A stretch of 64,000 bases of DNA, from contig JAPKZO010000019.1 in the NCBI GenBank assembly GCA_026393755.1, positions 1 to 64,000 of the forward strand. Direction: 5' to 3'. Source of the stretch: Acidobacteriota bacterium. GTDB lineage: Bacteria > Acidobacteriota > Vicinamibacteria > Vicinamibacterales > JAKQTR01. This document shows, in pieces, positions 1 through 64,000 of this stretch. The stretch's first letter is position 1. Each line of letters starts with the position of its first letter. A program made the translations under genes and the position numbers. The notes beneath the pieces were generated by a model. It had not been told where the DNA came from. It ran no database searches and saw only the letters and a program-made list of their open reading frames with translations.

Positions 1-1
1 G

Positions 2-736
2 GTGGTCGCCCGCCATGACTTCTTGCCGTTTGGAGAGGAATGGAATCCGCCGGCGAACGCGAAAGAGAAGAAGCTCTTCACCGGTCATGAGCGCGACGCG
101 GAGACTGGACTCGACTACTTCGGCGCGCGCTACTACCGGCCCCAGGTCGGGCGATTCACCACGATCGACCCGGTCTACACCTGGTCGGAGAACCTCACCG
201 ATCCTCAGCGGTGGAACCGGTATGCGTACGCGAAAGACAATCCACTGAGGTTCATTGATACTGACGGCCGGTCCAGCATCGTATTCAACGGCAAGGACAA
301 TAGGCTGTACTTCTTCGACAAGGACGGCAACCTCATCGGCTCGTGGGACGCGACCAACAGGCCGTCCCCGGAACTTACAATCGGAAGACTTGCCGACGGT
401 GTGTACGACTTCCTAGACACTACGACAACCAGGGGATTCGGAGATGAGTCCCCAAACAGCAGACTTGGCACTTATGGGATCTTCGCCGTTGAGCCATTCA
501 TGGGGGAGGACGGAGGGATGCACACAGGTGTGGGAATCCACTCTGGCCGACTGAACAGGGGAGGGTACCTCTGGTGGACCAATGGCTGTATCCGAACGAC
601 GGACGAGGCCATGATGACGATCGCCTACACGGCGCCAAGTGACCCGTTGACGAGTTTGGCTGTTATCGATAACAGGCCTGCGAACATGGACTCGTTCGTA
701 CTTACTCAATTGGCCAAGATGAAGATAGCGTTCTAG
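2..736 (+). CDS. RHS-core protein, 3' part, with L,D-transpeptidase-like C-terminal tip
   Basis: This is the C-terminal end of an RHS/YD-repeat polymorphic-toxin-type protein; the frame is open to the left edge, so the 5' part is missing. Residues about 5-85 carry the RHS-associated core, with HDFLPFGEEW, FTGHERDAETGLDYFGARYY, VGRFTTIDP and WNRYAYAKDNPL. After the core, a separate domain (about 90-244) starts with FNGKDNRLYFFDKDGNLIGS and ends with GIHSG followed by WWTNGCIR. That is the H-x(n)-[ST]-x-G-C-I-R pattern of YkuD/DUF2778 L,D-transpeptidase folds, including the catalytic Cys. In the known Tlde1 effectors this fold attacks peptidoglycan in the periplasm. The inference is a cell-wall-targeting toxin tip. 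A long tail after the Cys motif is unassigned. The core is nearly the same as that of the protein at 2485-3522, while the tips are unrelated. Confidence 0.8.
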   Translation: MVARHDFLPFGEEWNPPANAKEKKLFTGHERDAETGLDYFGARYYRPQVGRFTTIDPVYTWSENLTDPQRWNRYAYAKDNPLRFIDTDGRSSIVFNGKDNRLYFFDKDGNLIGSWDATNRPSPELTIGRLADGVYDFLDTTTTRGFGDESPNSRLGTYGIFAVEPFMGEDGGMHTGVGIHSGRLNRGGYLWWTNGCIRTTDEAMMTIAYTAPSDPLTSLAVIDNRPANMDSFVLTQLAKMKIAF

Positions 737-919
737 CGAAGAGCACGACTGGCAGGTAAGACGTATCCAGTGTTACGCTCTACCGTGTTGTGACCGTGCG
801 GCCATTTCGTGTTCGTCCCGAATCGCGCGGTCATCGGTCGCGGACAGCGTGCTAGTCAGAGCACGATACTCTACCTCAGGTCCCCGAACAGTTTGGGCCA
901 GTCCTGCGGGAGATCTAGC

Positions 920-1480
920 ATGGAGGTCACGGAAATGGCGTCACGGTTCACTGCAGCGGCGGCTGTTTCTGTGTGTCTCATGGCGCCACTGCCAGCGCAA
1001 CACCTCTCGAAGGAGCAGGTGTCACAGTCTCCTCCTGAACATGTGCTCTCCGAGATCGATATCGCCAGGACACGACCAGTGGATGTCGCGGCCAAGATAG
1101 GCGAACCGAGCCGCGCGGAAGTCTTCGCGGACGAGAAGTTCCCGGGATTGGACGCCAAGGACTACTGGTGGGAGACAGGGGAGGTCCGACTCCGAGCCGG
1201 AACACAGTTCGAGAAGCGGAATGGCAAGTTCGTTGAAACCGAGATTCGATTTGTGGATGTGTGGGGTAGCCGCCCGTCGAAGAACGGTCTTGGGATAACG
1301 GGAGCAGGGCTGGCCCTTGGGGATTCCGCTGACAAGGTCCGTCGATGCTACGGTTCGCGGCTTTCGATTGAGCCTTCACGTTTGATCGTACAGTGGAAAG
1401 ACGGTACGACGCTGACAATCGACACGGATCACAAAGGGCGCATCGTCCACATGCAGTTGGTGTCAGGTGAAGCATGGTAA
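920..1480 (+). CDS. Secreted hypothetical protein; candidate periplasmic immunity protein
   Basis: I do not recognise a family. The protein has 186 residues with a signal peptide (MASRFTAAAAVSVCLMAPLPA) and no further membrane segment, so it should be exported. The mature part contains VDVAAKIGEPSRAEVF and a basic C-terminal stretch with DGTTLTIDTDHKG, resembling a small alpha/beta protein. The start at 920 is chosen because GGGAG lies seven bases upstream; ATG at 935 would also leave a full signal peptide, and a GTG at 809 is in frame but adds an unlikely tail. It is the first gene after an RHS protein with a cell-wall-cleaving-type tip. A periplasmic toxin would need an exported immunity protein, so this is a reasonable candidate. 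That role is inference from position and export only. Confidence 0.65.
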   Translation: MEVTEMASRFTAAAAVSVCLMAPLPAQHLSKEQVSQSPPEHVLSEIDIARTRPVDVAAKIGEPSRAEVFADEKFPGLDAKDYWWETGEVRLRAGTQFEKRNGKFVETEIRFVDVWGSRPSKNGLGITGAGLALGDSADKVRRCYGSRLSIEPSRLIVQWKDGTTLTIDTDHKGRIVHMQLVSGEAW

Positions 1481-1498
1481 CATTGTCACTTCAGGAGT

Positions 1499-1832
1499 AC
1501 GCGTCCCGCCCTGCCAATAACTGCCCTACGAGAACCGTCGACCTTTGTCGCAGACGAGCTCGGCCCCGGCGCCCAACAGACCCAATACCCGAATGGCAAG
1601 CCGGACGGCGGCTTCACGCTCCCCTAATGGCTGAGACCTTGACGCTGGCGGACAACGGGTACGTCCGGAGCGTGCTCGCCAGAACGGGGCAGCTCCTACC
1701 GATGCTGACTTGAAAGCTCTTGGCCGAGTCGAACCCGCTAAACCGGCGCAGATAGGGGACGTGTACCTGTACAGACCGAAACCTCAGGATCCCCCGACAC
1801 CGGCCAAGAAGAGACGGGAGGAGGAGTCATGA
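1499..1832 (+). pseudogene. Remnant coding sequence broken across two frames
   Basis: No intact gene is visible between 1481 and 1828. One frame reads from about 1499 to a TAA at 1625-1627 and ends in YPNGKPDGGFTLP. A second frame opens after a TGA at 1632-1634 and reads 65 codons to a TGA at 1830-1832, including AKPAQIGDVYLYRPKPQD and a charged tail KKRREEES. The two stretches read like protein, and neither has a convincing start. The second frame's stop overlaps the ATG of the next gene as ATGA, which is typical of real coupled genes. The simplest reading is a decayed gene whose 3' end used to be coupled to the 1829 gene. Confidence 0.35.
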
Positions 1833-2488
1833 TACCGACCCGCACGCGACCGCTCACGTGGATGGCCGGTCTTGTTCTCGTCGCGGGGCTACCGATAGGG
1901 GGTGATGCCGTCGGCTCGGCTGGGCAACTGTCGAAGGGCATGCCAAGACCGACATTCTGGGTGGCCACGGGCCAGGACGGGGCGCCCACGTATGTGCTGT
2001 TCGCTCGCGGTTCAGAGCTTGTTCGGCTGGACGCCTCAACAGGGCGAGTCGCATGGCGAATAGAGTTGCCTTCGCCTGCGGACTTTGGCCCAGTAGTCGC
2101 CGCTGAAACCGCGTTGATCTTGGGCTGTGGAGGGGGATTCTGTCTCTACGGCGTCGACTCTCGAGATGGGAGTGTCCGTTGGACGAAGCATCTGTTGGAC
2201 GTGACTAATCGGTCCCGGCGGATGATAACAGATGGGGAGCGTATCTTCTTGGATGCGAGGCAGGACGAAGGCGTTGCTGCACTGAATCCTCAGAAAGGCT
2301 CAGTCGATTGGGAGCACACAGGCCTGAGAACAGGGTTTGTGAAGCCTCTCACCGTCGCCGACCACCGCCTGTTCACTGATGTGGGACTCCTCGACACGGC
2401 TACAGGGGGAGAAGTTCACTACTTTGGCCGGGACCCGGAGCCGCTGACGGGTAACCTGATCGCGTGGCACGTGGGAGGTGACCGATGA
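1829..2488 (+). CDS. Exported PQQ-like beta-propeller fragment protein
   Basis: This 219-residue protein begins with a signal peptide (hydrophobic WMAGLVLVAGLPIGG at residues 11-25). It then shows repeated outer-strand motifs of PQQ/quinoprotein-alcohol-dehydrogenase-like propellers: LDASTGRVAWRIEL, VDSRDGSVRWTK and LNPQKGSVDWEH. Only about three to four blades can be counted, fewer than the seven or eight of full propellers, so it is a short or truncated version. Catalytic residues of dehydrogenases are absent; a binding or structural role in the periplasm is more likely. ATG 1829 overlaps the end of a decayed frame, and its own stop overlaps the ATG of the RHS gene at 2485 (ATGA), so it is probably translated together with that toxin-like gene. 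Its role in the RHS unit is unknown. Confidence 0.65.
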   Translation: MIPTRTRPLTWMAGLVLVAGLPIGGDAVGSAGQLSKGMPRPTFWVATGQDGAPTYVLFARGSELVRLDASTGRVAWRIELPSPADFGPVVAAETALILGCGGGFCLYGVDSRDGSVRWTKHLLDVTNRSRRMITDGERIFLDARQDEGVAALNPQKGSVDWEHTGLRTGFVKPLTVADHRLFTDVGLLDTATGGEVHYFGRDPEPLTGNLIAWHVGGDR

Positions 2489-3522
2489 GCCGCGGACTGT
2501 TCGCCACGATCAGTCGCGTTCTCGCGGACGCAGGGGTCACCCGCGCTGTTCGCGCCACCTCGCCGGCCCCGCGGCGGCGGCAAGCGGCTCACGATCTCGT
2601 GACAGCCGGTTTCCTCATCGTGGCGGCGCTGCTGCTGCCAGCACCGGCGTTCGCGCAGTCGGGGCAGATCGTCGAGTACTACCACCTCGACGCGCTGGGG
2701 TCCGTGCGTGTCGTGACCGATCAGACGGGGCAGGTCGTGAGCCGCCACGACTTCCTGCCGTTTGGGGAGGAGTGGCCCGCGCCCCAACCCACGACGAAGG
2801 AGAAGAAGCTCTTCACGGGCCACGAGCGCGACGCGGAGACTGGACTCGACTACTTCGGCGCGCGATACTACCGGGCCAGCGTCGGGCGATTTAGCACGGT
2901 CGACCCCGAACTGAGCGTCAAAGAAGCAGTGGTCGATCCGCAGCGCTGGAACCGATATGCCTACGTCACGAACAATCCCCTGAAGTACACGGATCCCGAC
3001 GGCAAGAACCCGCTCTTGATCACCGGAAGCATTGGGGCGGCCGTCTACGGCGGGTGGGCGATCTACGAGAACGTCTCGCACGGGAGAGCGCCGCTAAGTG
3101 GCAACGTCGGATTCGAGGCGGCCAAGGGCTTCGTGGTCGGGGCCACGCTGGGCATAGCGGGGCCAGCATTTGCGGGAATGGGGGGCGCGGAGACTGCTCT
3201 GGCGGGATCGGCGACCGCGACCGGTACCGTCGTGATTGGCAGCTACCCTCGATACCTGGAGCTTGCACGGGAGTTGGGAGCCAAGTCGTTCAATATCCCT
3301 AGGAGTATCTGGGAGAAGATGTCTGAGGCCCAGCAATTGGCGGCGAATGACAAGTTTCTGGACCGTGCGATCTCTCGGGGGCAGACCTTCATTGTGACAA
3401 TGAACGTGGCTGACGCTCTTAAGAAGGGTGGAGTGTGGCTGCGACACGAAATCGACTACCTCATGGCTCGTGGGTATACCATCGGGTCGGATGGGCGAAG
3501 CCTAATACCGCCGGCGAAGTGA
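2485..3522 (+). CDS. Short RHS-core protein with its own signal peptide and a variable C-terminal tip
   Basis: The 345-residue protein has an N-terminal hydrophobic segment (LVTAGFLIVAALLLPAPAFA, about 38-57) that looks like a cleavable signal. It goes straight into one RHS unit (YYHLDALGSVRVVTDQTG) and the core (RHDFLPFGEEW, HERDAETGLDYFGARYY, VGRFSTVDP). The long run of YD repeats found in normal RHS proteins is absent, so this is a stripped-down RHS carrier. The tip has a glycine/alanine-rich hydrophobic linker (about 173-245) and a final ~90-residue domain with ELGAKSFNIPRSIWEKMS, NDKFLDRAISRGQTF and LRHEIDYLMARGYTI. I have the impression of similar endings on other polymorphic toxins but cannot name an activity. 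It is coupled to the preceding propeller gene (ATGA) and followed after 11 bases by a small gene that may give immunity. Confidence 0.75.
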   Translation: MSRGLFATISRVLADAGVTRAVRATSPAPRRRQAAHDLVTAGFLIVAALLLPAPAFAQSGQIVEYYHLDALGSVRVVTDQTGQVVSRHDFLPFGEEWPAPQPTTKEKKLFTGHERDAETGLDYFGARYYRASVGRFSTVDPELSVKEAVVDPQRWNRYAYVTNNPLKYTDPDGKNPLLITGSIGAAVYGGWAIYENVSHGRAPLSGNVGFEAAKGFVVGATLGIAGPAFAGMGGAETALAGSATATGTVVIGSYPRYLELARELGAKSFNIPRSIWEKMSEAQQLAANDKFLDRAISRGQTFIVTMNVADALKKGGVWLRHEIDYLMARGYTIGSDGRSLIPPAK

Positions 3523-3533
3523 TCGCCCTCAGA

Positions 3534-3869
3534 ATGGAAACAACCTTGCCCAGTGATGCAGAAATCAGTACGGCGTATTTTGAACAGCTCGCTCGACTGT
3601 CCAAGAAGCTGAGCGACGACGGCATCGCGCTGTACAGTCATCGCTACGACGCCCTCTCTTTTGGATCGTGGGTGGTTGACGCTGGAACTCGGCACAGGCG
3701 TGTCCGAGTGACGTACGACGGTCGGGAAGGCCTGCTGCTGTTCGAAGACGCCGTCGTGAATTCGAATTCGTCAGCGACTGAGTGGCGGGAGCGGGAGAGC
3801 CAGGTCCTTAAGCCTACGGCTGCGTGGGAGCGGGCGAGGGAGGTAATTGTCAGGTCCTGCCGGTCTTGA
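3534..3869 (+). CDS. Small hypothetical protein; candidate immunity partner of the RHS tip
   Basis: I do not recognise a family. From ATG 3534 the protein has 111 residues, is soluble and has no signal peptide. It contains helical segments (EISTAYFEQLARLSKKLSDD) followed by strand-rich sequence (ALSFGSWVVDAG, VRVTYDGREGLLLFED) and a basic C-terminal helix ending in VIVRSCRS. A GTG at 3519 overlaps the stop of the RHS gene as GTGA and is an equally possible start that would couple both genes. A cytoplasmic partner directly after an RHS tip is the normal place for an immunity gene. That is the only evidence for the role. Confidence 0.6.
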   Translation: METTLPSDAEISTAYFEQLARLSKKLSDDGIALYSHRYDALSFGSWVVDAGTRHRRVRVTYDGREGLLLFEDAVVNSNSSATEWRERESQVLKPTAAWERAREVIVRSCRS

Positions 3870-3881
3870 CGGACAAAGACC

Positions 3882-4181
3882 GTGGCACAGGTACGGGCGC
3901 TGCAAGCCTCCGGTTTCACCGAGCGGCAGGCGCACTTTCTCGTGCTCGTCCTTGAGCACTCGGGAGTGTGTCTGCCGCGCCAGTACCGCACGTTTGCCGG
4001 GATTGCCCACGGTCGGCAAAGACACGACCTCTTCGAGTAACTCATGCGAGGCGGGCCTACGACGACGGACGAGTCGGCGCCTGCCCACGCGGGGCGCATC
4101 TTCCACGTCCATCACAAGCTCTACTGGGCGGTCGGCGAGTCGGACCACCGCTACCGGAAGGCGTTGAGTGTGGGTGATTGA
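3882..4181 (+). pseudogene. Mobile-element-associated small protein, interrupted by an in-frame stop
   Basis: A single frame runs from GTG 3882 to TGA 4179-4181 with one TAA at 4038-4040. The first half reads QVRALQASGFTERQAHFLVL and HSGVCLPRQYRTFAGIAHG. The second half reads MRGGPTTTDESAPAHAGRIF and HVHHKLYWAVGESDHRYRKA. From memory, proteins with this same order (FTERQA, SGVC.RQY, AHAGR..HVHH, GE.D.R.RK) occur in accessory regions of several phyla, with uninterrupted sequence where the TAA stands here. Their function is not known to me. The nonsense codon makes expression of a full-length product unlikely, and no frameshift is needed to explain the break. Confidence 0.6.
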
Positions 4182-4702
4182 CCCGAAGCAGGTATGGCGC
4201 TTCGGGCCCCCTTGCCTTGCCGCCGGAATACATCATCCTCGCCGCGCGGTAGATCCCTCTGGCGGAGACTCACCGCGTCGCCTGTGGTTTGCCCCTCACA
4301 TGCGGTGCTTCCGGGACCCAACCAAGAGCTAGGTCAAGAAGAGCCCCTGCGCTACCTCCACTGCCTGCAGACCTGTGTGAACCCGCTGAGCGGCGACAAT
4401 TAGATCTGCCGGCCGGCAATAGTAATTGACGCCGCGCACCCGCCGAGCAGAAGCTGGCTGGAGGCCCCTTTGTCCAGGCATCCCCTAAGCCGAAAGAAGA
4501 GATCGCCACCGTCAAGAACCCGAAGGAAGCGCAGCACGTACGGGCGCACTTCGCGAACGTGATCACCACGGCGAACGCATAGAAGCAGGCGGCGGTTCGC
4601 CGCTCCGGACTTCGACACTGGCACGGTCTGCGTGCGTCAGTCGGCACTTGCGCCGCTCGTTCCGCTGTGTCTGGCGTCCTACCACCATCAGATTGGAAAC
4701 CC
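4182..4702. other. Gene-poor stretch with decayed coding traces
   Basis: No intact gene can be supported here. One readable fragment lies at 4430-4582 on the plus strand, after an in-frame TGA at 4427-4429. It contains GGPFVQASPKPKEEIATVKN and ends in HVRAHFANVITTANA before a TAG. It looks like the 3' end of a gene that lost its beginning. The remaining sequence shows no convincing frame, promoter or structure. Confidence 0.4.
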
Positions 4703-5218
4703 ATGATGAAACGACAACGAGCCTTCAAGCCGCTGACCCTGAAGTTGTCCTCGATTGCGGATGCGGCGGCCCGTCAGGCGATCGAAACCCTGTTCGACCG
4801 GTTCAACGTGGAACGGGCTCGTTCCAACGAGGCGGCCCGCAACGCCGCCATCGCCGATGCCGAATCGAGCATCGCCATGCAGCAGGCCCGCATGGCCTTC
4901 GTCCAGTTGTTACTGGAAGCGGGTGCACACCTGGACCCCATCCGGGGCGAGCAGACGTGGACGGCCTACCGCCGGGACGGAGAGGTGATCTTCGAATGTC
5001 CCTTCACCGAAGTGGACATGCGCAATGCCATGCGCGTTCAGCGTGCGAATGTGGACCAGGCGGCTCGACAGACAGGTGGCGCAGAAAGTCTCTACGAGGG
5101 CGATGACGACGAGGACCAGAGCCCGACGATTGGGTTCTCGGGCTCGCCCACCCGGCAGGGACACTCAGGCGCGAAGATGGCTGACCTCGTTCCGCGTGTT
5201 GGGAGTGACCTCGGATGA
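4703..5218 (+). CDS. Unknown protein with coiled-coil-prone N-terminal half (cassette gene A)
   Basis: I do not recognise this 171-residue protein. Residues about 10-75 are rich in Ala, Arg and Glu with heptad-like spacing (RQAIETLFDRFNVERARSNE, AIADAESSIAMQQARMAFVQ) and should form long helices or a coiled coil. A middle part (HLDPIRGEQTWTAYRRDGEV) looks like a small beta unit. The C-terminus is acidic and probably disordered (EGDDDEDQS). There is no signal peptide or membrane segment. ATG 4703 is chosen as the first ATG with GGA-rich sequence before it; an ATG at 4667 is also in frame. The stop overlaps the next ATG as ATGA, so this gene and the one at 5215 form a translationally coupled pair inside the island. 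Confidence 0.65.
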   Translation: MMKRQRAFKPLTLKLSSIADAAARQAIETLFDRFNVERARSNEAARNAAIADAESSIAMQQARMAFVQLLLEAGAHLDPIRGEQTWTAYRRDGEVIFECPFTEVDMRNAMRVQRANVDQAARQTGGAESLYEGDDDEDQSPTIGFSGSPTRQGHSGAKMADLVPRVGSDLG

Positions 5219-6138
5219 GACACCCTCGCGTGGCCGAGGGGCAGGGCACGTTCTGCTTCGACTTCCCGGTGATTCGGGATGTCTCGAAACCCAGCGTGAC
5301 CCTCCACAAGAACGGCCGGTATCTGCTATTCAAACCCAACGACCTCGTCGCGGCCGACGTGCTCCGTGAACTCGATCTGCGGACGCAGACCACCCTGATG
5401 CGTGACGGCACGTACTTCGGCGTCACCGGTGTCCGCGTGGCGGACTGGCGCAAGGTCGAGTTGTGGAAGCACCTCGCTGGCGACATCGCCACGCACCCCT
5501 ACTGCCAGCTCCTCACGAGCTATGGGATCGAGATCGGCACGTCTCCGACCCTCCAGCACTACATCCGCCACGAGTATCCACGTCGCGTCCTGGAGGCGAC
5601 GCCGTACACGGCGACGGCCGTGCAGAATGACGACGTATCGTTGTTCGAGCGGTGTTCGGTCGGGGCGAATCTGTTGTGTGTCCAGAACTTCGTGAAGCGG
5701 GGCGACGAGACACCCACCTTCGAAAAGAACAAGCGGTACATGGTGGTGCGCACCAGCGGTGAGGGTGTCGACAAGGTGGGGATCTGTACGGAGCCCATCA
5801 AACCCAAGGCAGACATCACGGTGGCTGGCGAGAATCTGATCTACGAATGGTCGGCCCTCGATCTGCCGATGGAGTCGTATTTCGACGACTCGGAGAACGT
5901 CGACTTCGGACTCGATATCCGGCAACGGTACCCGCAGCGGGTGCAACAGATGGAAGACCGGATTGCGCGGTTGCCGTTTGTGCGCCAAGCCATCGAGTCG
6001 GGCCAGACCCACCCGTTGTACGAGCATGTCCGGTTGGACGCGGCCGAGGAGGCCCTAAAGCGCGGCGTGGTGAACGGCAAACTGATGCGGCTCGGCAAGT
6101 CGTCCGAAGCCATCACCATCTGCGAGTTGTGGGGGTGA
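5215..6138 (+). CDS. Unknown 307-residue protein (cassette gene B)
   Basis: No family is recognised. The sequence is soluble and mixed alpha/beta, with no signal peptide, P-loop, HTH or obvious nuclease motif. Distinctive stretches are FPVIRDVSKPSVTLHKNGRY near the start, LTSYGIEIGTSPTLQHYIRH (about 100-120), DVSLFERCSVGANLLCVQNF (about 144-163), a strand-rich part with KRYMVVRTSGEGVDKVGICT, and an acidic segment ESYFDDSENVDFGLDIRQRY. It starts inside the stop of the preceding gene (ATGA), which argues for joint expression and perhaps a complex with the coiled-coil protein. Position in an integrase-bearing island suggests an accessory function such as defence or conflict, but nothing in the sequence proves it. 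Confidence 0.65.
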   Translation: MRHPRVAEGQGTFCFDFPVIRDVSKPSVTLHKNGRYLLFKPNDLVAADVLRELDLRTQTTLMRDGTYFGVTGVRVADWRKVELWKHLAGDIATHPYCQLLTSYGIEIGTSPTLQHYIRHEYPRRVLEATPYTATAVQNDDVSLFERCSVGANLLCVQNFVKRGDETPTFEKNKRYMVVRTSGEGVDKVGICTEPIKPKADITVAGENLIYEWSALDLPMESYFDDSENVDFGLDIRQRYPQRVQQMEDRIARLPFVRQAIESGQTHPLYEHVRLDAAEEALKRGVVNGKLMRLGKSSEAITICELWG

Positions 6139-6820
6139 CACGGCACCCGCCGAAAGAAACTTTCCGTTGGGGCTGCGCCAGAACGCAAAGAATCTCGATT
6201 TCCCGCGGCGGTAAACGCTTGCGTCGGTTAGCTCCGGACCGTTGGCCAACTCATACTTCGGCCGTGAATTGTTCGGGCTTCACGGTGCTTGGGCGTGCCA
6301 AACCGGCGCCGACAGGCGTACCTGTCACGGTTCTTGCCTGATGTTCCGGGCAGGAGCCGACACCCGATGAGACCTCGCAGGCACGTTACTGACCACCTTC
6401 CGCAGACCTCGCGAGCTGGTTGTATGTGCGGCGGCCCGCACGCCCTCAAGTGGTTCGACGCGGAGCTGGAGATAGACATCCGCCTAGACAGCGTGCCCGG
6501 ATCCACCCTTCTACCTGGATGTCTATCCATCCGGCCTGGTCGGCAGATCGCCCCGTCGTCGCAAGTCTCATTCCGCTGCGTGTTTCCGTGGAGGCGGCGT
6601 TCGTTTGCCGCCGTGGCTCTGACCGACGCCAGGATGGGGGCGAGGGAGGGAGCGACCCCCCTGTTGGGCGGCCTGGTCCGCCCGAGCCGGGCCAAGGGCC
6701 GGCTCTCTTTCGGGGGTCGCTCCCTCCCTCGCCCCACCCGTCAGGCGTCAGATTCTGCTTGCCCAATCCACGAGCTGATCCGCCGCGGCGTCCAGGATTC
6801 TTGCTAGCAAGAGAAGCCGC
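6139..6820. other. Non-coding island stretch with inverted repeats
   Basis: I see no gene in these 680 bases. The stretch holds an 11-bp perfect inverted repeat (GATAGACATCC at 6471-6481 with its complement at 6517-6527) and the large branched palindrome at 6637-6735. It could contain an attachment or transfer site of the element, given that the excisionase and integrase genes follow directly, but no known core site was recognised. Confidence 0.5.
6637..6735. repeat. 24-bp perfect inverted repeat enclosing two smaller hairpins
   Basis: The outer arms are 6637-6660 and 6712-6735, perfectly complementary over 24 bases and beginning GGGGCGAGGGAGGG. The 51-base interior holds GGGCGG paired with CCGCCC (6666-6683) and a second stem from GAGCCGG and CCGGCTC. 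Together they would form a long stem with a three-way junction. There is no T-run after the 3' arm, so it is not a standard terminator. It sits about 85 bases upstream of the excisionase-like gene. Confidence 0.8.
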
Positions 6821-7108
6821 ATGACCACAAGAATCAACGGCCTGTGGAAGCTGCCAGAACTGTGGAAGCCGACAGGAGCACCCCCGCGTTACGCTCAGAG
6901 TAATCGCTGCATTCCCTTGTTGCTGCGGGTTCGAGATGCTGCGGCAATGCTTGCCATTTCCGAGCGCGCCGTGTGGCAGTTGATTCGGAGCGACCAATTG
7001 CGCGCGATCCATCCGGCAGGAATGAGAGCCACACGCATCCCCCGAGCGGAGGTTGAGGCTCTGGCCCTGCGGTGGCGGACTGCTTCAGAACGTGGACTAC
7101 GAGGTTGA
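6821..7108 (+). CDS. Excisionase-family HTH DNA-binding protein
   Basis: The 95-residue protein carries a MerR/excisionase-type (HTH_17) domain at about 30-85: LLRVRDAAAMLAISERAVWQ, LIRSDQLRAIH and IPRAEVEALAL. In this family the helix-turn-helix binds near att sites and directs the integrase towards excision, or acts as a small regulator. The N-terminal 30 residues are unusual and may be poorly ordered. The gene lies directly upstream of the integrase remnant in the same direction, the usual xis-int order. Because the integrase is damaged, the pair probably no longer mobilises the island by itself. Confidence 0.8.
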   Translation: MTTRINGLWKLPELWKPTGAPPRYAQSNRCIPLLLRVRDAAAMLAISERAVWQLIRSDQLRAIHPAGMRATRIPRAEVEALALRWRTASERGLRG

Positions 7109-7151
7109 CCAAGCAAGAACGTCGGCACGATGGTGGCGAGATGGAGTCGAT

Positions 7152-8173
<1,022 letters not shown>

Positions 8174-8296
8174 ACTATCTAATTATTCTACCACGCGGCA
8201 ACGGGCTGCCACAACGCGCCCGAAGGTGTGATCGGTTCGCGTGTTCTATGGCCGTTCAGGCAACAGAAAAAGCGACCCGATCACATTTCGATGGGC

Positions 8297-8324
8297 TGGA
8301 CCCCGGCTTTCGCCGGGGTGACGA
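8297..8324. repeat. Dispersed intergenic palindrome (type 1)
   Basis: CCCCGGC-TTTC-GCCGGGG, framed by TGGA and TGACGA, lies in the gap between tRNA-Ala and the 3' end of thrC. Related copies with the same layout and flanks are at 11114-11141, 31778-31800 and 31878-31904. The hairpin may terminate thrC transcription. Confidence 0.7.
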
Positions 8325-8337
8325 GAACGTGTTCCAA

Positions 8338-9510
8338 CTATGCGAGCACGTCCAAGTACTTCAACGCCCCGCCGGTGTTGAAGAGCACGACGGTGTCGTT
8401 CGGCTTGACCAGCCCTTGCGCCTGCAGCTTGCGCAGCGCCCCAAGTGTTGCGCCGCCCTCTGGCGCGGCGCTCACGCCTTCAAGCGCGCCGATGGCCTTC
8501 ATGTCGCGCACCATGTCGGTATCGCTCACGGTCAACGCGGTGCCGCCGCTCTCGCGCACGGCTCGCAGAATCAGGAAGTCGCCAATCGCCTTTGGCACAC
8601 GCAGGCCGTCGGCAATGGTCGTCGCGTTCTGCCACATCTCGGCCTTTTCCAGACCCTGCTGATAGGCGCGGACGATCGGTGCGCAGGTCTCCGCCTGGAC
8701 GCTCACCATGCGCGGCCGCTTGCAGTTGCGCACCCAGCCGATCCGCTCGATCTCTTCAAACGCCTTCCACATGCCGACGATGCCCGTGCCGCCGCCGGTC
8801 GGGTAGATGATCCAGTCGGGCCACCGCCAGTCCATCTGTTCGGCCAGCTCGTACGCCATCGTCTTCTTGCCCTCGATGCGGTACGGCTCCTTGAGTGTGG
8901 AGACGTCGTACCATCCGAGCGGACCTCCCCGCTCGGCGGCCACGCGTCCGGCGTCCGTGATGAGCCCTTCGACCAGCGTCACGTCCGCGCCGTAGAGCTG
9001 GCACTCGCGAATAAACGGCACCTTCACGTCGCGCGGCATGAAGACCTTGGCTTCGAGGCCAGCGCACGCGGCGTAGGCCGCCATCGCGTTGGCCGCGTTG
9101 CCCGCCGACGGCACCGAGAGCGTTTTCGCGCCGACCGTGCGCGCCTTGGTGACGGCGGCGGAGAGGCCGCGGGCCTTGAACGAGTTGGTCGGATTCAGCG
9201 ACTCGTCCTTGATGTAGACCGACGTCAGGCCCAGGTCCCGGCCCAGCCGTTCGGCATGAAACAACGGCGTGAAGCCCTCACCGAGCGTCACAGGCTGTTC
9301 GCCATCGACCAGCGGCATCAGCTCGCGATACCTCCACATGTTGGGCTCGCGCCCTCGCAAACTCTCCTTCGACCACGTCGCGGCGGCCGCCGCGAGATCA
9401 TAGCGGGCCACCAGCGGCATGCCGCACGAGCACAGGTGGTTCCACTGGCGCGGGTCGCGCGGCGGCGCCCCGCAGGGAACAGAACACTCGAGATGGGTCA
9501 GCAGCGACAC
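8338..9510 (-). CDS. thrC: Threonine synthase
   Basis: The enzyme converts O-phospho-L-homoserine to threonine with PLP. The 390-residue protein has the fold-type II PLP lysine in NPTNSFKARG (Lys112), the phosphate-binding stretch PSAGNAANAMAAYA, and the glycine-rich IIYPTGGGTGIVGMWKAF. The N-terminus has CSVPC (Cys9, Cys13) and HLCSCG (Cys27, Cys29), a possible zinc site seen in several threonine synthases of this class. The start is GTG 9510 (MSLLTHLEC). It lies downstream of frr on the same strand, but a 174-base gap with a dispersed repeat directly before its start suggests separate expression. Other PLP lyases of this fold (cysteate synthase, diaminopropionate lyase) are less likely. Confidence 0.88.
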   Translation of the reverse strand: MSLLTHLECSVPCGAPPRDPRQWNHLCSCGMPLVARYDLAAAAATWSKESLRGREPNMWRYRELMPLVDGEQPVTLGEGFTPLFHAERLGRDLGLTSVYIKDESLNPTNSFKARGLSAAVTKARTVGAKTLSVPSAGNAANAMAAYAACAGLEAKVFMPRDVKVPFIRECQLYGADVTLVEGLITDAGRVAAERGGPLGWYDVSTLKEPYRIEGKKTMAYELAEQMDWRWPDWIIYPTGGGTGIVGMWKAFEEIERIGWVRNCKRPRMVSVQAETCAPIVRAYQQGLEKAEMWQNATTIADGLRVPKAIGDFLILRAVRESGGTALTVSDTDMVRDMKAIGALEGVSAAPEGGATLGALRKLQAQGLVKPNDTVVLFNTGGALKYLDVLA

Positions 9511-9523
9511 AACGACGTCCTTA

Positions 9524-9606
9524 GTGCTTCGACTCGCGTTGACAGTTGCGTATTCCTGCGAAGCGATCCGGGAAAACGCTCACTCAACATCAGGTCCTCA
9601 GTGAAT
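9524..9606 (-). repeat. Dispersed ~83-bp repeat, copy 1 (upstream of thrC)
   Basis: This stretch matches 38370-38452 along its length. Conserved blocks are GCTTCGACTCGCG, GTTGCG, GCGATCC, AAACGCTC.CTCA and GTCCT.AG.GAAT on the plus strand. On the minus strand it ends 13 bases before the GTG of thrC; the other copy ends 9 bases before the ATG of emrB. Confidence 0.65.
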
Positions 9607-9684
9607 CGATTCGTTGCCGAACCGCTGTACCGAAGGACCTGAGGGGCAGGCGATTCGGAAGGCGCAGGGCAGGGGAGCGCCGCC

Positions 9685-10254
9685 TCACTTTCCGAGCAGT
9701 TCGGTGTCCTTCTTCTTCTGCAGATCGTCAACGACGTGGATATGGTGGTCGGTGACCTTCTGGACCTCGTCGAGGCCCTTACGCTCATCGTCTTCCGAGA
9801 CCAGCTTGTCCTTGAGCAGCTTCTTGAGCTTCTCGTTGGCGTCGCGCCTGGCTTGCCGCACGTTGTTGCGCGCCTCCTCGGAAAGCTTGTGCACGTGCCG
9901 CGACATCTCCCTGCGCCGCTCCTCGGTCAGCGGGGGGATCGGGATGCGCACGAGCTTGCCGTCGTTGTTGGGATTCAATCCGAGATCCGATGCGCGGATC
10001 GCCTTCTCGATCGCCGCGAGCAGCGAGGGATCGAACGGTTGCGCGACGATGGTCATCGGATCGGGCACCGACAGCGACGCCACCTGATTGAGTGGCATCC
10101 GCGAACCGTAGGCGTCGACATGCACCGGATCGAGAATGTTGATGGTGGCGCGCCCCGTGCGCACGCCGGCTAGTTCGTGACCCAAATGGTCGATCACCGC
10201 GTCCATGCGCTTCTTGAGATCGGCGTACAGGCTCTTGAGATCGATGACATCCAT
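9685..10254 (-). CDS. frr: Ribosome recycling factor
   Basis: RRF splits the post-termination ribosome together with EF-G. The 189-residue length is typical. Diagnostic segments are VRTGRATINILDPVHVDAYG near residue 35, LNQVASLSVPDPMTIVAQPF and IPIPPLTEERRREMSRHVHK. The helical three-strand bundle then continues to KKDTELLGK. ATG 10254 gives the usual N-terminus. It is the last gene of rplM-rpsI-rpsB-tsf-pyrH-frr, a common bacterial order, separated from pyrH by about 70 bases. Confidence 0.96.
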   Translation of the reverse strand: MDVIDLKSLYADLKKRMDAVIDHLGHELAGVRTGRATINILDPVHVDAYGSRMPLNQVASLSVPDPMTIVAQPFDPSLLAAIEKAIRASDLGLNPNNDGKLVRIPIPPLTEERRREMSRHVHKLSEEARNNVRQARRDANEKLKKLLKDKLVSEDDERKGLDEVQKVTDHHIHVVDDLQKKKDTELLGK

Positions 10255-10325
10255 GTTTGTCTACTCCGGCAGGCCGCCACGTCAAGCCGGCGGTAACCGG
10301 CCCTGCGACCCGGATGGCTTAGTGA

Positions 10326-11165
<840 letters not shown>

Positions 11166-11768
11166 CTACTCGCCGCTCTCGCCCAGCCTGAACCGGCTGA
11201 ACCGTGACACGACAATGTTCTCGCCGGTCTTGGCGATCGCCTGCGACACCATCTGACCGACCGTGATGGTCTGGTCACGCACCGACGGCTGATCGAGCAG
11301 CGCGATCTGGCTGTACAAACTGCCGAGCTTGCCCTCGACGATCTTCTCGATCACCTGTGCGGGTTTGCCCGAACCCTCGAACTGGCTCCGGTAGATTGCC
11401 TTCTCCTTCTCGACGAGTTCGGCCGGCACGTCTTCCCGGCGCACGTACTTCGGATCGGCCGCCGCGATGTGCATCGCCAGTTCCTTGACGAGGTGTTGGA
11501 AATCCTCGGTGCGCGCGACGAAATCGGATTCGCAGTTGACTTCCAGCAGGACGCCGATCTTGCCGCCCATGTGGATGTAGCTGCCGACGAGTCCTTGCGA
11601 CGTGTTCCGGCCGGCCCGCTTGGCGGCCTGGGCCAGACCCCGCTTGCGGAGGACGGTGACGGCCTCCTCGATGTTTCCGTTGGTTTCGGTCAGGGCGGCC
11701 TTGCATTCCATCATGCCCGCGCCCGTCTTTTCCCGAAGGGTCTTCACCTGATCTGCTGTGATGCTCAT
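11166..11768 (-). CDS. tsf: Elongation factor Ts
   Basis: EF-Ts is the nucleotide exchange factor for EF-Tu. The N-terminal UBA-like part reads ITADQVKTLREKTGAGMMEC and KAALTETNGNIEEAVTVLRK. The core has GRNTSQGLVGSYIHMGGKIG, VLLEVNCESDFVART and VREDVPAE-type sequence (RREDVPAELVEKEKAIYRSQ). At 200 residues it is the short form with one core subdomain, as in Thermus-like lineages, not the ~280-residue E. coli form. It lies between rpsB and pyrH as is usual; a palindrome separates it from pyrH. Confidence 0.96.
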   Translation of the reverse strand: MSITADQVKTLREKTGAGMMECKAALTETNGNIEEAVTVLRKRGLAQAAKRAGRNTSQGLVGSYIHMGGKIGVLLEVNCESDFVARTEDFQHLVKELAMHIAAADPKYVRREDVPAELVEKEKAIYRSQFEGSGKPAQVIEKIVEGKLGSLYSQIALLDQPSVRDQTITVGQMVSQAIAKTGENIVVSRFSRFRLGESGE

Positions 11769-11882
11769 CGCGCTACCTTCTCCGCTGTACGAGAAAAACG
11801 CCGGCCAGGGAACGTCTCCGGCCGGCGCGGGTATCCAGTCTCATCATCCTCGGGACGCCGCAGCGTCCGCCACGTCAGGCTC

Positions 11883-12725
11883 TCAGGCCGATGCCGGTGC
11901 TGCCGCCGGTGCTGGCGGGGCCGGTGGAGCCGGTGGGGCAGGTGTGGCATCCGGCTTGGGCCGGCGTGCCGCGGTCCTCGCCGCCCGGTCGGTCGCCGCC
12001 GCCGCGTCGGCTTCTGCCTGCGCTTCGGCGTGGGCCGATTCCCTCATGCCGCGACCCGCCAGGATCGCATCGGCGATGTGCGAGGTGAACAGCCGGATCG
12101 ACCGCAGCGCATCGTCGTTGCCCGGAATCACGAAATCGACGTCTTCCGGGTCGCAGTTGGTGTCGACGACGCCAATCACCGGGATTTTCAGCTTGCGGGC
12201 CTCGTCGACCGCGATCTTCTCTTTGCGCGTGTCCACGACGAAAATCGCGTCGGGCAGCTTCGTCATCTGCCTGATGCCATCGAGATTCTTCGAGATCTTC
12301 TTCTTCTCTTTCTCGATGCCCGCGACTTCCTTCTTCGAGAGCGACTCGTACCGGCCGTCGGTGCTCATCGCCTCGAGCTCGCGCAGGCGCGCCAAGCTGC
12401 GCTGGATCGTCGTGAAGTTGGTCAGCAGCCCGCCCAGCCAGCGCTGGTTCACGAAGTGCATGCCGCACCGCTGCGACTCGTCAGCCACCGCGTCCTGTGC
12501 CTGACGCTTCGTTCCGACGAAGAGCACCGTGCCACCGTCGGCCGCCAGGTTCGTCACGAACTCCTCCGCTTCGCGGTAGAGCTTCGACGTCTTGCCCAGG
12601 TCGATGATGTAGATGCCGTTGCGTTCTCCGAAGATGTACGATTTCATCTTCGGATTCCAGCGCTTGGTCTGGTGACCGAAGTGCACCCCGGCTTCCAGCA
12701 GTTCCTTGATGGCGATCCCGCTCAA
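11883..12725 (-). CDS. rpsB: 30S ribosomal protein S2
   Basis: S2 binds the head-platform junction of the 30S subunit and is needed for S1 docking. Seen are [73 protein letters not shown] and [18 protein letters not shown]. The start chosen is TTG 12725 because AGGGAGGAC lies just upstream; a GTG at 12749 is in frame but would place that ribosome-binding site inside the gene. The C-terminus carries an extra ~55-residue Ala/Pro/Glu-rich tail ([19 protein letters not shown]), absent from E. coli S2 and probably disordered. Confidence 0.95.
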
Positions 12726-12760
12726 GCGTCCTCCCTCCAACCGAAACACGTGCCTCTCGA

Positions 12761-13153
12761 TTACCGTTTACTGAACTGGAAGCGCTTGCGCGCGCCGGCC
12801 AGCCCGTACTTCTTGCGCTCCTTGGCCCGGGCGTCACGCGTCAGCAGGCCTTCCTTCTTCAACGCGCCGCGCAGTTCCAGGTTGTAGCGGCACAAGGCGC
12901 GCGAAATGCCCAGGCGAACCGCGCCGGCCTGTCCCGCGATGCCGCCGCCGGCGACCGTCGCCAGAATGTCGAACTTGTCGGCGGTTTCGGTCAGCACCAG
13001 CGGCTCGCGAATCTCCGTCCGCAGCACGCCGGTGGGAAAGTAGTTCTCGAACTCGCGGTGATTGACCGAGATCGTGCCGGTTCCCGGCCGAAGGAAGACG
13101 CGGGCGGTGGAGGTCTTACGGCGCCCGGTGCCGTAGTACTGGATCAGAGTCAA
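12761..13153 (-). CDS. rpsI: 30S ribosomal protein S9
   Basis: The 130-residue length and sequence are typical of S9: [30 protein letters not shown]-like ([19 protein letters not shown]) and [14 protein letters not shown]. The conserved C-terminus [18 protein letters not shown] reaches into the ribosomal P site. It follows rplM with one base between stop and start and is co-transcribed with it. Confidence 0.97.
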
Positions 13154-13154
13154 G

Positions 13155-13586
13155 TTACGCTACCTCGAGCTTGTGTGGTTTCTGCGCGGTATGCGGGTGG
13201 GTGGCGCCCGCGTACACTTTCAGCTTGCGATACATCGCATCGCCCAGCTTCGTCTTCGGCAGCATGCCCCGAACCGCTTCCTCGACGAGGCGAATCGGCG
13301 TTCGCGCGCGCACGACGCTGGCGCGCTCTTCGCGCAAGCCGCCTTCATACCCGCTGTGGCGCCGGTAGATCTTGTCTTCTTCCTTGCGGCCCGTCAGCCG
13401 AACGCGGCCCGCGTTGACGACGATGACGAAGTCACCCGTGTCGAGAAAGGGCGTATAGATCGGACGGTGCTTGCCCATCAACAGCCGGGCGGCATGTGTG
13501 GCCACGCGCCCCAGCACTTTTCCGTCGGCATCGATCTCGACCCACTGCCGATCCAGTTCGGCGAGATTCGCCGTGTACGTTCGCAT
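13155..13586 (-). CDS. rplM: 50S ribosomal protein L13
   Basis: L13 is an early assembly protein of the large subunit. Seen are [71 protein letters not shown] and [16 protein letters not shown] 13586 is taken as start, with GGGAC upstream; a TTG at 13592 is in frame. It is the first gene of the ribosomal/pyrH/frr operon and lies about 45 bases downstream of a strong sigma70-type promoter. Confidence 0.97.
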
Positions 13587-13592
13587 CTGCAA

Positions 13593-13898
13593 GTCCCTAT
13601 GTTTCAGTCAATTTCAGCGACGGCAAACCAAAATCGTACCAGTCCTTCTGCGCCTTGTCAACCGTCCTTCGTCACGCCCGGGGGGCACGGGAAGGGGCAC
13701 GCAAAAAAAACTACAAAAAATGGTGCAGGATGTCCCATCATGGGCCGATAATCAGGGACGAAGACGGGTGCGTGGGGATTCTCATGCACCGGGTCGACGT
13801 CTGGGGCTGTTACATAAATCGCATCCAGCCAGAGACTTACGGGTTGCCGTTCTCCCCACGACGGCCCCGGGGCTTCGGAAAGGGCAGGGAATACCGAC
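13593..13898. other. Divergent intergenic region between rplM and pilM
   Basis: The left part holds the rplM promoter. The middle has a GC-rich stretch followed by an A-rich tract (13703-13728), which on the minus strand would be T-rich. I see no strong sigma70 or sigma54 promoter for pilM and no gene. Confidence 0.6.
13633..13661 (-). promoter_or_regulatory. sigma70-type promoter of the rplM operon
   Basis: On the minus strand TTGACA (13656-13661) and TACGAT (13633-13638) are separated by exactly 17 bases. Transcription would start near 13626, leaving a leader of about 40 bases before ATG 13586. This is the best consensus promoter seen in the window. Confidence 0.8.
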
Positions 13899-14960
13899 GT
13901 GTTCGGCATCGGCAAGTCCAAGACGGTCGTCGGGCTCGACATCGGATCAAGCGCCGTCAAGGCGGTCGAACTCAAGGCGGTGGCCCGGGGGTACCGCGTC
14001 TCCGCAATCGCCAGTGAGGCGATCCCGCCAGACAGTATCGTCGACGGCGCCATCATCGACGGGGTCGGCGTCGCCGAGGCGATCCGTCGCGTCCTCGACC
14101 AGGCGGGCATCAAGTCCCGCGGGGTGGCGGCGTCGCTCTCGGGCAATGCCGTGATCGTCAAGAAGATCAATCTCCCGCAGATGACCGAGTCGGAATTGTC
14201 CGAGACGATTCGGTGGGAGGCCGAGCAGTACATTCCCTTCGACGTGCAGGACGTCAATCTCGACTATCAGATTCTCGACGCGGGCGGCACGGATGGAAAG
14301 GCGGCGATGGACGTGCTGCTGGTCGCGGCCAAGAAGGACAAGATCGGAGACTACACGAGCGTGATCTCACAAGCCGGTCGCGTGCCGGTGGTCATCGATG
14401 TCGATGCCTTCGCGATGCAGAACGCCTTCGAGGCCAATTACGACGCGGACCCGGCCGAGGTGAACGTGCTGATGAACGTAGGCGCGAGCGCCGTCAACAT
14501 CAACATCGTTCGCGGCGGGGCCTCCGTCTTCACCCGCGATATCTCGGTCGGCGGCCATGCGTTCACCGAAGCGATCCAGCGCGAGTTCAACCTGCCATTC
14601 GCGCAGGCCGAGCAGGCCAAGCGCGGCGAGGCCGTCGCCGGCACGGCGATCGAGGAGGTCCGCGTCGTGCTGAAGGCGGTCACCGAGAACGTGCTGCTCG
14701 AGGTCCAGAAGACCTTCGACTTCTTCCGGGCGACGGCCACCTCCGAGCGCCTCGACCGCATCATGGTCTGCGGCGGCGGTTCCCGGGTGGATGGGTTCAT
14801 CGGCGCGCTCGGTGAGCGATTCGGGCTGCCCGTGGAACCGCTCGATCCGTTCCGCCGCATCCTTCTGGACGCGGCGAAGTTCGGCGTCACAGCGGCCGAC
14901 GCGGCCTCGACGTCAGTGGTGGCCGTGGGGTTGGCGTTGCGGCGGGAGGGCGACCGATGA
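13899..14960 (+). CDS. pilM: Type IV pilus assembly protein PilM
   Basis: PilM is the cytoplasmic actin-like ATPase that binds the N-terminal peptide of PilN and links the inner-membrane platform to the pilus motor. The 353-residue protein starts FGIGKSKTVVGLDIGSSAVK, the phosphate-1 loop of the actin/FtsA fold. It continues with SLSGNAVIVKKINLPQMTES, IRWEAEQYIPFDVQDV, LMNVGASAVNINIVRGG and VCGGGSRVDGF. GTG 13899 has AGGGA upstream. Its stop overlaps the ATG of pilN (ATGA). The pilMNOPQ order is the standard type IV pilus cluster for twitching, adhesion and DNA uptake. Confidence 0.95.
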   Translation: MFGIGKSKTVVGLDIGSSAVKAVELKAVARGYRVSAIASEAIPPDSIVDGAIIDGVGVAEAIRRVLDQAGIKSRGVAASLSGNAVIVKKINLPQMTESELSETIRWEAEQYIPFDVQDVNLDYQILDAGGTDGKAAMDVLLVAAKKDKIGDYTSVISQAGRVPVVIDVDAFAMQNAFEANYDADPAEVNVLMNVGASAVNINIVRGGASVFTRDISVGGHAFTEAIQREFNLPFAQAEQAKRGEAVAGTAIEEVRVVLKAVTENVLLEVQKTFDFFRATATSERLDRIMVCGGGSRVDGFIGALGERFGLPVEPLDPFRRILLDAAKFGVTAADAASTSVVAVGLALRREGDR

Positions 14961-15541
14961 TCCACATCAACCTGCTGAGCCCGGATCACGAGCGGCCCAA
15001 GCGGCGCACGGCCATCTCATCGTTTGACGCGTCCGGCCAGAAGGTGACGGTCGCCTGCACGCTGATTCTCGCGCTGGCGGGTGTGGGCGTGGCGTGGTGG
15101 TACTGGTCGCTGCAGCAGGAGTCGAACCGCCTGGCGGACATGCTGGTCAGTGCGCAGCAGGAGAGCGAGCGGCTGCGAACCAACATCCTCCAGGTGCAGA
15201 AGTTCGAGGAACAGCGGGCGCAACTGCAGCAGCGGGTCACGCTGATCGAGCAATTGCGGCGCGGACAAAGCGGGCCCGTCCACATGCTGGACCAGATCAG
15301 CCGCAGTCTGCCAGAGCAGCTGTGGCTCACGCAGCTCGATCAGAAGGGCGCCGACCTGACCATCGAGGGACGGTGCGTCGCGCTGACATCACTGTCGGAT
15401 TTTGTCGGCAATCTCGAGCGGAGCGGGTGGTTTACCAAGCCTGTCGAGATCATCGACAGCAAGCTGGATCAGGTGCAGGGGGCCGAGACGTCCCTGATCC
15501 GGTTTACGATCAAGGCGCGTTTCGCGCCCCCGGGCGCCTGA
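14957..15541 (+). CDS. pilN: Type IV pilus assembly protein PilN
   Basis: The 194-residue bitopic membrane protein has the typical short cytoplasmic start MIHINLLSPDHERPKRR (the INLLP-like PilM-binding motif). One transmembrane helix follows at about 30-50 (ACTLILALAGVGVAWWYW). A periplasmic coiled coil and a small ferredoxin-like domain complete it (LDQISRSLPEQLWLTQLDQK). It pairs with PilO to form the alignment complex between the cytoplasmic motor and the PilQ secretin. It starts inside the pilM stop and is followed after 57 bases by pilO. Confidence 0.94.
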   Translation: MIHINLLSPDHERPKRRTAISSFDASGQKVTVACTLILALAGVGVAWWYWSLQQESNRLADMLVSAQQESERLRTNILQVQKFEEQRAQLQQRVTLIEQLRRGQSGPVHMLDQISRSLPEQLWLTQLDQKGADLTIEGRCVALTSLSDFVGNLERSGWFTKPVEIIDSKLDQVQGAETSLIRFTIKARFAPPGA

Positions 15542-15598
15542 CGTGGCACGTTTTCGGTAAAGCTGAACAGGGATGATCCCGATACCACTGAATTAGCC

Positions 15599-16213
15599 AT
15601 GGACCTGAGCCTGAAAAAACTGCCCTGGTACGCGCAGGCTGGAGCGTTTGTCGCCGTGGCAATCCTCGGCGTGGCGGCGTTCTACCACTGGTACGCCACG
15701 CCCGTGATCGCCAAGCAGGCCGAACAGCAGGCGCGTCTGGACGTGCTTCGAGCGGACATCCGGAAGGGGATGACCATCGCCGGCCAGCTGCACCAGTTCC
15801 AGGCCCAGGTGGCGGAACTGGAGAGGCGGCTCGAAGGACTTCGGGCGGTCCTGCCCGAGGAAAAGGATTTCGGCGACCTGCTTCGCAATCTGCAGACCCT
15901 GGCGATGCAGTCGAACCTGACGATCGGGCTGTTCACCCCGGCTCCGGTGGTGACCAAGCAGATGCATGTCGAGTGGCCCATCAACGTCGAGCTCGACGGG
16001 ACCTACCACAACCTCGGGATGTTCTTCGACCGCATCTCGAGGTTCTCGCGCATCATTAACATCGGTGCTGTGCGCATCCGGGCCAAGGACAAGCCCGATC
16101 CGAACAGCAGCGTCCAGGTCGCCTTCGTGGCAACCACCTTCGTGCTGATCGAGGCCGCCAAACCTGGTGCCGCCAAGCCTGTTGCGGCCAAACCTGTTGC
16201 AGGAGTCAAGTAG
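15599..16213 (+). CDS. pilO: Type IV pilus assembly protein PilO
   Basis: The 204-residue protein has one transmembrane helix (AGAFVAVAILGVAAFYHWYA, about 12-31), then a periplasmic coiled coil (AEQQARLDVLRADIRKGMTI, VAELERRLEGLRAVLPEEKD). The PilO ferredoxin-like domain follows, with FGDLLRNLQTLAMQSNLTIG and LGMFFDRISRFSRIINIGAV. The C-terminus is a simple Ala/Lys/Pro repeat (AAKPGAAKPVAAKPVA) that is probably flexible. It forms heterodimers with PilN and contacts PilP. The stop overlaps the GTG start of pilP by one base. Confidence 0.94.
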   Translation: MDLSLKKLPWYAQAGAFVAVAILGVAAFYHWYATPVIAKQAEQQARLDVLRADIRKGMTIAGQLHQFQAQVAELERRLEGLRAVLPEEKDFGDLLRNLQTLAMQSNLTIGLFTPAPVVTKQMHVEWPINVELDGTYHNLGMFFDRISRFSRIINIGAVRIRAKDKPDPNSSVQVAFVATTFVLIEAAKPGAAKPVAAKPVAGVK

Positions 16214-16671
16214 TGAGACCCTGGCTGCTGGCGTTCTTCCTCGTGGCCGTGTCGGCGAGCGGCCAGGAACCGGCGCGGCGGGTGGCGCCGCCCCAGGCAG
16301 GCCCGGCCGCGCGGCCGGCGTACGCCTACAACCCCGAAGGGCGTCGCGACCCGTTCGTCAGCCTGCTGCGCCGTGGCCGGGAAACCGTGCGGCGGCCGGA
16401 CGGCAAGGTGCTCGACGGAGTCCGCAGCCTCCTGGTCAACGAGGTCGCACTCAAGGGCATCCTGCAGGGCCGCAGCGACAACATCGCGCTGGTCCAGGGG
16501 CCGGACAACAAGACGTATCTGGTGCGCGTCAACGATCGATTCCTTGACGGGTTCGTGCGCGCCATTACCGCGGACACGCTCGTCCTGACCCAGGACGTCA
16601 ACGATCCGCTGTCGGTGACCAAACAGCGAGAGGTGCGCAAGACACTGCGCGCCGCGGTCGAGCAGAAGTAA
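16213..16671 (+). CDS. pilP: Type IV pilus assembly protein PilP
   Basis: The 152-residue protein starts with an export signal (MRPWLLAFFLVAVSASG); no clear lipobox Cys is present, unlike classical PilP lipoproteins. A proline-rich linker leads to YNPEGRRDPFVSLL, the family's DPF motif, and to the small beta-sandwich (VALKGILQGRSDNIALVQGP, YLVRVNDRFLDGFVRAI) that docks on the N0 domain of PilQ. GTG 16213 overlaps the pilO stop, so translation is coupled. Confidence 0.92.
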   Translation: MRPWLLAFFLVAVSASGQEPARRVAPPQAGPAARPAYAYNPEGRRDPFVSLLRRGRETVRRPDGKVLDGVRSLLVNEVALKGILQGRSDNIALVQGPDNKTYLVRVNDRFLDGFVRAITADTLVLTQDVNDPLSVTKQREVRKTLRAAVEQK

Positions 16672-16690
16672 CGCCGAGAGGAAGGCTGTG

Positions 16691-18574
16691 ATGTCGATGG
16701 GCCGCCAAGAATCGTCACGTCGCCGGATGACACAAGCAGGCCTGCTGGCCATGCTGGTGGCAGGCGCGGCGCTGCTGGTCTCACCCCTGCATGCCACCGG
16801 CGACGGCGTCGCTGGAGCACGGCTGGTCGGCGTGTCGACCCGGGTTGAGGGTCGCGCGACCGCGGTGGTGATCGAGACCAGCGCCCCGGTCGCCTACGTG
16901 GCCGCGCAGCCGGATCCCCTCACGCTGCTGGTTGATCTGCGCAATGTTACGACCGGATCATCGCCGTTCGTGGCGAAACCGACCGGAATGCTCGCTGACC
17001 TGCGCGTCCAATCCGTGCAGGCCGACGACGGCGCCCCGTTGGCCCGCATCAGGTTGACGCTCGCCAAGCCGGGCAAACCGACCGTGCGCAGCCGGTGGAA
17101 CACCGTGATCGTCGAGTTCGGCACCCGGCTCGGTGATGCCGCCCTCGCGCCCGCAGTCGCGGGCCCGGATCCGGCGTCCGCCGTACCGCAGAGCGTGGGC
17201 TCCGCCCCGTCCTCCCTCGCGCGGGCCGAGACGACTCCCGCAGCGGCCGTCGTGGCGGTCCCCCCGGCCACCGCGCCGGCTCCCTCCCCGATGACACAGG
17301 CCGATCCGTCGGCTCAGGGCGCGAAAAAGTACACGGGCCACCTCATCAGCCTCGATTTCCAGCAGGCCGACCTGCGAGCGGTCCTCCGCAGCTTCACAGA
17401 AATCAGCGGCCTCAATGTCATCGTCGATCCCAGCATCAATGGGACCGTTGATGTCGTCTTGAAAGAGGTCCCGTGGGATCAGGCGCTCGAATACATCCTC
17501 AAGGCCAACAAGCTGGGTTACGCCATCGAGAACAACGTCGTCCGAATCGCGCCGCTCGCCGTGCTGGCCGAGGAGGAAACGGCACGACAGAAGCTGAAGG
17601 ACGCCCAGGCCATGTCGGGCGAGCTGAAGGTGCTGACCAGGACGTTGAGTTACGCGAAGGCGGCTGATCTGCAGGCGCTGGTGAAGAAGACGCTGACCCA
17701 GCGTGGCGACGTTCAGATGGATCCGCGCACCAACACACTGATCATCAGTGACCTGCCGGCGGCGCTCGAGCAGGTGGGGCAGTTGCTCACGACACTGGAT
17801 CGCCCTGAGCCACAGGTGGAAGTCGAAGCTCGCATCGTCCAGACATCTCGCGACAGCGCCCGGGCCCTCGGCGTCCAGTGGGGCTTGTCGGGCAAGGCCG
17901 TGCCGCAGCTGGGCAACACCACGCCGCTGACGTTCCCGAACCAGGTCGCGCTCGAAGGCCGGGGTGGGGATAAGTCGCAGACCGCGCAGGGCGGGACGCT
18001 CGCCAACGCCGTCAACCTGGGCGCCGCCGGCGCCACCACGACGCTCGGCTTGGCGATGGGATCGGTCACGGGCGCTTTCAACCTCGACGTGGCGCTTTCC
18101 GCGCTGGAGCGGAAGGGCAGTGCCCGCGTGCTCTCGTCACCCCGCGTCATGATGCAGAACAACTACGAAGCCGAGATGACGCAGGGCGTCCAGATCCCAA
18201 TCCAGACTCAGGCGAACAACACGGTGACCGTCACGTTCAAGGACGCGGCGCTCACGCTGAAAGTCCGGCCGCAGATTACCGCGTCGAACACCGTCATCAT
18301 GGACGTCAAGCTCGAAAACGCCTCGGCGGACTTCTCGAAAGCCGTCAACGGCATTCCCCCGATCAACACGCAGCGCGCCTGGACGCAGGTGCTTGTCAAC
18401 GACAACGACACCATTGTCATCGGCGGCATCGTCATCAGCCAGGAGCAGACGCAGAACGACAAGGTGCCGCTCATGGCGCGCATTCCGCTTCTCGGGTGGC
18501 TGTTCAAGCGCGACACGTTTTCCGACGAGAACCGTGAGCTTCTGATTTTCATCACGCCGCGGATCCGCCGGTAG
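16691..18574 (+). CDS. pilQ: Type IV pilus secretin PilQ
   Basis: PilQ forms the outer-membrane channel through which the pilus passes. The protein has 627 residues. A signal peptide lies at about 17-35, and a peptidoglycan-binding AMIN domain at about 40-125 (VSTRVEGRATAVVIETSAPV, LTLLVDLRNV). A Pro/Ala linker follows. The STN/N0 domain is near 215-280 (ISLDFQQADLRAVLRSFTEI, VDVVLKEVPWDQALEYILKA), then an N1 domain. The secretin domain follows (VEARIVQTSRDSARALGVQW, LEKKGSARVLSSPRV-type sequence, IVIGGIVISQEQ, VPLMARIPLLGWLFKRD). It ends with the canonical ELLIFITPRIRR. ATG 16691 follows GTG 16688; GAGAGGAAG upstream is the ribosome-binding site. Confidence 0.96.
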   Translation: MSMGRQESSRRRMTQAGLLAMLVAGAALLVSPLHATGDGVAGARLVGVSTRVEGRATAVVIETSAPVAYVAAQPDPLTLLVDLRNVTTGSSPFVAKPTGMLADLRVQSVQADDGAPLARIRLTLAKPGKPTVRSRWNTVIVEFGTRLGDAALAPAVAGPDPASAVPQSVGSAPSSLARAETTPAAAVVAVPPATAPAPSPMTQADPSAQGAKKYTGHLISLDFQQADLRAVLRSFTEISGLNVIVDPSINGTVDVVLKEVPWDQALEYILKANKLGYAIENNVVRIAPLAVLAEEETARQKLKDAQAMSGELKVLTRTLSYAKAADLQALVKKTLTQRGDVQMDPRTNTLIISDLPAALEQVGQLLTTLDRPEPQVEVEARIVQTSRDSARALGVQWGLSGKAVPQLGNTTPLTFPNQVALEGRGGDKSQTAQGGTLANAVNLGAAGATTTLGLAMGSVTGAFNLDVALSALERKGSARVLSSPRVMMQNNYEAEMTQGVQIPIQTQANNTVTVTFKDAALTLKVRPQITASNTVIMDVKLENASADFSKAVNGIPPINTQRAWTQVLVNDNDTIVIGGIVISQEQTQNDKVPLMARIPLLGWLFKRDTFSDENRELLIFITPRIRR

Positions 18575-18604
18575 CAGGCGGACAAGAGGGCAGGAGAAGG
18601 CAAT

Positions 18605-19219
18605 ATGCAGCAGAGATGGCACTCCCGACGCGCCGCGTCGCGATGGAAAGCCGGCGGTATCGTCATCCTGACGCTGGCGGCGATCAGCGCGTGCGGGCAG
18701 GTGAATTCGACGGGACGCTCGGCGTCGTACCTCATCATGGATTCACTGCAGGGAGCGCCCGGAGGGGGGACCGGTTCCGGCACCTTCTCGAGCACTCTGC
18801 CGTCCGATGTGGTGGCGGCTAACGGTGGCATCTACTCGGATCTGGGCGAGGCGACGCTGCGCGTGGAACTGAAGGACGCGTCGTCACCGAGCGGCCCCAG
18901 CAATTCGGTGACCGTCACGCGCTACCACGTGTCGTTCCGGCGATCAGACGGCCGGAACACGCAGGGCGTCGACGTCCCCTACGCGTTCGACGGCGCGGCC
19001 ACTGCGACCATCTCCGCGGGCGGCAGCACGCCGCTGGACTTCGTTCTGGTTCGGGCGCAGGCCAAGGCCGAGTCGCCGCTGATGGGACTGCGCGGTACCG
19101 GGGGTGCGATCTTCATCTCGACGCTGGCGGACGTGACCTTCTACGGCCAGGACCAGAACGGCAGACAGGTCTCCGTGACGGGCACCATTTCGGTGAACTT
19201 TGCTGATTGGGCCGGCTAG
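18605..19219 (+). CDS. Predicted lipoprotein of unknown function
   Basis: The 204-residue protein has a lipoprotein signal with lipobox near LAAISAC (Cys about 30). The mature part starts with a Gly/Ser-rich segment (LQGAPGGGTGSGTFSSTLPS). A beta-rich body follows (ATLRVELKDASSPSGPSNSV, TRYHVSFRRSDGRNTQGVDV) and ends with VTFYGQDQNGRQVSVTGTIS. I recognise no family. It lies 30 bases after pilQ in the same direction and is followed by another lipoprotein, so it may be an accessory protein of the pilus/secretin complex. That is inference from position. Confidence 0.7.
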   Translation: MQQRWHSRRAASRWKAGGIVILTLAAISACGQVNSTGRSASYLIMDSLQGAPGGGTGSGTFSSTLPSDVVAANGGIYSDLGEATLRVELKDASSPSGPSNSVTVTRYHVSFRRSDGRNTQGVDVPYAFDGAATATISAGGSTPLDFVLVRAQAKAESPLMGLRGTGGAIFISTLADVTFYGQDQNGRQVSVTGTISVNFADWAG

Positions 19220-19309
19220 GCGCAACGAGTGGCGCGGGACAGGACAAGCATCGGCCGGAGAGTTTTTGAATTGAGCGCAGCACAGGCTGCATGGGGACGG
19301 GGCAGGACC

Positions 19310-20077
19310 ATGACGCGTAGAATCATCGTCTTCGCAATGGGCGCGGCAGTGGCGCTGGCGGGCAGCCTCGGCTGCACAACCAAGATCGATGCACCGCCGT
19401 TGACGGGGCCCTCGGAACTTTCGACGTCGATTGCCGTCTACGCCAACCCGGACAGCCTCGCGCGGAACGGGGCCGCCCAGTCGCAGATCACGATTCAGGC
19501 CCGCAATGCCAGCAATCAACCCATCCCGAGTCTGACCCTCACCCTTGCCACCAGAGGGCTCGATGCCCTGGGTCGGACGGTCGTCGGCGACGTCGGACAG
19601 CTGTCCGCAAGCCAGATGACGACCGGCGGGGATGGGCGGGCCTCGGTGTATTACAACGCGCCCAATACGGCACTCAACACTCTGGTATCGGTGATGATCC
19701 TCGTGACACCCGTCGGCGCCGACGCCTCTGGAGCGCTTCCCCGAAGCGTCACCATTCGCCTGACCTCGGCCGCCATCGCCAATCCACCTATCGCCAGCTT
19801 CACGTTCCTGCCTGCCGCTCCGATCGGCGACCAGAGCGTGTACTTCAACGCGTCTGCCAGTTCGCCCGGTTCGAGCCCGATCTCGAGCTACTCGTGGGAC
19901 TTTGGCGATGGTTCGCGAGGTTCAGGCATTGTCCAGAGTCACTCGTTCAACGGCTGTTCGGGCACCGCGTCCAACACCACCAGCGGAATCTTCGTCGTGC
20001 GGTTGACCGTGGCCGACTTGTTGGGCTCATCCACGGAATTCGCCACCGTGGTGACCGTGTTGAAGTGCAAGCCGTAG
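19310..20077 (+). CDS. Lipoprotein with Ig-like and PKD domains
   Basis: From ATG 19310 (GGGGCAGGACC before it) the protein has 255 residues. A lipobox signal (AVALAGSLGC) is followed by a bacterial Ig-like domain (SIAVYANPDSLARNGAAQSQ, ITIQARNASNQPIPSLTLTL, TTGGDGRASVYYNAP). A PKD domain follows at about 170-250 (PIASFTFLPAAPIGDQSVYF, SYSWDFGDGSRGSG, VRLTVADLLGS). Such domains mediate protein-protein or surface contacts. Two Cys in the PKD domain (FNGCSGT and the final KCKP) could form a disulfide. It follows the other lipoprotein in the pilus cluster, and a surface or pilus-associated role is plausible but unproved. Confidence 0.8.
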   Translation: MTRRIIVFAMGAAVALAGSLGCTTKIDAPPLTGPSELSTSIAVYANPDSLARNGAAQSQITIQARNASNQPIPSLTLTLATRGLDALGRTVVGDVGQLSASQMTTGGDGRASVYYNAPNTALNTLVSVMILVTPVGADASGALPRSVTIRLTSAAIANPPIASFTFLPAAPIGDQSVYFNASASSPGSSPISSYSWDFGDGSRGSGIVQSHSFNGCSGTASNTTSGIFVVRLTVADLLGSSTEFATVVTVLKCKP

Positions 20078-20087
20078 ACGAATCGGG

Positions 20088-20681
20088 ATGACCAATCAGG
20101 CTCCTATGCGCATCGACGAGCTTCGAGGCCGCCTCCAGAAGGATCCGGCCTCGATTGCTTTTGCGCAGCTCGCCGAGGAATACCGCCGCGCTGGCCGCCT
20201 CCGGGAAGCGATCGAGACGTGCCGGACCGGCCTGACCAGGCATCCCGGGTATCTATCCGCCCGCGTCACGCTTGGACGAGCCCTGCTGGACGTGGACCAA
20301 CTGGATGACGCCTGCCGGGAGCTCTCCGGTGTTCTGAAACAGGCTCCGGAGAATCTCGCCGCGATTCGCGGTCTGGCCGAGGTTCACCGTCGCCGTGGTG
20401 AGCTGCCCGAAGCGCTCGAACAGTTCGAGGACGTCATCGCGCTGGGGGGCGGCGACTCGAACACGGAGCAGCTCGTGCGGGACTTGCGCCGCGAGATCGG
20501 AGGGCAGGCCACCGCCGCCACACACCACGCGGCATCACCGGATGACGCCAGCGGGCCTGCCACGACGGCAGCCGACCGTACGGATATAGGGCGTGCCCGG
20601 CGCGTGTCAGCCTATCTGCATCGCTGGCTTGAGGCAATCATGGCGGATCGGCGTCGCCGGCTCTACCCGGAACATGCCTAA
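20088..20681 (+). CDS. Tetratricopeptide repeat protein
   Basis: The 197-residue protein has about three TPR units: AFAQLAEEYRRAGRLREAIE, ARVTLGRALLDVDQLDDACR and AIRGLAEVHRRRGELPEALE. A low-complexity Ala/Thr linker and a basic C-terminal helix (YLHRWLEAIMADRRRRLYPE) follow. No signal peptide is seen, so it is probably a cytoplasmic scaffold. It comes 10 bases after the PKD lipoprotein, which fits a pilus-linked TPR protein (PilF/PilW-like function), although sequence similarity to PilF cannot be claimed. Its stop overlaps the start of the next gene by eight bases. Confidence 0.8.
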   Translation: MTNQAPMRIDELRGRLQKDPASIAFAQLAEEYRRAGRLREAIETCRTGLTRHPGYLSARVTLGRALLDVDQLDDACRELSGVLKQAPENLAAIRGLAEVHRRRGELPEALEQFEDVIALGGGDSNTEQLVRDLRREIGGQATAATHHAASPDDASGPATTAADRTDIGRARRVSAYLHRWLEAIMADRRRRLYPEHA

Positions 20682-21834
20682 TCTGACCGCAGACCTGCTG
20701 CAGGACCGCCACGAACGGGTGCGCCGCAGATTTGATGCCGATCGGCTCGATGCGCTGATCGTGACGCACCTGCCCAACGTCAGGTACCTGACCGGGTTCA
20801 GCGGCAGTGCGGCAATCGTCGTACTGACGTCAGACGAGCTGATCTTCATCACCGATGGCCGCTACGTCACCGCCGTCCGGGAATCGGTGGCACCTGTCTG
20901 CCCGACCCTCCGACTCGTCCCGGTCGATCCGACCTACGACGCCACAGTGGTCAGTCAGATCGCCCACTCCCGCCTGCTCCGGGTTGGTTTTGAATCGGAC
21001 TACCTGTCCTTTGGCCGGCACCAGTCGATCGTCGCAGCTCTTGACGGACAGACCGTTCGCGGGAGGGCCAGCGTCGAATTCGTGCCGATCGCCCGCCTCG
21101 TCGAGGCCGAGCGTCTCTGGAAGGATCCGGCGGAACTGGCGGCTTTCAGGGTGGCGGGCGAACTGCTGGACCGGGTGGCGACCGACGTGCTGGGGGCAAT
21201 CCGGGAGGGTCAGATCGAGCGGGACATTGCCGCCGGGATTGATTTCAGCCTCAAAATGGGCGGATTTGAGGGGCCGGCCTTCGACACCATCGTGGCGTCC
21301 GGACCCAACTCCGCCCTTCCCCATGCGCGGCCTGGCATCAGGCCGCTCAAGCCAGGCGACTTGGTCGTACTGGACTTCGGGGGCGTGTACGACGGATACT
21401 GCGTCGATCTGACACGAACGGTCTGTGTGGGCCCGCCGTCGGCTGAGGCCCAGCGTCTCTACGACGCGGTCTTCGAGGCCCAGGCGGCTGCGCTGGCGAT
21501 AATCCAGCCTGGCGTACGGGTCAGCGAGGTCGATCGGGCGGCCAGGGACGTTCTGGAGAGGCTCGGTCTCGGGTCGGCGTTCGGGCACGCCACCGGGCAT
21601 GGCCTTGGCCTCGAAATACACGAGGAGCCCCGGGTTGGGCCCCTTCGCGCTGATGTCCCTGGCGTCGCGCCGGTGTCGCGCGACGAGATGCTGGGGCCGG
21701 GTGTGGTATTTACCGTCGAGCCGGGCGCCTACGTCGCCGGTCTCGGCGGCGTTCGAATAGAGGATGATGTGGCCGTGGTCGTGGGCGGAGTCGAACTGCT
21801 GACCCACGTGTCGCGCAAGCTTCTGGTGGTGTAG
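20674..21834 (+). CDS. pepP: M24B metallopeptidase (Xaa-Pro aminopeptidase family)
   Basis: The 386-residue protein has the creatinase-like N-terminal domain (RHERVRRRFDADRLDALIVT, LPNVRYLTGFSGSAAIVVLT) and a C-terminal pita-bread catalytic domain. Metal ligands can be read in order: VVLDFGGVYDGYCVDLTRTV (two Asp), FGHATGHGLGLEIHE (His), DEMLGPGVVFTVEPGAY (Glu) and GVRIEDD (Glu). The enzyme should remove N-terminal residues preceding proline; prolidase activity cannot be excluded. ATG 20674 is chosen; it overlaps the TPR gene by eight bases. accB follows directly, which matches a frequent pepP/efp/accB/accC neighbourhood, here without efp. Confidence 0.9.
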   Translation: MPNLTADLLQDRHERVRRRFDADRLDALIVTHLPNVRYLTGFSGSAAIVVLTSDELIFITDGRYVTAVRESVAPVCPTLRLVPVDPTYDATVVSQIAHSRLLRVGFESDYLSFGRHQSIVAALDGQTVRGRASVEFVPIARLVEAERLWKDPAELAAFRVAGELLDRVATDVLGAIREGQIERDIAAGIDFSLKMGGFEGPAFDTIVASGPNSALPHARPGIRPLKPGDLVVLDFGGVYDGYCVDLTRTVCVGPPSAEAQRLYDAVFEAQAAALAIIQPGVRVSEVDRAARDVLERLGLGSAFGHATGHGLGLEIHEEPRVGPLRADVPGVAPVSRDEMLGPGVVFTVEPGAYVAGLGGVRIEDDVAVVVGGVELLTHVSRKLLVV

Positions 21835-21838
21835 AACC

Positions 21839-22324
21839 ATGAATGTCGACGAGATTCGTAGCATCCTCGAGCTGGTGCGTGAGCACGATCTGACCGAGTT
21901 CGAGCTCGAGGTGGATGGGACCAAGATCAAGGTCAAGAAGGCGGGCGCCCCACAGGTCGTTCACGTGCAAAGCGGGCCGTCCTACCCGGCACTGCCAGCC
22001 GTGGCGGCCGGGGTCGTTCCGCTGGCCGTCGCACGGCCTGCCGAAGCCCGCCCGGCGTCGAGCACCGAACCTGTTGGCGCGGACATGGCCATCGTCAAGT
22101 CGCCCATTGTCGGGACCTTTTACCGGGCGCCCGAACCCGGGGCGCCGCCGTTTGTCGAAACTGGCGCACACGTGAAGAAGGGCCAGGTGCTCTGCATCAT
22201 CGAAGCGATGAAGCTGATGAACGAGATCGAGAGCGACTACGACGGCGAGATCGTCGCCGTGTACGTGGAGAACGCCCAGGCGGTGCAGTACGGAGAACGT
22301 CTGTTCGCTGTCAAGGTGAAGTGA
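21839..22324 (+). CDS. accB: Biotin carboxyl carrier protein of acetyl-CoA carboxylase
   Basis: AccB carries the biotin that shuttles carboxylate to the carboxyltransferase in the first step of fatty-acid synthesis. The 161-residue protein has the N-terminal helix ([20 protein letters not shown]), a Pro/Ala linker, and the C-terminal biotinyl domain with [20 protein letters not shown] and the biotinylated Lys in [14 protein letters not shown]. The 'thumb' sequence is present, as expected for AccB. The stop TGA shares its last A with the ATG of accC (TGATG), so the two are coupled. Confidence 0.96.
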
Positions 22325-23697
22325 TGTTCAAGAAGATCCTGATCGCCAATCGTGGTGAGATCGCTCTGCGCGTCATTCTGGCGTGCCGGGAACTGGGCAT
22401 CAAGACCGTCGCCGTGTATTCGGAAGCCGACGAAGAGACGCTGCATGTCCGGTTTGCCGACCAGGACGTGTGCATCGGCCCGCCCCGAGCCACCGACAGC
22501 TATCTGAACGTGCCGGCCATCATCAGCGCAGCCGAGATCACGGGCGCCGACGCGATCCACCCCGGTTACGGGTTCCTGTCCGAAAGCGCGTATCTGGCTG
22601 AGGTCTGCGAGGCCTGCCACATCAAGTTCATCGGGCCGAATCCGCAGGTGATCCGCCTGATGGGCGACAAGGCCCGCGCCCGCAGGGCGATGAAGAAGGC
22701 GGGCGTGCCCGTGCTTCCGGGGTCGGAGGGGACGCTCGACAGCGAAGATCAGGCCCTGAAGGTCGCCCAGGACATCGGGTATCCCGTCATCATCAAGGCC
22801 ACCGCCGGGGGCGGCGGCCGCGGCATGCGCGTCGTCGGCACTCCCTCAGAGATGGCCCGGGCCTTCCGGACCGCTTCGCGCGAAGCCGAGGCGGCGTTCG
22901 GCGTGCCGGACGTGTACGTCGAGAAGTACCTGGAGCATCCTCGGCACGTCGAATTCCAGATCCTCGGCGATCATGCCGGCAACATCGTGCACCTGGGCGA
23001 ACGCGAATGCTCCATTCAGCGCCGCCACCAGAAGCTCATCGAGGAATCGCCGTCGCCGGCTCTGACCGCCAAGATGCGCCGGAAGATGGGAGCCCTGGTC
23101 GTCGACGCGGCGCGCCGCGTGCAGTACACCAACGCGGGTACGTTCGAATTCCTGCTCGACCGGGAAGGCAAGTTCTACTTCATGGAAGTGAACACGCGGC
23201 TCCAGGTCGAACACGGCGTCACCGAACTGGTGACCAACATCGACATCGTCAAAGAGCAGATCCGCATCGCCGCCGGCGAACGGCTGTCGTTCAAGCAGTC
23301 CGACATCGTCTTTACCGGGCACGCGATCGAGTGTCGCGTTAATGCCGAATGTCCCGACACGTTCATCCCGTCGCCGGGCACGATCAGGACGTTCAGCATC
23401 CCCGGCGGACCTGGGATTCGCGTCGACACGGCCATGTACGCCGAGGCCACCGTGACCCCGTACTATGATTCGATGATTGCCAAGCTGATGGCATACGGCC
23501 GGGACCGCGAAGAGGCGATCGCGCGGATGAGGCGGGCGCTCGACATGACCATCGTCGAGGGCATCAAGACGTCCATCGGGCTTCATCGCCGGATTCTGGC
23601 GTCCCCGGACTTCGTCGCCGGCAGACTGGATACCGGCTTCATGGAACGATTCCTCGCGGTGACGCCGAAGGCGAACGGCCTGGCCGAAGCGGTGTGA
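22324..23697 (+). CDS. accC: Biotin carboxylase subunit of acetyl-CoA carboxylase
   Basis: AccC carboxylates biotin using ATP and bicarbonate. The 457-residue protein starts [20 protein letters not shown] and has the ATP-grasp loop [13 protein letters not shown]. Other landmarks are [20 protein letters not shown], the active-site stretch [20 protein letters not shown] and [15 protein letters not shown] 22324 is used; a GTG lies one codon upstream. The carboxyltransferase genes accA/accD are not in this window. thiE starts inside the accC stop. Confidence 0.96.
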
Positions 23698-24386
23698 GCG
23701 CCCAACCCCGAATCCCGAACCCCGAAACCCGATTCCCGGCCCTCTATGCCATCGTCGATGCCGAGGTCGCGGCGCGTTTCGGATGGACCGTGACCGATCT
23801 GGCCGGTGCCTTCATCGATGGCGGCGCTCGGTTGATTCAACTCCGAGCCAAACGCGCATCCGGACGGGACTTCCTGCGATGGGCCGGGGAGGTGGTCGGC
23901 CGCGGCCGGTCAGCCGGGGCGCGCATCATCATCAACGACCGCGTCGATGTTGCCGTGATGGCGACCGCTGATGGGGTGCACGTCGGACAAGACGACCTGC
24001 CGCCGCGACGAACGCGCGACTGGCTTGGCGCCAGCGCGCTGATCGGGCTCTCGACTTACACCGACAATCAGATCGCAGAGGGTGTGACAGAACCGATCTC
24101 GTACCTGGCGGTGGGACCGGTATTTGCCAGCGGCACGAAAGACACCGGCTATCCCGCGGGAGGATTGGATCTGGTGCGACGGGCTGCGCTGGTCCTCGCC
24201 GATTACGCCACCGAGACACACACGACCCGACTGCCGTTGGTCGCCATCGGCGGCATCACGCTTGACTCCGCTCCGGACGTAATTGGCGCGGGTGCCGATT
24301 CGGTGGCGATTGTCTCCGACCTGTTGTCGACGGGCGATCCCGCCGGCCGGGCGAGGGCCTTTCTGTCCCAGCTGGCATCTCGGTAG
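23694..24386 (+). CDS. thiE: Thiamine-phosphate synthase
   Basis: ThiE joins the thiazole and pyrimidine phosphates to make thiamine monophosphate. The 230-residue protein is a TIM barrel with [57 protein letters not shown] and [13 protein letters not shown]. The phosphate loop follows as [17 protein letters not shown], then [23 protein letters not shown] 23694 overlaps the accC stop (GTGA), so it is expressed with accBC. No TPP riboswitch is visible because there is no leader. Confidence 0.93.
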
Positions 24387-24409
24387 GGCACGGCATGCCG
24401 TGCCCCTAC
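24383..24409. repeat. Dispersed palindrome (type 2), copy after thiE
   Basis: GTAGGGCACGGCATGCCGTG continuing with CCCCTAC is a near-perfect palindrome that includes the thiE stop codon. A matching copy lies at 57308-57333 and related ones at 52450-52551. Confidence 0.7.
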
Positions 24410-24568
24410 GATTCCCCCCTGGGATCGCCACGCTCCAGCGTGGCCGGAACCGGGGCCCGTGTGTCTCGTCTGGCGTTCACTTCAAGTCCCTGATCCAGAA
24501 TCGCGCCTGTCCCGCCAGCCGGTCGCGCCGCGCGCCGGCGAAGGCGGGAATCCCGCCGCCTCTCCATG

Positions 24569-24574
24569 TATAAT
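24569..24574 (+). promoter_or_regulatory. Candidate -10 box (TATAAT) upstream of the permease gene
   Basis: The hexamer lies 83 bases upstream of ATG 24658, after a GGCGGGAATCCCGCC palindrome (24543-24557). No clear -35 box is seen. It would give a leader of about 75 bases. Confidence 0.4.
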
Positions 24575-24657
24575 GCCCGCACCCTGTCGGTTACGGCGCC
24601 TGAGTGTGAGCTCTGGACCCCGGGCGCGTTCGTGTTGCGGAATTGGAGGACCATCTG

Positions 24658-26154
24658 ATGTCGATGTGGTCATGCAAGTCGATGGAGCAGTTGAGGGCCG
24701 AGGCGGCCGAGACCGGTGAGCATAGCCTGAAGCGCGTGCTCGGACCCGTCAACCTCATTACCCTTGGCATTGGCGCGATTATCGGGACGGGCATCTTCGT
24801 CCTGACCGGGCAGGCGGCCGCGCAGTACGCCGGGCCGGCGATCGTGCTGTCGATGGTGCTGGCCGGAGTGGCCAGTGCGTTGGCGGGCCTGTGCTACGCG
24901 GAATTCGCGTCGAGTGTGCCGATCGCGGGCTCGGCGTACACGTACGGTTACGCGACGCTGGGCGAGTTCTTCGCCTGGATCATCGGGTGGGACCTGATCC
25001 TCGAATATGCCCTCGGCGCGGCCACGGTGGCTGTCGGCTGGTCGGGCTATGTGGTCAGCTTCCTCCACGATTTCGGCATCCAGTTTCCCGCCGCTCTGAG
25101 TGCGGCGCCCGGGACTGTCGTCACGCTCGTGGATGGCACGTCGGTGACGGCGGTCTTCAATCTGCCGGCCGTCCTCATCACGATCGCCGTGACGATGCTC
25201 CTGATTGTCGGGATCAAGGAATCCGCCGACGTCAACTCCGTCATCGTCATTATCAAGGTCGCCGTGGTGATCCTGGTCATCATTGCCGGCGCCGCGTTCG
25301 TGAACAAGGCGAACTGGACGCCGTTTATCCCGGCCAACACCGGGGAGTTCGGCTACTTCGGGTGGAGTGGCATCGCCCGGGGAGCCGGCGTGATCTTCTT
25401 CGCGTACATCGGGTTTGATGCCGTGTCGACGGCCGCGCAGGAAGCGAAGAACCCGCGGCGCGACATGCCGATCGGGATTCTGGGATCACTGGTCATCTGC
25501 ACGGTGCTCTACATTGCCGTGTCGCTCGTCATGGTCGGCCTCGTGCCCTACACGCAGTTGGGCGTGCCGGCACCGATGGCGGTCGCGATCGACGCCGCGA
25601 GGGTGCAGGCGCAGGGGACGGGCTGGGCGTGGTTCATCGACATGCTGCCGTTCATGGTGAAGCTCGGCGCCATTGCCGGCTTGAGCTCGGTGATGGTGGT
25701 GATGATGCTCGGCCAGCCGCGCATCTTCTACTCAATGGCCCACGATGGGCTGCTGCCGGCCTGGGCAAAGAAGATCCACCCGCGATTCCGCACGCCGCAC
25801 ATCACGACCATCGTGACGGGCGTCGCCGTGGCGCTCGCCGCGGGGTTCACGAAGATCAGCATCCTGGGCGAACTGGTGAGCGTCGGGACGCTGCTGGCCT
25901 TCGTCATCGTGTCGCTCGGGATCATCTTCCTCCGGAAAAACCGGCCCGACGTCATCGCGCCGTTCCGCACGCCGTTCGTGCCGCTGGTGCCGATCCTGTC
26001 GGCGCTTGTGTCGCTGGCGCTGATGGCCAGCCTGCCGCTGCCCACCTGGGAGCGGCTGATCGTGTGGATGATCATCGGCATCGCCATCTACTTCGGGTAT
26101 GGCCGCCGCCACAGCGAGCTGAGCAAGCGGCTCGCGGCCGGCGCCAAGGGCTAG
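24658..26154 (+). CDS. APC-family amino acid permease
   Basis: The 498-residue protein has about twelve hydrophobic segments and the APC signature near the start: LGPVNLITLGIGAIIGTGIF and VLTGQAAAQYAGPAIVLSMV. Later parts include LCYAEFASSVPIAGSAYTYG, FFAYIGFDAVSTAAQEAKNP and GQPRIFYSMAHDGLLPAW, typical of the cationic-amino-acid-transporter (YfnA/CAT-like) branch. It probably imports amino acids by proton symport; the substrate cannot be read from sequence. ATG 24658 follows GGAGGA by seven bases. The next gene, a K+ channel, begins after 16 bases. Confidence 0.9.
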   Translation: MSMWSCKSMEQLRAEAAETGEHSLKRVLGPVNLITLGIGAIIGTGIFVLTGQAAAQYAGPAIVLSMVLAGVASALAGLCYAEFASSVPIAGSAYTYGYATLGEFFAWIIGWDLILEYALGAATVAVGWSGYVVSFLHDFGIQFPAALSAAPGTVVTLVDGTSVTAVFNLPAVLITIAVTMLLIVGIKESADVNSVIVIIKVAVVILVIIAGAAFVNKANWTPFIPANTGEFGYFGWSGIARGAGVIFFAYIGFDAVSTAAQEAKNPRRDMPIGILGSLVICTVLYIAVSLVMVGLVPYTQLGVPAPMAVAIDAARVQAQGTGWAWFIDMLPFMVKLGAIAGLSSVMVVMMLGQPRIFYSMAHDGLLPAWAKKIHPRFRTPHITTIVTGVAVALAAGFTKISILGELVSVGTLLAFVIVSLGIIFLRKNRPDVIAPFRTPFVPLVPILSALVSLALMASLPLPTWERLIVWMIIGIAIYFGYGRRHSELSKRLAAGAKG

Positions 26155-26170
26155 ACTGCGGGCGTGTGGT

Positions 26171-27193
26171 ATGTCGAAGGGCGACTGGTTCAGCCGGGTC
26201 CGCGGGCCGTGGCTGGCCGTCGCCCTTTTGCTTGCGGTGCTGATCGGCGGGACGATAGGCTACGCGGTTCTCGAAGGCTGGTCCCTGTGGGACGGGTTCT
26301 ACATGACCGCGACGACCATCACGACGGTCGGGTTCGGGGAAGTGCATCCGCTTACGCGGGCGGGCCAGGTCTTTACGGTCTGCGTGATCGTCGCTGGCGT
26401 CGGGACGGCGTTCTACGCGTTCGCGCTGCTGGCGTCACTCGTGGTCGAGGGAGGGCTGCACCAGCGCCTTGAGCGCCGGCGGCGGCAGCGTATGCTCGAA
26501 CAACTGCGCGATCACTTCATTGTGTGCGGGTACGGCCGGATCGGCAGCACCATCGCCGAGGAATTCCGCCGGCAGCACGTGCCCTTCGTGGTCATCGAAC
26601 GCGATCCGGAACGCGTGCACGAGGTCATCGAACAGCACGGTCTCGCGGTGCTGGCCGACGCGAGCAGCGATGACGTGCTGAGGCGCGTGGGCATCGACAG
26701 GGCACGGGGATTGATCGCCGCGGTCGGGACCGACGCCGAGAACGTGTACGCCGTGATGGCCGCCCGCGACATCCGGCCGGATCTGTACATCATCGGCCGG
26801 GCCGAGACCGAGGACGCTGAGCGTAAGCTTCTGCGCGCGGGCGCCAACCGAGTCGTGTCGCCGTACCGGATCGGCGCGCGGGAACTCGCGCAGACGGCGC
26901 TCCGCCCTGCCGTTGTCGACTTCTTCGAACTCGCGACTCGATCCGGCAACCTCGAACTCGCCATCGAACAGGTCACCATCGCCGACGACAGCGGGCTGGT
27001 CGGCAAGACGATTATGGAGGCCAATGTGCGTCAGCGGTTCGGCCTCATCGTGGTGGGGATCCAGCGCCGGGCCGGACGAATGGAGTTCAACCCTCCGGCG
27101 GACGCGGTGATGCAGGCTGGAGACCAGCTGGTCGTGCTCGGCCGCACCGACGGACTTCGCGAACTCGAAGCGGTCGCGGCGCAGGCCGCTTGA
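26171..27193 (+). CDS. Potassium channel protein with TrkA-N (RCK) domain
   Basis: The 340-residue protein has two transmembrane helices flanking a pore loop with the K+ selectivity filter TTVGFGE (about residues 54-60). A cytoplasmic RCK domain follows (FIVCGYGRIGSTIAEEFRRQ, a Rossmann motif; VLADASSDDVLRRVGIDRAR) and a TrkA-C domain (DSGLVGKTIMEANVRQRFGL, VMQAGDQLVVLG). It resembles MthK/GsuK-type ligand-gated channels controlling K+ flux at the inner membrane. It lies between an amino-acid permease and folD; no functional link is obvious beyond co-orientation. Confidence 0.92.
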   Translation: MSKGDWFSRVRGPWLAVALLLAVLIGGTIGYAVLEGWSLWDGFYMTATTITTVGFGEVHPLTRAGQVFTVCVIVAGVGTAFYAFALLASLVVEGGLHQRLERRRRQRMLEQLRDHFIVCGYGRIGSTIAEEFRRQHVPFVVIERDPERVHEVIEQHGLAVLADASSDDVLRRVGIDRARGLIAAVGTDAENVYAVMAARDIRPDLYIIGRAETEDAERKLLRAGANRVVSPYRIGARELAQTALRPAVVDFFELATRSGNLELAIEQVTIADDSGLVGKTIMEANVRQRFGLIVVGIQRRAGRMEFNPPADAVMQAGDQLVVLGRTDGLRELEAVAAQAA

Positions 27194-27217
27194 TTGATCC
27201 GGGGAGGAACGTCCACG

Positions 27218-28147
27218 ATGGCCGCGCGCATCCTCGATGGGACCTCGGTCGCTGCCTCGATTCGGGACGAGCTCAGGCCCCGGATCGCGGCCATCACGGC
27301 CGCGATGGGTCGGCCGCCAGGCTTGGGCATCGTGCTGGCTGGCCACGATCCGGCTTCCGAGATCTACGTGCGGAACAAGGTGAAAAAGGCCGAGGAGATC
27401 GGCCTTCATGCCGAACTGATCCGCGTCGAAGCCGACAGCCCGGTGCAGGACGTCCTCGATGTGGTCGTTCGTCTCAACGGCCGGAACGACATCGACGGGG
27501 TCCTGGTCCAGTCGCCGCTCCCGGAGGGCATGGGCGAGGATGCTGAGATCCGCGTCGTTGACGCGATCGATCCGGCGAAGGACGTGGACGGATTTACCAC
27601 CGTCAATGTCGGGCGGCTCGTGCAGAACCGCGGCGGCCTCGCTGCCTGCACCCCCACCGGCGTCATCGAGATCCTCGAACGCTACGGCGTGCCCATCAAG
27701 GGCGCGCACGCAGTCGTCATCGGCCGCAGCGACATCGTGGGAAAGCCGATGGCCCTGATGCTGCTGCACCGCCACGCGACCGTCACGATCTGTCACTCGC
27801 GGACGCGCGACCTGCCGGGAATCGCGCGAACGGCCGACATTCTCGTCGCGGCGATTGGCAAGCCGGCGTTTGTGACGCGCGATTTCATCAAGCCTGGCGC
27901 CGTCGTCGTCGATGTCGGTACGACGCAGGTGACCGACCCCGCGCTGGTCGAGGCGCTGTTTGCGCCGGAATCGCCGAGGCGTGCGGCATTCACGAGAAAC
28001 GGATCGCTTGTTGTCGGCGATGTGCATCCTGCCGTCGCTGAGGTGGCCGGCGCGTTGACACCCGTGCCGGGCGGCGTCGGGCCGCTGACGATCGCCCTGC
28101 TCCTCGCCAACACCGTGCGGGCCGCCGAGGCTCGCTCAGTCAGGTAG
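27218..28147 (+). CDS. folD: Bifunctional methylenetetrahydrofolate dehydrogenase/cyclohydrolase
   Basis: FolD interconverts 5,10-methylene-THF and 10-formyl-THF for purine and formyl-Met synthesis. The 309-residue protein shows PGLGIVLAGHDPASEIYVRN, DIDGVLVQSPLPEGM, DAIDPAKDVDGFTTVNVGRL, CTPTGVIEILERYGVPIKGA, VVIGRSDIVGKPMALMLLHR and the C-terminal VPGGVGPLTIALLLANTV. The Tyr and Lys of the folate site (YVRNKVKKAEEIG) are present. ATG 27218 has GGGGAGGA upstream. coaE follows after six bases. Confidence 0.96.
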   Translation: MAARILDGTSVAASIRDELRPRIAAITAAMGRPPGLGIVLAGHDPASEIYVRNKVKKAEEIGLHAELIRVEADSPVQDVLDVVVRLNGRNDIDGVLVQSPLPEGMGEDAEIRVVDAIDPAKDVDGFTTVNVGRLVQNRGGLAACTPTGVIEILERYGVPIKGAHAVVIGRSDIVGKPMALMLLHRHATVTICHSRTRDLPGIARTADILVAAIGKPAFVTRDFIKPGAVVVDVGTTQVTDPALVEALFAPESPRRAAFTRNGSLVVGDVHPAVAEVAGALTPVPGGVGPLTIALLLANTVRAAEARSVR

Positions 28148-28153
28148 CGCTCG

Positions 28154-28759
28154 ATGCTGCGCGTCGCGATGACCGGCGGAATCGGCACGGGCAAGAGCGC
28201 GGTGCTCGTCACCCTGGCCGAACTCAGAGTGCCGGTGCTCGATGCCGATCCGGTCGCACATTCGGTGATGGCCAGGGGCACGGCAGGCGCGGCCGCCGTC
28301 CGAATGCGGTTCGGCGAGCGGGTGCTGCTTCCCGACGGCAACATCGACCGCCGCGAGCTCGGTCGGATCGTGTTTGGCGACGATCAGGCGAGGCGGGATC
28401 TCGAAGCCATCATCCACCCGGACGTCTACCGGACCATTCAGGCGTGGATGGCCGCACAGGCGGGGCGAGGCAGCGTGATGGCGGTGGCGGAGATCCAGCT
28501 GTTGTTCGAGAGTGGCAAAGCCGCCGACTTCGACAGGATTCTCGTTGTGGCCTGCGCGCCGGAGGCCCAGATCCGGCGGGTGATGCGGAGGTCGAAGCTG
28601 CCCGAGTCGGAGGTGCGGCAGCGCGTGGCCGCGCAGATCCCGCTCGACGAGAAAATCCAGCGCGCCAGCTATGTCATCTGGACCGATGGCACGCTCGACG
28701 ATACACGCAACCGGACCACGGAGGTCTGGCGCGCGCTCATGCGGGATGCGGGGGCTTGA
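28154..28759 (+). CDS. coaE: Dephospho-CoA kinase
   Basis: CoaE performs the last step of CoA synthesis. The 201-residue protein has a P-loop in MTGGIGTGKSAVLVTLAELR, VLDADPVAHSVM, GRIVFGDDQARRDLEAIIHP and VAEIQLLFESGKAADFDRIL, all typical of CoaE, followed by the LID region RRSKLPESEVRQRVAAQIPL. The last 23 bases overlap the 3' end of lapB on the opposite strand, so the two genes converge and share their ends. Confidence 0.94.
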   Translation: MLRVAMTGGIGTGKSAVLVTLAELRVPVLDADPVAHSVMARGTAGAAAVRMRFGERVLLPDGNIDRRELGRIVFGDDQARRDLEAIIHPDVYRTIQAWMAAQAGRGSVMAVAEIQLLFESGKAADFDRILVVACAPEAQIRRVMRRSKLPESEVRQRVAAQIPLDEKIQRASYVIWTDGTLDDTRNRTTEVWRALMRDAGA

Positions 28760-29960
28760 CTTCCTGCGCCGGTGCGATCCGATCCTCGACAAACGAATCC
28801 CACTCGTGACAATGCGGGCACTGCCAGAGCAGTTCGGTGCTCCGGTAGTGGCATCGCTGGCAGACGTGCGGATCCAGATAGAAGACGGACTGCCGCGTGA
28901 GCTCGATGTAGCGGGTGACCAGCGACGCATCGAGCCCCAGGGCGACCAGGGTGTGCCAGATGTCCTGATGGACCTTGATGGCGTGGGGGCTGTGTGACAG
29001 CGCTTCGAACAGCAGCTCCAGAGCCTCGTGGCCAGAACCGCGTCGAAGCAGGTGTCGAGCCAGCGCCGTGTGCGCACGCCAGTCCTGCGGATTGGCCGCG
29101 ATCAGCCGCTGGCAGAGCGCCTGGAACCGCGGCGAGTCGGGCTGCGTCAACAGCAGCGACTCGAGACGTTCGAACGCCAGGTACGCGCGCTCCGGCGCCA
29201 CTTCCGCGACCCGATCCCAGGCGGCCTCGGCAGCGGCGAAGTTCCCATCCGAGAACCGCACGTCACCCAGGCTCAGGTGAGCCGGGATCACCCGCTCATC
29301 CAGGTTGATCGCCGACAGAAAGTGCTCAGCCGCCGCGGCGTAGTCGAGCTGCTTGAGTTTGTCGCGGCCCATCTCGTTCTCGAGAAACGCCAGGATCTGC
29401 TGGTGACGCGGCTGTTCGGATTCGTCAGTCACGGCGATGAGGCGCTGGCGCACGTCGCGCGCGTCGTGCCACTGGTGCTGCTCTTCGTGCAGCTTCTCGA
29501 GGTTCACCAGCGCGTACGGATTCTGCGGATCCAGCCGAAGCACCTCGTGGAACGCCTCGAGGGCGCGATCGACGAAGCCGCCCCGTTTATAGTCCAGGCC
29601 GAGACAGAGCAGGATGTACGCGTGCTCGAGATGTGTGAGCTTGGGCCGCTGCAGCAAGGCCTGGTGGATCGTGATCGCCCTGCCCACCTGCCCTTTCTCG
29701 CGATGCAGGTTGCCCAGGATCATCTCGATCTCGAGCGCATCCGGCTGCAGGCGGGCCGCCCGGCTCAATTCGTCGATCGCGCGGTCGATCTGGTTGGCGA
29801 CCAGGAAATTGAGCCCGAGAATGTAGTGGGGCGACTCGCGCGCTTTCCGCCGATCGATCCAGCGGCCCTCACGCAGCTTGTAGCGCTCCCAGGCCTTGCC
29901 GGCCGCAAGACCGATGAGCAAAGCGACGAGCGCCGCAAGGAACGTTGTGTAGGATTCCAT
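28737..29960 (-). CDS. lapB: Lipopolysaccharide assembly protein LapB (YciM)
   Basis: LapB controls LPS synthesis by presenting LpxC to FtsH. The 407-residue protein has one N-terminal membrane helix (FLAALVALLIGLAAGKAWER) followed by YILGLNFLVANQIDRAIDEL and a series of TPRs (ALEIEMILGNLHREKGQVGR, AYILLCLGLDYKRGGFVDRA, PYALVNLEKLHEEQHQWHDA). The C-terminus has the rubredoxin-type metal site CQRCHYRSTELLWQCPHC, the signature that separates LapB from ordinary TPR proteins. Its ATG overlaps the kdsD stop (TGATG). Placement behind KDO genes fits a role in LPS balance. Confidence 0.92.
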   Translation of the reverse strand: MESYTTFLAALVALLIGLAAGKAWERYKLREGRWIDRRKARESPHYILGLNFLVANQIDRAIDELSRAARLQPDALEIEMILGNLHREKGQVGRAITIHQALLQRPKLTHLEHAYILLCLGLDYKRGGFVDRALEAFHEVLRLDPQNPYALVNLEKLHEEQHQWHDARDVRQRLIAVTDESEQPRHQQILAFLENEMGRDKLKQLDYAAAAEHFLSAINLDERVIPAHLSLGDVRFSDGNFAAAEAAWDRVAEVAPERAYLAFERLESLLLTQPDSPRFQALCQRLIAANPQDWRAHTALARHLLRRGSGHEALELLFEALSHSPHAIKVHQDIWHTLVALGLDASLVTRYIELTRQSVFYLDPHVCQRCHYRSTELLWQCPHCHEWDSFVEDRIAPAQEVKPPHPA

Positions 29961-30919
29961 CAGAACATCTGCGTGCGCCAGAGGTCGTGCAGGTGCAGCA
30001 CGCCCTCCACTCTGCCATCCGCGTCGACGACCACGAGTGAGGTGATCTTGCTCCGTTCCATCATGGCGAGCGCCTCCACGGCCAGAAGCGACCGCTCGAT
30101 GGCCACAGGCGCCGCCGTCATCACGTCCGCCGCCCGCCGCTGGAGCAGGCCGCCATCAATCAGGTGACGCCGGATGTCGCCGTCAGTGATGATGCCGGCC
30201 AGGCGTCCATCCGCGCTGGTGACGCAGGTCATGCCAAGCCGCTTGCCCGAGATTTCGGCCAGCACAACCGACATCGGCGCGTCCAGCGGCACCACCGGCG
30301 TCTGCGCCCCCGTGTGCATCAGCGCCTCGGCCCGCATCAGCCGCTTGCCAAGCCCGCCGCCCGGATGGAGGTACTGGAAATCCTCCTGCCGGAACCCTTT
30401 GGCCACCAGCAACACCATCGCGAGCGCGTCGCCCATCGCGAGCGCCGCCGTCGTGCTGGCCGTCGGCGCGAGATTGAGCGGGCAGGCCTCCCCGCTCACT
30501 CCGCAGTCGAGCACGATATCCGAGGCGCGCCCGAGCGTCGACACGGGCGACCCGGTCATCGCCACGAGTTTGGCGCCAATCCGGCGGATGGTCTCGAGCA
30601 GCCGCAGCAGCTCGGCCGTTTCTCCTGTGTGCGACAGCGCCACGATGACGTCCTGGCTCTGAACCACGCCCAGGTCGCCATGCACGGCCTCTGCCGGATG
30701 GAGAAAGAACGCTGGCGTGCCCGTGCTCGTGAAGGTGGCCGCGATCTTCCGCGCGATGATGCCCGACTTGCCCATGCCCGTGAGGATGACTCGGCCCTGG
30801 CACTGGTAAAGCAGGGACACGGCCTGCGAGAATCGGTCGTCAACCCGGTCGACCAGGCCGAGCACCGCCGAGGCTTCGATGGTGAGGACCTTGCGCGCCA
30901 GATCCAGGTCAATCGTCAC
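29960..30919 (-). CDS. kdsD: D-arabinose-5-phosphate isomerase (KdsD/KpsF family)
   Basis: The enzyme turns ribulose-5-phosphate into arabinose-5-phosphate, the first KDO precursor. The SIS domain contains VILTGMGKSGIIARKIAATF, TGTPAFFLHPAEAVHGDLGV and DVIVALSHTGETAELLRLLE. Two C-terminal CBS domains follow (MHTGAQTPVVPLDAPMSVVL, AGIITDGDIRRHLIDGGLLQ). GTG 30919 overlaps the kdsA stop as GTGA and is preferred (319 residues); an ATG at 30937 is in frame and adds six residues. It is the fourth gene of the kdsB-pyrG-kdsA-kdsD-lapB operon. Confidence 0.95.
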   Translation of the reverse strand: MTIDLDLARKVLTIEASAVLGLVDRVDDRFSQAVSLLYQCQGRVILTGMGKSGIIARKIAATFTSTGTPAFFLHPAEAVHGDLGVVQSQDVIVALSHTGETAELLRLLETIRRIGAKLVAMTGSPVSTLGRASDIVLDCGVSGEACPLNLAPTASTTAALAMGDALAMVLLVAKGFRQEDFQYLHPGGGLGKRLMRAEALMHTGAQTPVVPLDAPMSVVLAEISGKRLGMTCVTSADGRLAGIITDGDIRRHLIDGGLLQRRAADVMTAAPVAIERSLLAVEALAMMERSKITSLVVVDADGRVEGVLHLHDLWRTQMF

Positions 30920-31752
30920 GGCCGGCTCCCATCCCACCCGCGGCGCAGCGTGTCGATACCGACCAGCAGGCGGAGTAGCGGTTCCAGCGCGTCAAGCGCC
31001 AGCGCATTCTGCGCGTCGCTCTTCGCAGCGGCCGGATGCTCGTGGATCTCGAGAAATACGCCGTCGATGCCCGCGGCCACGCCGGCCGGCGCCAACGTGT
31101 CGATATATTGCGCCTGCCCGGCGGTCACGCCGTCGCCGCCGCCCGGCAGTTGCAGGCTGTGCGTGACATCGAACACGACCGGGAACCCGAAGCCCCTGAG
31201 GATCGGAAACGATCGCATGTCCACCACCAGATTGTTGTAGCCGAACGACGCGCCGCGTTCGGTCACGACGATCTGACGATTGCCCGTCGACGTAATCTTC
31301 TCGATGGCATGCCGCACGTCGTGCGGCGAGAGGAACTGGCCCTTCTTGATGTTGACCGCCTTTCCCGTGCGGGCCGCCGCCAGCAGCAGATCGGTCTGCC
31401 GGCACAGGAAGGCGGGAATCTGCAGCACGTCTGCCACCTCCGCCGCCCGCGCCGCCTGCCACGGCTCATGGATGTCGGTCAGCACGGGCACGCCGATCGC
31501 GGTCTTGACTGCGGCGAGGACGCGCAGGCCGTCGTCGAGCCCGGGGCCTCGAAACGAGCGCAGCGACGTTCGGTTGGCCTTGTCGAACGACGCCTTGAAA
31601 ATGTACGGGACGCCGCAGCGGCTGGCGATCGCCGCGATGGCCGAGCCCAGACTGACGGCGTGCGCCTCGCTCTCGATCACGCACGGGCCGCCGACCAGAA
31701 CCAGCGGACCCCCGCCGCCGATCGTCACGGAACCAAGGTTTACCGGTGTCAC
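30916..31752 (-). CDS. kdsA: 3-deoxy-8-phosphooctulonate synthase
   Basis: KdsA condenses arabinose-5-phosphate with phosphoenolpyruvate to KDO-8-phosphate. The 278-residue TIM-barrel protein shows LVLVGGPCVIESEAHAVSLG, YIFKASFDKANRTSLRSFRG, VLTDIHEPWQAARAAEVADV, LQIPAFLCRQTDLLLAAART, NIKKGQFLSPHD and VFDVTHSLQLPGGGDG. The Cys in GGPCVIES corresponds to the metal-ligand Cys of metal-dependent KdsA forms. GTG 31752 is chosen because TATAAT lies only seven bases upstream; an ATG at 31782 would place that box inside the gene. The stop overlaps the kdsD start. Confidence 0.95.
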   Translation of the reverse strand: MTPVNLGSVTIGGGGPLVLVGGPCVIESEAHAVSLGSAIAAIASRCGVPYIFKASFDKANRTSLRSFRGPGLDDGLRVLAAVKTAIGVPVLTDIHEPWQAARAAEVADVLQIPAFLCRQTDLLLAAARTGKAVNIKKGQFLSPHDVRHAIEKITSTGNRQIVVTERGASFGYNNLVVDMRSFPILRGFGFPVVFDVTHSLQLPGGGDGVTAGQAQYIDTLAPAGVAAGIDGVFLEIHEHPAAAKSDAQNALALDALEPLLRLLVGIDTLRRGWDGSRP

Positions 31753-31759
31753 GATGGAT

Positions 31760-31765
31760 ATTATA
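31760..31765 (-). promoter_or_regulatory. Candidate -10 box (TATAAT) directly before kdsA
   Basis: The minus strand reads CACTATAATATCCATC before GTG 31752, leaving seven bases between hexamer and start. Transcription from here would give a leaderless message. Confidence 0.45.
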
Positions 31766-31777
31766 GTGCCCTCTTCC

Positions 31778-31904
31778 GTCATTCCGGCGAAAGCCGGAAT
31801 CCCCGACTTCGCTCGTTGGGCTTCGTCGAGGTCTCGCCATAGCGCTTCGCGCGGAGGCGGACAGCCGTGTACCTCTCTGGACCCTGGCTTGCGCCAGGGT
31901 GACG
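31778..31904. repeat. Two type 1 palindromes in the pyrG-kdsA gap
   Basis: ATTCCGGC-GAAA-GCCGGAAT lies at 31781-31800 and CCCTGGC-TTGC-GCCAGGG at 31882-31899, the latter framed by TGGA and TGACGAGTCC like the copy at 8297. They fill most of the 162-base gap between pyrG and kdsA on the minus strand and may separate the two transcription units. Confidence 0.7.
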
Positions 31905-31914
31905 AGTCCTTCCC

Positions 31915-34361
<2,447 letters not shown>

Positions 34362-34451
34362 GGCGAATCATAGCATGAGGAGCGCGCACGGTCGGCGGTT
34401 CGCCGCCCTGCCTGGCGCCGATTGACGTCGTGGATGCCGTGGGGCTTGCGA

Positions 34452-34457
34452 TATAAT
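34452..34457 (+). promoter_or_regulatory. Candidate -10 box (TATAAT) for mdh
   Basis: GCGATATAATCAC lies 65 bases upstream of ATG 34523. TTGACG at 34422-34427 is 24 bases away, too far for a normal -35, so only the -10 is offered. Confidence 0.4.
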
Positions 34458-34522
34458 CACTCGCTGTCGAGTTGTGTGGACATACACAGGCTTTGGCCCG
34501 CCCCCCGGGAAGGACTCGTACG

Positions 34523-35473
34523 ATGCTCAAGAAGATCGGACTCATCGGCGGCGGAAATATCGGCGGCGTGCTGGCTCAGGAACTGTTCCAGCGCAGGTTG
34601 GCGGCGACGGTGGCGCTCGTGGACGTCAAAGGTCCCGACGTTGCCAAGGGCAAGTGTCTCGATATCGCGGAAGGCACGCCCATGATCGACAGCGACGTGA
34701 AGTTCGTCGCGGGCAAGGAATATGACGTCCTGCAGGACGCCGACCTCATCGTCAATACGGCCGGTGTGCCGCGCTCCGTCCGGCCCGATGGAACCTACCC
34801 CAGCCGGGAAGAGCTGCTCGCCGTCAACCTGCAGATTACCGATGCGGTCGCCGAGGCCGTCAGGAAGTTCTGCCCGAACGCCATCGTCATCTCGATCGCC
34901 AATCCGCTCGATGCGATCGTGTTCAGGCTGAACCAGAAGCTGAACCCTCCCAAGCACAAGCTGATGGGCATGGCCGGGGCGCTGGATTCGGCGCGCTATC
35001 GCTACTTCGTGGCGCAGGCCGCGGGCGTGTCGGTCGAGAGCGTCGAGGCGCTGGTGCTCGGCGGCCACGGCGACGACATGGTGCCCATCCGGAGTTGCTG
35101 CCGCGTGGGCGGGATGCCGGTGGAGAAGTTCGTGGACGAGAAGACCCTGAGCGCGATCGAGGCCCGCACGCGCAAGGCGGGCGGCGAAATCGTCGGACTG
35201 ATTGGCGTCTCGGCGTTCTGGTCACCCGCAATCGCCGCCATGGAGATGGTGGAAGCGATTGTCTACGACAAGAAGAAAATTGTCGCCTCCTGCGTGCTGC
35301 TCGAGGGCGAGTACGGCGTCAAGGGCCTGTTTGTGGGCGTACCGGTCGTTCTGGGCAGAAACGGCGTCGAGAAGATCATCGAACTCGATTTGACCGAGGC
35401 CGAGAAAGCCGCGTTCGCGAAGTCGGTCGAGGCCGTCAAGAAGACCGCCAACGAGGTCCTGGCAGCGAAGTAG
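34523..35473 (+). CDS. mdh: Malate dehydrogenase (LDH-like type)
   Basis: The 316-residue enzyme oxidises malate to oxaloacetate with NAD. It starts KKIGLIGGGNIGGVLAQELF with the Rossmann GxGxxG, then VALVDVKGPDVAKGKCLDIA, LIVNTAGVPRS and VISIANPLDAIVFRLNQ. GMAGALDSARYRYFVAQAAG and the active-site VLGGHGDDMVPIRSC (His-Gly-Asp) follow. The ARY/R substrate loop (GVPRSVRPDG) and the acidic cofactor residue (VDVK) fit NAD-dependent MDH of the LDH-like group. ATG 34523 is preceded by GGGAAGGA. It belongs functionally with the sdh, suc and kor genes further right, but is not co-transcribed with them. Confidence 0.94.
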   Translation: MLKKIGLIGGGNIGGVLAQELFQRRLAATVALVDVKGPDVAKGKCLDIAEGTPMIDSDVKFVAGKEYDVLQDADLIVNTAGVPRSVRPDGTYPSREELLAVNLQITDAVAEAVRKFCPNAIVISIANPLDAIVFRLNQKLNPPKHKLMGMAGALDSARYRYFVAQAAGVSVESVEALVLGGHGDDMVPIRSCCRVGGMPVEKFVDEKTLSAIEARTRKAGGEIVGLIGVSAFWSPAIAAMEMVEAIVYDKKKIVASCVLLEGEYGVKGLFVGVPVVLGRNGVEKIIELDLTEAEKAAFAKSVEAVKKTANEVLAAK

Positions 35474-35504
35474 CACGGGCCTCTCGGAAACGCTCGCATA
35501 TCAT

Positions 35505-35539
35505 GACGCCCGGGCGAACCGTTCGGTTCCCCGGGCGTC
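35505..35539. terminator. Hairpin between convergent mdh and pirin genes
   Basis: GACGCCCGGG (35505-35514) pairs with CCCGGGCGTC (35530-35539) around a 15-base loop. It lies between the ends of two convergent genes and could serve both directions. No T-run is present. Confidence 0.55.
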
Positions 35540-35550
35540 GGCGTGTCGAG

Positions 35551-35575
35551 AATGATCACTCCCGGAGTGATTGTC
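35551..35575. repeat. Single copy of the ACTCCSGGAGT palindrome at the pirin 3' end
   Basis: TGATCACTCCCGGAGTGATT is a longer perfect palindrome around ACTCCCGGAGT. The pirin stop codon TGA (35556-35558 on the minus strand) lies inside it. The same unit forms the five-copy array at 36584-36720 on the other side of the pirin gene. Confidence 0.75.
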
Positions 35576-36491
35576 TTGCCGCCGCCTGCCCGTGCTTGAG
35601 AAACGTCCCGTTCTGGTACTCCTCGAATGCCGTCCGTAACTCGTCCTGCGTGTTCATTACGATCGGGCCGCGCCATGCCACCGGTTCCTGCAGCGGCGCG
35701 CCAGACACGAGCAGAAAGCGGACTCCCTGGTCTCCTGCCCGCACAGCCACCTCATCGCCGGAATCGAACAGCACGAGCGAACGGTTGTCGGCGAACTCGA
35801 TGCCGCCCGGCGCCTGCCGGCCAACTCGTTCGGTCGGAACTGGCTGCGGTTCTGACGCGTGCCCGAAGCGGCCAGATCCTTCGAAGACGTACGCGAAGGC
35901 ATGGCGCGTTGTTTCGACCGCCAGCCGGCGATCCAGTCCTGGGGGCACCCACACATCGAGATACTGCGGCTCGGCCGCCACGCGATCGACGGGCCCGCTC
36001 ACGCCCCGGAAGGTGCCGCACACCACTCTCACGCGCGTGCCATCGTCGTCGGTCACCTCAGGGATCTGATTCGCCCTGATGTCCTGATACCGCGGGGCGG
36101 TCATCTTCAGAGACGACGGGAGATTTGCCCAGAGCTGAAACCCGTGCATCCGGCCCTGCACGTCGCCGCGCGGCATCTCCTGATGAATGATGCCGCTGCC
36201 GGCCGTCATCCACTGGACGTCGCCGGGGCCGAGCGAACCTTTGTTGCCAAGGCTGTCGCCATGTTCAACCGCACCCGCGAGCACGTAGGTGATGGTCTCG
36301 ATGCCACGGTGGGGATGCCAGGGAAACCCCGCCAGGTAGTCGTCCGGATCGTCGCCTCGAAAGTCGTCGAACAGGAGGAAAGGGTCGTACGTCTCGGTGT
36401 CGCCAAACCCGAAGCCGCGCCGCAGACGCACGCCGGCTCCTTCAATCGTCGGCCTGGACTTCATGAGCCGCTTGATTGGTCGAATTGACAT
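35556..36491 (-). CDS. Pirin family protein (bicupin)
   Basis: The 311-residue protein starts SIRPIKRLMKSRPTIEGAGV and has the metal-binding cupin signature FPWHPHRGIETITYVLAGAV and GPGDVQWMTAGSGIIHQEMP, with His and Glu ligands in pirin positions. MHGFQLWANLP and a second cupin with RHAFAYVFEGSGRF and LVLFDSGDEVAVRAGDQGVR follow. Bacterial pirins include quercetin 2,3-dioxygenases (YhhW) and redox-sensing regulators; which applies here cannot be told. ATG 36491 has GGGAGCAG upstream. An array of near-palindromic units lies upstream of its start, and another copy supplies its stop codon. Confidence 0.9.
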   Translation of the reverse strand: MSIRPIKRLMKSRPTIEGAGVRLRRGFGFGDTETYDPFLLFDDFRGDDPDDYLAGFPWHPHRGIETITYVLAGAVEHGDSLGNKGSLGPGDVQWMTAGSGIIHQEMPRGDVQGRMHGFQLWANLPSSLKMTAPRYQDIRANQIPEVTDDDGTRVRVVCGTFRGVSGPVDRVAAEPQYLDVWVPPGLDRRLAVETTRHAFAYVFEGSGRFGHASEPQPVPTERVGRQAPGGIEFADNRSLVLFDSGDEVAVRAGDQGVRFLLVSGAPLQEPVAWRGPIVMNTQDELRTAFEEYQNGTFLKHGQAAARQSLRE

Positions 36492-36583
36492 GTCTGCTCC
36501 CGCAAATCCGGACCCACCCGCCCACCGCCACCCCCGCACTATTCGGACGCGATCCCCCGCCGATCGGATCCCTGGCAGAGAAC

Positions 36584-36720
36584 AATCACTCCCGGAGTAA
36601 TTAGGGACTGGGTAATCACTCCCGGAGTAATTACAAAACTGTAATCACTCCGGGAGTAATTAGCGACCGGCCAATCACTCCGGGAGTAATTACAAAACTG
36701 TAATCACTCCGGGAGTGGCC
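36584..36720. repeat. Array of five near-palindromic units, ~29.5-bp period
   Basis: Units begin with AATCACTCC at 36584, 36614, 36643, 36673 and 36702 (steps 30, 29, 30, 29) and read AATCACTCCSGGAGTAATTA; the last is degenerate at its right end. The centre base is C in units 1-2 and G in units 3-5. The spacers alternate between a GC-rich ten-mer (GGGACTGGGT, GCGACCGGCC) and CAAAACTGT. It fills the gap between the emrB end and the pirin start, upstream of pirin. It looks like a cooperative operator array. Confidence 0.85.
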
Positions 36721-36755
36721 ATCTCGCCGGCCCAGGGGCGGGCTCGGGCGGTCGG

Positions 36756-38360
36756 CTACTCGGGCGCTGCAATCGGGCCGGGCCCATGGTGGGCTGGCCG
36801 GCGCATGAGGAGAATCAGCGGGAGCAGGGCGATGAACACCAGTCCCATTATCCAGAAGATGTCGATAAACGCCATCATGGCCGCTTGCCGCTGCACCATC
36901 CCGAACGCGGCGCCGTAGCTCCGTTGGACGGCCGTCGCGGCGTCGGATCCACGCGCGACAAACGCGGATGTCAGGCCCGCGAGAAACTGCTGCGAGCCCA
37001 CATCGTAGCCAGTGACGTGCGCGACCAGCACGCTGGTGTGCGTCTGGCGCTGGCGGGCCAGCAGCGTCTGCACGACGGCGATACCCACGCCCCCGCCGAT
37101 GTTCCGCATCAGGTTGAACAGGCTGGTCGCGTTGCCCATGTGTTCGCGCGAGATGCGATCCATCGACACCGTCGCCAGCGGCGTGAACAGCATGCCGAGA
37201 CCCACGCCCTGGAACACCTGTGGCCAGAAAATGTCCCAATAGCCGACGTCCATGTTCAACTGGCCCAGCCAGAAGAACGTGACGCCGGTCAGGATGAACC
37301 CCGCGGCCAGGATCTTCCGCGGGTCAAGACGGCCGATCAGGATGCCCACAAACGGCATCACCAGCAGCGTGCCGACACCCCGAGGAGCCATGGCGTTGCC
37401 GGCGGCCACCGCCGAATAGCCGAGCAGCGTCTGCAACATCACCGGCATGATGACCAGGCTGCCGTAGAGGACGAATCCGAGCAGCGTCATCAGCAGCACG
37501 CCGGCCGTGAATGTGCGCTCCTTGAAAATCCGGAAGTCGACGACGGGGTTGGAGACCAGCAGTTCGCGGATGATCAGGCCGATCAACCCCGCTGCTGCGA
37601 CGACCAGCAGCACGACGATCCAACTCGAGGAGAGCCAATCCTCCTTCTGGCCTTGATCGAGCGCGATCTGAAGCGCCGCGATCCCGATCCCGAGCAGCGT
37701 CAGGCCCCACCAGTCCACGCGCGACGACAGCCGGCGGATGTACGGCGGGTCGAAGATAAACGCCTCGACCATGAAGAAGGCCGCAACGCCAACCGGCACG
37801 TTGATATAGAAGACCCATCGCCAGCTGAGATTCTCGGTGAGCCATCCGCCAAGCAGCGGTCCCAGAATCGGCGCGACGACGATGCCGATCCCCCAGAAGG
37901 CCATGGCTTGTCCGCGCTTCCGGGGGGGGAACGCCTCCAGCATGATGGCCTGTGACAACGGCTGCATCACGCCGCCGGTCGCTCCCTGGATGATGCGGCA
38001 GGCAATCAGGAAGCCGAGCGACTGCGCGAGCCCACAGAGCACCGACGTGACCGTGAAGCCGACCACCGACAGCAGCAGCAGCCGCTTGCGCCCGAAGAAG
38101 CTGGCCAGCCAGCCCGTGATGGGCAGGATCACGGCGTTGGCGGCCAGGTACGTCGTCAGCGCCCAGGTGGATTCCTCAATGCTGGCCGACAGACTGCCCG
38201 CGATGTGGGGCAGCGACACGTTGACGACCGTGCTGTCGAGCACGACCATGAACGTGCCGGCCATCACCGCCAATGCCTGGAGCCAGGGATGGACATCGCC
38301 GCCGTCGCCGCTGGAGCCGGCGCCACCCTGGAACGACGCAGTCGGGGAATCGACGCTCAT
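36756..38360 (-). CDS. emrB: DHA2-family multidrug MFS transporter (EmrB/QacA type)
   Basis: The 534-residue protein has 14 predicted membrane helices, as expected for the DHA2 family. The family motif is MVVLDSTVVNVSLPHIAGSL in helix 1. ALTTYLAANAVILPITGWLA, FGRKRLLLLSVVGFTVTSVL, and motif C-like GIGIVVAPILGPLLGGWLTE in helix 5 follow. It exports hydrophobic drugs by proton antiport, working with the membrane-fusion and TolC proteins encoded just upstream (38485-41168), so drugs cross both membranes. A dispersed repeat lies nine bases before its ATG. Confidence 0.94.
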   Translation of the reverse strand: MSVDSPTASFQGGAGSSGDGGDVHPWLQALAVMAGTFMVVLDSTVVNVSLPHIAGSLSASIEESTWALTTYLAANAVILPITGWLASFFGRKRLLLLSVVGFTVTSVLCGLAQSLGFLIACRIIQGATGGVMQPLSQAIMLEAFPPRKRGQAMAFWGIGIVVAPILGPLLGGWLTENLSWRWVFYINVPVGVAAFFMVEAFIFDPPYIRRLSSRVDWWGLTLLGIGIAALQIALDQGQKEDWLSSSWIVVLLVVAAAGLIGLIIRELLVSNPVVDFRIFKERTFTAGVLLMTLLGFVLYGSLVIMPVMLQTLLGYSAVAAGNAMAPRGVGTLLVMPFVGILIGRLDPRKILAAGFILTGVTFFWLGQLNMDVGYWDIFWPQVFQGVGLGMLFTPLATVSMDRISREHMGNATSLFNLMRNIGGGVGIAVVQTLLARQRQTHTSVLVAHVTGYDVGSQQFLAGLTSAFVARGSDAATAVQRSYGAAFGMVQRQAAMMAFIDIFWIMGLVFIALLPLILLMRRPAHHGPGPIAAPE

Positions 38361-38369
38361 CGGGGTCAG

Positions 38370-38452
38370 CGCTTCGACTCGCGGTTACGGTTGCGCATCG
38401 TGTGAGGCGATCCTGTCATAAACGCTCGCTCAGCACTGAGTCCTGAGGGAAT
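38370..38452 (-). repeat. Dispersed ~83-bp repeat, copy 2 (upstream of emrB)
   Basis: This matches 9524-9606 in order and spacing (GCTTCGACTCGCG, GTTGCG, GCGATCC, AAACGCTCGCTCA, GTCCTGAGGGAAT). It fills most of the 124-base gap between emrA and emrB and ends nine bases before the emrB start on the minus strand. Confidence 0.65.
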
Positions 38453-38484
38453 ATGTTCGACGCCCACGTCATGCATCGAACGAT

Positions 38485-39702
38485 TCAGCGAGTCAAGATC
38501 GTTGCGGTGACCGACATGCCCGGTCGCAGCACGCGATCGGGCGTGGGGGGCTGGTCGAGCAGAATCTTTACCGGAATTCGCTGCACGACCTTGACGAAAT
38601 TGCCCGTGGCATTCTCGGGAGGCAGCAGGCTGAACCTGGCGCCCGTCGCCGCCGAAAGGCTGTCCACCTTGGCGGGGAAATCCTGGCCGTACATGTCGAC
38701 GTGAATGATTGCGCGCTGACCGGGCCGAACATCGTTTAGCTGCGTTTCCTTGAAGTTGGCCATGATCCAGATGTCGTCAAGCGCCACCACCGCGCACAGC
38801 GGCTGGCCGGCCTGGATCACCTGACCCGGTTCAACCGACTTCTTGCTCACGTAGCCTCGAACCGGCGCCTTCACTTGGGTGTACTGGAGGTTGAACTCGG
38901 CCTGGTGCAGCGCGGCCGTCGCCTGGGCCACGCGAGCCTCGGCCGACGCGGCGCGCGCCTTGATGACCGTGACTTGCTCCGGAGCCGTCTGGGCGGTGCG
39001 CAAGTCGGCCTGAACCTGCTGGGTCTGCTGAAGCGCCTGCGCCCGGCGCCCTTCGGCAGCCAGGACAGCCTGTTCGGCGTCGGCCAGAGCGGCCATGGCG
39101 GCCTCCGTGTTGGCCGCCGCGGCTTCGGCAGCGGTTGCGGCCAGGTCGAACTGCTGTTGCGATATCTCGTCCTTCGCGACGAGCGGCTTCATGCGCTCCA
39201 GGTCCTTGGCGGCGCGAGCCTGATTCGCTCGGGCTTCCCGCACTCTGGCCTGGGCGGACGCCCGTCGCGCCCGCGCCGACTCGATGTCCTTTCCGGCGAT
39301 GTCAATGCCGGTCTGCGAGCGCTCCACGGCCGTCCGCGCCGTGGTCAACTGACTCGACGTTGTCGTCATCGTGATGGGGACACCCGATCGCGCGGCATCA
39401 AGCGCGGCCGTCGCATCCGCAAGATCCGCCTGCGCGCGCGCCAGGGCGACCTCGTAATCACGCGAGTCGATCGTGACGAGGACCGCGCCGGCTTCCACCA
39501 ACTGGTTCTCGTGAATGTTGACGGCGAGCACCGTGCCGCCAACCCTCGCCGCGAGCGGCGTGATGTGTCCGTCGACCTGGGCATTGTCGGTGGATTCCCG
39601 TCCGCTGTAGTACCAGAACGCCAGGATGCCCACCAGCGCGCCGACCACGACGACCCCGATCACGGCGGCCCGCGCCCGGGGATTCTCATTCATGAACGCC
39701 AT
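38485..39702 (-). CDS. emrA: HlyD/EmrA-type membrane fusion protein
   Basis: The 405-residue periplasmic adaptor has a short cytoplasmic start and one membrane helix (AAVIGVVVVGALVGILAFWY). A split lipoyl/barrel-sandwich domain follows (TDNAQVDGHITPLAARVGGT, VLAVNIHENQLVEAGAVLVT and later LQYTQVKAPVRGYVSKKSVE, PGQVIQAGQPLCAVVALDDI). A long Ala-rich coiled coil lies between them (about 85-270). The end has the beta-barrel part IMANFKETQLNDVRPGQRAI. It connects EmrB in the inner membrane to TolC. Its ATG overlaps the tolC stop (TAATG). Confidence 0.93.
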   Translation of the reverse strand: MAFMNENPRARAAVIGVVVVGALVGILAFWYYSGRESTDNAQVDGHITPLAARVGGTVLAVNIHENQLVEAGAVLVTIDSRDYEVALARAQADLADATAALDAARSGVPITMTTTSSQLTTARTAVERSQTGIDIAGKDIESARARRASAQARVREARANQARAAKDLERMKPLVAKDEISQQQFDLAATAAEAAAANTEAAMAALADAEQAVLAAEGRRAQALQQTQQVQADLRTAQTAPEQVTVIKARAASAEARVAQATAALHQAEFNLQYTQVKAPVRGYVSKKSVEPGQVIQAGQPLCAVVALDDIWIMANFKETQLNDVRPGQRAIIHVDMYGQDFPAKVDSLSAATGARFSLLPPENATGNFVKVVQRIPVKILLDQPPTPDRVLRPGMSVTATILTR

Positions 39703-41168
39703 TACTGCTGTCCTCCAAGAAAGCGCTCCACCGACGCTTCCGCAATCCCAAGGGCGCGCGCGAGAGCGCCTTTGGCGAGACTGTGCGCGAACTGGCTCGA
39801 AATCAGGTTGTCGCTGGCTGTCGCGACCGCTTCCTGGGCCTGCACCACCTCGACATGACTGGCAATACCGGCCGAGAACCGATCCTGGGCTTGTGTCAGT
39901 TGCAGGGCCGCCAGTTCGGACGCCCCCTGGGCGACCTTGACGCGCTGGCCGGCGGCGTCAACGTCGAGCAGGGCAGCGCGGACCTCATACTCGATGCGCG
40001 CCGCCAGATCCGCGAGTTGCGCCCGTTCCTGCCGTAACGATGCCGTCGCCGCCAGAATGCGGCTTCGTTCTCGGCCCGCCTGGAAGATCGGGACGGAGAT
40101 CGACGCGACTAGAGAATAGGTCCGCAGCGCCGACCCCCACTGCTGGCCGATATTGCCGACATCGGCGGCGAGACCCAGCGTTGGAAGCAGACTGCCATAA
40201 GCGGCCTGGCGCGAGAACTCGGCCGCCTTCAGCAGCTCCACTGCGCTCTTGTAGTCGGCACGTGCCGCCATGGCTCTCGAGATCGCCTCGGTCGGAGACA
40301 GATTGTCGAGTGCGGCGTAGGGAAATCGATCAGACAGATCGTACTCCTGCCGGAGAGGGAGCCCGATGGCGCGCGCAAGCTGCAACTTCTGTTTCGCGAA
40401 CTCGTTCTCGAAATAGATCACGCGCTGACGCTGGTTCTCCACTTGCACCTGCGCCCGAATCGTCTCGACGCCGGCGGCCATGCCGGCCTGTTTCAGCGCG
40501 ACGGCCCGGTCGTAGAGCGCCTGGGCGGTGCTCAACTGCGCCCGCGCGGCTTCGATTCGGCTCTGGGTCGAGACCAGTTGCAGGTACATTCCCGCGACCA
40601 CGACGACGACCTGGTCGCGTACGTCCTGGTTGGCGTAGGCGGCGGCCGCCTTGATGGCGTTGCCGCTGCGGGCAGATTCGATCGCGCCGTAACTGAACAA
40701 CGTCTGCGTCACTGACAGCCGGCGATCCGAAATATCGAACGGCCCGACAATCGGGGATTGACCAGGCGCGACCGGAATCCCAAACGCTTCCAGGTTGATC
40801 TGTTCGGTGGCCTGCATCAGGGAGGCCGACACCGTCGGCAGCAGTCCGCTCCAGGCCGCCCACCTGGCGGCATCTGCCGACTTGACGCGCTGCTCGCCCA
40901 GGACAGCGGCGAGATTGTGCGCGAGGCCTCGCGCGAGCGCGTCGTGCAGCGAGAGCCGCATGCGTCCGGGAGCGACCGCTCCGGTCGGGACGCCGCCGGC
41001 CAGCGGAGAAGCGCCGAGCCCGGCAGCGATGCTCGCGGGCGAGATCGCGGCCAGGCTGGCGCCGGTATCGCGCGGAGCCTCGGGCGGACCGGTCTGGGCC
41101 GCGGCCGGTGTCACCAGCGCAAACAGCGACCACGTCGCCGGAAGAATCACGCGGAACAGACGAGTCAT
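39702..41168 (-). CDS. tolC: TolC-family outer membrane efflux protein
   Basis: The 488-residue protein has a signal peptide (ILPATWSLFALVTPAAAQ) and two repeats of the outer-membrane-factor domain. Typical stretches are RLSLHDALARGLAHNLAAVL, LFSYGAIESARSGNAIKAAA and VQVENQRQRVIYFENEFAKQ. A second repeat has LADLAARIEYEVRAALLDVD and LTQAQDRFSAGIASHVEVVQ. The trimer forms the exit duct for the EmrAB pump encoded downstream. ATG 41168 is chosen, with TGAGGGAG nine bases upstream. It is the first gene of tolC-emrA-emrB; no dedicated regulator gene lies next to it. Confidence 0.93.
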   Translation of the reverse strand: MTRLFRVILPATWSLFALVTPAAAQTGPPEAPRDTGASLAAISPASIAAGLGASPLAGGVPTGAVAPGRMRLSLHDALARGLAHNLAAVLGEQRVKSADAARWAAWSGLLPTVSASLMQATEQINLEAFGIPVAPGQSPIVGPFDISDRRLSVTQTLFSYGAIESARSGNAIKAAAAYANQDVRDQVVVVVAGMYLQLVSTQSRIEAARAQLSTAQALYDRAVALKQAGMAAGVETIRAQVQVENQRQRVIYFENEFAKQKLQLARAIGLPLRQEYDLSDRFPYAALDNLSPTEAISRAMAARADYKSAVELLKAAEFSRQAAYGSLLPTLGLAADVGNIGQQWGSALRTYSLVASISVPIFQAGRERSRILAATASLRQERAQLADLAARIEYEVRAALLDVDAAGQRVKVAQGASELAALQLTQAQDRFSAGIASHVEVVQAQEAVATASDNLISSQFAHSLAKGALARALGIAEASVERFLGGQQ

Positions 41169-41227
41169 AGGTGGGTACTCCCTCAAACAGACAATCTTCG
41201 GATCGTATCCGAGAATCGTGGAAATGT

Positions 41228-41354
41228 GGGGTCGGGACGAATTATCGGCAAGGTCTCGTTCGGATTACAATTCTGTCGTCTTCTAGGGAATCACTCGGGG
41301 CGACTACAATCTTGTCGCGAGAGATCCACAGCGACAATATTTCGGTCCGACCCC
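41228..41354. repeat. 127-bp palindromic element, copy 1 (before iadA)
   Basis: The left end GGGGTCGGGACGAAT and right end TTTCGGTCCGACCCC are imperfect inverted copies. The inside is also partly symmetric and repeats a TACAAT-CT-GTCG motif. The copy at 43981-44107 has the same length and aligns over both outer ~55 bases. The element ends 17 bases before GTG 41372. It has no coding capacity and looks like a MITE or mobile leader element. Confidence 0.75.
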
Positions 41355-41371
41355 TTCCACTGAGGGAACCC

Positions 41372-42547
41372 GTGTTACTGCTCAAGAACGCCGACATCTA
41401 CGCGCCTGCGCAGATCGGTCGTGGCGACATCCTCGTGGCGGGCGGACGCATCGTGCGCGTGGAGCCCGACATCCGAATCCCCGACGAGTACTGCGATGTG
41501 GTGGATGCGGGAGGATTCATCGCGGTGCCGGGCCTGATTGATGGGCACGTCCACGTGACGGGCGGCGGCGGGGAGGGCGGGTACGCGACTCGCACGCCTG
41601 AGATGCCGCTCTCCGATGCCGTGCGCGGAGGCGTGACGACGGTCGTCGGATGCCTCGGAACCGACGGCGTGACGCGCAGCCTCGCCGGGTTGCTCGCCAA
41701 GGCGAGGGGCCTCGAAGCGGAAGGCATCAGCACCTTCATCTACACGGGCCATTACGCCGTGCCGGTGTATACGCTGACGGGAAGTATCGAGCGCGATCTG
41801 CTGCTCGTCGACAAGATCATCGGCGTCGGCGAAGTGGCCCTGTCCGATCACCGATCCTCGCAGCCGACCTTTGATCAGTTCGCGCGCCTGGCCGCCGAGG
41901 CCCGCCGGGGCGGGATGCTCTCGGGCAAAGCGGGCATCGTCAACGTGCACATGGGGGACGGGCCGCGGGGTCTCGCGCTCATCCGGCGTGTGGTGGAGGA
42001 GACCGAGATTCCGATCAGGCAGTTTCTGCCCACCCACATCAACCGGAATCCGACCCTCTTCGAGGAGGGGATCGCGTATGCGAAGTCCGGCGGCCTGGTG
42101 GATCTGACCACGTCAACGGTTCCCGCGTTCCTTGCCGAGGGCGAGGTGAAGTGCAGCGCCGGCCTGCGCGCCATGATCGAGGCTGGCGTCGACGTCTCAC
42201 ATATCACGTTTACGTCGGATGGACAGGGCAGCCTGCCGGATTTCGACGCGCAGGGGCGGTTGCGGCGCCTCGAGATCGGGCGGGTGACGAGCCTGTTCGC
42301 CGAGGTTCGCGACGCCGTGCGCAGCGAGCGGGTCCCCCTCGAGATTGCGCTGCAGGTCGTGACCTCGACGCCGGCGCGCATCCTGAAACTCAGCGGGAAA
42401 GGGGCTCTGGCGGCAGGTGCTGACGCGGACATCGTCCTGCTCGATCCGGGCGATCTCGCGATCTGCGGCACGATCGCGAAGGGACGCTGGCTGATGCGGG
42501 ACCGGCACGTGCTGGTGAAGGGGACGTTTGAATGGCCTGACGTATGA
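41372..42547 (+). CDS. iadA: Isoaspartyl dipeptidase
   Basis: IadA hydrolyses isoaspartyl dipeptides that come from damaged proteins. The 391-residue length matches the E. coli enzyme (390). The amidohydrolase fold shows VVDAGGFIAVPGLIDGHVHV (HxH metal site) followed by TGGGGEGGYATRTPEM, VVGCLGTDGVTRSLAGLLAK, TYTLTG-like VPVYTLTGSIERDLLLVDKI, VGEVALSDHRSSQPTFDQFA, FLPTHINRNPTLF and FTSDGQGSLPDFD. GTG 41372 is the start because GAGGGA sits just before it and upstream codons come from the repeat element. Its stop overlaps ATG 42544, the former coupled start of the transporter gene. Confidence 0.92.
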   Translation: MLLLKNADIYAPAQIGRGDILVAGGRIVRVEPDIRIPDEYCDVVDAGGFIAVPGLIDGHVHVTGGGGEGGYATRTPEMPLSDAVRGGVTTVVGCLGTDGVTRSLAGLLAKARGLEAEGISTFIYTGHYAVPVYTLTGSIERDLLLVDKIIGVGEVALSDHRSSQPTFDQFARLAAEARRGGMLSGKAGIVNVHMGDGPRGLALIRRVVEETEIPIRQFLPTHINRNPTLFEEGIAYAKSGGLVDLTTSTVPAFLAEGEVKCSAGLRAMIEAGVDVSHITFTSDGQGSLPDFDAQGRLRRLEIGRVTSLFAEVRDAVRSERVPLEIALQVVTSTPARILKLSGKGALAAGADADIVLLDPGDLAICGTIAKGRWLMRDRHVLVKGTFEWPDV

Positions 42548-42561
42548 CGACTGAGAGAACG

Positions 42562-42587
42562 CCGCTGTTCGCCCCCGCTGTTCGCCC
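42562..42587 (+). repeat. 13-bp perfect tandem duplication at the transporter 5' end
   Basis: CCGCTGTTCGCCC occurs twice head to tail (42562-42574 and 42575-42587). Removing one copy would join ATG 42544 in frame to the transporter frame. As present, ATG 42544 reads into a different frame. Confidence 0.85.
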
Positions 42588-42595
42588 GGCTGGTG

Positions 42596-43981
42596 ATGCC
42601 TCACACGCTTGTGCTGGTGATGGTGCTGGTCATCCTGGTGGTCGCGGTCTCGTGGGTCGTCCCCTCCGGGGAGTACCAGCGCGTCAAGGTGCAGACGAGC
42701 GAGGGGACGCGAAACATCACCGTGGCGGGAACCTACCGCGAGGTGCCCAAGGTGTACCTCGGGCCGCAGATGGTGCTCGAATCGCCGATCAAGGGATTCA
42801 TGGACGGCGCCCTGCTCATCTGCTTCCTGCTGGTGATTGGCGGCAGTTTCGCGATCTTCCAGGAGACGGGAGCCGTCGAATCAGGCATCCATCGGCTGAC
42901 CGATGCCATCAGCGCCCGGCCGTATCTCGAGTGGATTCTGATTCCGCTGCTGATGACGATCTTCTCGCTGGGCGGCTCCGTGTTCGGCATGTCCGAAGAG
43001 GTCATTCCGTTTGTGATGATCTTCATCCCGCTGGCGCGCCGCCTCGGCTACGACTCGATCGTGGGCGTGTCGATCCCGTTCCTCGGCGCCGCTGCCGGCT
43101 TTGCGGCCGCCTTCTTCAATCCCTTCACGGTCGGCATCTCGCAGAGCATCGCGGGAATCCCGCTGTACTCCGGGCTCGGGTACCGTCTGGTGTCGTGGGT
43201 GATCGGCACCGCGGTGACGATTGCGTACGTCGTGTGGTACGCGCGGCGGGTCAAGCGGAATCCCGAACTGAGCCCGGTGCGTGATCTCGATCTCCAGCGC
43301 GAGGCTGTCGCTTCACACGGTGTGGCCGATGCCGGGTGGGATGCCAGGCATGTCGCCGCGCTGTCCCTCTTCGTCGCCTCGATGGTGCTGCTCGTCGTGG
43401 GCGTGCTCAAGTGGCAGTGGTACATCGACCAGATTGCCGTGCTGTTTCTCGGGATGGGGATCGTGATCGGACTGGTTGGCGGCCTCGGGCCAAGCCGGAT
43501 TGCCCGCACCTTCGTCGCGGGCGCCAGGGACATGGTCGGCGTGGTCTTTATCGTCGCGTGCGCCCGTGCATTACTCGTCATCGCGCAGGAAGCGAAGATT
43601 CTCGACACGATGCTCTACGCGGCGTCCGGCACACTGTCGCTCCTGCCGGTCGGCGTGATCGCGCAGGTGATGTTCCTCATCCAGTGCGTGATCAATTTCT
43701 TCATCCACTCCGGCACGGCGCAGGCCGCCCTGACCATGCCCATCATGGCGCCGCTGGCGGATCTGGTTGGGATTACACGGCAGACGGCGGTCTATGCCTA
43801 CCAGTTGTGCGAATTCATCAATCCGATCCTGCCGACCAGCGCTGTCACCATGGGCGTGCTCGGAGCGGGGAAGATTCCGTGGGAACGGTGGGCGAGATGG
43901 TTCTTCCCGCTGATGCTGATTCTGACCGTGCTGAGTTTTCTGCTGCTCATCCCCCCTGTGCTCCTGTTCCGCTGGGAGTAG
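42596..43981 (+). CDS. YfcC-type basic amino acid/C4-dicarboxylate-like transporter
   Basis: The 461-residue membrane protein starts with MPHTLVLVMVLVILVVAVSW, then VVPSGEYQRV, and has about eleven helices. Conserved parts are LLICFLLVIGGSFAIFQETG, FGMSEEVIPFVMIFIPLARR, FFNPFTVGISQSIAGIPLYS, VINFFIHSGTAQAALTMPIM and LCEFINPILPTSAVTMGVLG, as in the YfcC/ArcD-like (DcuC-related) family. It probably moves amino acids or peptide products. It directly follows the dipeptidase iadA, which suggests uptake of or exchange with the released amino acids. A 13-bp duplication removes the coupled start at 42544; GTG 42593 or ATG 42596 remain. The protein may thus lack about ten N-terminal residues. Confidence 0.82.
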   Translation: MPHTLVLVMVLVILVVAVSWVVPSGEYQRVKVQTSEGTRNITVAGTYREVPKVYLGPQMVLESPIKGFMDGALLICFLLVIGGSFAIFQETGAVESGIHRLTDAISARPYLEWILIPLLMTIFSLGGSVFGMSEEVIPFVMIFIPLARRLGYDSIVGVSIPFLGAAAGFAAAFFNPFTVGISQSIAGIPLYSGLGYRLVSWVIGTAVTIAYVVWYARRVKRNPELSPVRDLDLQREAVASHGVADAGWDARHVAALSLFVASMVLLVVGVLKWQWYIDQIAVLFLGMGIVIGLVGGLGPSRIARTFVAGARDMVGVVFIVACARALLVIAQEAKILDTMLYAASGTLSLLPVGVIAQVMFLIQCVINFFIHSGTAQAALTMPIMAPLADLVGITRQTAVYAYQLCEFINPILPTSAVTMGVLGAGKIPWERWARWFFPLMLILTVLSFLLLIPPVLLFRWE

Positions 43982-44107
43982 AGGTCGTGACGATTCATCG
44001 ACAAGGTCTCGTTCAGATTACAATTCTATGGTTCTGTCTGTTGGCGTGAGCGCCCGTTGCGATTCTGTAACGAGAAAAGCATGCCGACACTGATTCGTCC
44101 CGACCCC
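43981..44107. repeat. 127-bp palindromic element, copy 2 (before the DUF362 gene)
   Basis: Left end GAGGTCGTGACGATTCATCG and right end GATTCGTCCCGACCCC mirror each other. The stretch CAAGGTCTCGTTCAGATTAC followed by AATTCTA is almost the same as in copy 1. It begins at the last base of the transporter stop codon and ends 15 bases before ATG 44123. Confidence 0.75.
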
Positions 44108-44122
44108 CTATCCGGAGGACGT

Positions 44123-45121
44123 ATGGTACGGCTGGCTAGCGACCTCGACAGGCGTGATTTCATCCGCGTCGTGACATCAGGCATGGCGCTCCTGCCGGCC
44201 CTTGGCACCTCGGGGTTGGCGCAGGTGCTGGGACCTCGTCGCAGCCGGGTGGCGATCGTCAGGACCACCGATCGGAAACGGGGCGTGACCGACGTCCTCA
44301 AGTTGCTGAACCTGAAGGCCGTCAAGGGCAAGAAGGTCGTCATCAAGCCGAACTTCAATTCGGCCGATGACACGCCCGGATCGACGCACAACGACACGCT
44401 GTCCCAGCTCGTGACGGAACTGCACGCGCTGAACGCCCGCGGCGTGACGCTGGGCGAATCGAGCGGGCCTCCGCAGACCCAGGGCGTCATGGAGAAGAAG
44501 GGCACGTTCGATCTCGCCAAGCAGTTCCGCTTCGACATCGTGGACTACGAGCAGAACACCGAGAAGGACTGGGTGACGTTTCCGGCGGCCGGCTCCCACT
44601 GGTCCGAAGGGTTCACTCTGCCGCGCCTGATCGTCGATGCCGAGTACACGGTATCGACCTGCTGCCTCAAGACGCACGGGTCTGGCGGCGTGTTCAGCAT
44701 GTCGCTCAAGCTCGCCGTCGGGCTGACGCCCAAGTCGATCCGGCGGGGCATGCATCGGTCGCCCGACATGCGTCGGATGATTGCCGAGCTCAACACCGGC
44801 TACAGACCGAACCTCATCGTGCTGGATGGCGTGGCCGCGTTCACCGACGGCGGACCCTCGCGAGGCGAGTTGAAGGCGGGCAACGTGATGATCGCCGGTG
44901 ACGATCGCGTCGCGGTTGACGCGGTCGGCGTCGCGGTGCTCAAGTCGCTGGGGGCCAATCAGGCGATCATGGGCCGTAAGATCTTCGAGCAGGAACAGAT
45001 CGCGCGTGCTGTCGACCTGAAACTCGGCGTGGCGAGTGCGGACGCGATTGACCTGGTGACGGGCGATGCCGACAGCAAGGCCATGGCCGACACCCTCAGG
45101 CCCATCCTCGCCGAGGGGTAG
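44123..45121 (+). CDS. DUF362 family protein with twin-arginine signal
   Basis: The 332-residue protein has a Tat-type signal (LDRRDFIRVVTSGMALLPAL), so it should be exported folded, probably with a cofactor. The DUF362 domain shows VVIKPNFNSADDTPGSTHND, VTLGESSGPPQTQGVMEKKG, STCCLKTHGSGGVFSMSLKL, NLIVLDGVAAFTDGGPSRGE and GDDRVAVDAVGVAVLKSLGA. In this family the Cys and Asp/Asn residues bind metals or Fe-S clusters in some members, but function is not established. No ferredoxin domain is attached here. ATG 44123 follows CCGGAGGAC closely. A repeat element lies just upstream. Confidence 0.85.
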   Translation: MVRLASDLDRRDFIRVVTSGMALLPALGTSGLAQVLGPRRSRVAIVRTTDRKRGVTDVLKLLNLKAVKGKKVVIKPNFNSADDTPGSTHNDTLSQLVTELHALNARGVTLGESSGPPQTQGVMEKKGTFDLAKQFRFDIVDYEQNTEKDWVTFPAAGSHWSEGFTLPRLIVDAEYTVSTCCLKTHGSGGVFSMSLKLAVGLTPKSIRRGMHRSPDMRRMIAELNTGYRPNLIVLDGVAAFTDGGPSRGELKAGNVMIAGDDRVAVDAVGVAVLKSLGANQAIMGRKIFEQEQIARAVDLKLGVASADAIDLVTGDADSKAMADTLRPILAEG

Positions 45122-45138
45122 AGGGCGCCCGGGACGCG

Positions 45139-45999
45139 ATGACGCCGTGTGTCGTGATCTGCAGCGTGGTGTTGACGGCCGCCTTGTGCCTCGTGCCGTC
45201 CGGCGGGCTTGTGCGCGACGGTGTCGCTCGACAGATGCAGATCACGGTGCCCTCGACCGCCGAGATCGAACGTGGACTTCTTGAGGCGCTCAATGCGGCG
45301 CGCGCCGCCAGGAATGTGCCGGCCGTTCGCGCGCTGCCGGAACTGACCGAACTGGCCCGTGCGCATAGCGCGGACATGGCCAGGCGCGATGTTCTGTCAC
45401 ACGAATCGGAGAGCGGGGCGTCCTTCTCTCAGCGGTTGATCAGCGCGGGGCTCACCTTCGTCATGAACGGCGAAAACGTGGGTCGAGGCAACACGTTCCT
45501 GGCCAGGCTCATTCACCAGTCCTTCATGGATAGTCCTCCCCATCGGGACAACATCCTCAATCCGGCGTTCGATGCGATCGGGATCGGCGTCGCGATCGGA
45601 AGACGTGGAATGTACTTCGTCACCGAGGATTTCATCAGGAGCCTCACGCCCGCCGCGCGTGCAGACGTCCGGGCCATGATGCTCGGTGCGCTCAACGAGG
45701 CGAGGGCCAAGGCACGCTTGGGCCCGGTCGTGCTGAGCGATGATCTCAACCGGACCGCCCGCGAACTGGTTGAAGCGAAAGCCGACGGGCGAGATGTGCC
45801 GGGGCTGCCTGCCGGCGCCACGCGCACCTCGACCCGTTTCATCACCGGCCCGGATCTCGATCAGCTGGCGGCGTCCATCCGTGAGCAGGAGGTCGCGGGC
45901 TTCGGCCAGGGCGGCATCGGCAGCGTCTTCATCCGCAGTCGCGAGTATCCCGCTGGCGCCTATATCGTCTGCATCCTCCTCATCTGGGACGGTTCGTAA
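45139..45999 (+). CDS. Secreted CAP-domain (SCP/YkwD-like) protein
   Basis: The 286-residue protein has a signal peptide (VVICSVVLTAALCLVPSGG) and a CAP domain: LLEALNAARAARNVPAVRAL, LTELARAHSADMARRDVLSH, SFSQRLISAGLTFVMNGENV, LIHQSFMDSPPHRDNILNPA and FDAIGIGVAIGRRGMYFVTE. The His and Glu positions of the CAP cavity (ARAHS, NGENV, PPHRDN) are present. Bacterial CAP proteins act at the cell surface; the activity is generally unknown. A further ~110-residue C-terminal part (VRAMMLGALNEARAKARLGP onward) resembles a degenerate second copy of the start of the domain. Confidence 0.88.
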   Translation: MTPCVVICSVVLTAALCLVPSGGLVRDGVARQMQITVPSTAEIERGLLEALNAARAARNVPAVRALPELTELARAHSADMARRDVLSHESESGASFSQRLISAGLTFVMNGENVGRGNTFLARLIHQSFMDSPPHRDNILNPAFDAIGIGVAIGRRGMYFVTEDFIRSLTPAARADVRAMMLGALNEARAKARLGPVVLSDDLNRTARELVEAKADGRDVPGLPAGATRTSTRFITGPDLDQLAASIREQEVAGFGQGGIGSVFIRSREYPAGAYIVCILLIWDGS

Positions 46000-46003
46000 C
46001 GTC

Positions 46004-46678
46004 ATGTTCTACGACTTCGCTGCATGGTTGCTTCGTCCCGTCGCGTGGTGGGGGAGACTTCGAGTCGATGGGCTCGAGTGTGTCCCGGAGGGCGGGCCCC
46101 TTCTGGTGGTGCCCAATCACGACAGCCAATGGGATCCGGTGGTGGTTGGGCTGGCGATCAAACCCAGACGCCGGCTGCGCTTCCTCGCGCGATCCAACCT
46201 CTGGCGCATCCCCGGCCTTGGATCGGCGCTGAATCTTTTGAGACAGCTTCCGGTCACCCGTGGCGCCGGAGATTCGGCTGCGCTGGATCGGGCTGTTGAC
46301 GCGTTGTCGGCGGGTGAAGCGGTCGCGATTTTTCCGGAAGGCGGCCTGTCGCGGGGGGAACCGGTGCGGGCCCGCAGCGGCATCGGTGTGCTTGCGGCGA
46401 GGTGTCCTGAGGCGCAAGTCGTGTTGTGCGCGGTTGATGGCACGACCGACTACGTGCGCTGGCCCCGGCGGCCGCGCGTGAGAGTCCGATTAATGGCGCC
46501 GGCCGGGGGGCAACCGAGTCCCGGTGAGGACCCGACCGCCCTGGCTGCGCGGTTGCTCAAGCAGATACGGGATTGCGTTCCGGTTACGCCGGCTGGCCGG
46601 CGGGCGATTGTCGGCGGATCGCCGCGCACCCGGCGCGCCAGGGAGAAGGCACGGGCCGCGTCACGCAACGGTGACTAG
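46004..46678 (+). CDS. plsC: 1-acyl-sn-glycerol-3-phosphate acyltransferase family protein
   Basis: The 224-residue protein has the PlsC acyltransferase blocks: catalytic [12 protein letters not shown] (HxxxxD form His-Asp-Ser-Gln-Trp-Asp), [40 protein letters not shown] and the phosphate-binding [20 protein letters not shown]. It should transfer an acyl chain to lysophosphatidate or a related lysolipid at the inner membrane. The C-terminus is basic and low in complexity. ATG 46004 lies four bases after the previous stop. The last four bases overlap the end of sdhB on the other strand. Confidence 0.88.
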
Positions 46679-47427
46679 CCGACGAGCAGCGCCCGGATGT
46701 ACTCGCGGCGCATGCGCGCGATGTTCGAGATGGAGACGTCCTTCGGGCAGACGGCCTCACATTCGGCTTCGTTCGAACAGTTGCCGAACCCGATCTCGTC
46801 CATCAGCGCGACCATCGATCGCACGCGTGAGGCCCGCTCGGGATGCCCCTGCGGCAGCAGCGCCAGCTGGGAAATCTTGGCGCCGACAAACAGCGCCGCC
46901 GACGCGTTCTTGCAGGCCGCCACGCACGCCCCGCAGCCAATACAGGCCGCAGCGTCCATCGCCGTCTCGGCGTGATCGCGTTGCACCGGGATCGCGCTGG
47001 CATCCGCCGCGCCGCCCGTGCTGACCGACACGTAACCGCCGGCGGCAATCAGCCGGTCGAGCGCCCCCCGGTCCACCACCAGATCCTTCTGAACGGGGAA
47101 GGGCTTCGCGCGCCACGGCTCGATGGTGATGGTGTCGCCATTCTTGAACTTGCGCATGTGGAGCTGGCATACCGTCGACCCGCGATCGGGCCCGTGCGGA
47201 ACGCCGTTGATGACGAGGCTGCACATGCCGCAGATGCCCTCGCGGCAATCATTGTCGAACACGATGGGCGGTTCGCTCTTCTTGATGAGGCCCTCGTTGA
47301 CCACATCCAGCATCTCGAGAAACGACATGTCGGGCGAAACGTGCTCGGCCGTGTACGGGACCATGCGGCCAGGATTTGTGGCTGTGGGCTGGCGCCACAC
47401 CAGCAGATGAAGGGTCATCGTGTCCAT
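46675..47427 (-). CDS. sdhB: Succinate dehydrogenase/fumarate reductase iron-sulfur subunit
   Basis: The 250-residue subunit carries electrons from FAD to quinone. The [2Fe-2S] domain has [20 protein letters not shown] and VCQLHMRKF. The C-terminal domain has [15 protein letters not shown] ([4Fe-4S]) and [17 protein letters not shown] ([3Fe-4S]). The sequence order fits the type with a fused cytochrome b subunit (B. subtilis / epsilonproteobacterial-like). It is the last gene of sdhC-sdhA-sdhB on the minus strand and converges with the acyltransferase gene, sharing four bases. Confidence 0.95.
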
Positions 47428-47430
47428 GGT

Positions 47431-49376
<1,946 letters not shown>

Positions 49377-49380
<4 letters not shown>

Positions 49381-50057
49381 GACCTGCTCCCCATGAAAAA
49401 CAGCGCGAGAGGAAGGGACACGAAGCCGGCGCCAATGACGATGGCGAGGACTTTACCGACCTTCAACACGCGCGGCGTGAGATGTGGATGATTGAGGCCC
49501 AGCGATTCGAAGGCGCTCGAGAACCCGTGCCACAGATGAAAGCCCGTCACGCCCACGCAGGGCACGTAGAAGGCCACCCAGAGCGGGTTGCCGAACACGT
49601 CGCGCACAAGCCGATAGAGGTCGCGGCCCTCGACACCGTGAATGCTCGTCGTGTACCACGCGCCATACTTCATCGTGGCGATGTGAATGGCCAGGAACAC
49701 GAACATCACGGACCCGGTCCAGATCATCGTGGTCGAGGCCAGCGACTTGCGGCTCTTGCCCCGGGCCCAGGTCTTCGACTGGTACGGGATCGGCCGCGCA
49801 TCGCGGTTGGTCCACCAGAGCGTCACCGTTTCCAGCACGTGAATCACGAAGATCAACGTGAGGCCGACTTCGGCCGGAATGACAAACGGATTCGTGATGA
49901 GCGCGTGAGAGTACGCGTTGAACTTCGCCGGCCCGATGTAGAGCAGGATGTTCCCGGCCAGGTGCACGCACAGGAACCCCACCAGACTCAGGCCGGTCAA
50001 CGCGATGAGAATCTTCGTAGCGATGGTCGAGAATAACGATGACGGGCGCGATGCCAT
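49377..50057 (-). CDS. sdhC: Succinate dehydrogenase cytochrome b subunit (fused b558 type)
   Basis: The 226-residue membrane anchor has five helices, as in the single-subunit cytochrome b558 family: [80 protein letters not shown] and [19 protein letters not shown]. His residues in CVHLAGN, VIHVLET, AIHIATM and FHLWHGF are candidates for two haem b ligands. It passes electrons to quinone. ATG 50057 is preferred over a further upstream in-frame start because GGAG lies eight bases before it. First gene of sdhCAB; the divergent neighbour is sucC. Confidence 0.92.
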
Positions 50058-50412
50058 TGAGCGACTCCAGCCTGGAACCAAGGCGTCCAGGACGCGAGGA
50101 CTGCGGACTCGTTAGGGGACCGAGCGTCGAGTCCGACCTGAGATTGTATGTGGACGGCTCGAATCAAGCAACCCTTCTTCCTTCTCGCGCCTCCCCGCGC
50201 GGTCCCTTGGCACGCCCGATCGGCGGCCCTGGCCCGCCACAGCTCTTCGGCAGACTCACGCCGAAGAGCGACGGCGGCTTGACCTTCTTCGCTCAGCCCG
50301 CTAGCATCCTCGGTGAGCTTGGTCCCCAAGCGTCGAAGCGAAGTGGACGACGGGCCCCTTCGCTGGTGCGGCGTCACCTTTCCCTGAGGGCCCGTCACAT
50401 CCCGGGAATCCC
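50058..50412. other. Divergent promoter region between sdhC and sucC
   Basis: No gene is seen in these 355 bases. A perfect 10-bp stem GCTCTTCGGC (50242-50251) / GCCGAAGAGC (50260-50269) with an 8-base loop lies in the middle and could act in a leader RNA of sucC. No consensus promoter stands out for either side. The region must contain the start signals for both TCA-cycle operons. Confidence 0.6.
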
Positions 50413-51573
<1,161 letters not shown>

Positions 51574-51582
51574 GGGGGAACA

Positions 51583-52452
51583 ATGGCAGTCCTGATTGAT
51601 ACATCGACGCGCCTGCTCGTGCAGGGCCTCACCGGACGTGAGGGGACCTTCCACGCGAAGCAGGCGGCGCAGTACGGAACCACCGTCGTCGGCGGCGTGA
51701 CACCGGGCAAGGGCGGCACCACGCACGAAGGCTGGCCGATTTTCAACACCGTGGCGGAGGCCGTCGCCAAGACCGGCGCCAACGCCAGCGTGATTTTCGT
51801 GCCGCCGCCGTATTCGGCGGATGCGATTCTCGAGTGCGCCGACGCCGGCATCGCGCTGGTCGTGTGCATCACTGAAGGCATCCCGACGCTCGACATGATG
51901 CGCGTGATGGCGGTGCTCAAGGAGAAGCCCACGCGGCTCATCGGGCCGAACTGCCCTGGGCTGATTTCGCCCGGCAAGGCCAAGGCGGGGATCATTCCTG
52001 GCCAGATCTGCCAGGAGGGCCGGATTGGCATCGTCTCGCGCAGCGGGACGCTGACCTACGAGGCGATCCACCAGTTGACGCGCCTCAAGCTCGGGCAGAC
52101 CACCTGCGTCGGCATCGGCGGCGATCCGTTGATCGGCACGAACTTCATCGATGCGCTGACGCTGTTCCAGGCCGACAAGGAGACCGAAGGCATCGTGATG
52201 ATCGGCGAAATCGGCGGCACGGCCGAAGAGGAAGCCGCCTCATTCATCAAGAAGCACGTGACCAAGCCGGTTGTCAGTTTCATCTGTGGCCAGACCGCGC
52301 CCCCGGGACGCCGCATGGGCCACGCCGGCGCCATCATCGCGGGCGGCAAGGGCACGGCGGCGGAGAAGATGGCCGCGCTCACCGCCGCGGGCGTGCGCGT
52401 TGTGCAGAGTCCGGCCGACATCGGCCAGGCGATGGTGGCGTCGCTGAAGTAG
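51583..52452 (+). CDS. sucD: Succinyl-CoA synthetase alpha subunit
   Basis: The 289-residue subunit binds CoA and carries the phospho-His. It shows [100 protein letters not shown] and the active-site His in [20 protein letters not shown]. It ends in the usual [12 protein letters not shown]. Palindromic repeats follow the stop codon. Confidence 0.97.
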
Positions 52453-52551
52453 GGGCCGACCCCCGTGTCGGCCCGTCCTGAGACACCACGGCACGGCACG
52501 CCGTGCCCTGCGGAGACATGGCGTAGGGGCGACCCCCAGTGGTCGCCCCTC
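52450..52551. repeat. Cluster of three type 2 palindromes after sucD
   Basis: TAGGGGCCGAC with GTCGGCCC (52450-52473), CACGGCACGGCACGCCGTG with flanks (about 52487-52509) and GTAGGGGCGACC with GGTCGCCCCT (52522-52550) follow one another. They belong to the GTAGGGGCxCGxC family also seen at 24383 and 57308. They may terminate sucCD transcription. Confidence 0.7.
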
Positions 52552-52602
52552 GTTGTTCGGGCGAACCCCGGCGTCCGGCCGGGCCTCGAGCGAGTAATAA
52601 AC

Positions 52603-53262
52603 ATGAGGCGACTTGGCCGACTGCTGACGTGCTGCCTGTTGGTCGGGGGCGTTGTCGGAACCGCGGCGGCGCAGACAGCGTCCGACCGCGCCAGCGTCCT
52701 CGCGCCGAAGGTCGAGGTGACGCCGTATGTTGGCGGCGCGCGGCACTCGCTGGCCGGCACGTTTCTCGGCGTGACGCCCGATCGCAATCACCTGTTCCTC
52801 GGCGTCCACATCTCCGTGAACGTCGTGCGCGGGCCGCGCTGGACGTTGGGCTACGCGCCAGAGATCGTGCCGCTGCTGCTCATCTCGAACAATCCGAAAT
52901 ACCAGACCGTCACGTTCAGCAACGGACAGACCGCGATGATGGAGACGGGCCGCGGCCCGGTCGCCGGCGTGGGGATCTCGCCGATCGGGCTGGAATCACA
53001 ACTGCGCGTCGGGTCACGCTGGCGTCTGTTTGCCGCCGGGGCCGGGGGCTGTGTGTGGTTCACACGCAACGTGCCCGTGGCCGAGTCGCGGAGGTTCAAC
53101 TTCACGTTCGAGCTCGGCGGCGGCGCGATCTGGTCGTACAGTTCGCGCTGGTCACTGCGCATGGGCTGCAAGTTCCATCACCTGTCGAACGCGTATACGG
53201 CGCCCGCCAATCCGGGCATCGACGGCGTCGTGTTCTTCGCGGGGTTCTCGCGCGCGATATAA
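52603..53262 (+). CDS. Outer-membrane beta-barrel, PagL-like lipid A deacylase family
   Basis: The 219-residue protein has a signal peptide (LLTCCLLVGGVVGTAAAQ) and alternating strand sequences such as VEVTPYVGGARHSLAGTFLG, GVHISVNVVRGPRWTLGYAP and FNFTFELGGGAIWSYSSRWS. Its end, GCKFHHLSNAYTAPANPGID, matches the PagL active-site pattern (His-x-Ser-Asn-Ala, then NPG), with strand-closing FAGFSRAI. PagL removes the 3-O acyl chain of lipid A at the outer membrane. ATG 52603 starts directly before the signal peptide. Assignment rests on the C-terminal motif and barrel length; an acyl hydrolase acting on other lipids is possible. Confidence 0.72.
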   Translation: MRRLGRLLTCCLLVGGVVGTAAAQTASDRASVLAPKVEVTPYVGGARHSLAGTFLGVTPDRNHLFLGVHISVNVVRGPRWTLGYAPEIVPLLLISNNPKYQTVTFSNGQTAMMETGRGPVAGVGISPIGLESQLRVGSRWRLFAAGAGGCVWFTRNVPVAESRRFNFTFELGGGAIWSYSSRWSLRMGCKFHHLSNAYTAPANPGIDGVVFFAGFSRAI

Positions 53263-53263
53263 T
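53258..53263 (+). promoter_or_regulatory. Candidate -10 box (TATAAT) before the small gene at 53270
   Basis: GCGATATAATCGTCAC places the hexamer six bases before GTG 53270. It overlaps the stop codon of the PagL-like gene. It fits the short-leader pattern seen before pyrH, kdsA and ndk. Confidence 0.4.
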
Positions 53264-53269
53264 CGTCAC

Positions 53270-53467
53270 GTGGGCAGGCGTCTTGAACAACGGCGAGCAC
53301 CGAAACGGCATTCCAGTCCGGCCTCGCGCCTGGACGAGGCCGAGAGGCTGTTCGCTGATTTTCGCGCCCTGACGCCGTACCGGTTCAAGCCGTTTACGAA
53401 GTCGTTCGCCACCTTCGCTCAATACGATCGGTGGAGACGTGCGCAAACCAACCCCTGGTACCGATAA
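53270..53467 (+). CDS. 65-residue basic protein paired with a nucleotidyltransferase
   Basis: This short gene (GTG 53270, stop 53465-53467) encodes GRRLEQRRAPKRHSSPASRL followed by a conserved-looking part: DEAERLFADFRALTPYRFKP, FTKSFATFAQYDRWRRAQTN, PWYR. It is basic and soluble. It overlaps the nucleotidyltransferase gene by 29 bases, a strong sign that both are translated together. I recall small proteins of the same kind (F..L..Y.FKPF.KSF..F..Y.RWR.AQ) in front of nucleotidyltransferases but no established function. A toxin-antitoxin or regulatory partner role is inference. Confidence 0.6.
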   Translation: MGRRLEQRRAPKRHSSPASRLDEAERLFADFRALTPYRFKPFTKSFATFAQYDRWRRAQTNPWYR

Positions 53468-53924
53468 CCGCGTCCTCCGTGTGTGTCGGCTCCTGAATCG
53501 CCATCGCGCCCGCTATCTACTGGTGGGTGGCGTGGCTGCCAACCTGCACGGTTCCGTGCGCGCCACCCGAGACGTCGACATCCTCGTCCCGCGGGACGAA
53601 CCGAACATGTCGCGCGTGCTCGCCGCGCTTGGAGAACTGCCGTACGGGGTCGCCGGCGAACTCGAGTCGTCGGAAATGGTCCAGAAGGCTATTACCATCG
53701 TGGGCGACGACCCGCGAGTGGACGTTCTGACGATCGCGTGGTCTGTCACGTTCGAGAAGGCCTGGCCCGGGCGGGTCGTGAGGCGCATACAGGGCATACG
53801 AGTGTCCTACCTGGGGCGGCCGGACCTGATCGCATCAAAGCAGACGGGTCGGCCGAGCGATCAGGCGGACATCGAGCAGTTGGCCGCAACCAGGACGACA
53901 GCGGTTCGTCGTCGGCGCGCTTGA
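53439..53924 (+). CDS. Minimal nucleotidyltransferase (MNT/AbiEii-like)
   Basis: The 161-residue protein has the nucleotidyltransferase core: YLLVGGVAANLHGSVRATRD and VDILVPRDE give the GG...G..R.T.DxD pattern with two metal-binding Asp. A third acidic residue comes from RVDVLTIA. The C-terminal helix reads YLGRPDLIASKQTGRPSDQA, then DIEQL, as in small antitoxin- or AbiEii-type NTases. Such enzymes transfer nucleotides to proteins or tRNA in toxin-antitoxin and abortive-infection systems. GTG 53439 starts inside the preceding small gene. The final [11 protein letters not shown] is basic. Confidence 0.75.
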   Translation: MRKPTPGTDNRVLRVCRLLNRHRARYLLVGGVAANLHGSVRATRDVDILVPRDEPNMSRVLAALGELPYGVAGELESSEMVQKAITIVGDDPRVDVLTIAWSVTFEKAWPGRVVRRIQGIRVSYLGRPDLIASKQTGRPSDQADIEQLAATRTTAVRRRRA

Positions 53925-53938
53925 GCAGGAACTTATGC

Positions 53939-55771
53939 ATGTCGCCTGAATCTGCGATCCAGGAAACACCCGCCGCGGCGGCCGCCCAGGAGATGGTGAA
54001 CGACTTCAGCATCCAGGTCGCCACCGTTAACGGATCGGGCAGTCAGACGGCCAATCTGGTGCTCGTCCGGTCGCTCTTCCAGATGGGCATTCCGGTGTCG
54101 GGGAAGAACCTGTTTCCGTCGAACATCGCGGGGTTGCCGACCTGGTACACCATCCGCGCGAACCGACGCGGCTATGTCGCGCGCAAGAAGGAAATCGATC
54201 TTCTGGTTGCGATGAACCCGGAGACCGCGAAGGAGGACGTGCTGGCGTTGAGCGCAGGCGCGGTCGTGATCTACGACGAGCCGCTGAAGCTGCAGGACCT
54301 GCGCGGCGACCTGATCTTCTATCCTGTGCCGTTCGACAAACTCGTCGCTCCAGTGTGCCCGGACGCGAAGCTGCGGCGCCTGGTTCGTAACGTGATCTAC
54401 GATGGCGTTCTGTCGAAGCTGCTTGGCATCGAGATGAGCGAGCTGGAAGCCGCGCTCGGGAAGCAGCTCGGCAAGAAGTCCAAGGCGGTCGCGCTCAACC
54501 AGGCGGCTCTCAAGGCGGGGTACGACTTCGCCGACACGAATCTGCCGAAGCGCGATCGATTCCGCGCCGAGCGGATGAACGCCACACAAGGGAAGATCCT
54601 TATCGAAGGCAACGCCGCGGTGGCGATTGGCGCCATGATGGCGGGCGTGACGGTGGTCACCTGGTACCCGATCACACCGTCCTCCACGGTCTGCGAGACG
54701 CTCATCGAGTACATGAAGCAGTACCGGCTGGACAAGGCCTCCGGGAAGGCGACGTTTGCCATCGTGCAGGCCGAAGACGAGCTGGCGTCCATCGGCATGG
54801 CGCTTGGTGCGGGCTGGGCAGGCGCGCGGTCGATGACGGCGACCTCCGGACCGGGCATCTCGTTGATGGCCGAACTGACCGGCCTCGGCTACTACAGCGA
54901 GGTGCCAGCGGTCATCATCGACGTTCAGCGCCTCGGTCCATCCACCGGACTGCCGACCCGCACGGCACAGGGCGACATCCTCTCGACCGCCGTGCTGTCG
55001 CACGGCGACACGCGGCACATCATGCTCATCCCGAATTCGGTCGACGAGTGCTATAAGCTGACGATGGCCGCGTTTGATCTGGCGGAACGGTTCCAGACGC
55101 CGGTCTTCGTGATGAGCGATCTCGATCTCGGGATGAACACCTGGGTGGCCGACGTACTCCAGTACCCGGACAAACCACTCAACCGCGGCAAACGCCTGGA
55201 TGCCGGGACGTTGGCACGCCTGGGGGAATGGGGCCGGTACGTGGATGTGGACGGCGACGGGATTGCGTATCGCTCCGTGCCCGGCGACGGCATGCCGACC
55301 TATTTCAACCGCGGCTCGGGTCATAACAGCCGAGGGCAGTACAGCGAGCGCGCCGACGACTACACGAATACCGTGGACCGACTTGCCCGCAAGTTCGAGA
55401 CTGCGCGGCAGTGGGTGCCGGCGGAGACGGTGGACGTGGAGCCAGAGGCCAGGATCGCGGTGATCGCCTATGGTTCGACCCACTGGGCGGTCGAGGAAGC
55501 GCGCGACCAACTCCGTCAGGAAGCGGGGGTGAAGACGTCGTACCTGCGCCTCCGGGCGTATCCCTTCACCGCAGAGGTCGGACGCTTCATCGATGGCCAC
55601 GCGCGGGTGTACGTCGTCGAACAGAACCGCGATGCGCAGATGCTCGGCTTGTTGAAGCTCGATCTGACGGCGGAGCAGGTGGGTAGGCTGCGCAGCGTGC
55701 GCTATTACACCGGCTTGCCGATCGACGCGCGGTCCGTGTCGGATGCCGTTCTCGCGCAGGAACGGGAATAG
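53939..55771 (+). CDS. korA: 2-oxoacid:ferredoxin oxidoreductase, fused gamma-alpha subunit
   Basis: The 610-residue protein joins the gamma domain (IQVATVNGSGSQTANLVLVR, GKNLFPSNIAGLPTWYTIRA) to the alpha, pyrimidine-binding domain (LIEGNAAVAIGAMMAGVTVV, TWYPITPSSTVCETLIEYMK, FAIVQAEDELASIGMALGAG, SRSMTATSGPGISLM-like ARSMTATSGPGISLMAELTG). This architecture is that of KorA-type 2-oxoglutarate:ferredoxin oxidoreductases, which form succinyl-CoA or, in reverse, 2-oxoglutarate. ATG 53939 follows GAGCAGGAA; upstream codons in this frame belong to the overlapping nucleotidyltransferase gene. korB follows after 14 bases. Substrate choice (2-oxoglutarate or other 2-oxoacid) is inferred from the nearby sucCD. 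Confidence 0.9.
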   Translation: MSPESAIQETPAAAAAQEMVNDFSIQVATVNGSGSQTANLVLVRSLFQMGIPVSGKNLFPSNIAGLPTWYTIRANRRGYVARKKEIDLLVAMNPETAKEDVLALSAGAVVIYDEPLKLQDLRGDLIFYPVPFDKLVAPVCPDAKLRRLVRNVIYDGVLSKLLGIEMSELEAALGKQLGKKSKAVALNQAALKAGYDFADTNLPKRDRFRAERMNATQGKILIEGNAAVAIGAMMAGVTVVTWYPITPSSTVCETLIEYMKQYRLDKASGKATFAIVQAEDELASIGMALGAGWAGARSMTATSGPGISLMAELTGLGYYSEVPAVIIDVQRLGPSTGLPTRTAQGDILSTAVLSHGDTRHIMLIPNSVDECYKLTMAAFDLAERFQTPVFVMSDLDLGMNTWVADVLQYPDKPLNRGKRLDAGTLARLGEWGRYVDVDGDGIAYRSVPGDGMPTYFNRGSGHNSRGQYSERADDYTNTVDRLARKFETARQWVPAETVDVEPEARIAVIAYGSTHWAVEEARDQLRQEAGVKTSYLRLRAYPFTAEVGRFIDGHARVYVVEQNRDAQMLGLLKLDLTAEQVGRLRSVRYYTGLPIDARSVSDAVLAQERE

Positions 55772-55785
55772 CCAGGTACTCGATC

Positions 55786-56838
55786 ATGGCGACAGAAACG
55801 CCGGCGGCGCAGACTCCGGGCAAGAAGGTCAACCGCATCCGTCTCGATGTTCAGGCGTATCGCGGAGGCAAGAGCACGCTCTGCGCCGGCTGCGGCCACA
55901 ACGCCATCTCCGAGCGGATCGTCGAAGCCTGCTTCGAGATGGACGTCGACCCGCAACGCGTGATCAAGCTCTCCGGGATTGGCTGTTCAAGCAAGAGCCC
56001 GGCGTACTTCCTCGGCGCCGCGCACGGGTTCAACGCCGTGCACGGGCGCATGGCGGCCGTGGCGACGGGAGCCGTGCTCGCCAACCAGCACCTGGTGGCG
56101 ATCGGCGTCAGCGGCGACGGCGACACCGGCGCCATCGGGGCGGGCCACTTCGTCCACCTGATGCGCCGCAATGTCCCGATGATCTACATCGTCGAGAACA
56201 ACGGCTGCTACGGCTTGACGAAGGGACAGATGTCACCGACGGCCGACCTCGGATCGAAACTCAAGAACGGGGTCGTCAGCGATTTGCCGCCGATTGACTT
56301 GTGTGCGCTGGCGATTCAACTCGGGGCGAGCTTTGTGGCGCGGTCGTTTTCCGGCGACAAGAGGCAGCTCGCCTCGCTTCTGAAGGCGGCGATGGCCCAC
56401 CGCGGAACCGTGTTGCTCGACGTCATCTCTCCCTGCGTGACCTTCAACGACCACGAAGGATCGACCAAGAGTTACGCGTACGTGAAGGCACACGACGATC
56501 CGCTCGGCGAGGTGCTCTTCGTGCCGTACTTCGACGATATCGTGGTGGACTACGAGCCGGGCACGACCGAGGTCGTGACGCTGCACGACGGGTCGCGCGT
56601 CTACCTGAAGAAGATCGCGGACGGCTACAACCCGAAGGACAAGCTGGCGGCGCTGGCTTTGCTCGACGAAACGGCGCGGAAGGGCGAATTCGCGACAGGC
56701 CTGCTCTATGTCGACCCCGACCGCACGAGTTTCACGGACCTGCTGAATCTGGTCGATACACCGCTCTCCTTGCTGCCAGAAGATGTGTTGCGACCGTCGA
56801 GGGAAGCTCTCGACCAGATCATGGAGCGGCTGCGGTAG
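55786..56838 (+). CDS. korB: 2-oxoacid:ferredoxin oxidoreductase beta subunit
   Basis: The 350-residue TPP-binding subunit has LCAGCGHNAISERIVEACFE, KLSGIGCSSKSPAYFLGAAH, the TPP motif GVSGDGDTGAIGAGHFVHLM, and IVENNGCYGLTKGQMSPTAD. The Cys residues in CAGCG and the later ISPCVTFND provide the [4Fe-4S] ligands typical of the family. With KorA it makes succinyl-CoA, which SucCD, encoded 1.5 kb upstream, can use for ATP synthesis. ndk lies 19 bases downstream in the same direction. Confidence 0.93.
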   Translation: MATETPAAQTPGKKVNRIRLDVQAYRGGKSTLCAGCGHNAISERIVEACFEMDVDPQRVIKLSGIGCSSKSPAYFLGAAHGFNAVHGRMAAVATGAVLANQHLVAIGVSGDGDTGAIGAGHFVHLMRRNVPMIYIVENNGCYGLTKGQMSPTADLGSKLKNGVVSDLPPIDLCALAIQLGASFVARSFSGDKRQLASLLKAAMAHRGTVLLDVISPCVTFNDHEGSTKSYAYVKAHDDPLGEVLFVPYFDDIVVDYEPGTTEVVTLHDGSRVYLKKIADGYNPKDKLAALALLDETARKGEFATGLLYVDPDRTSFTDLLNLVDTPLSLLPEDVLRPSREALDQIMERLR

Positions 56839-56842
56839 TTGG

Positions 56843-56848
56843 TATAAT
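56843..56848 (+). promoter_or_regulatory. Candidate -10 box (TATAAT) before ndk
   Basis: TTGGTATAATCGAAGGAAT lies between the korB stop and ATG 56858, with the hexamer ending nine bases before the start and AAGGA immediately after. It suggests that ndk has its own promoter with a very short leader. Confidence 0.45.
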
Positions 56849-56857
56849 CGAAGGAAT

Positions 56858-57271
56858 ATGGAACGAACATTTGCCATCATCAAACCCGATGCCGTCGAGC
56901 GGAAGCTCGCCGGTAAGATCATTCAGCGCATTGAAGAAGCGGGTTTTCGCATTCGGGGATTGCGCCAGGTCAGCCTCACCAAGCGACAGGCGGAGGGGTT
57001 CTACGCCGTCCACCGCGAGCGTCCGTTCTTCGGGAGCGTGACTGACTTCATGTCGTCAGGGCCGGTCATTGTGATGCTGTTGGAAGCCGATGGCGCCATC
57101 AGGAAATGGCGCGACCTGATGGGCGCGACCGATCCGGCCAAGGCAGCGCCCGGCACGCTGCGCGCAGAGTTCGGCAGCAGCATCCAGTGCAATGCGACCC
57201 ACGGGTCTGACGCCGCTGAGACCGCCGCATTCGAGTCGGGCTATTTCTTCGCAGGCGTCGAGACGATTTGA
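56858..57271 (+). CDS. ndk: Nucleoside diphosphate kinase
   Basis: Ndk equalises NDP and NTP pools. The 137-residue protein is full length: MERTFAIIKPDAVERKLAGK, IEEAGFRIRGLRQVSLTKRQ, PFFGSVTDFMSSGPVIVMLL, MGATDPAKAAPGTLRAEFGS and the phospho-His motif NATHGSDAAETAAFE. ATG 56858 gives the exact canonical N-terminus. It follows korB closely but has its own -10-like sequence. Confidence 0.97.
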   Translation: MERTFAIIKPDAVERKLAGKIIQRIEEAGFRIRGLRQVSLTKRQAEGFYAVHRERPFFGSVTDFMSSGPVIVMLLEADGAIRKWRDLMGATDPAKAAPGTLRAEFGSSIQCNATHGSDAAETAAFESGYFFAGVETI

Positions 57272-57307
57272 ACCCGGAGACCGATCGAGTCGGTGACCGT
57301 GCATCTT

Positions 57308-57333
57308 GTAGGGGCACGGCATGCCGTGCCCCC
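57308..57333. repeat. Dispersed palindrome (type 2), copy after ndk
   Basis: GTAGGGGCACGGCATGCCGT followed by GCCCCC repeats the unit found after thiE (24383-24409). It lies in the gap between ndk and the DUF2905 gene. Confidence 0.7.
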
Positions 57334-57391
57334 GGCGATCCCGGGTTGCTCGTCGGAGCGGGTGAATTCCGGAACAGCAGAGGGCCACGCA

Positions 57392-57592
57392 ATGGCGGTG
57401 GGACGGCTGCTGGTGTTTTTCGGCCTGCTGGTGACGGCCGCCGGGCTGCTCGTGTGGTTCGGTGTGCCCATCGGCCGGTTGCCGGGGGACATCCTCGTGC
57501 GGCGCGGCGGCGTCTCGTTCTACGTCCCGGTCACGACGTCGATCATCGTGAGTGTCGTCCTGACGGTGGTGTGGGCGCTGTTTCGGCGGTAA
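57392..57592 (+). CDS. DUF2905 family small membrane protein
   Basis: The 66-residue protein has two membrane helices (LLVFFGLLVTAAGLLVWFGV and TTSIIVSVVLTVVWALFRR) joined by PIGRLPGDILVRRGGVSFYV, the conserved DUF2905 centre (RLPGDI..RG...FY.P.T..I). The function is unknown. ATG 57392 begins at the family's usual start; a longer frame upstream runs through the palindromic repeat and is unlikely. hisS starts four bases after its stop. Confidence 0.85.
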   Translation: MAVGRLLVFFGLLVTAAGLLVWFGVPIGRLPGDILVRRGGVSFYVPVTTSIIVSVVLTVVWALFRR

Positions 57593-57596
57593 CCCT

Positions 57597-58850
57597 ATGA
57601 TTCCAGCCATTCGCGGAACCCACGACATTCTGCCAGGCGAGGTGGAGCGCTGGCAGCGCGTGGAGGAGACCGCCCGCCGGATCTTCGAGCGTTACGGCTA
57701 CGCCGAGGTGCGCACACCCATCATCGAACGCGAGGAGCTGTTCGCGAAGGGAACGGGAGAGACGACCGACATCGTGCAGAAGGAGATGTACGCGTTTACC
57801 GACAAGGGTGGCGACCGGGTGGCGCTCAGGCCCGAAGCGACACCGAGCCTGGTTCGCGCGTTCGTCGAGCACAGCCTGGAACAGGCGATGGCGGTGCCGA
57901 AGATTTATCTGATGGGCCCGATGTTCAGGCATGAACGGCCCCAGAAGGGACGCTACCGGCAGTTTCACCAGCTCGACGTGGAAGTGTTTGGCATCAGCGA
58001 CCCGGCCGTCGATGCCGAGGTGCTCGACCTGGCCTGGACGCTGGTCAGCGAGTTGGGGATTGCCAACGTCGAACTGGTGATCAATTCGGTGGGATGCGCC
58101 GCGTGCCGCCCGGCGTTCGCAACAGCGCTTCTTGGTGCGCTCGGAGACGGCGTCGCGGACTTGTGCGCCGACTGCCAGCGCCGCGCGACCACGAATCCGC
58201 TGCGCATCTTCGATTGCAAGGTGCCGCAGGATCAGGCCGCGATTGACCGCCTGCCTCACTCGACCGACTACCTGTGCGCGTCGTGCCGTCAGCATTTTGA
58301 GGCCGTGGTGCGGTATCTCGGGATCTACGGCATTCCGCACCGCATCTCGCATCGGCTCGTCAGAGGTCTCGACTACTACACCCGCACGACGTTTGAAGTG
58401 CTCGGCGGCAACATCGGTGCGCAGAATGCGATTCTGGGCGGAGGCCGCTACGACGGCCTTGTGAAGCAACTGGGCGGGCCGGAGCGCGTGGGCATAGGGT
58501 TTGCGGCCGGCATCGAGCGCCTCGTGCTCGCGATGCCCGAAGATGCGAGAGGCGCCGGCCGATCGCCCGTGTTCGTCGCCGCGATGGGCGACGCGGCGCG
58601 AGACGCCGCCATCGGACTGCTCAGGGACCTGAGACGCGTGGGCGTCGAAGCCCACATGGAATACGAAGGCCGCAGCATCAAGTCGCAGATGAAGCGGGCA
58701 GATCGGCTCAAGGCCGTTCTCACGCTGATCATCGGAGACGACGAACTCGCAGGGGGGACGGTGACGGCCAAGGATATGCGGACGAGCGAGCAGGTCCGGG
58801 TGCCCCGGGACGGCATCGTCGCGCACGTGAAGGACAGACTGGACAGGTAA
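57597..58850 (+). CDS. hisS: Histidyl-tRNA synthetase
   Basis: HisS charges tRNA-His. The 417-residue class II enzyme shows AIRGTHDILPGEVERWQRVE, YAEVRTPIIEREELFAKGTG, LRPEATPSLVRAFVEHSLEQ (motif 2 region), GRYRQFHQLDVEVFGISDPA, HRLVRGLDYYTRTTFEVLGG (histidine A/B motifs) and VGIGFAAGIERLVLAM (motif 3). The C-terminal anticodon domain is present (VGVEAHMEYEGRSIKSQMKR). An additional Cys-rich insert (CAACRP, CADCQR, CASCRQ) occurs in the middle, as in many HisS of this type. aspS follows, a common pair. Confidence 0.96.
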   Translation: MIPAIRGTHDILPGEVERWQRVEETARRIFERYGYAEVRTPIIEREELFAKGTGETTDIVQKEMYAFTDKGGDRVALRPEATPSLVRAFVEHSLEQAMAVPKIYLMGPMFRHERPQKGRYRQFHQLDVEVFGISDPAVDAEVLDLAWTLVSELGIANVELVINSVGCAACRPAFATALLGALGDGVADLCADCQRRATTNPLRIFDCKVPQDQAAIDRLPHSTDYLCASCRQHFEAVVRYLGIYGIPHRISHRLVRGLDYYTRTTFEVLGGNIGAQNAILGGGRYDGLVKQLGGPERVGIGFAAGIERLVLAMPEDARGAGRSPVFVAAMGDAARDAAIGLLRDLRRVGVEAHMEYEGRSIKSQMKRADRLKAVLTLIIGDDELAGGTVTAKDMRTSEQVRVPRDGIVAHVKDRLDR

Positions 58851-58870
58851 GGCGGCGGCAGAAGGGACAC

Positions 58871-60637
58871 GTGGTCGACAAACTCGGAAACTGGGTTCGG
58901 ACGCACACATGCGGAGAACTGCGGCCGGCGCATCTCGATCAGGACGTGGTCCTGCTTGGATGGGTGCACCGCGCGCGCGATCTCGGGGCGCTCGCGTTTA
59001 TCGACGTCAGAGATCGTTACGGTCTGACCCAGGTCGTCGTCGATTCGCCTGAGCTGCTCGAGAAGGCCAAGCATCTGCGAGCCGAGTTCGTCATCGGCGT
59101 GGCGGGCCGGGTGCGCCCGCGAGCCGCCGCCGCGCTGAACGCGAAGATGCCGACTGGCGAGGTCGAAGTGCACGCGGCCGAGATCAAAGTGCTCAGCGAG
59201 GCCGCCGTTCCGCCGTTCGTGATCGCCGACGAGATCACCGCGTCCGAGGAATTGCGGCTGCGCTACCGCTATCTCGACTTGCGGCGTCCCAGACTCCAGG
59301 CCAATCTCGGCCTGCGGCACAAGGTGACGCTTGCCGTGCGAAAGTACTTCGACAGCCAGGGATTCTGGGAAATCGAAACGCCCGTCCTGGCCAAGTCGAC
59401 TCCCGAGGGGGCGCGCGACTATCTGGTGCCCAGCCGCATTCATCCCGGCGAGTTCTACGCGCTGCCGCAGTCGCCGCAGATCTTCAAACAGATCCTGATG
59501 ATCGCGGGGACGGACCGGTACTTCCAGATCGTGAAGTGCTTCCGGGACGAGGACCTGCGCGCCGATCGGCAGCCGGAGTTCACGCAGATCGACGCGGAGA
59601 TGTCGTTTGCGACGCGCGACATCGTATTCGGCGTCATCGAGCCGCTTATCGCCGACGTGTTCAAGATTGTCGGACGCGACATCACGACGCCGTTCCCGCG
59701 GATGGCCTACGCGGACGCCATCGCCAGATACGGATCGGACAAGCCGGACCTGCGCGTGGGGATGGCGATTGCCGATCTCTCGCCCGTGTTCGCCGATACG
59801 GGTTTCAGCGTGTTCCGCGATGCGATCGCCGCCGGAGGCGTGGTCCGGGGATTCGTGGTGCCGGGCGGCGCGACCTTCTCGCGCAAGCAACTCGACACGC
59901 TGGGCGAGCAGGCGAAGTCACTTGGGGCAGGAGGGCTGGTGTGGGCGCGGCGAAACGGCGAGGCCGTCCAGAGTTCGGCCCTCAAAGCGGCAGGCGATGC
60001 CGCCATCCGCGCGGCACTCGATCTGGCTGGTGCGGGCGCGGCTGATCTGCTGCTGATGGGATGCGGGCAGGCCGACGCCACGTCGAAGATGCTCGGGCAG
60101 CTGCGGCTGAACGTCGCCCGCGATCAGGGCTGGCTCAAGACCGACGACTTCGTGTTCACGTGGGTCGTCGATTTCCCCCTCTTCGAGTGGGACAGTGAAG
60201 AAAAGCGGTGGGCCGCCATGCACCACCCCTTTACCTCGCCCGTCGAGGCGCACATGGATCGGATGGAGCAGGATCCCGGCCACGTGCTCGCTCAGGCTTA
60301 CGACCTCGTCCTGAATGGCAGCGAGATCGGCGGCGGCAGCATCCGCATCCACGACCCCGCGCTGCAGCAGAGGATGTTCAGAACACTCGGCATCAGCGAC
60401 GAGGACGCGAAACTGCGGTTCGGCTTCTTCCTTGAGGCCCTCCAGTATGGCACGCCTCCCCACGGCGGCATCGCGCTGGGCGTCGATCGCCTCATCGCGA
60501 TCCTCGCCGGAGAATCGTCGATTCGCGACGTGATGGCGTTCCCGAAGACCACGCAGGCCGTGGACCTGATGTCGGGCGCGCCGTCAGCGGTGGACACCCG
60601 GCAGTTGCGCGAACTGCGGCTGCGGTCGGACGCCTGA
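58871..60637 (+). CDS. aspS: Aspartyl-tRNA synthetase
   Basis: The 588-residue bacterial-type AspRS has an N-terminal OB fold (QDVVLLGWVHRARDLGALAF, IDVRDRYGLTQVVVDSPELL) and the class II core (RYRYLDLRRPRLQANLGLRH, FWEIETPVLAKSTPEGARDY, LPQSPQIFKQILMIAGTDRY, CFRDEDLRADRQPEFTQIDA). The GAD insertion (about 290-410) and motif 3 (HGGIALGVDRLIAILAGESS, then DVMAFPKT) complete it. GTG 58871 is the first start after hisS. Whether it also charges tRNA-Asn cannot be judged. Its stop overlaps the ATG of phoH (TGATG). Confidence 0.96.
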   Translation: MVDKLGNWVRTHTCGELRPAHLDQDVVLLGWVHRARDLGALAFIDVRDRYGLTQVVVDSPELLEKAKHLRAEFVIGVAGRVRPRAAAALNAKMPTGEVEVHAAEIKVLSEAAVPPFVIADEITASEELRLRYRYLDLRRPRLQANLGLRHKVTLAVRKYFDSQGFWEIETPVLAKSTPEGARDYLVPSRIHPGEFYALPQSPQIFKQILMIAGTDRYFQIVKCFRDEDLRADRQPEFTQIDAEMSFATRDIVFGVIEPLIADVFKIVGRDITTPFPRMAYADAIARYGSDKPDLRVGMAIADLSPVFADTGFSVFRDAIAAGGVVRGFVVPGGATFSRKQLDTLGEQAKSLGAGGLVWARRNGEAVQSSALKAAGDAAIRAALDLAGAGAADLLLMGCGQADATSKMLGQLRLNVARDQGWLKTDDFVFTWVVDFPLFEWDSEEKRWAAMHHPFTSPVEAHMDRMEQDPGHVLAQAYDLVLNGSEIGGGSIRIHDPALQQRMFRTLGISDEDAKLRFGFFLEALQYGTPPHGGIALGVDRLIAILAGESSIRDVMAFPKTTQAVDLMSGAPSAVDTRQLRELRLRSDA

Positions 60638-61617
60638 TGGCAGGCGACACTCGCACCATCGCGCTGCCCGACGAGGGATTGAACGCGATCTTCGGCTCGT
60701 TCGACGAGAACCTCCGGTTTATCGAATCCGCGGCCGGTGTTCGGCTGAGCACGCAGGGGAACCAGCTGCTGGCGGAGGGAGACGCGGCCGGCGTGGCGCG
60801 CGTCGAACACCTGATCAGCCAGTTGGTGGAGCTGCAGCAGGAGGGGTACCGCGTCTCGAACGGCGACGTGAAGACCGCGTGGGAACTGCTGGCGCAGGAT
60901 CCGGCGGTGAACCTGCGCGACTTCTTCCTGAAAGCGTCGATCCGGACCACCGGGCGGCGCCTGGTCGTCGCCAAGAGCATCAATCAGCGAAAGTACCTCG
61001 ACGCGATCGATCGGCACGATATTGTGTTCGGTGTCGGTCCCGCCGGGACCGGCAAGACCTATCTCGCCATGGCGCAGGCGGTCTCGTTCCTGCTGGCGAA
61101 GAAGGTGAGCCGGATCATTCTCGCCCGGCCCGCCGTCGAGGCGGGTGAGCGACTGGGATTCCTGCCGGGCGACCTGCAGGAAAAGATCAATCCCTACCTC
61201 CGTCCGTTGTACGACGCGCTGTACGACATGCTCGACGGCGAGCGGGTCGCGCGGCTGATCGATCGCGGCACCATCGAGATCGCGCCGCTGGCGTTTATGC
61301 GGGGCCGCACGCTCAACGACGCGTTCGTCATCCTGGACGAGGCGCAGAACACGACGACCGAGCAGATGAAGATGTTTCTCACGCGCCTGGGATTCGGATC
61401 GAAGGCCGTCGTCACCGGAGACATCACGCAGATCGATCTGCCGGGCGGCAAGACGTCCGGTTTGATCGAGGCGATCAGGGTCGTCGGTGAGATCGAAGGC
61501 ATTGCCTTCGTGCATTTCGACGAGCGCGACGTGGTGCGTCACAAGCTCGTGCAGCTGATCGTGAAGGCGTACGAGACGTACTCGGCCGCCAACGGCGGCG
61601 TCAAGCGTACGGACTGA
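60637..61617 (+). CDS. ybeZ: PhoH family ATPase (YbeZ-like)
   Basis: The 326-residue protein has the PhoH P-loop domain: [20 protein letters not shown] (Walker A), [60 protein letters not shown] (Walker B) and [12 protein letters not shown]. The N-terminal part resembles a KH-like RNA-binding segment ([20 protein letters not shown]). YbeZ works with YbeY in rRNA processing and ribosome quality control. The order phoH-ybeY-era seen here is widely conserved. It starts inside the aspS stop. Confidence 0.94.
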
Positions 61618-61623
61618 GCGCGC

Positions 61624-62271
61624 ATGACCGGATCACGACAGGCCCGCCGTCGCCCCCTTCTGGTCGAGGTGACGAGTCACGTCCGGCGCCCGTTCAAGGC
61701 GGTCGGTCTGGCGTCGTGGCTGTCGCGCGCCGTCCCGGCGCGCGTACAAGGTGAAGTCTCGGTGGCCCTGGTGAGCGATGCCAGGATCCGGACCCTGAAC
61801 CGTACCTACCGCGGCCTTGACTACGCGACCGACGTGCTCTCGTTTCCCGTCGCGGAAACCGGTGCGGGCCGCGGCGGCAGCGCGGCCGGGCGGCGAACGG
61901 TGGCGGCGCAGGCAGCCGGGGCGCACGAGGTTGTGGCGCCACTCGATGCGCCGTTGCTCGGCGACATCGTCATCGCCATTGGCGTGGCGAAGCGGCAGGC
62001 GGCTGCCGCCGGTCACCCGCTTGGCACCGAGCTTCGAGTACTGGCGTTGCACGGGTTGCTGCATCTGATCGGCTACGACCACGAACGGGATCACGGAGAG
62101 ATGGCCGCACTCGAGAGGCGGTTGCGTCTGGGGGGCGGACTGCGGACGGGGCTGATCGAACGAGCCGGGCGGAAGAGGGGCCAGGCCCCTTTGCCTGCGG
62201 CCCTCCTTGGGAAGAAGGGGCCTGGCCCCTTTTCCGCGGCCGGGCAGGCGCGAAAGGGGCGCCGCTTATGA
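61624..62271 (+). CDS. ybeY: Endoribonuclease YbeY (rRNA maturation factor) with repeat-encoded tail
   Basis: YbeY is a metal-dependent RNase for 16S rRNA 3'-end maturation. The 215-residue protein contains VSVALVSDARIRTLNRTYRG, YATDVLSFPV and the zinc motif LALHGLLHLIGYDHERDHGE (HGxLHLxGYDH). Between DVLSFPV and GDIVIAIGVAKRQ there is a ~40-residue Ala/Gly-rich insert, longer than usual. The last ~35 residues (KRGQAPLPAALLGKKGPGPF) come from a palindromic DNA repeat at 62176-62230 and are not part of the enzyme fold. The stop overlaps the era ATG (ATGA). Confidence 0.9.
   Translation: MTGSRQARRRPLLVEVTSHVRRPFKAVGLASWLSRAVPARVQGEVSVALVSDARIRTLNRTYRGLDYATDVLSFPVAETGAGRGGSAAGRRTVAAQAAGAHEVVAPLDAPLLGDIVIAIGVAKRQAAAAGHPLGTELRVLALHGLLHLIGYDHERDHGEMAALERRLRLGGGLRTGLIERAGRKRGQAPLPAALLGKKGPGPFSAAGQARKGRRL
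62176..62230. repeat. Inverted repeat (16-bp arms) inside the ybeY 3' end
   Basis: AGGGGCCAGGCCCCTT (62176-62191) and AAGGGGCCTGGCCCCT (62215-62230) are perfect inverted copies, 23 bases apart. Each arm is itself almost palindromic. The frame stays open through the element, adding a basic, Gly/Pro-rich tail to YbeY. Confidence 0.8.
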
Positions 62272-63161
62272 GCAAGGCCGGAATGATCGCGCTGGTCGGC
62301 CGTCCCAACGCGGGGAAGTCCACGCTGCTCAATGCGCTGGTCGGCACCAAGATCGCGATCGTGTCGGACAAGCCCCAGACGACGCGCACCCGCATCGTTG
62401 GCGTGCGCAATCTGCCGGAAGGGCAGATGGTCTTTCTCGACACGCCCGGTATCCACCGGCCGCTCCATCGGATGAACGTCCGCATGGTCGATGTGGCCGT
62501 GCAGAGCATGAACCACGCCGATCTCGTGTGCGCGGTTGCGGACGCCGCCGAGTCGATTGGCGGCGGCGACAAGTACTTCGCAGGCCTGCTCGGCAAGGTG
62601 ACCGCGCCGCTGGTGCTCGCGCTCAACAAGATGGATCTGGTGGAGAAGACTGCGCTGCTGCCCCAGATGCAGCGGTGGGGGAGACTGACGCGCTTCGCGG
62701 ACATCGTGCCCGTCTCGGCCCTCACCGGCGATAACGTCGATCGGCTCGCCCAGGTCTTTCTCAAGCATCTGCCTGACGGCGAGCCCCTCTATCCCGCCGA
62801 TTTCCTCACCGACCAGCCCGAGCGTGTCTACGTGGCGGAGATCATCCGGGAGAAGCTGCTGCAGCACACGCGCGACGAGTTGCCGTTTACGAGCGCCGTC
62901 CTGGTGGATCGCTTCGAAGAGGCGGACGCCCGCGGCATCATTCGCGTCTACTGTTCGATCGTCGTCGAGCGCGAGTCCCAGAAGCCGATCGTCATCGGCC
63001 GCGCGGGCAGCATGATCAAGCAAATCGGGACCGAAGCGCGGCTCGAACTCGAGTCGTTCTTCGCAACGAAGGTCTTTCTGGATCTGCGCGTGAAGACGCG
63101 GGCCGGCTGGCGGGAGGATTCCCGCGTCCTGGACCAGTTGGGCGTCATCGACGATCAGTAG
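62268..63161 (+). CDS. era: GTPase Era
   Basis: Era binds the 3' end of 16S rRNA during 30S assembly. The 297-residue protein has G1 ALVGRPNAGKSTLLNALVGT, G2 KPQTTRTRIVGV, G3 FLDTPGIHRPLHRMNVRMVD, G4 LALNKMDLVEK and G5 PVSALTGDNVDRLAQ. The C-terminal KH domain has ERVYVAEIIREKLLQHTRDE, VLVDRFEEADARGIIRVYCS and IVIGRAGSMIKQIGTEARLE. It starts inside the ybeY stop and completes the phoH-ybeY-era block. Confidence 0.97.
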   Translation: MSKAGMIALVGRPNAGKSTLLNALVGTKIAIVSDKPQTTRTRIVGVRNLPEGQMVFLDTPGIHRPLHRMNVRMVDVAVQSMNHADLVCAVADAAESIGGGDKYFAGLLGKVTAPLVLALNKMDLVEKTALLPQMQRWGRLTRFADIVPVSALTGDNVDRLAQVFLKHLPDGEPLYPADFLTDQPERVYVAEIIREKLLQHTRDELPFTSAVLVDRFEEADARGIIRVYCSIVVERESQKPIVIGRAGSMIKQIGTEARLELESFFATKVFLDLRVKTRAGWREDSRVLDQLGVIDDQ

Positions 63162-63234
63162 GGCCTCTCCCGGCGCCGGAGCCGCTTGTCCTTCAGGCCG
63201 GCGATCAAAGCAGGATAGAATATAGGGTCTCGAG

Positions 63235-64000
63235 ATGCCGCTCCATACGACCGAGGCGATCATTCTTCGCACCTACAAGCTCGGCGAGGTCGATCGCATC
63301 GTCGTCTTCCTGACGCGGGATCGAGGCAAGCGCAGGGGAGTGGCCCAGGGCGCCAGGCGCATGCGCTCCAGGTTTGGCGGGGCGCTCGAGCCGCTCACGC
63401 GGGTGGGCGTGACGTATTTCGAGAAGGAGAGCCGCGATCTGGTCTCGCTGAACTATGCGGATCCGATCACATCGCCGCTCATGTCGACCGGTGGCGAGGC
63501 CCTGGGGTACGCCGCGTACTTCGCCGAACTGATCGACGAGTGGGCGCCCGAGGCGGATCCGAACGAGACGCTCTATCGCCTCGGCAGCGCGATGATCGAT
63601 GCGCTGGTGGCTGGCGCGTCGGTGGAACCGCTGGCGCGGTATTTCGAGTACTGGCTGCTGCGGCTGCAGGGTGTCTACCCGTCGGTGCTGGCCTGCGGGA
63701 CCTGCGGCGCGGCGCTCGGACGAGACGAGGAGACGGCCGCCGTGCTGATGCCGGGCGATCACCAGTACCTGTGCGCGGGGTGCGGGCGGTCAGCGGCCGG
63801 AAACGCCGTCGCGCTGTCGGGTGAGTCGGTCGCGTTTCTCCGGGCCTCGGGCACGACGTCGCCCGGCCGGATTGGCGCGGCACGGGTGTCGGAGCGGGCG
63901 CTCCGGGAACTCGAACTGGTGCACCGGGCCCTGATTGCCACGCACCTGGAGAAGCACATCAAGTCGGTGCGCGTGCTGCGCGAGATGCGCGGGCGCCCGC
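63235..64000 (+). CDS. recO: DNA repair protein RecO, 5' part
   Basis: RecO loads RecA onto gaps and anneals ssDNA with RecF/RecR. The frame runs off the right edge, so 255 residues are visible. The N-terminal OB fold reads PLHTTEAIILRTYKLGEVDR, IVVFLTRDRGKRRGVAQGAR and RMRSRFGGALEPLTRVGVTY. A helical domain follows (ALGYAAYFAELIDEWAPEAD), then a zinc finger CGTCG and CAGCG. ATG 63235 is chosen with TAGAAT 13 bases upstream as a possible -10. It follows era, its usual neighbour. Confidence 0.93.
   Translation, partial: MPLHTTEAIILRTYKLGEVDRIVVFLTRDRGKRRGVAQGARRMRSRFGGALEPLTRVGVTYFEKESRDLVSLNYADPITSPLMSTGGEALGYAAYFAELIDEWAPEADPNETLYRLGSAMIDALVAGASVEPLARYFEYWLLRLQGVYPSVLACGTCGAALGRDEETAAVLMPGDHQYLCAGCGRSAAGNAVALSGESVAFLRASGTTSPGRIGAARVSERALRELELVHRALIATHLEKHIKSVRVLREMRGRP

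What the first reader, a model, noticed from the sequence alone, without database searches (positions are those of the whole stretch)
2..736. RHS protein with an L,D-transpeptidase-like toxin tip
After the RHS core comes a domain with GNLIGSWDAT-like sequence and the H...TNGCIR catalytic signature of the YkuD/DUF2778 fold. Tlde1 effectors with this fold attack peptidoglycan, but they are usually type VI secretion effectors; here the fold is delivered as an RHS tip. The tail after the Cys motif is unassigned.
Basis: partly seen in the sequence, partly recalled or inferred. Interest (0 to 1): 0.55.

Follow-up and report, generated by a model that had tools for sequence, protein, structure and literature searches.

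The report
RHS-borne cell-wall-attacking toxin cassette
The start of this window holds the tail of a bacterial weapon gene whose tip is folded like enzymes that rebuild the bacterial cell wall, followed by a gene that may protect the producer; such toxins were predicted in 2012, but the short, exportable carrier seen in its sister genes is unusual.

Summary
Window 2-736 encodes an RHS C-terminal core (TIGR03696, 71.6 bits) followed by a YkuD (L,D-transpeptidase) domain: Pfam E 1.7e-4 for the tip (just under Pfam's cut-off), a model matching B. subtilis YkuD at Z 13, His180 and Cys196 conserved. The gene is cut by the contig end; its start is not seen. RHS toxins with L,D-peptidase tips and linked immunity were predicted by Zhang et al. 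2012, so the concept is not new. Added here: (1) related tips sit on RHS proteins in several phyla and beside Hcp/TssD; one Hcp-linked and two RHS-linked copies share one family of exported-type partner; (2) 11 of 12 downstream partners have a signal-like start at the threshold used (12th just below; 9 of 46 control ORFs), the window's included, but the window's partner has no toxin-linked homologue; (3) the second His of (S/T)HGC is replaced in 9 of 9 tips, a change that abolished Tlde1a toxicity although exchange chemistry survived; (4) six sister genes with visible starts are mini-RHS proteins: signal-like start plus C-terminal plug, no shell. No T6SS sheath gene was found. Most likely a periplasm-acting antibacterial toxin cassette; delivery unknown.

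The parts
2..736 (+). 3' part of a mini-RHS/RHS toxin gene, cut at its 5' end by the contig end
26..268 (+). RHS-associated core (C-terminal plug), TIGR03696
   Evidence: 74.1 bits
257..268 (+). end-of-plug motif, here Asp-Thr-Asp-Gly; sister units A, B, C, D, F and H have Asp-Pro-Asp-Gly
   Evidence: translations; motif role from PMC8636562, passages
254..733 (+). toxin tip with YkuD / L,D-transpeptidase fold (Pfam match nt 278-634; structural matches about aa 82-235)
539..541 (+). predicted active-site His180
   Evidence: aligned with the His of an Acinetobacter L,D-transpeptidase (weak hit, E 0.45)
587..589 (+). predicted nucleophile Cys196 in TNGCIR
935..1480 (+). candidate cognate immunity protein with signal-like N-terminus (ATG at 920 or 935, about 200 nt behind the toxin stop)
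   Evidence: position; hydropathy 2.10; no NCBIfam family and only a chance-level Pfam match; homologues elsewhere not toxin-linked
1829..2488 (+). PQQ/BamB-like repeat ORF whose last ~48 nt before the next start are shared with the upstream ends of five sister units
2485..3522 (+). sister mini-RHS unit H: signal-like N-terminus, plug, different tip
3534..3869 (+). gene behind unit H (frame open from 3435), no hydrophobic N-terminus

Best explanation
The ORF is the C-terminal part of an antibacterial polymorphic toxin. Its RHS core carries a YkuD-fold tip that, once in the periplasm of a target cell, attacks the peptide stems of peptidoglycan by cysteine chemistry (Cys196 with His180), cutting at or exchanging the residue after the third stem position. 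The next gene (935-1480) encodes an exported protein that protects the producer in the periplasm. Shown: RHS core, YkuD fold, conserved His and Cys, partners with signal-like starts in relatives, and sharing of one toxin-partner module between RHS and Hcp-linked settings. Inferred: catalysis, substrate, toxicity, immunity, and that the missing 5' end encodes the same start-plus-plug segment as the sister units. The usual second His of (S/T)HGC is absent, so the balance of carboxypeptidase, exchange and cross-linking activity should differ from Tlde1a; exchange or carboxypeptidase action is my guess, not shown.
For: YkuD match of all 8 aligned tips, window included, at E <= 1. Model of the ORF: pLDDT about 80 over aa 91-220 (dip to 51 at 141-150; whole-model mean 64.0, pTM 0.61), with Csd6 Z 13.9 over 129 residues and YkuD Z 12.9-13.0, rmsd 2.5 over 113. 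RHS core by TIGR03696. The partner of the Hcp-linked tip L048 is homologous to the partners of the RHS tips L036 (blastp E 8.9e-27) and L037 (1.9e-15), and these tips are about 40% identical. 11 of 12 downstream partners (9 behind YkuD tips, 3 behind DUF5675-type tips) reach hydropathy 2.0 in the first 40 residues (the 12th 1.97), against 9 of 46 control ORFs. In the same genome a sister unit pairs Tox-REase-5 with Imm52, which supports the toxin-immunity reading of the array. Tlde1a chemistry: PMC9638812, passages.
Against: The window tip alone falls just below Pfam's YkuD cut-off. In Tlde1a the change H129A, the position replaced in this family, kept D-amino-acid exchange in vitro, yet the paper reports that every tested variant except D40A lost toxicity in E. 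coli. The window's partner has no hit better than E 0.55 to any other tip partner (one phmmer score of 0.33), and its homologues in 386 genomes (2 genomes besides its own) stand beside a gene I read by eye as trpG, not beside a toxin. The gene's start is not seen. Partners of sister units B and C also have hydrophobic starts, so this is not special to the YkuD tip. Start codons were chosen by me for some partners (L037, window, L040_i5), while controls used their first ATG/GTG. Three sister units are broken or truncated, so this unit could be decaying too. No activity can be tested here.
Confidence: 0.72

Rival explanations
1. A silent orphan cassette: a displaced RHS tip with no delivery of its own, kept as a donor for recombination into a full-length RHS gene.
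For: Arrays of short RHS pieces with variable tips and some broken members; shared stretches upstream of the units mark recombination; orphan rhs-CT genes are known (PMC3967940, passages).
Against: Orphan rhs-CT fragments usually lack translation-start signals and the one studied also lacks export signals, whereas 6 of 6 sister units with a visible 5' end have an ATG and a hydrophobic N-terminus. dN/dS over that segment is 0.24-0.57 in 15 of 15 pairs (gene conversion not excluded). The DNA search found no match in the only long RHS frame, on contig C5, so that gene is an unlikely recipient.
Confidence: 0.25
2. A domesticated cell-wall enzyme: the exported mini-RHS L,D-transpeptidase modifies the producer's own peptidoglycan and is not a weapon.
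For: The fold is that of housekeeping enzymes and a signal peptide would place it in the producer's periplasm.
Against: Not found in the other 192 class genomes searched; on a carrier that elsewhere in the genome bears unrelated tips; relatives are Hcp/TssD-linked. The genome has two other YkuD genes over the cut-off.
Confidence: 0.1
3. A catalytically weak, dead or binding-only YkuD domain on a decaying toxin.
For: The (S/T)HGC histidine is missing, loss of which abolished Tlde1a toxicity, and some sister units are broken.
Against: His, Cys, the Gly before Cys and the Arg two places after Cys are invariant in 8 of 8 aligned tips; the same His is missing in the two Hcp/TssD-linked copies, which also have exported-type partners; H129A Tlde1a kept exchange activity in vitro.
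Confidence: 0.13

Closest known systems
[quoted passage not shown] 2012, PMC3482391; section 18 read)
   Same: RHS core followed by an L,D-peptidase/YkuD-fold tip and a linked candidate immunity gene.
   Different: Shell not seen here: the gene is cut, and sister units with visible starts have only the plug behind a signal-like start.
Tlde1/Tldi1 T6SS effector-immunity pairs (PMC9638812, passages; Sibinelli-Sousa 2020 not held)
   Same: YkuD-fold thiol enzyme with periplasmic-type immunity; a relative of this tip sits beside Hcp with a partner of the same family as two RHS partners.
   Different: No second His in (S/T)HGC in 9 of 9 tips; Tlde1_dom matches 1 of 8 tips, not the window; no TssC found in this genome.
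Predicted Salmonella PgP2-type T6SS candidate (PMC10469887, passages)
   Same: Small predicted L,D-transpeptidase (122 aa) in a two-gene unit with a 147-aa protein that has a signal peptide.
   Different: T6SS-encoded, no RHS core mentioned; not compared by sequence here.
Housekeeping L,D-transpeptidases and carboxypeptidases (B. subtilis YkuD, H. pylori Csd6)
   Same: Same fold, Z 13-14, with His and Cys.
   Different: Here on an RHS core, and sporadic in distribution.
Orphan rhs-CT modules (Koskiniemi et al. 2014, PMC3967940, passages)
   Same: Short RHS core pieces with a toxin tip and an immunity gene.
   Different: Those usually lack start signals, and the studied one lacks export signals; sister units here with visible 5' ends have both.
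SitA lipoprotein toxins (PMC5562445, passages)
   Same: Exported polymorphic toxins with variable C-termini and cognate immunity, with no apparent need for a dedicated export machine.
   Different: Different N-terminus; SitA has a lipobox and moves by outer-membrane exchange, neither shown here.

Membership tests
YkuD / L,D-transpeptidase fold | YkuD beta-sandwich fold | tested here: met
   Z 12.9-13.9 for the top three rows, covering about aa 82-232 of a predicted model
YkuD / L,D-transpeptidase fold | Pfam gathering score PF03734 (23.4) reached by the window sequence | tested here: not met
   21.3 and 22.6 bits; relatives L048 27.8 and L038 29.0 reach it
YkuD / L,D-transpeptidase fold | conserved His and nucleophile Cys | tested here: met
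   His180 and Cys196, invariant in 8 of 8 aligned tips; distance in the model not measured
YkuD / L,D-transpeptidase fold | transpeptidase or carboxypeptidase activity | not testable with these tools
   needs muropeptide analysis
Tlde1 effector family | motif (S/T)HGC with the second His | tested here: not met
   N, N, L, L, N, C, L, L, M in the 9 tips
Tlde1 effector family | Pfam Tlde1_dom match | tested here: not met
   no match for the window tip at E <= 1; 1 of 8 tips at 3.7e-4
Tlde1 effector family | a T6SS in the producing genome, tested by the sheath gene TssC only | tested here: not met
   no TIGR03355 match in the own genome, control E. coli rings; relatives in other genomes lie beside Hcp/TssD
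Tlde1 effector family | capping subdomain | not tested
   no coordinates available
RHS polymorphic toxin | RHS-associated core before the tip | tested here: met
   TIGR03696 71.6 bits, cut-off 32.5
RHS polymorphic toxin | YD-repeat shell enclosing the tip | tested here: inconclusive
   gene cut at contig end; none seen by reading the 6 sister units with visible 5' end
RHS polymorphic toxin | variable tips on a shared core | tested here: met
   sister units share the core and differ in the tip, apart from F and H, which are alike
RHS polymorphic toxin | cognate immunity gene directly downstream | tested here: inconclusive
   a gene with a signal-like start lies downstream, but no homologue links it to a toxin elsewhere
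Orphan rhs-CT module | usually no start or export signal of its own | tested here: inconclusive
   not testable for the cut window gene; 6 of 6 sister units with visible 5' end have both, while unit D lacks the signal-like start

The most novel reading that the evidence does not exclude
The window gene belongs to a shell-less, T6SS-independent class of RHS toxin: a Sec-exported 'plug-only' mini-RHS protein of about 340 residues, in which the old C-terminal plug has become a small carrier for exchangeable tips. Its YkuD tip, naturally lacking the second His of (S/T)HGC, would be an exchange-biased enzyme that poisons peptidoglycan by swapping D-amino acids rather than by cutting or cross-linking, and the same toxin-immunity module moves between this carrier, full RHS shells and T6SS tubes across phyla.
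Probability: 0.25. Interest if true: 0.62.

Novelty: new member of a known kind. Interest (0 to 1): 0.42.

Why it matters
The toxin concept is known, but the comparison shows one peptidoglycan-attacking toxin-partner module in both RHS and Hcp-linked settings across phyla, gives a candidate exported immunity family shared by Ralstonia, an Acidobacteriaceae genome and an Hcp locus, and points to a short exportable RHS carrier whose delivery route can be tested. [quoted passage not shown] The missing motif His, which Tlde1a needs for toxicity, sets a clear biochemical question.

Tried and rejected
Searches that found nothing: PHROGs for the tip; viral contigs; single-sequence PDB search, only two weak unrelated hits; genome contigs with the single tip. 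The tip profile against PDB sequences gave at best E 0.45, for an L,D-transpeptidase, so the fold claim rests on Pfam and on the model. The lists shown do not name Tlde1a; that absence is not used. The window's candidate immunity protein folded alone gave pLDDT 42.5, so no fold search was made with it. Its homologues in two other genomes are not toxin-linked, so an immunity link by family could not be shown for the window pair. Two of the four hits (L049, L050; about 20 bits) were dropped: L050 carries an ordinary SSGCVR-type motif, and L049 was not resolved. In some searches only up to 8 candidates a genome were scored, so those counts are lower bounds. L066 is an RHS core plus YkuD plus SH3 of another subgroup, keeps THGC, and was not added to the 9 tips. 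The tip of unit 5 in L040 matches DUF5675 only weakly. TssC was not found; other T6SS genes were not searched in the own genome. A type II route is undecided, since the 5 secretin hits lie below the gspD cut-off. Literature: searches listed no paper I recognised as describing a plug-only signal-peptide RHS toxin; only CC-licensed PMC papers are held, and most were seen as listings.

Full report
What is there. The frame 2-736 is open from the first bases of the window, and window base 1 is base 1 of contig C19 of a 4.43-Mb, 42-contig genome. The gene is therefore cut and the GTG at base 2 is not evidence of a start. Residues 9-89 match the RHS-associated core TIGR03696 with 71.6 bits. Residues 93-211 match Pfam YkuD with E 4.4e-4; the tip alone gives 1.7e-4 and 22.6 bits, just below the curated 23.4. 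Window bases 1-141 are identical to C37:65873-66013.

Fold. AlphaFold2 with six aligned sequences gave pLDDT about 80 over aa 91-220 (one block of 51 at 141-150) and low confidence for the plug; the whole-model mean is 64.0 and pTM 0.61. Foldseek's best 36 rows are nearly all named as L,D-transpeptidases or relatives such as Csd6-type enzymes, 5 of them at E <= 0.001, with low TM-scores over the whole 244 residues. VIA-align 2 gives Csd6 Z 13.9 (rmsd 2.9, 129 residues) and B. subtilis YkuD Z 12.9-13.0 (rmsd 2.5, 113 residues). The matches reach aa 222-235, so most of the 'unassigned tail' is the end of the fold plus a helix.

Relatives. Of 396 genomes of the phylum, 4 including the own have the tip; of 193 of the class, only the own; of 398 in the phylum of the Ralstonia genome, 4 at E <= 0.001 including that genome, two of them weak; of 395 in the phylum of the Tannerella genome, 2 including that genome. 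One plasmid record of 72,556 has it (Persicobacter). Named loci came: Acidobacteriaceae palsa_246 (L036, containing the DNA of L031 of G084), Ralstonia sp. NFACC01 (L037), Tannerella (L038) and Ca. Saccharicenans (L039). G084 is listed as same phylum as the window, so the host is inferred to be an acidobacterium. The patchy spread fits horizontal transfer.

Vehicles. The tip ends long RHS frames in G176 (1771 aa), Ralstonia (1844 aa open frame) and Persicobacter (1872 aa, open at the record end). It ends short RHS frames in Acidobacteriaceae (332 aa) and Saccharicenans. In Tannerella it follows two TssD genes. In G920 a stand-alone 156-aa tip lies directly behind an Hcp gene (TIGR03344, 149.8 bits). 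The tips L036 and L037 are about 40% identical to the Hcp-linked one (E 8e-30, 1e-27), while the window tip is 30% identical to it (E 3e-16).

Partners. The genes directly behind the Hcp-linked tip and behind the RHS tips L036 and L037 encode homologous small proteins with signal-like starts (blastp E 8.9e-27, 1.9e-15, 6.6e-19). So the same toxin-partner module occurs in both settings. Of 12 downstream partners tested, 9 behind YkuD tips and 3 behind DUF5675-type tips, 11 reach a mean hydropathy of 2.0 in a 12-residue stretch of the first 40 residues and the 12th reaches 1.97; 9 of 46 control ORFs of the window do. This is a crude stand-in for a signal-peptide predictor, and I chose the start codon for L037, the window gene and L040_i5. 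In the Saccharicenans contig five short RHS units alternate with five such partners, with a sixth RHS piece at the contig end. Units 1 and 2 match DUF5675 clearly and unit 5 weakly, units 3 and 4 are YkuD tips, and the partners group mostly the same way (i1, i2, i5; i3, i4), with weak cross-hits (the best phmmer, i4 with i1, E 0.0013). The window's partner (935-1480) has the signal-like start but no accepted family, no significant hit to the other partners (best E 0.33) and no toxin-linked homologue; its immunity role is inferred from position.

Own genome. TIGR03696 rings at 10 places, 8 over the cut-off. One is in a 2813-residue frame on C5, whose start I read as SpvB/Tc-type by eye only. 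The rest are short units on C22 (A-D), C37 (E, F) and C19 (G = window gene, H). Six of six units with a visible 5' end (A, B, C, E, F, H) start with an ATG and carry a hydrophobic stretch followed by A-Q-S-G-Q. Published structure work places the C-terminal plug in the last about 95 residues of the shell, with two DPLGL motifs, the second holding the catalytic Asp (PMC8636562, passages); the sister units keep the plug, and I see no shell in them. dN/dS over the start-plus-plug segment is 0.24-0.57 in 15 of 15 pairs, which suggests constraint on protein, though gene conversion is not excluded. B carries a stop in the plug, D lacks the start, and E changes frame at the very point where identity to the window ends, which may be an assembly effect. 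Unit H shares only about 48 nt upstream of its ATG with the five others, which share longer stretches with each other; the join lies inside the tail of a PQQ ORF. Partners of D (Imm52), F and H lack a hydrophobic start (0.35-0.68), that of A is intermediate (1.62), those of B and C have one. Of 20 genomes searched as relatives, own included, 2 have RHS cores: the own and one of the same order; the same-genus genome has none.

Mechanism. The family keeps His and Cys but has N, L, C or M where Tlde1a has His129, in 9 of 9 tips. In Tlde1a, H129A kept full exchange with D-Leu, about half of the carboxypeptidase products and little cross-linking in vitro (PMC9638812, passages). The same paper reports that every tested variant except D40A lost toxicity in E. 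coli, so exchange alone may not be enough to kill, or this family compensates for the missing His; Hcp/TssD-linked copies lacking the His still keep exported-type partners. I expect an exchange or carboxypeptidase poison of peptidoglycan, with that doubt. How the protein leaves the producer is open: no T6SS sheath gene was found, and secretins lie below the gspD cut-off.

What is known. Zhang et al. 2012 state that polymorphic toxins with an L,D-peptidase domain have RHS repeats and linked immunity proteins. The finding is a member of that kind. The shell-less exportable carrier and the shared partner family are the parts I did not find described in searches.

Noticed in passing
L040 1-9818 (Ca. 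Saccharicenans contig, G224:C18): Five short RHS units in a row, two clear and one weak DUF5675 tip and two YkuD tips, each followed by a partner with a signal-like start; DUF5675 may be another L,D-transpeptidase-like toxin tip.
   Followed up: partly
L025 975-2128 (C22 of own genome): Sister unit D, lacking the signal-like start, with a Tox-REase-5 tip followed by Imm52, a clear toxin-immunity pair.
   Followed up: yes
L028 2622-11057 (C5 of own genome): A 2811-aa frame with an RHS core and a start that looks SpvB/Tc-like by eye; not analysed further.
   Followed up: no
window 2437-2488: The last ~48 nt before the mini-RHS start at 2485 are shared with five sister units although the gene upstream is different here, marking a recombination join.
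   Followed up: partly
L066 2656-3834 (G960): RHS core with a different YkuD tip that keeps THGC, and a C-terminal SH3 domain.
   Followed up: no
window 16688-18574: Secretin ORF that looks like a type IV pilus PilQ by eye; only a sub-cut-off gspD match was computed.
   Followed up: no

Follow-up and report, generated by a model that had tools for sequence, protein, structure and literature searches.

The two 127-bp palindromic elements of the window (the whole 64,000-nt stretch of DNA that was analyzed) are, judging from sequence, very probably relics of a non-autonomous "TIR-dimer" or REPIN-like family that was mobilized by a RAYT-like, single-domain HUH/Y1 transposase, a TIRYT. The elements, their parts and the neighboring genes are located as follows:

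41228..41354, no strand: element copy 1, 127 bp, in the spacer between a divergent OEP/TolC-type gene (- strand) and iadA (+ strand)
41228..41242, + strand: copy 1 left end, GGGGTCGGGACGAAT
41265..41278, no strand: copy 1 left inner dyad, TTACAATTCTGTCG, starting at nt 38 of the arm
41304..41317, no strand: copy 1 right inner dyad, CGACAAGATTGTAG on the - strand, starting at nt 38 of the arm
41340..41354, - strand: copy 1 right end, GGGGTCGGACCGAAA, with 3 mismatches to the family end
41372..42547, + strand: iadA, beta-aspartyl (isoaspartyl) dipeptidase (TIGR01975), a neighbor outside the element
42593..43981, + strand: gene of a yfcC-like carrier (PF03606, DcuC), a neighbor whose natural stop codon abuts copy 2
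43981..44107, no strand: element copy 2, 127 bp, in the tandem (+) spacer between the yfcC-like gene and the DUF362 gene
43981..43995, + strand: copy 2 left end, GAGGTCGTGACGATT, with 3 mismatches; it begins on the G of the yfcC TAG stop
44018..44031, no strand: copy 2 left inner dyad, TTACAATTCTATGG, its right half eroded
44057..44070, no strand: copy 2 right inner dyad, TTACAGAATCGCAA on the - strand
44093..44107, - strand: copy 2 right end, GGGGTCGGGACGAAT
44123..45121, + strand: DUF362 protein gene (PF04015), a neighbor

The preliminary description of this DNA reported two copies of equal length with differing centers, and both points were confirmed: each copy measures 127 bp and the centers are 29% identical, which is the chance level. 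It further stated that the outer ~55 bases of both sides align; the left arms are 82% identical over 55 nt and the right arms 62%. Over 50 nt the left arms match at 86%, compared to at most 50% for the same arm against 1.9 kb of unrelated window sequence, and a whole-genome search gave E = 5e-10 for the match. The 15 nt at the start of copy 1 recur without mismatch, in inverted orientation, as the 15 nt at the end of copy 2. The copies do end just before start codons, 17 nt before the iadA GTG and 15 nt before the DUF362 ATG. The other side of copy 2, missed in the first reading, starts within the TAG stop of the upstream carrier gene (43979-43981; element from 43981). Elsewhere in the window, an 84-bp stretch (31784-31866) shares 89% identity with a segment next to an unrelated element of the congener (L132:244-326); it is not a tRNA and looks like another dispersed intergenic repeat, with the core CCCCGACTTCGCTCGTT...GTCTCGCC.

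A whole-genome search recovered further copies, so the two are not a lone pair. After inspection, the window genome (G000) holds 10 family loci, seven paired and three with single arms. Allowing up to 2 mismatches, the end pattern was counted 29 times in it, against 4 for the reversed control. Of 60 relatives scanned, the four that belong to the same family of Vicinamibacterales (G001-G004) had the end in abundance, and these sister genomes contain dozens of family loci. A scan of the order (162 genomes) added only two further genomes, from another family (f11), with a single 127-bp element at the same locus in both (L085/L223 in G034, L087/L224 in G051). This is a stationary copy inherited vertically, and it is all that the f11 genomes add toward an independent test of element length in distant lineages. 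Public genomes scanned with both ends placed the family in Vicinamibacterales/Acidobacteriota records and also gave a different, GGGGCCGGGACCCAT-ended palindrome in Bradyrhizobium. Palindromes from this distant phylum (L050, L052, L053, L056 and others) are 103-118 bp long, end in ATTGCGCACGGGGGCCGGGACCCAT and share the GGGGYCGGGAC start but lack the dyad. The window genome itself has further palindromes with GGGGTCGG ends whose interiors differ (G000:C6:171653, L035; C32:34203, L044; C17:191682, L033; C35:34114, L046), and these are probably other TIR families.

Each family arm has two parts, the end motif AGGGGTCGGGACKAATTACG and the inner dyad GATKACRRWWYYGTMATC, and two arms face each other across a variable center. 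The 78 long-form arms align gaplessly. Positions 1-11 (GGGGTCGGGAC) are almost invariant, positions 12-19 read KAATTACG and positions 20-37 are nearly free; after position 37 comes the 18-bp palindromic dyad, whose 14-nt core begins at nt 38 in most arms (68 of 78) and at nt 32-39 in the remaining ten. The center of the dyad is asymmetric, and its core stem is of 5 bp with frequent mismatches. The base just outside the GGGG is A in 61 of 65 stop-facing ends and in 31 of 41 start-facing ends. Many partnerless single arms with end and dyad intact were observed in one sister genome (G003; L109, L110, L114, L116-L122, L128-L130 and others), their GGGG end mostly abutting the stop codon of a gene that runs into the arm. 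At another locus (L079:5545-5708) a truncated arm is duplicated directly before a complete 117-bp element, with a 47-nt offset, and at two more (L131:1501-2166 and L096:957-1515) matching inverted ends lie ~666 and 559 bp apart.

The proposal that the copies are MITE-like was borne out: the family is dispersed and sharp-ended, related copies lie in unrelated flanks, an orthologous locus is element-free, and a transposase gene lies within the same ends in two sister genomes. The interiors of related copies are ~70-83% alike while their surroundings are unrelated, homology stopping at the element ends. For example, a window-genome copy (C9) aligns to one of the congener (G001 C3) over 119 bp, ending within 1-2 nt of the element, and window copy 2 likewise aligns to G001 C3. 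None of the window elements was found at its orthologous locus in the sister genomes, where the best-matching copies are at other loci. Terminal identity in related pairs is 94%, against 70% for the interior, a contrast that is partly ascertainment, as copies were found by their ends, yet also fits ends kept for a host function. Target-site duplications, for which the preliminary description had proposed a search, were seen in 0 of 40 elements at 3-8 bp and in 1 of 40 at 2 bp (1.6 expected), and neither offset duplications nor inverted flanks exceeded chance in these 40 elements.

The congener has the same iadA-yfcC-DUF362 gene order, with a YfcC 94% identical, and lacks both elements in the sequence compared. 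Since YfcC ends at the same residue in the two genomes, it was not cut short by copy 2. Upstream of DUF362 the congener has a 67-nt spacer, whereas in the window 15 nt lie outside the element, indicating that insertion was accompanied or followed by spacer loss or divergence. The element-free yfcC-DUF362 site is not base-precise, which counts against movement by a TIRYT.

In two sister genomes, elements of ~1.0 kb carry the same arms, dyads included, around a single Y1/HUH transposase gene of the RAYT/TIRYT kind:

G003:C66, 5771-6771: Y1 gene-bearing element, 1001 bp
G002:C4, 14499-15502: Y1 gene-bearing element, 1004 bp

The two transposases are 59% identical to each other, and both match PF01797 and, just below its cut-off, NF047646 ("REP-associated tyrosine transposase"); the closest solved structure, and the only solved relative, is TnpAREP (4er8). 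No homologue of the sister-genome transposase was detected in the window genome. The same arms thus flank a gene of this kind in two sister genomes and occur without one here, which argues for TIRYT-derived non-autonomous elements, and the window copies appear to be orphan relics of a gene that survives in the sister genomes. Further Y1 genes of the order lie between different inverted GGGGTC-type ends, which seem to be a mark common to this transposase branch. RAYT-like genes of the order (L161, L166, L169, L170, L172, L173) have inverted GGGGTCGGGAGCC, GGGGTCAGACCC, GGGGTCAGATCC or GGGGTCAGGTC flanks, some in tandem arrays.

The transposase would recognize the end motif and the dyad in both arms and cut just outside the GGGG, beside the conserved A. 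The unit would then move as an excised or copied strand, leaving no duplication. Later loss of the transposase gene from the window genome would have left the copies stationary and decaying. Less firmly, both arms may at some stage be bound on the same face of the duplex, as suggested by a dyad-to-dyad spacing that changes in ~10.5-bp steps.

These steps were seen in the lengths of 44 long-form elements, which fall at 114-117 bp (30 elements) and 126-128 bp (10), with one each at 137, 180, 199 and 102 bp; lengths of 118-125 and 129-136 bp are empty among them. The extra bases of the longer elements sit between the dyads. Class offsets from 116 bp are 11, 21, 64 and 83, for which the best period among 8-13 bp was 10.5 bp (p = 0.003 for the four classes; 0.024 with the off-phase 102 counted), a post hoc test in which copy numbers are inflated by shared descent. 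Window copy 2 (127 bp) and its G001 relative (116 bp) show a net difference of 11 bp with 83% interior identity. On the other hand, a pair in G002 (102 and 128 bp) differs by 26 bp, a counter-example to phasing. In a short class of 73-75 bp the arms are reduced as well, with the dyad at nt 24-25, and the two dyads adjoin. The length steps suggest, speculatively, duplex DNA held on one helical face, and such phasing would not be expected from a strand-type HUH transposase alone, a point against the transposase reading as stated. A Y1/HUH-linked miniature element in which both arms need the same face of the duplex, with assembly across both dyads on double-stranded DNA by the enzyme, or by a host protein that shares its sites, is a rather doubtful extension. 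Such assembly would contrast with TnpAREP and IS200/IS605, which are known to recognize strand hairpins, and would account for both the whole-turn length changes and the retention of ends and dyads in stationary copies.

The genes around the elements, called by a simple codon-usage gene caller, showed nearly all family copies to be intergenic. Among 36 paired elements with both neighbors called, 11 lie between convergent, 20 between tandem and 5 between divergent genes. Stop-facing ends are mostly -18 to +6 nt from the stop codon, while start-facing ends lie anywhere from overlapping the gene to 505 nt away; in tandem settings the smaller gap is on the stop side in 16 of 19 untied cases (p = 0.004). 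In ten cases the element end itself supplies the stop codon (GGGGTCGGGACTAA, gap -14). This bias is not evidence of function, since selection against promoter breakage could give the same result.

That the elements are instead host-maintained DNA sites, a nucleoid-type or regulatory protein binding the paired arms on the duplex and looping the DNA between the dyads, with carriage by a transposase secondary, is unlikely. Such sites would agree with the conservation of ends and dyads over diverged interiors, with a palindromic dyad of degenerate, largely independent half-sites, with the ~10.5-bp length steps, with the well-conserved single arms and with the crowding at stop codons. However, a transposase gene is flanked by the same arms, the family is nearly confined to one bacterial family, copies move from one locus to another, no protein emerged as a candidate, and the phasing is broken by the off-phase 102-bp copy and by the other spacings of the 73-75 bp class. 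A reading of the dyads as BlaI/MecI-type operators was considered and set aside.

The preliminary description had also considered a recruited 5' leader or promoter and a selected RNA structure. The compensating change it noted in a small hairpin (CGAC/GTCG in one copy, CGTT/AACG in the other) is literally present in the two window copies, but it has no family-wide signal. Dyad columns pair in 72.6% of cases, against 70.3% in shuffles (31 of 500 shuffles reach the observed value), so that pairing is only marginally above shuffles; no clear covarying helix was found and the selected structure was not supported. Arm identity at positions 20-27 is 0.484 within an element and 0.477 between elements of the same genome, and at positions 28-37 it is 0.374 and 0.382. 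The arms of one element being no more alike than those of different elements, no long stem is maintained. An outer stem reaching past the ends was rejected on this same equality, and an RNA helix on the family-wide pairing counts, the arms not being co-paired.

Retention of the elements at iadA and DUF362 for control of these genes is improbable. In its favor, both copies end 15-17 nt before start codons, and copy 1 now fills the space in which most relatives have a TANACT-type motif, ~35-45 nt upstream of iadA (a motif read by eye, which leaves the promoter idea weak). Against it stand the wide range of start-facing distances, the converging genes around 11 of the 36 paired elements, the lack of clear covariation and the congener without the element; moreover, an Rfam scan matched nothing and promoter and terminator scans gave nothing above chance. 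Recruitment is thus no family property, ends crowding stop codons more than starts, and holds at most locally, at the two window loci. The copies now occupy the iadA leader and the yfcC-DUF362 spacer, where any effect would be secondary. A MITE of a DDE transposase (IS5, Tn3 or a similar family), already disfavored, is extremely improbable: the GGGG-starting terminal inverted repeats and MITE-like size fit, but target-site duplication is not above chance at any length of 2-8 bp and the gene within the same ends encodes a Y1/HUH transposase. ERIC, Correia/NEMIS and similar bacterial MITEs, compared in general features, are likewise ~100-150 bp, intergenic and palindromic overall; the present family differs from them in having no target-site duplication, a Y1 transposase link and another host.

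A TIRYT origin places the family in a class known in outline. As described in the accessible parts of the literature, TIRYT/TIRtron repeats occur as singles, dimers and clusters, Koribacter versatilis being one of the examples (Rocco et al. 2013, PMC3733652; PMC6006769), and the arrangement is assigned mostly to RAYT subclass 2.1 (PMC6006769). Like these systems as there described, the family has a RAYT-like Y1 gene between inverted GGGG-starting repeats (G003:C66, G002:C4) and the same repeat dispersed gene-free, as singles and dimers. Its end reads GGGGTCGG, which has 7 of the 8 positions of the TIRYT motif GGGGWSAS given in the accessible text of PMC3733652. The family differs from what those sources describe in having the nt-38 dyad as another conserved part of the arm, in its helix-turn-like length classes and in the orphan population of the window genome, a same-genome transposase being usual, not obligatory, for TIR repeats. 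As far as we found in the available TIRYT/TIRtron texts, neither the two-part arm nor the quantized spacing is described. The family also resembles the REPINs of RAYTs (Bertels and Rainey 2011, PMC3116915) in its inverted conserved ends, variable spacer, extragenic location and link to a RAYT-type gene, but its arms are not co-paired beyond the ends and its spacing is quantized. REPs are defined, in the portion of PMC6006769 consulted, by a GTAG or GTGG placed 0-2 nt ahead of a hairpin of 7-20 bp that is fully paired; the arm consensus of the present family shows no such foot next to a hairpin of this kind.

TIRYTs form a large, little-studied branch of RAYT transposases whose end recognition is not described in the sources available to us, as far as we found. 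In the present family a putative recognition site of two parts comes together with a cognate gene and tens of natural variants, and leads to one specific prediction, the helical phasing of the arms. Should phasing hold, models of how Y1 elements move that build on strand hairpins only would miss this branch. The window genome also offers a natural example of repeats that outlived their transposase.
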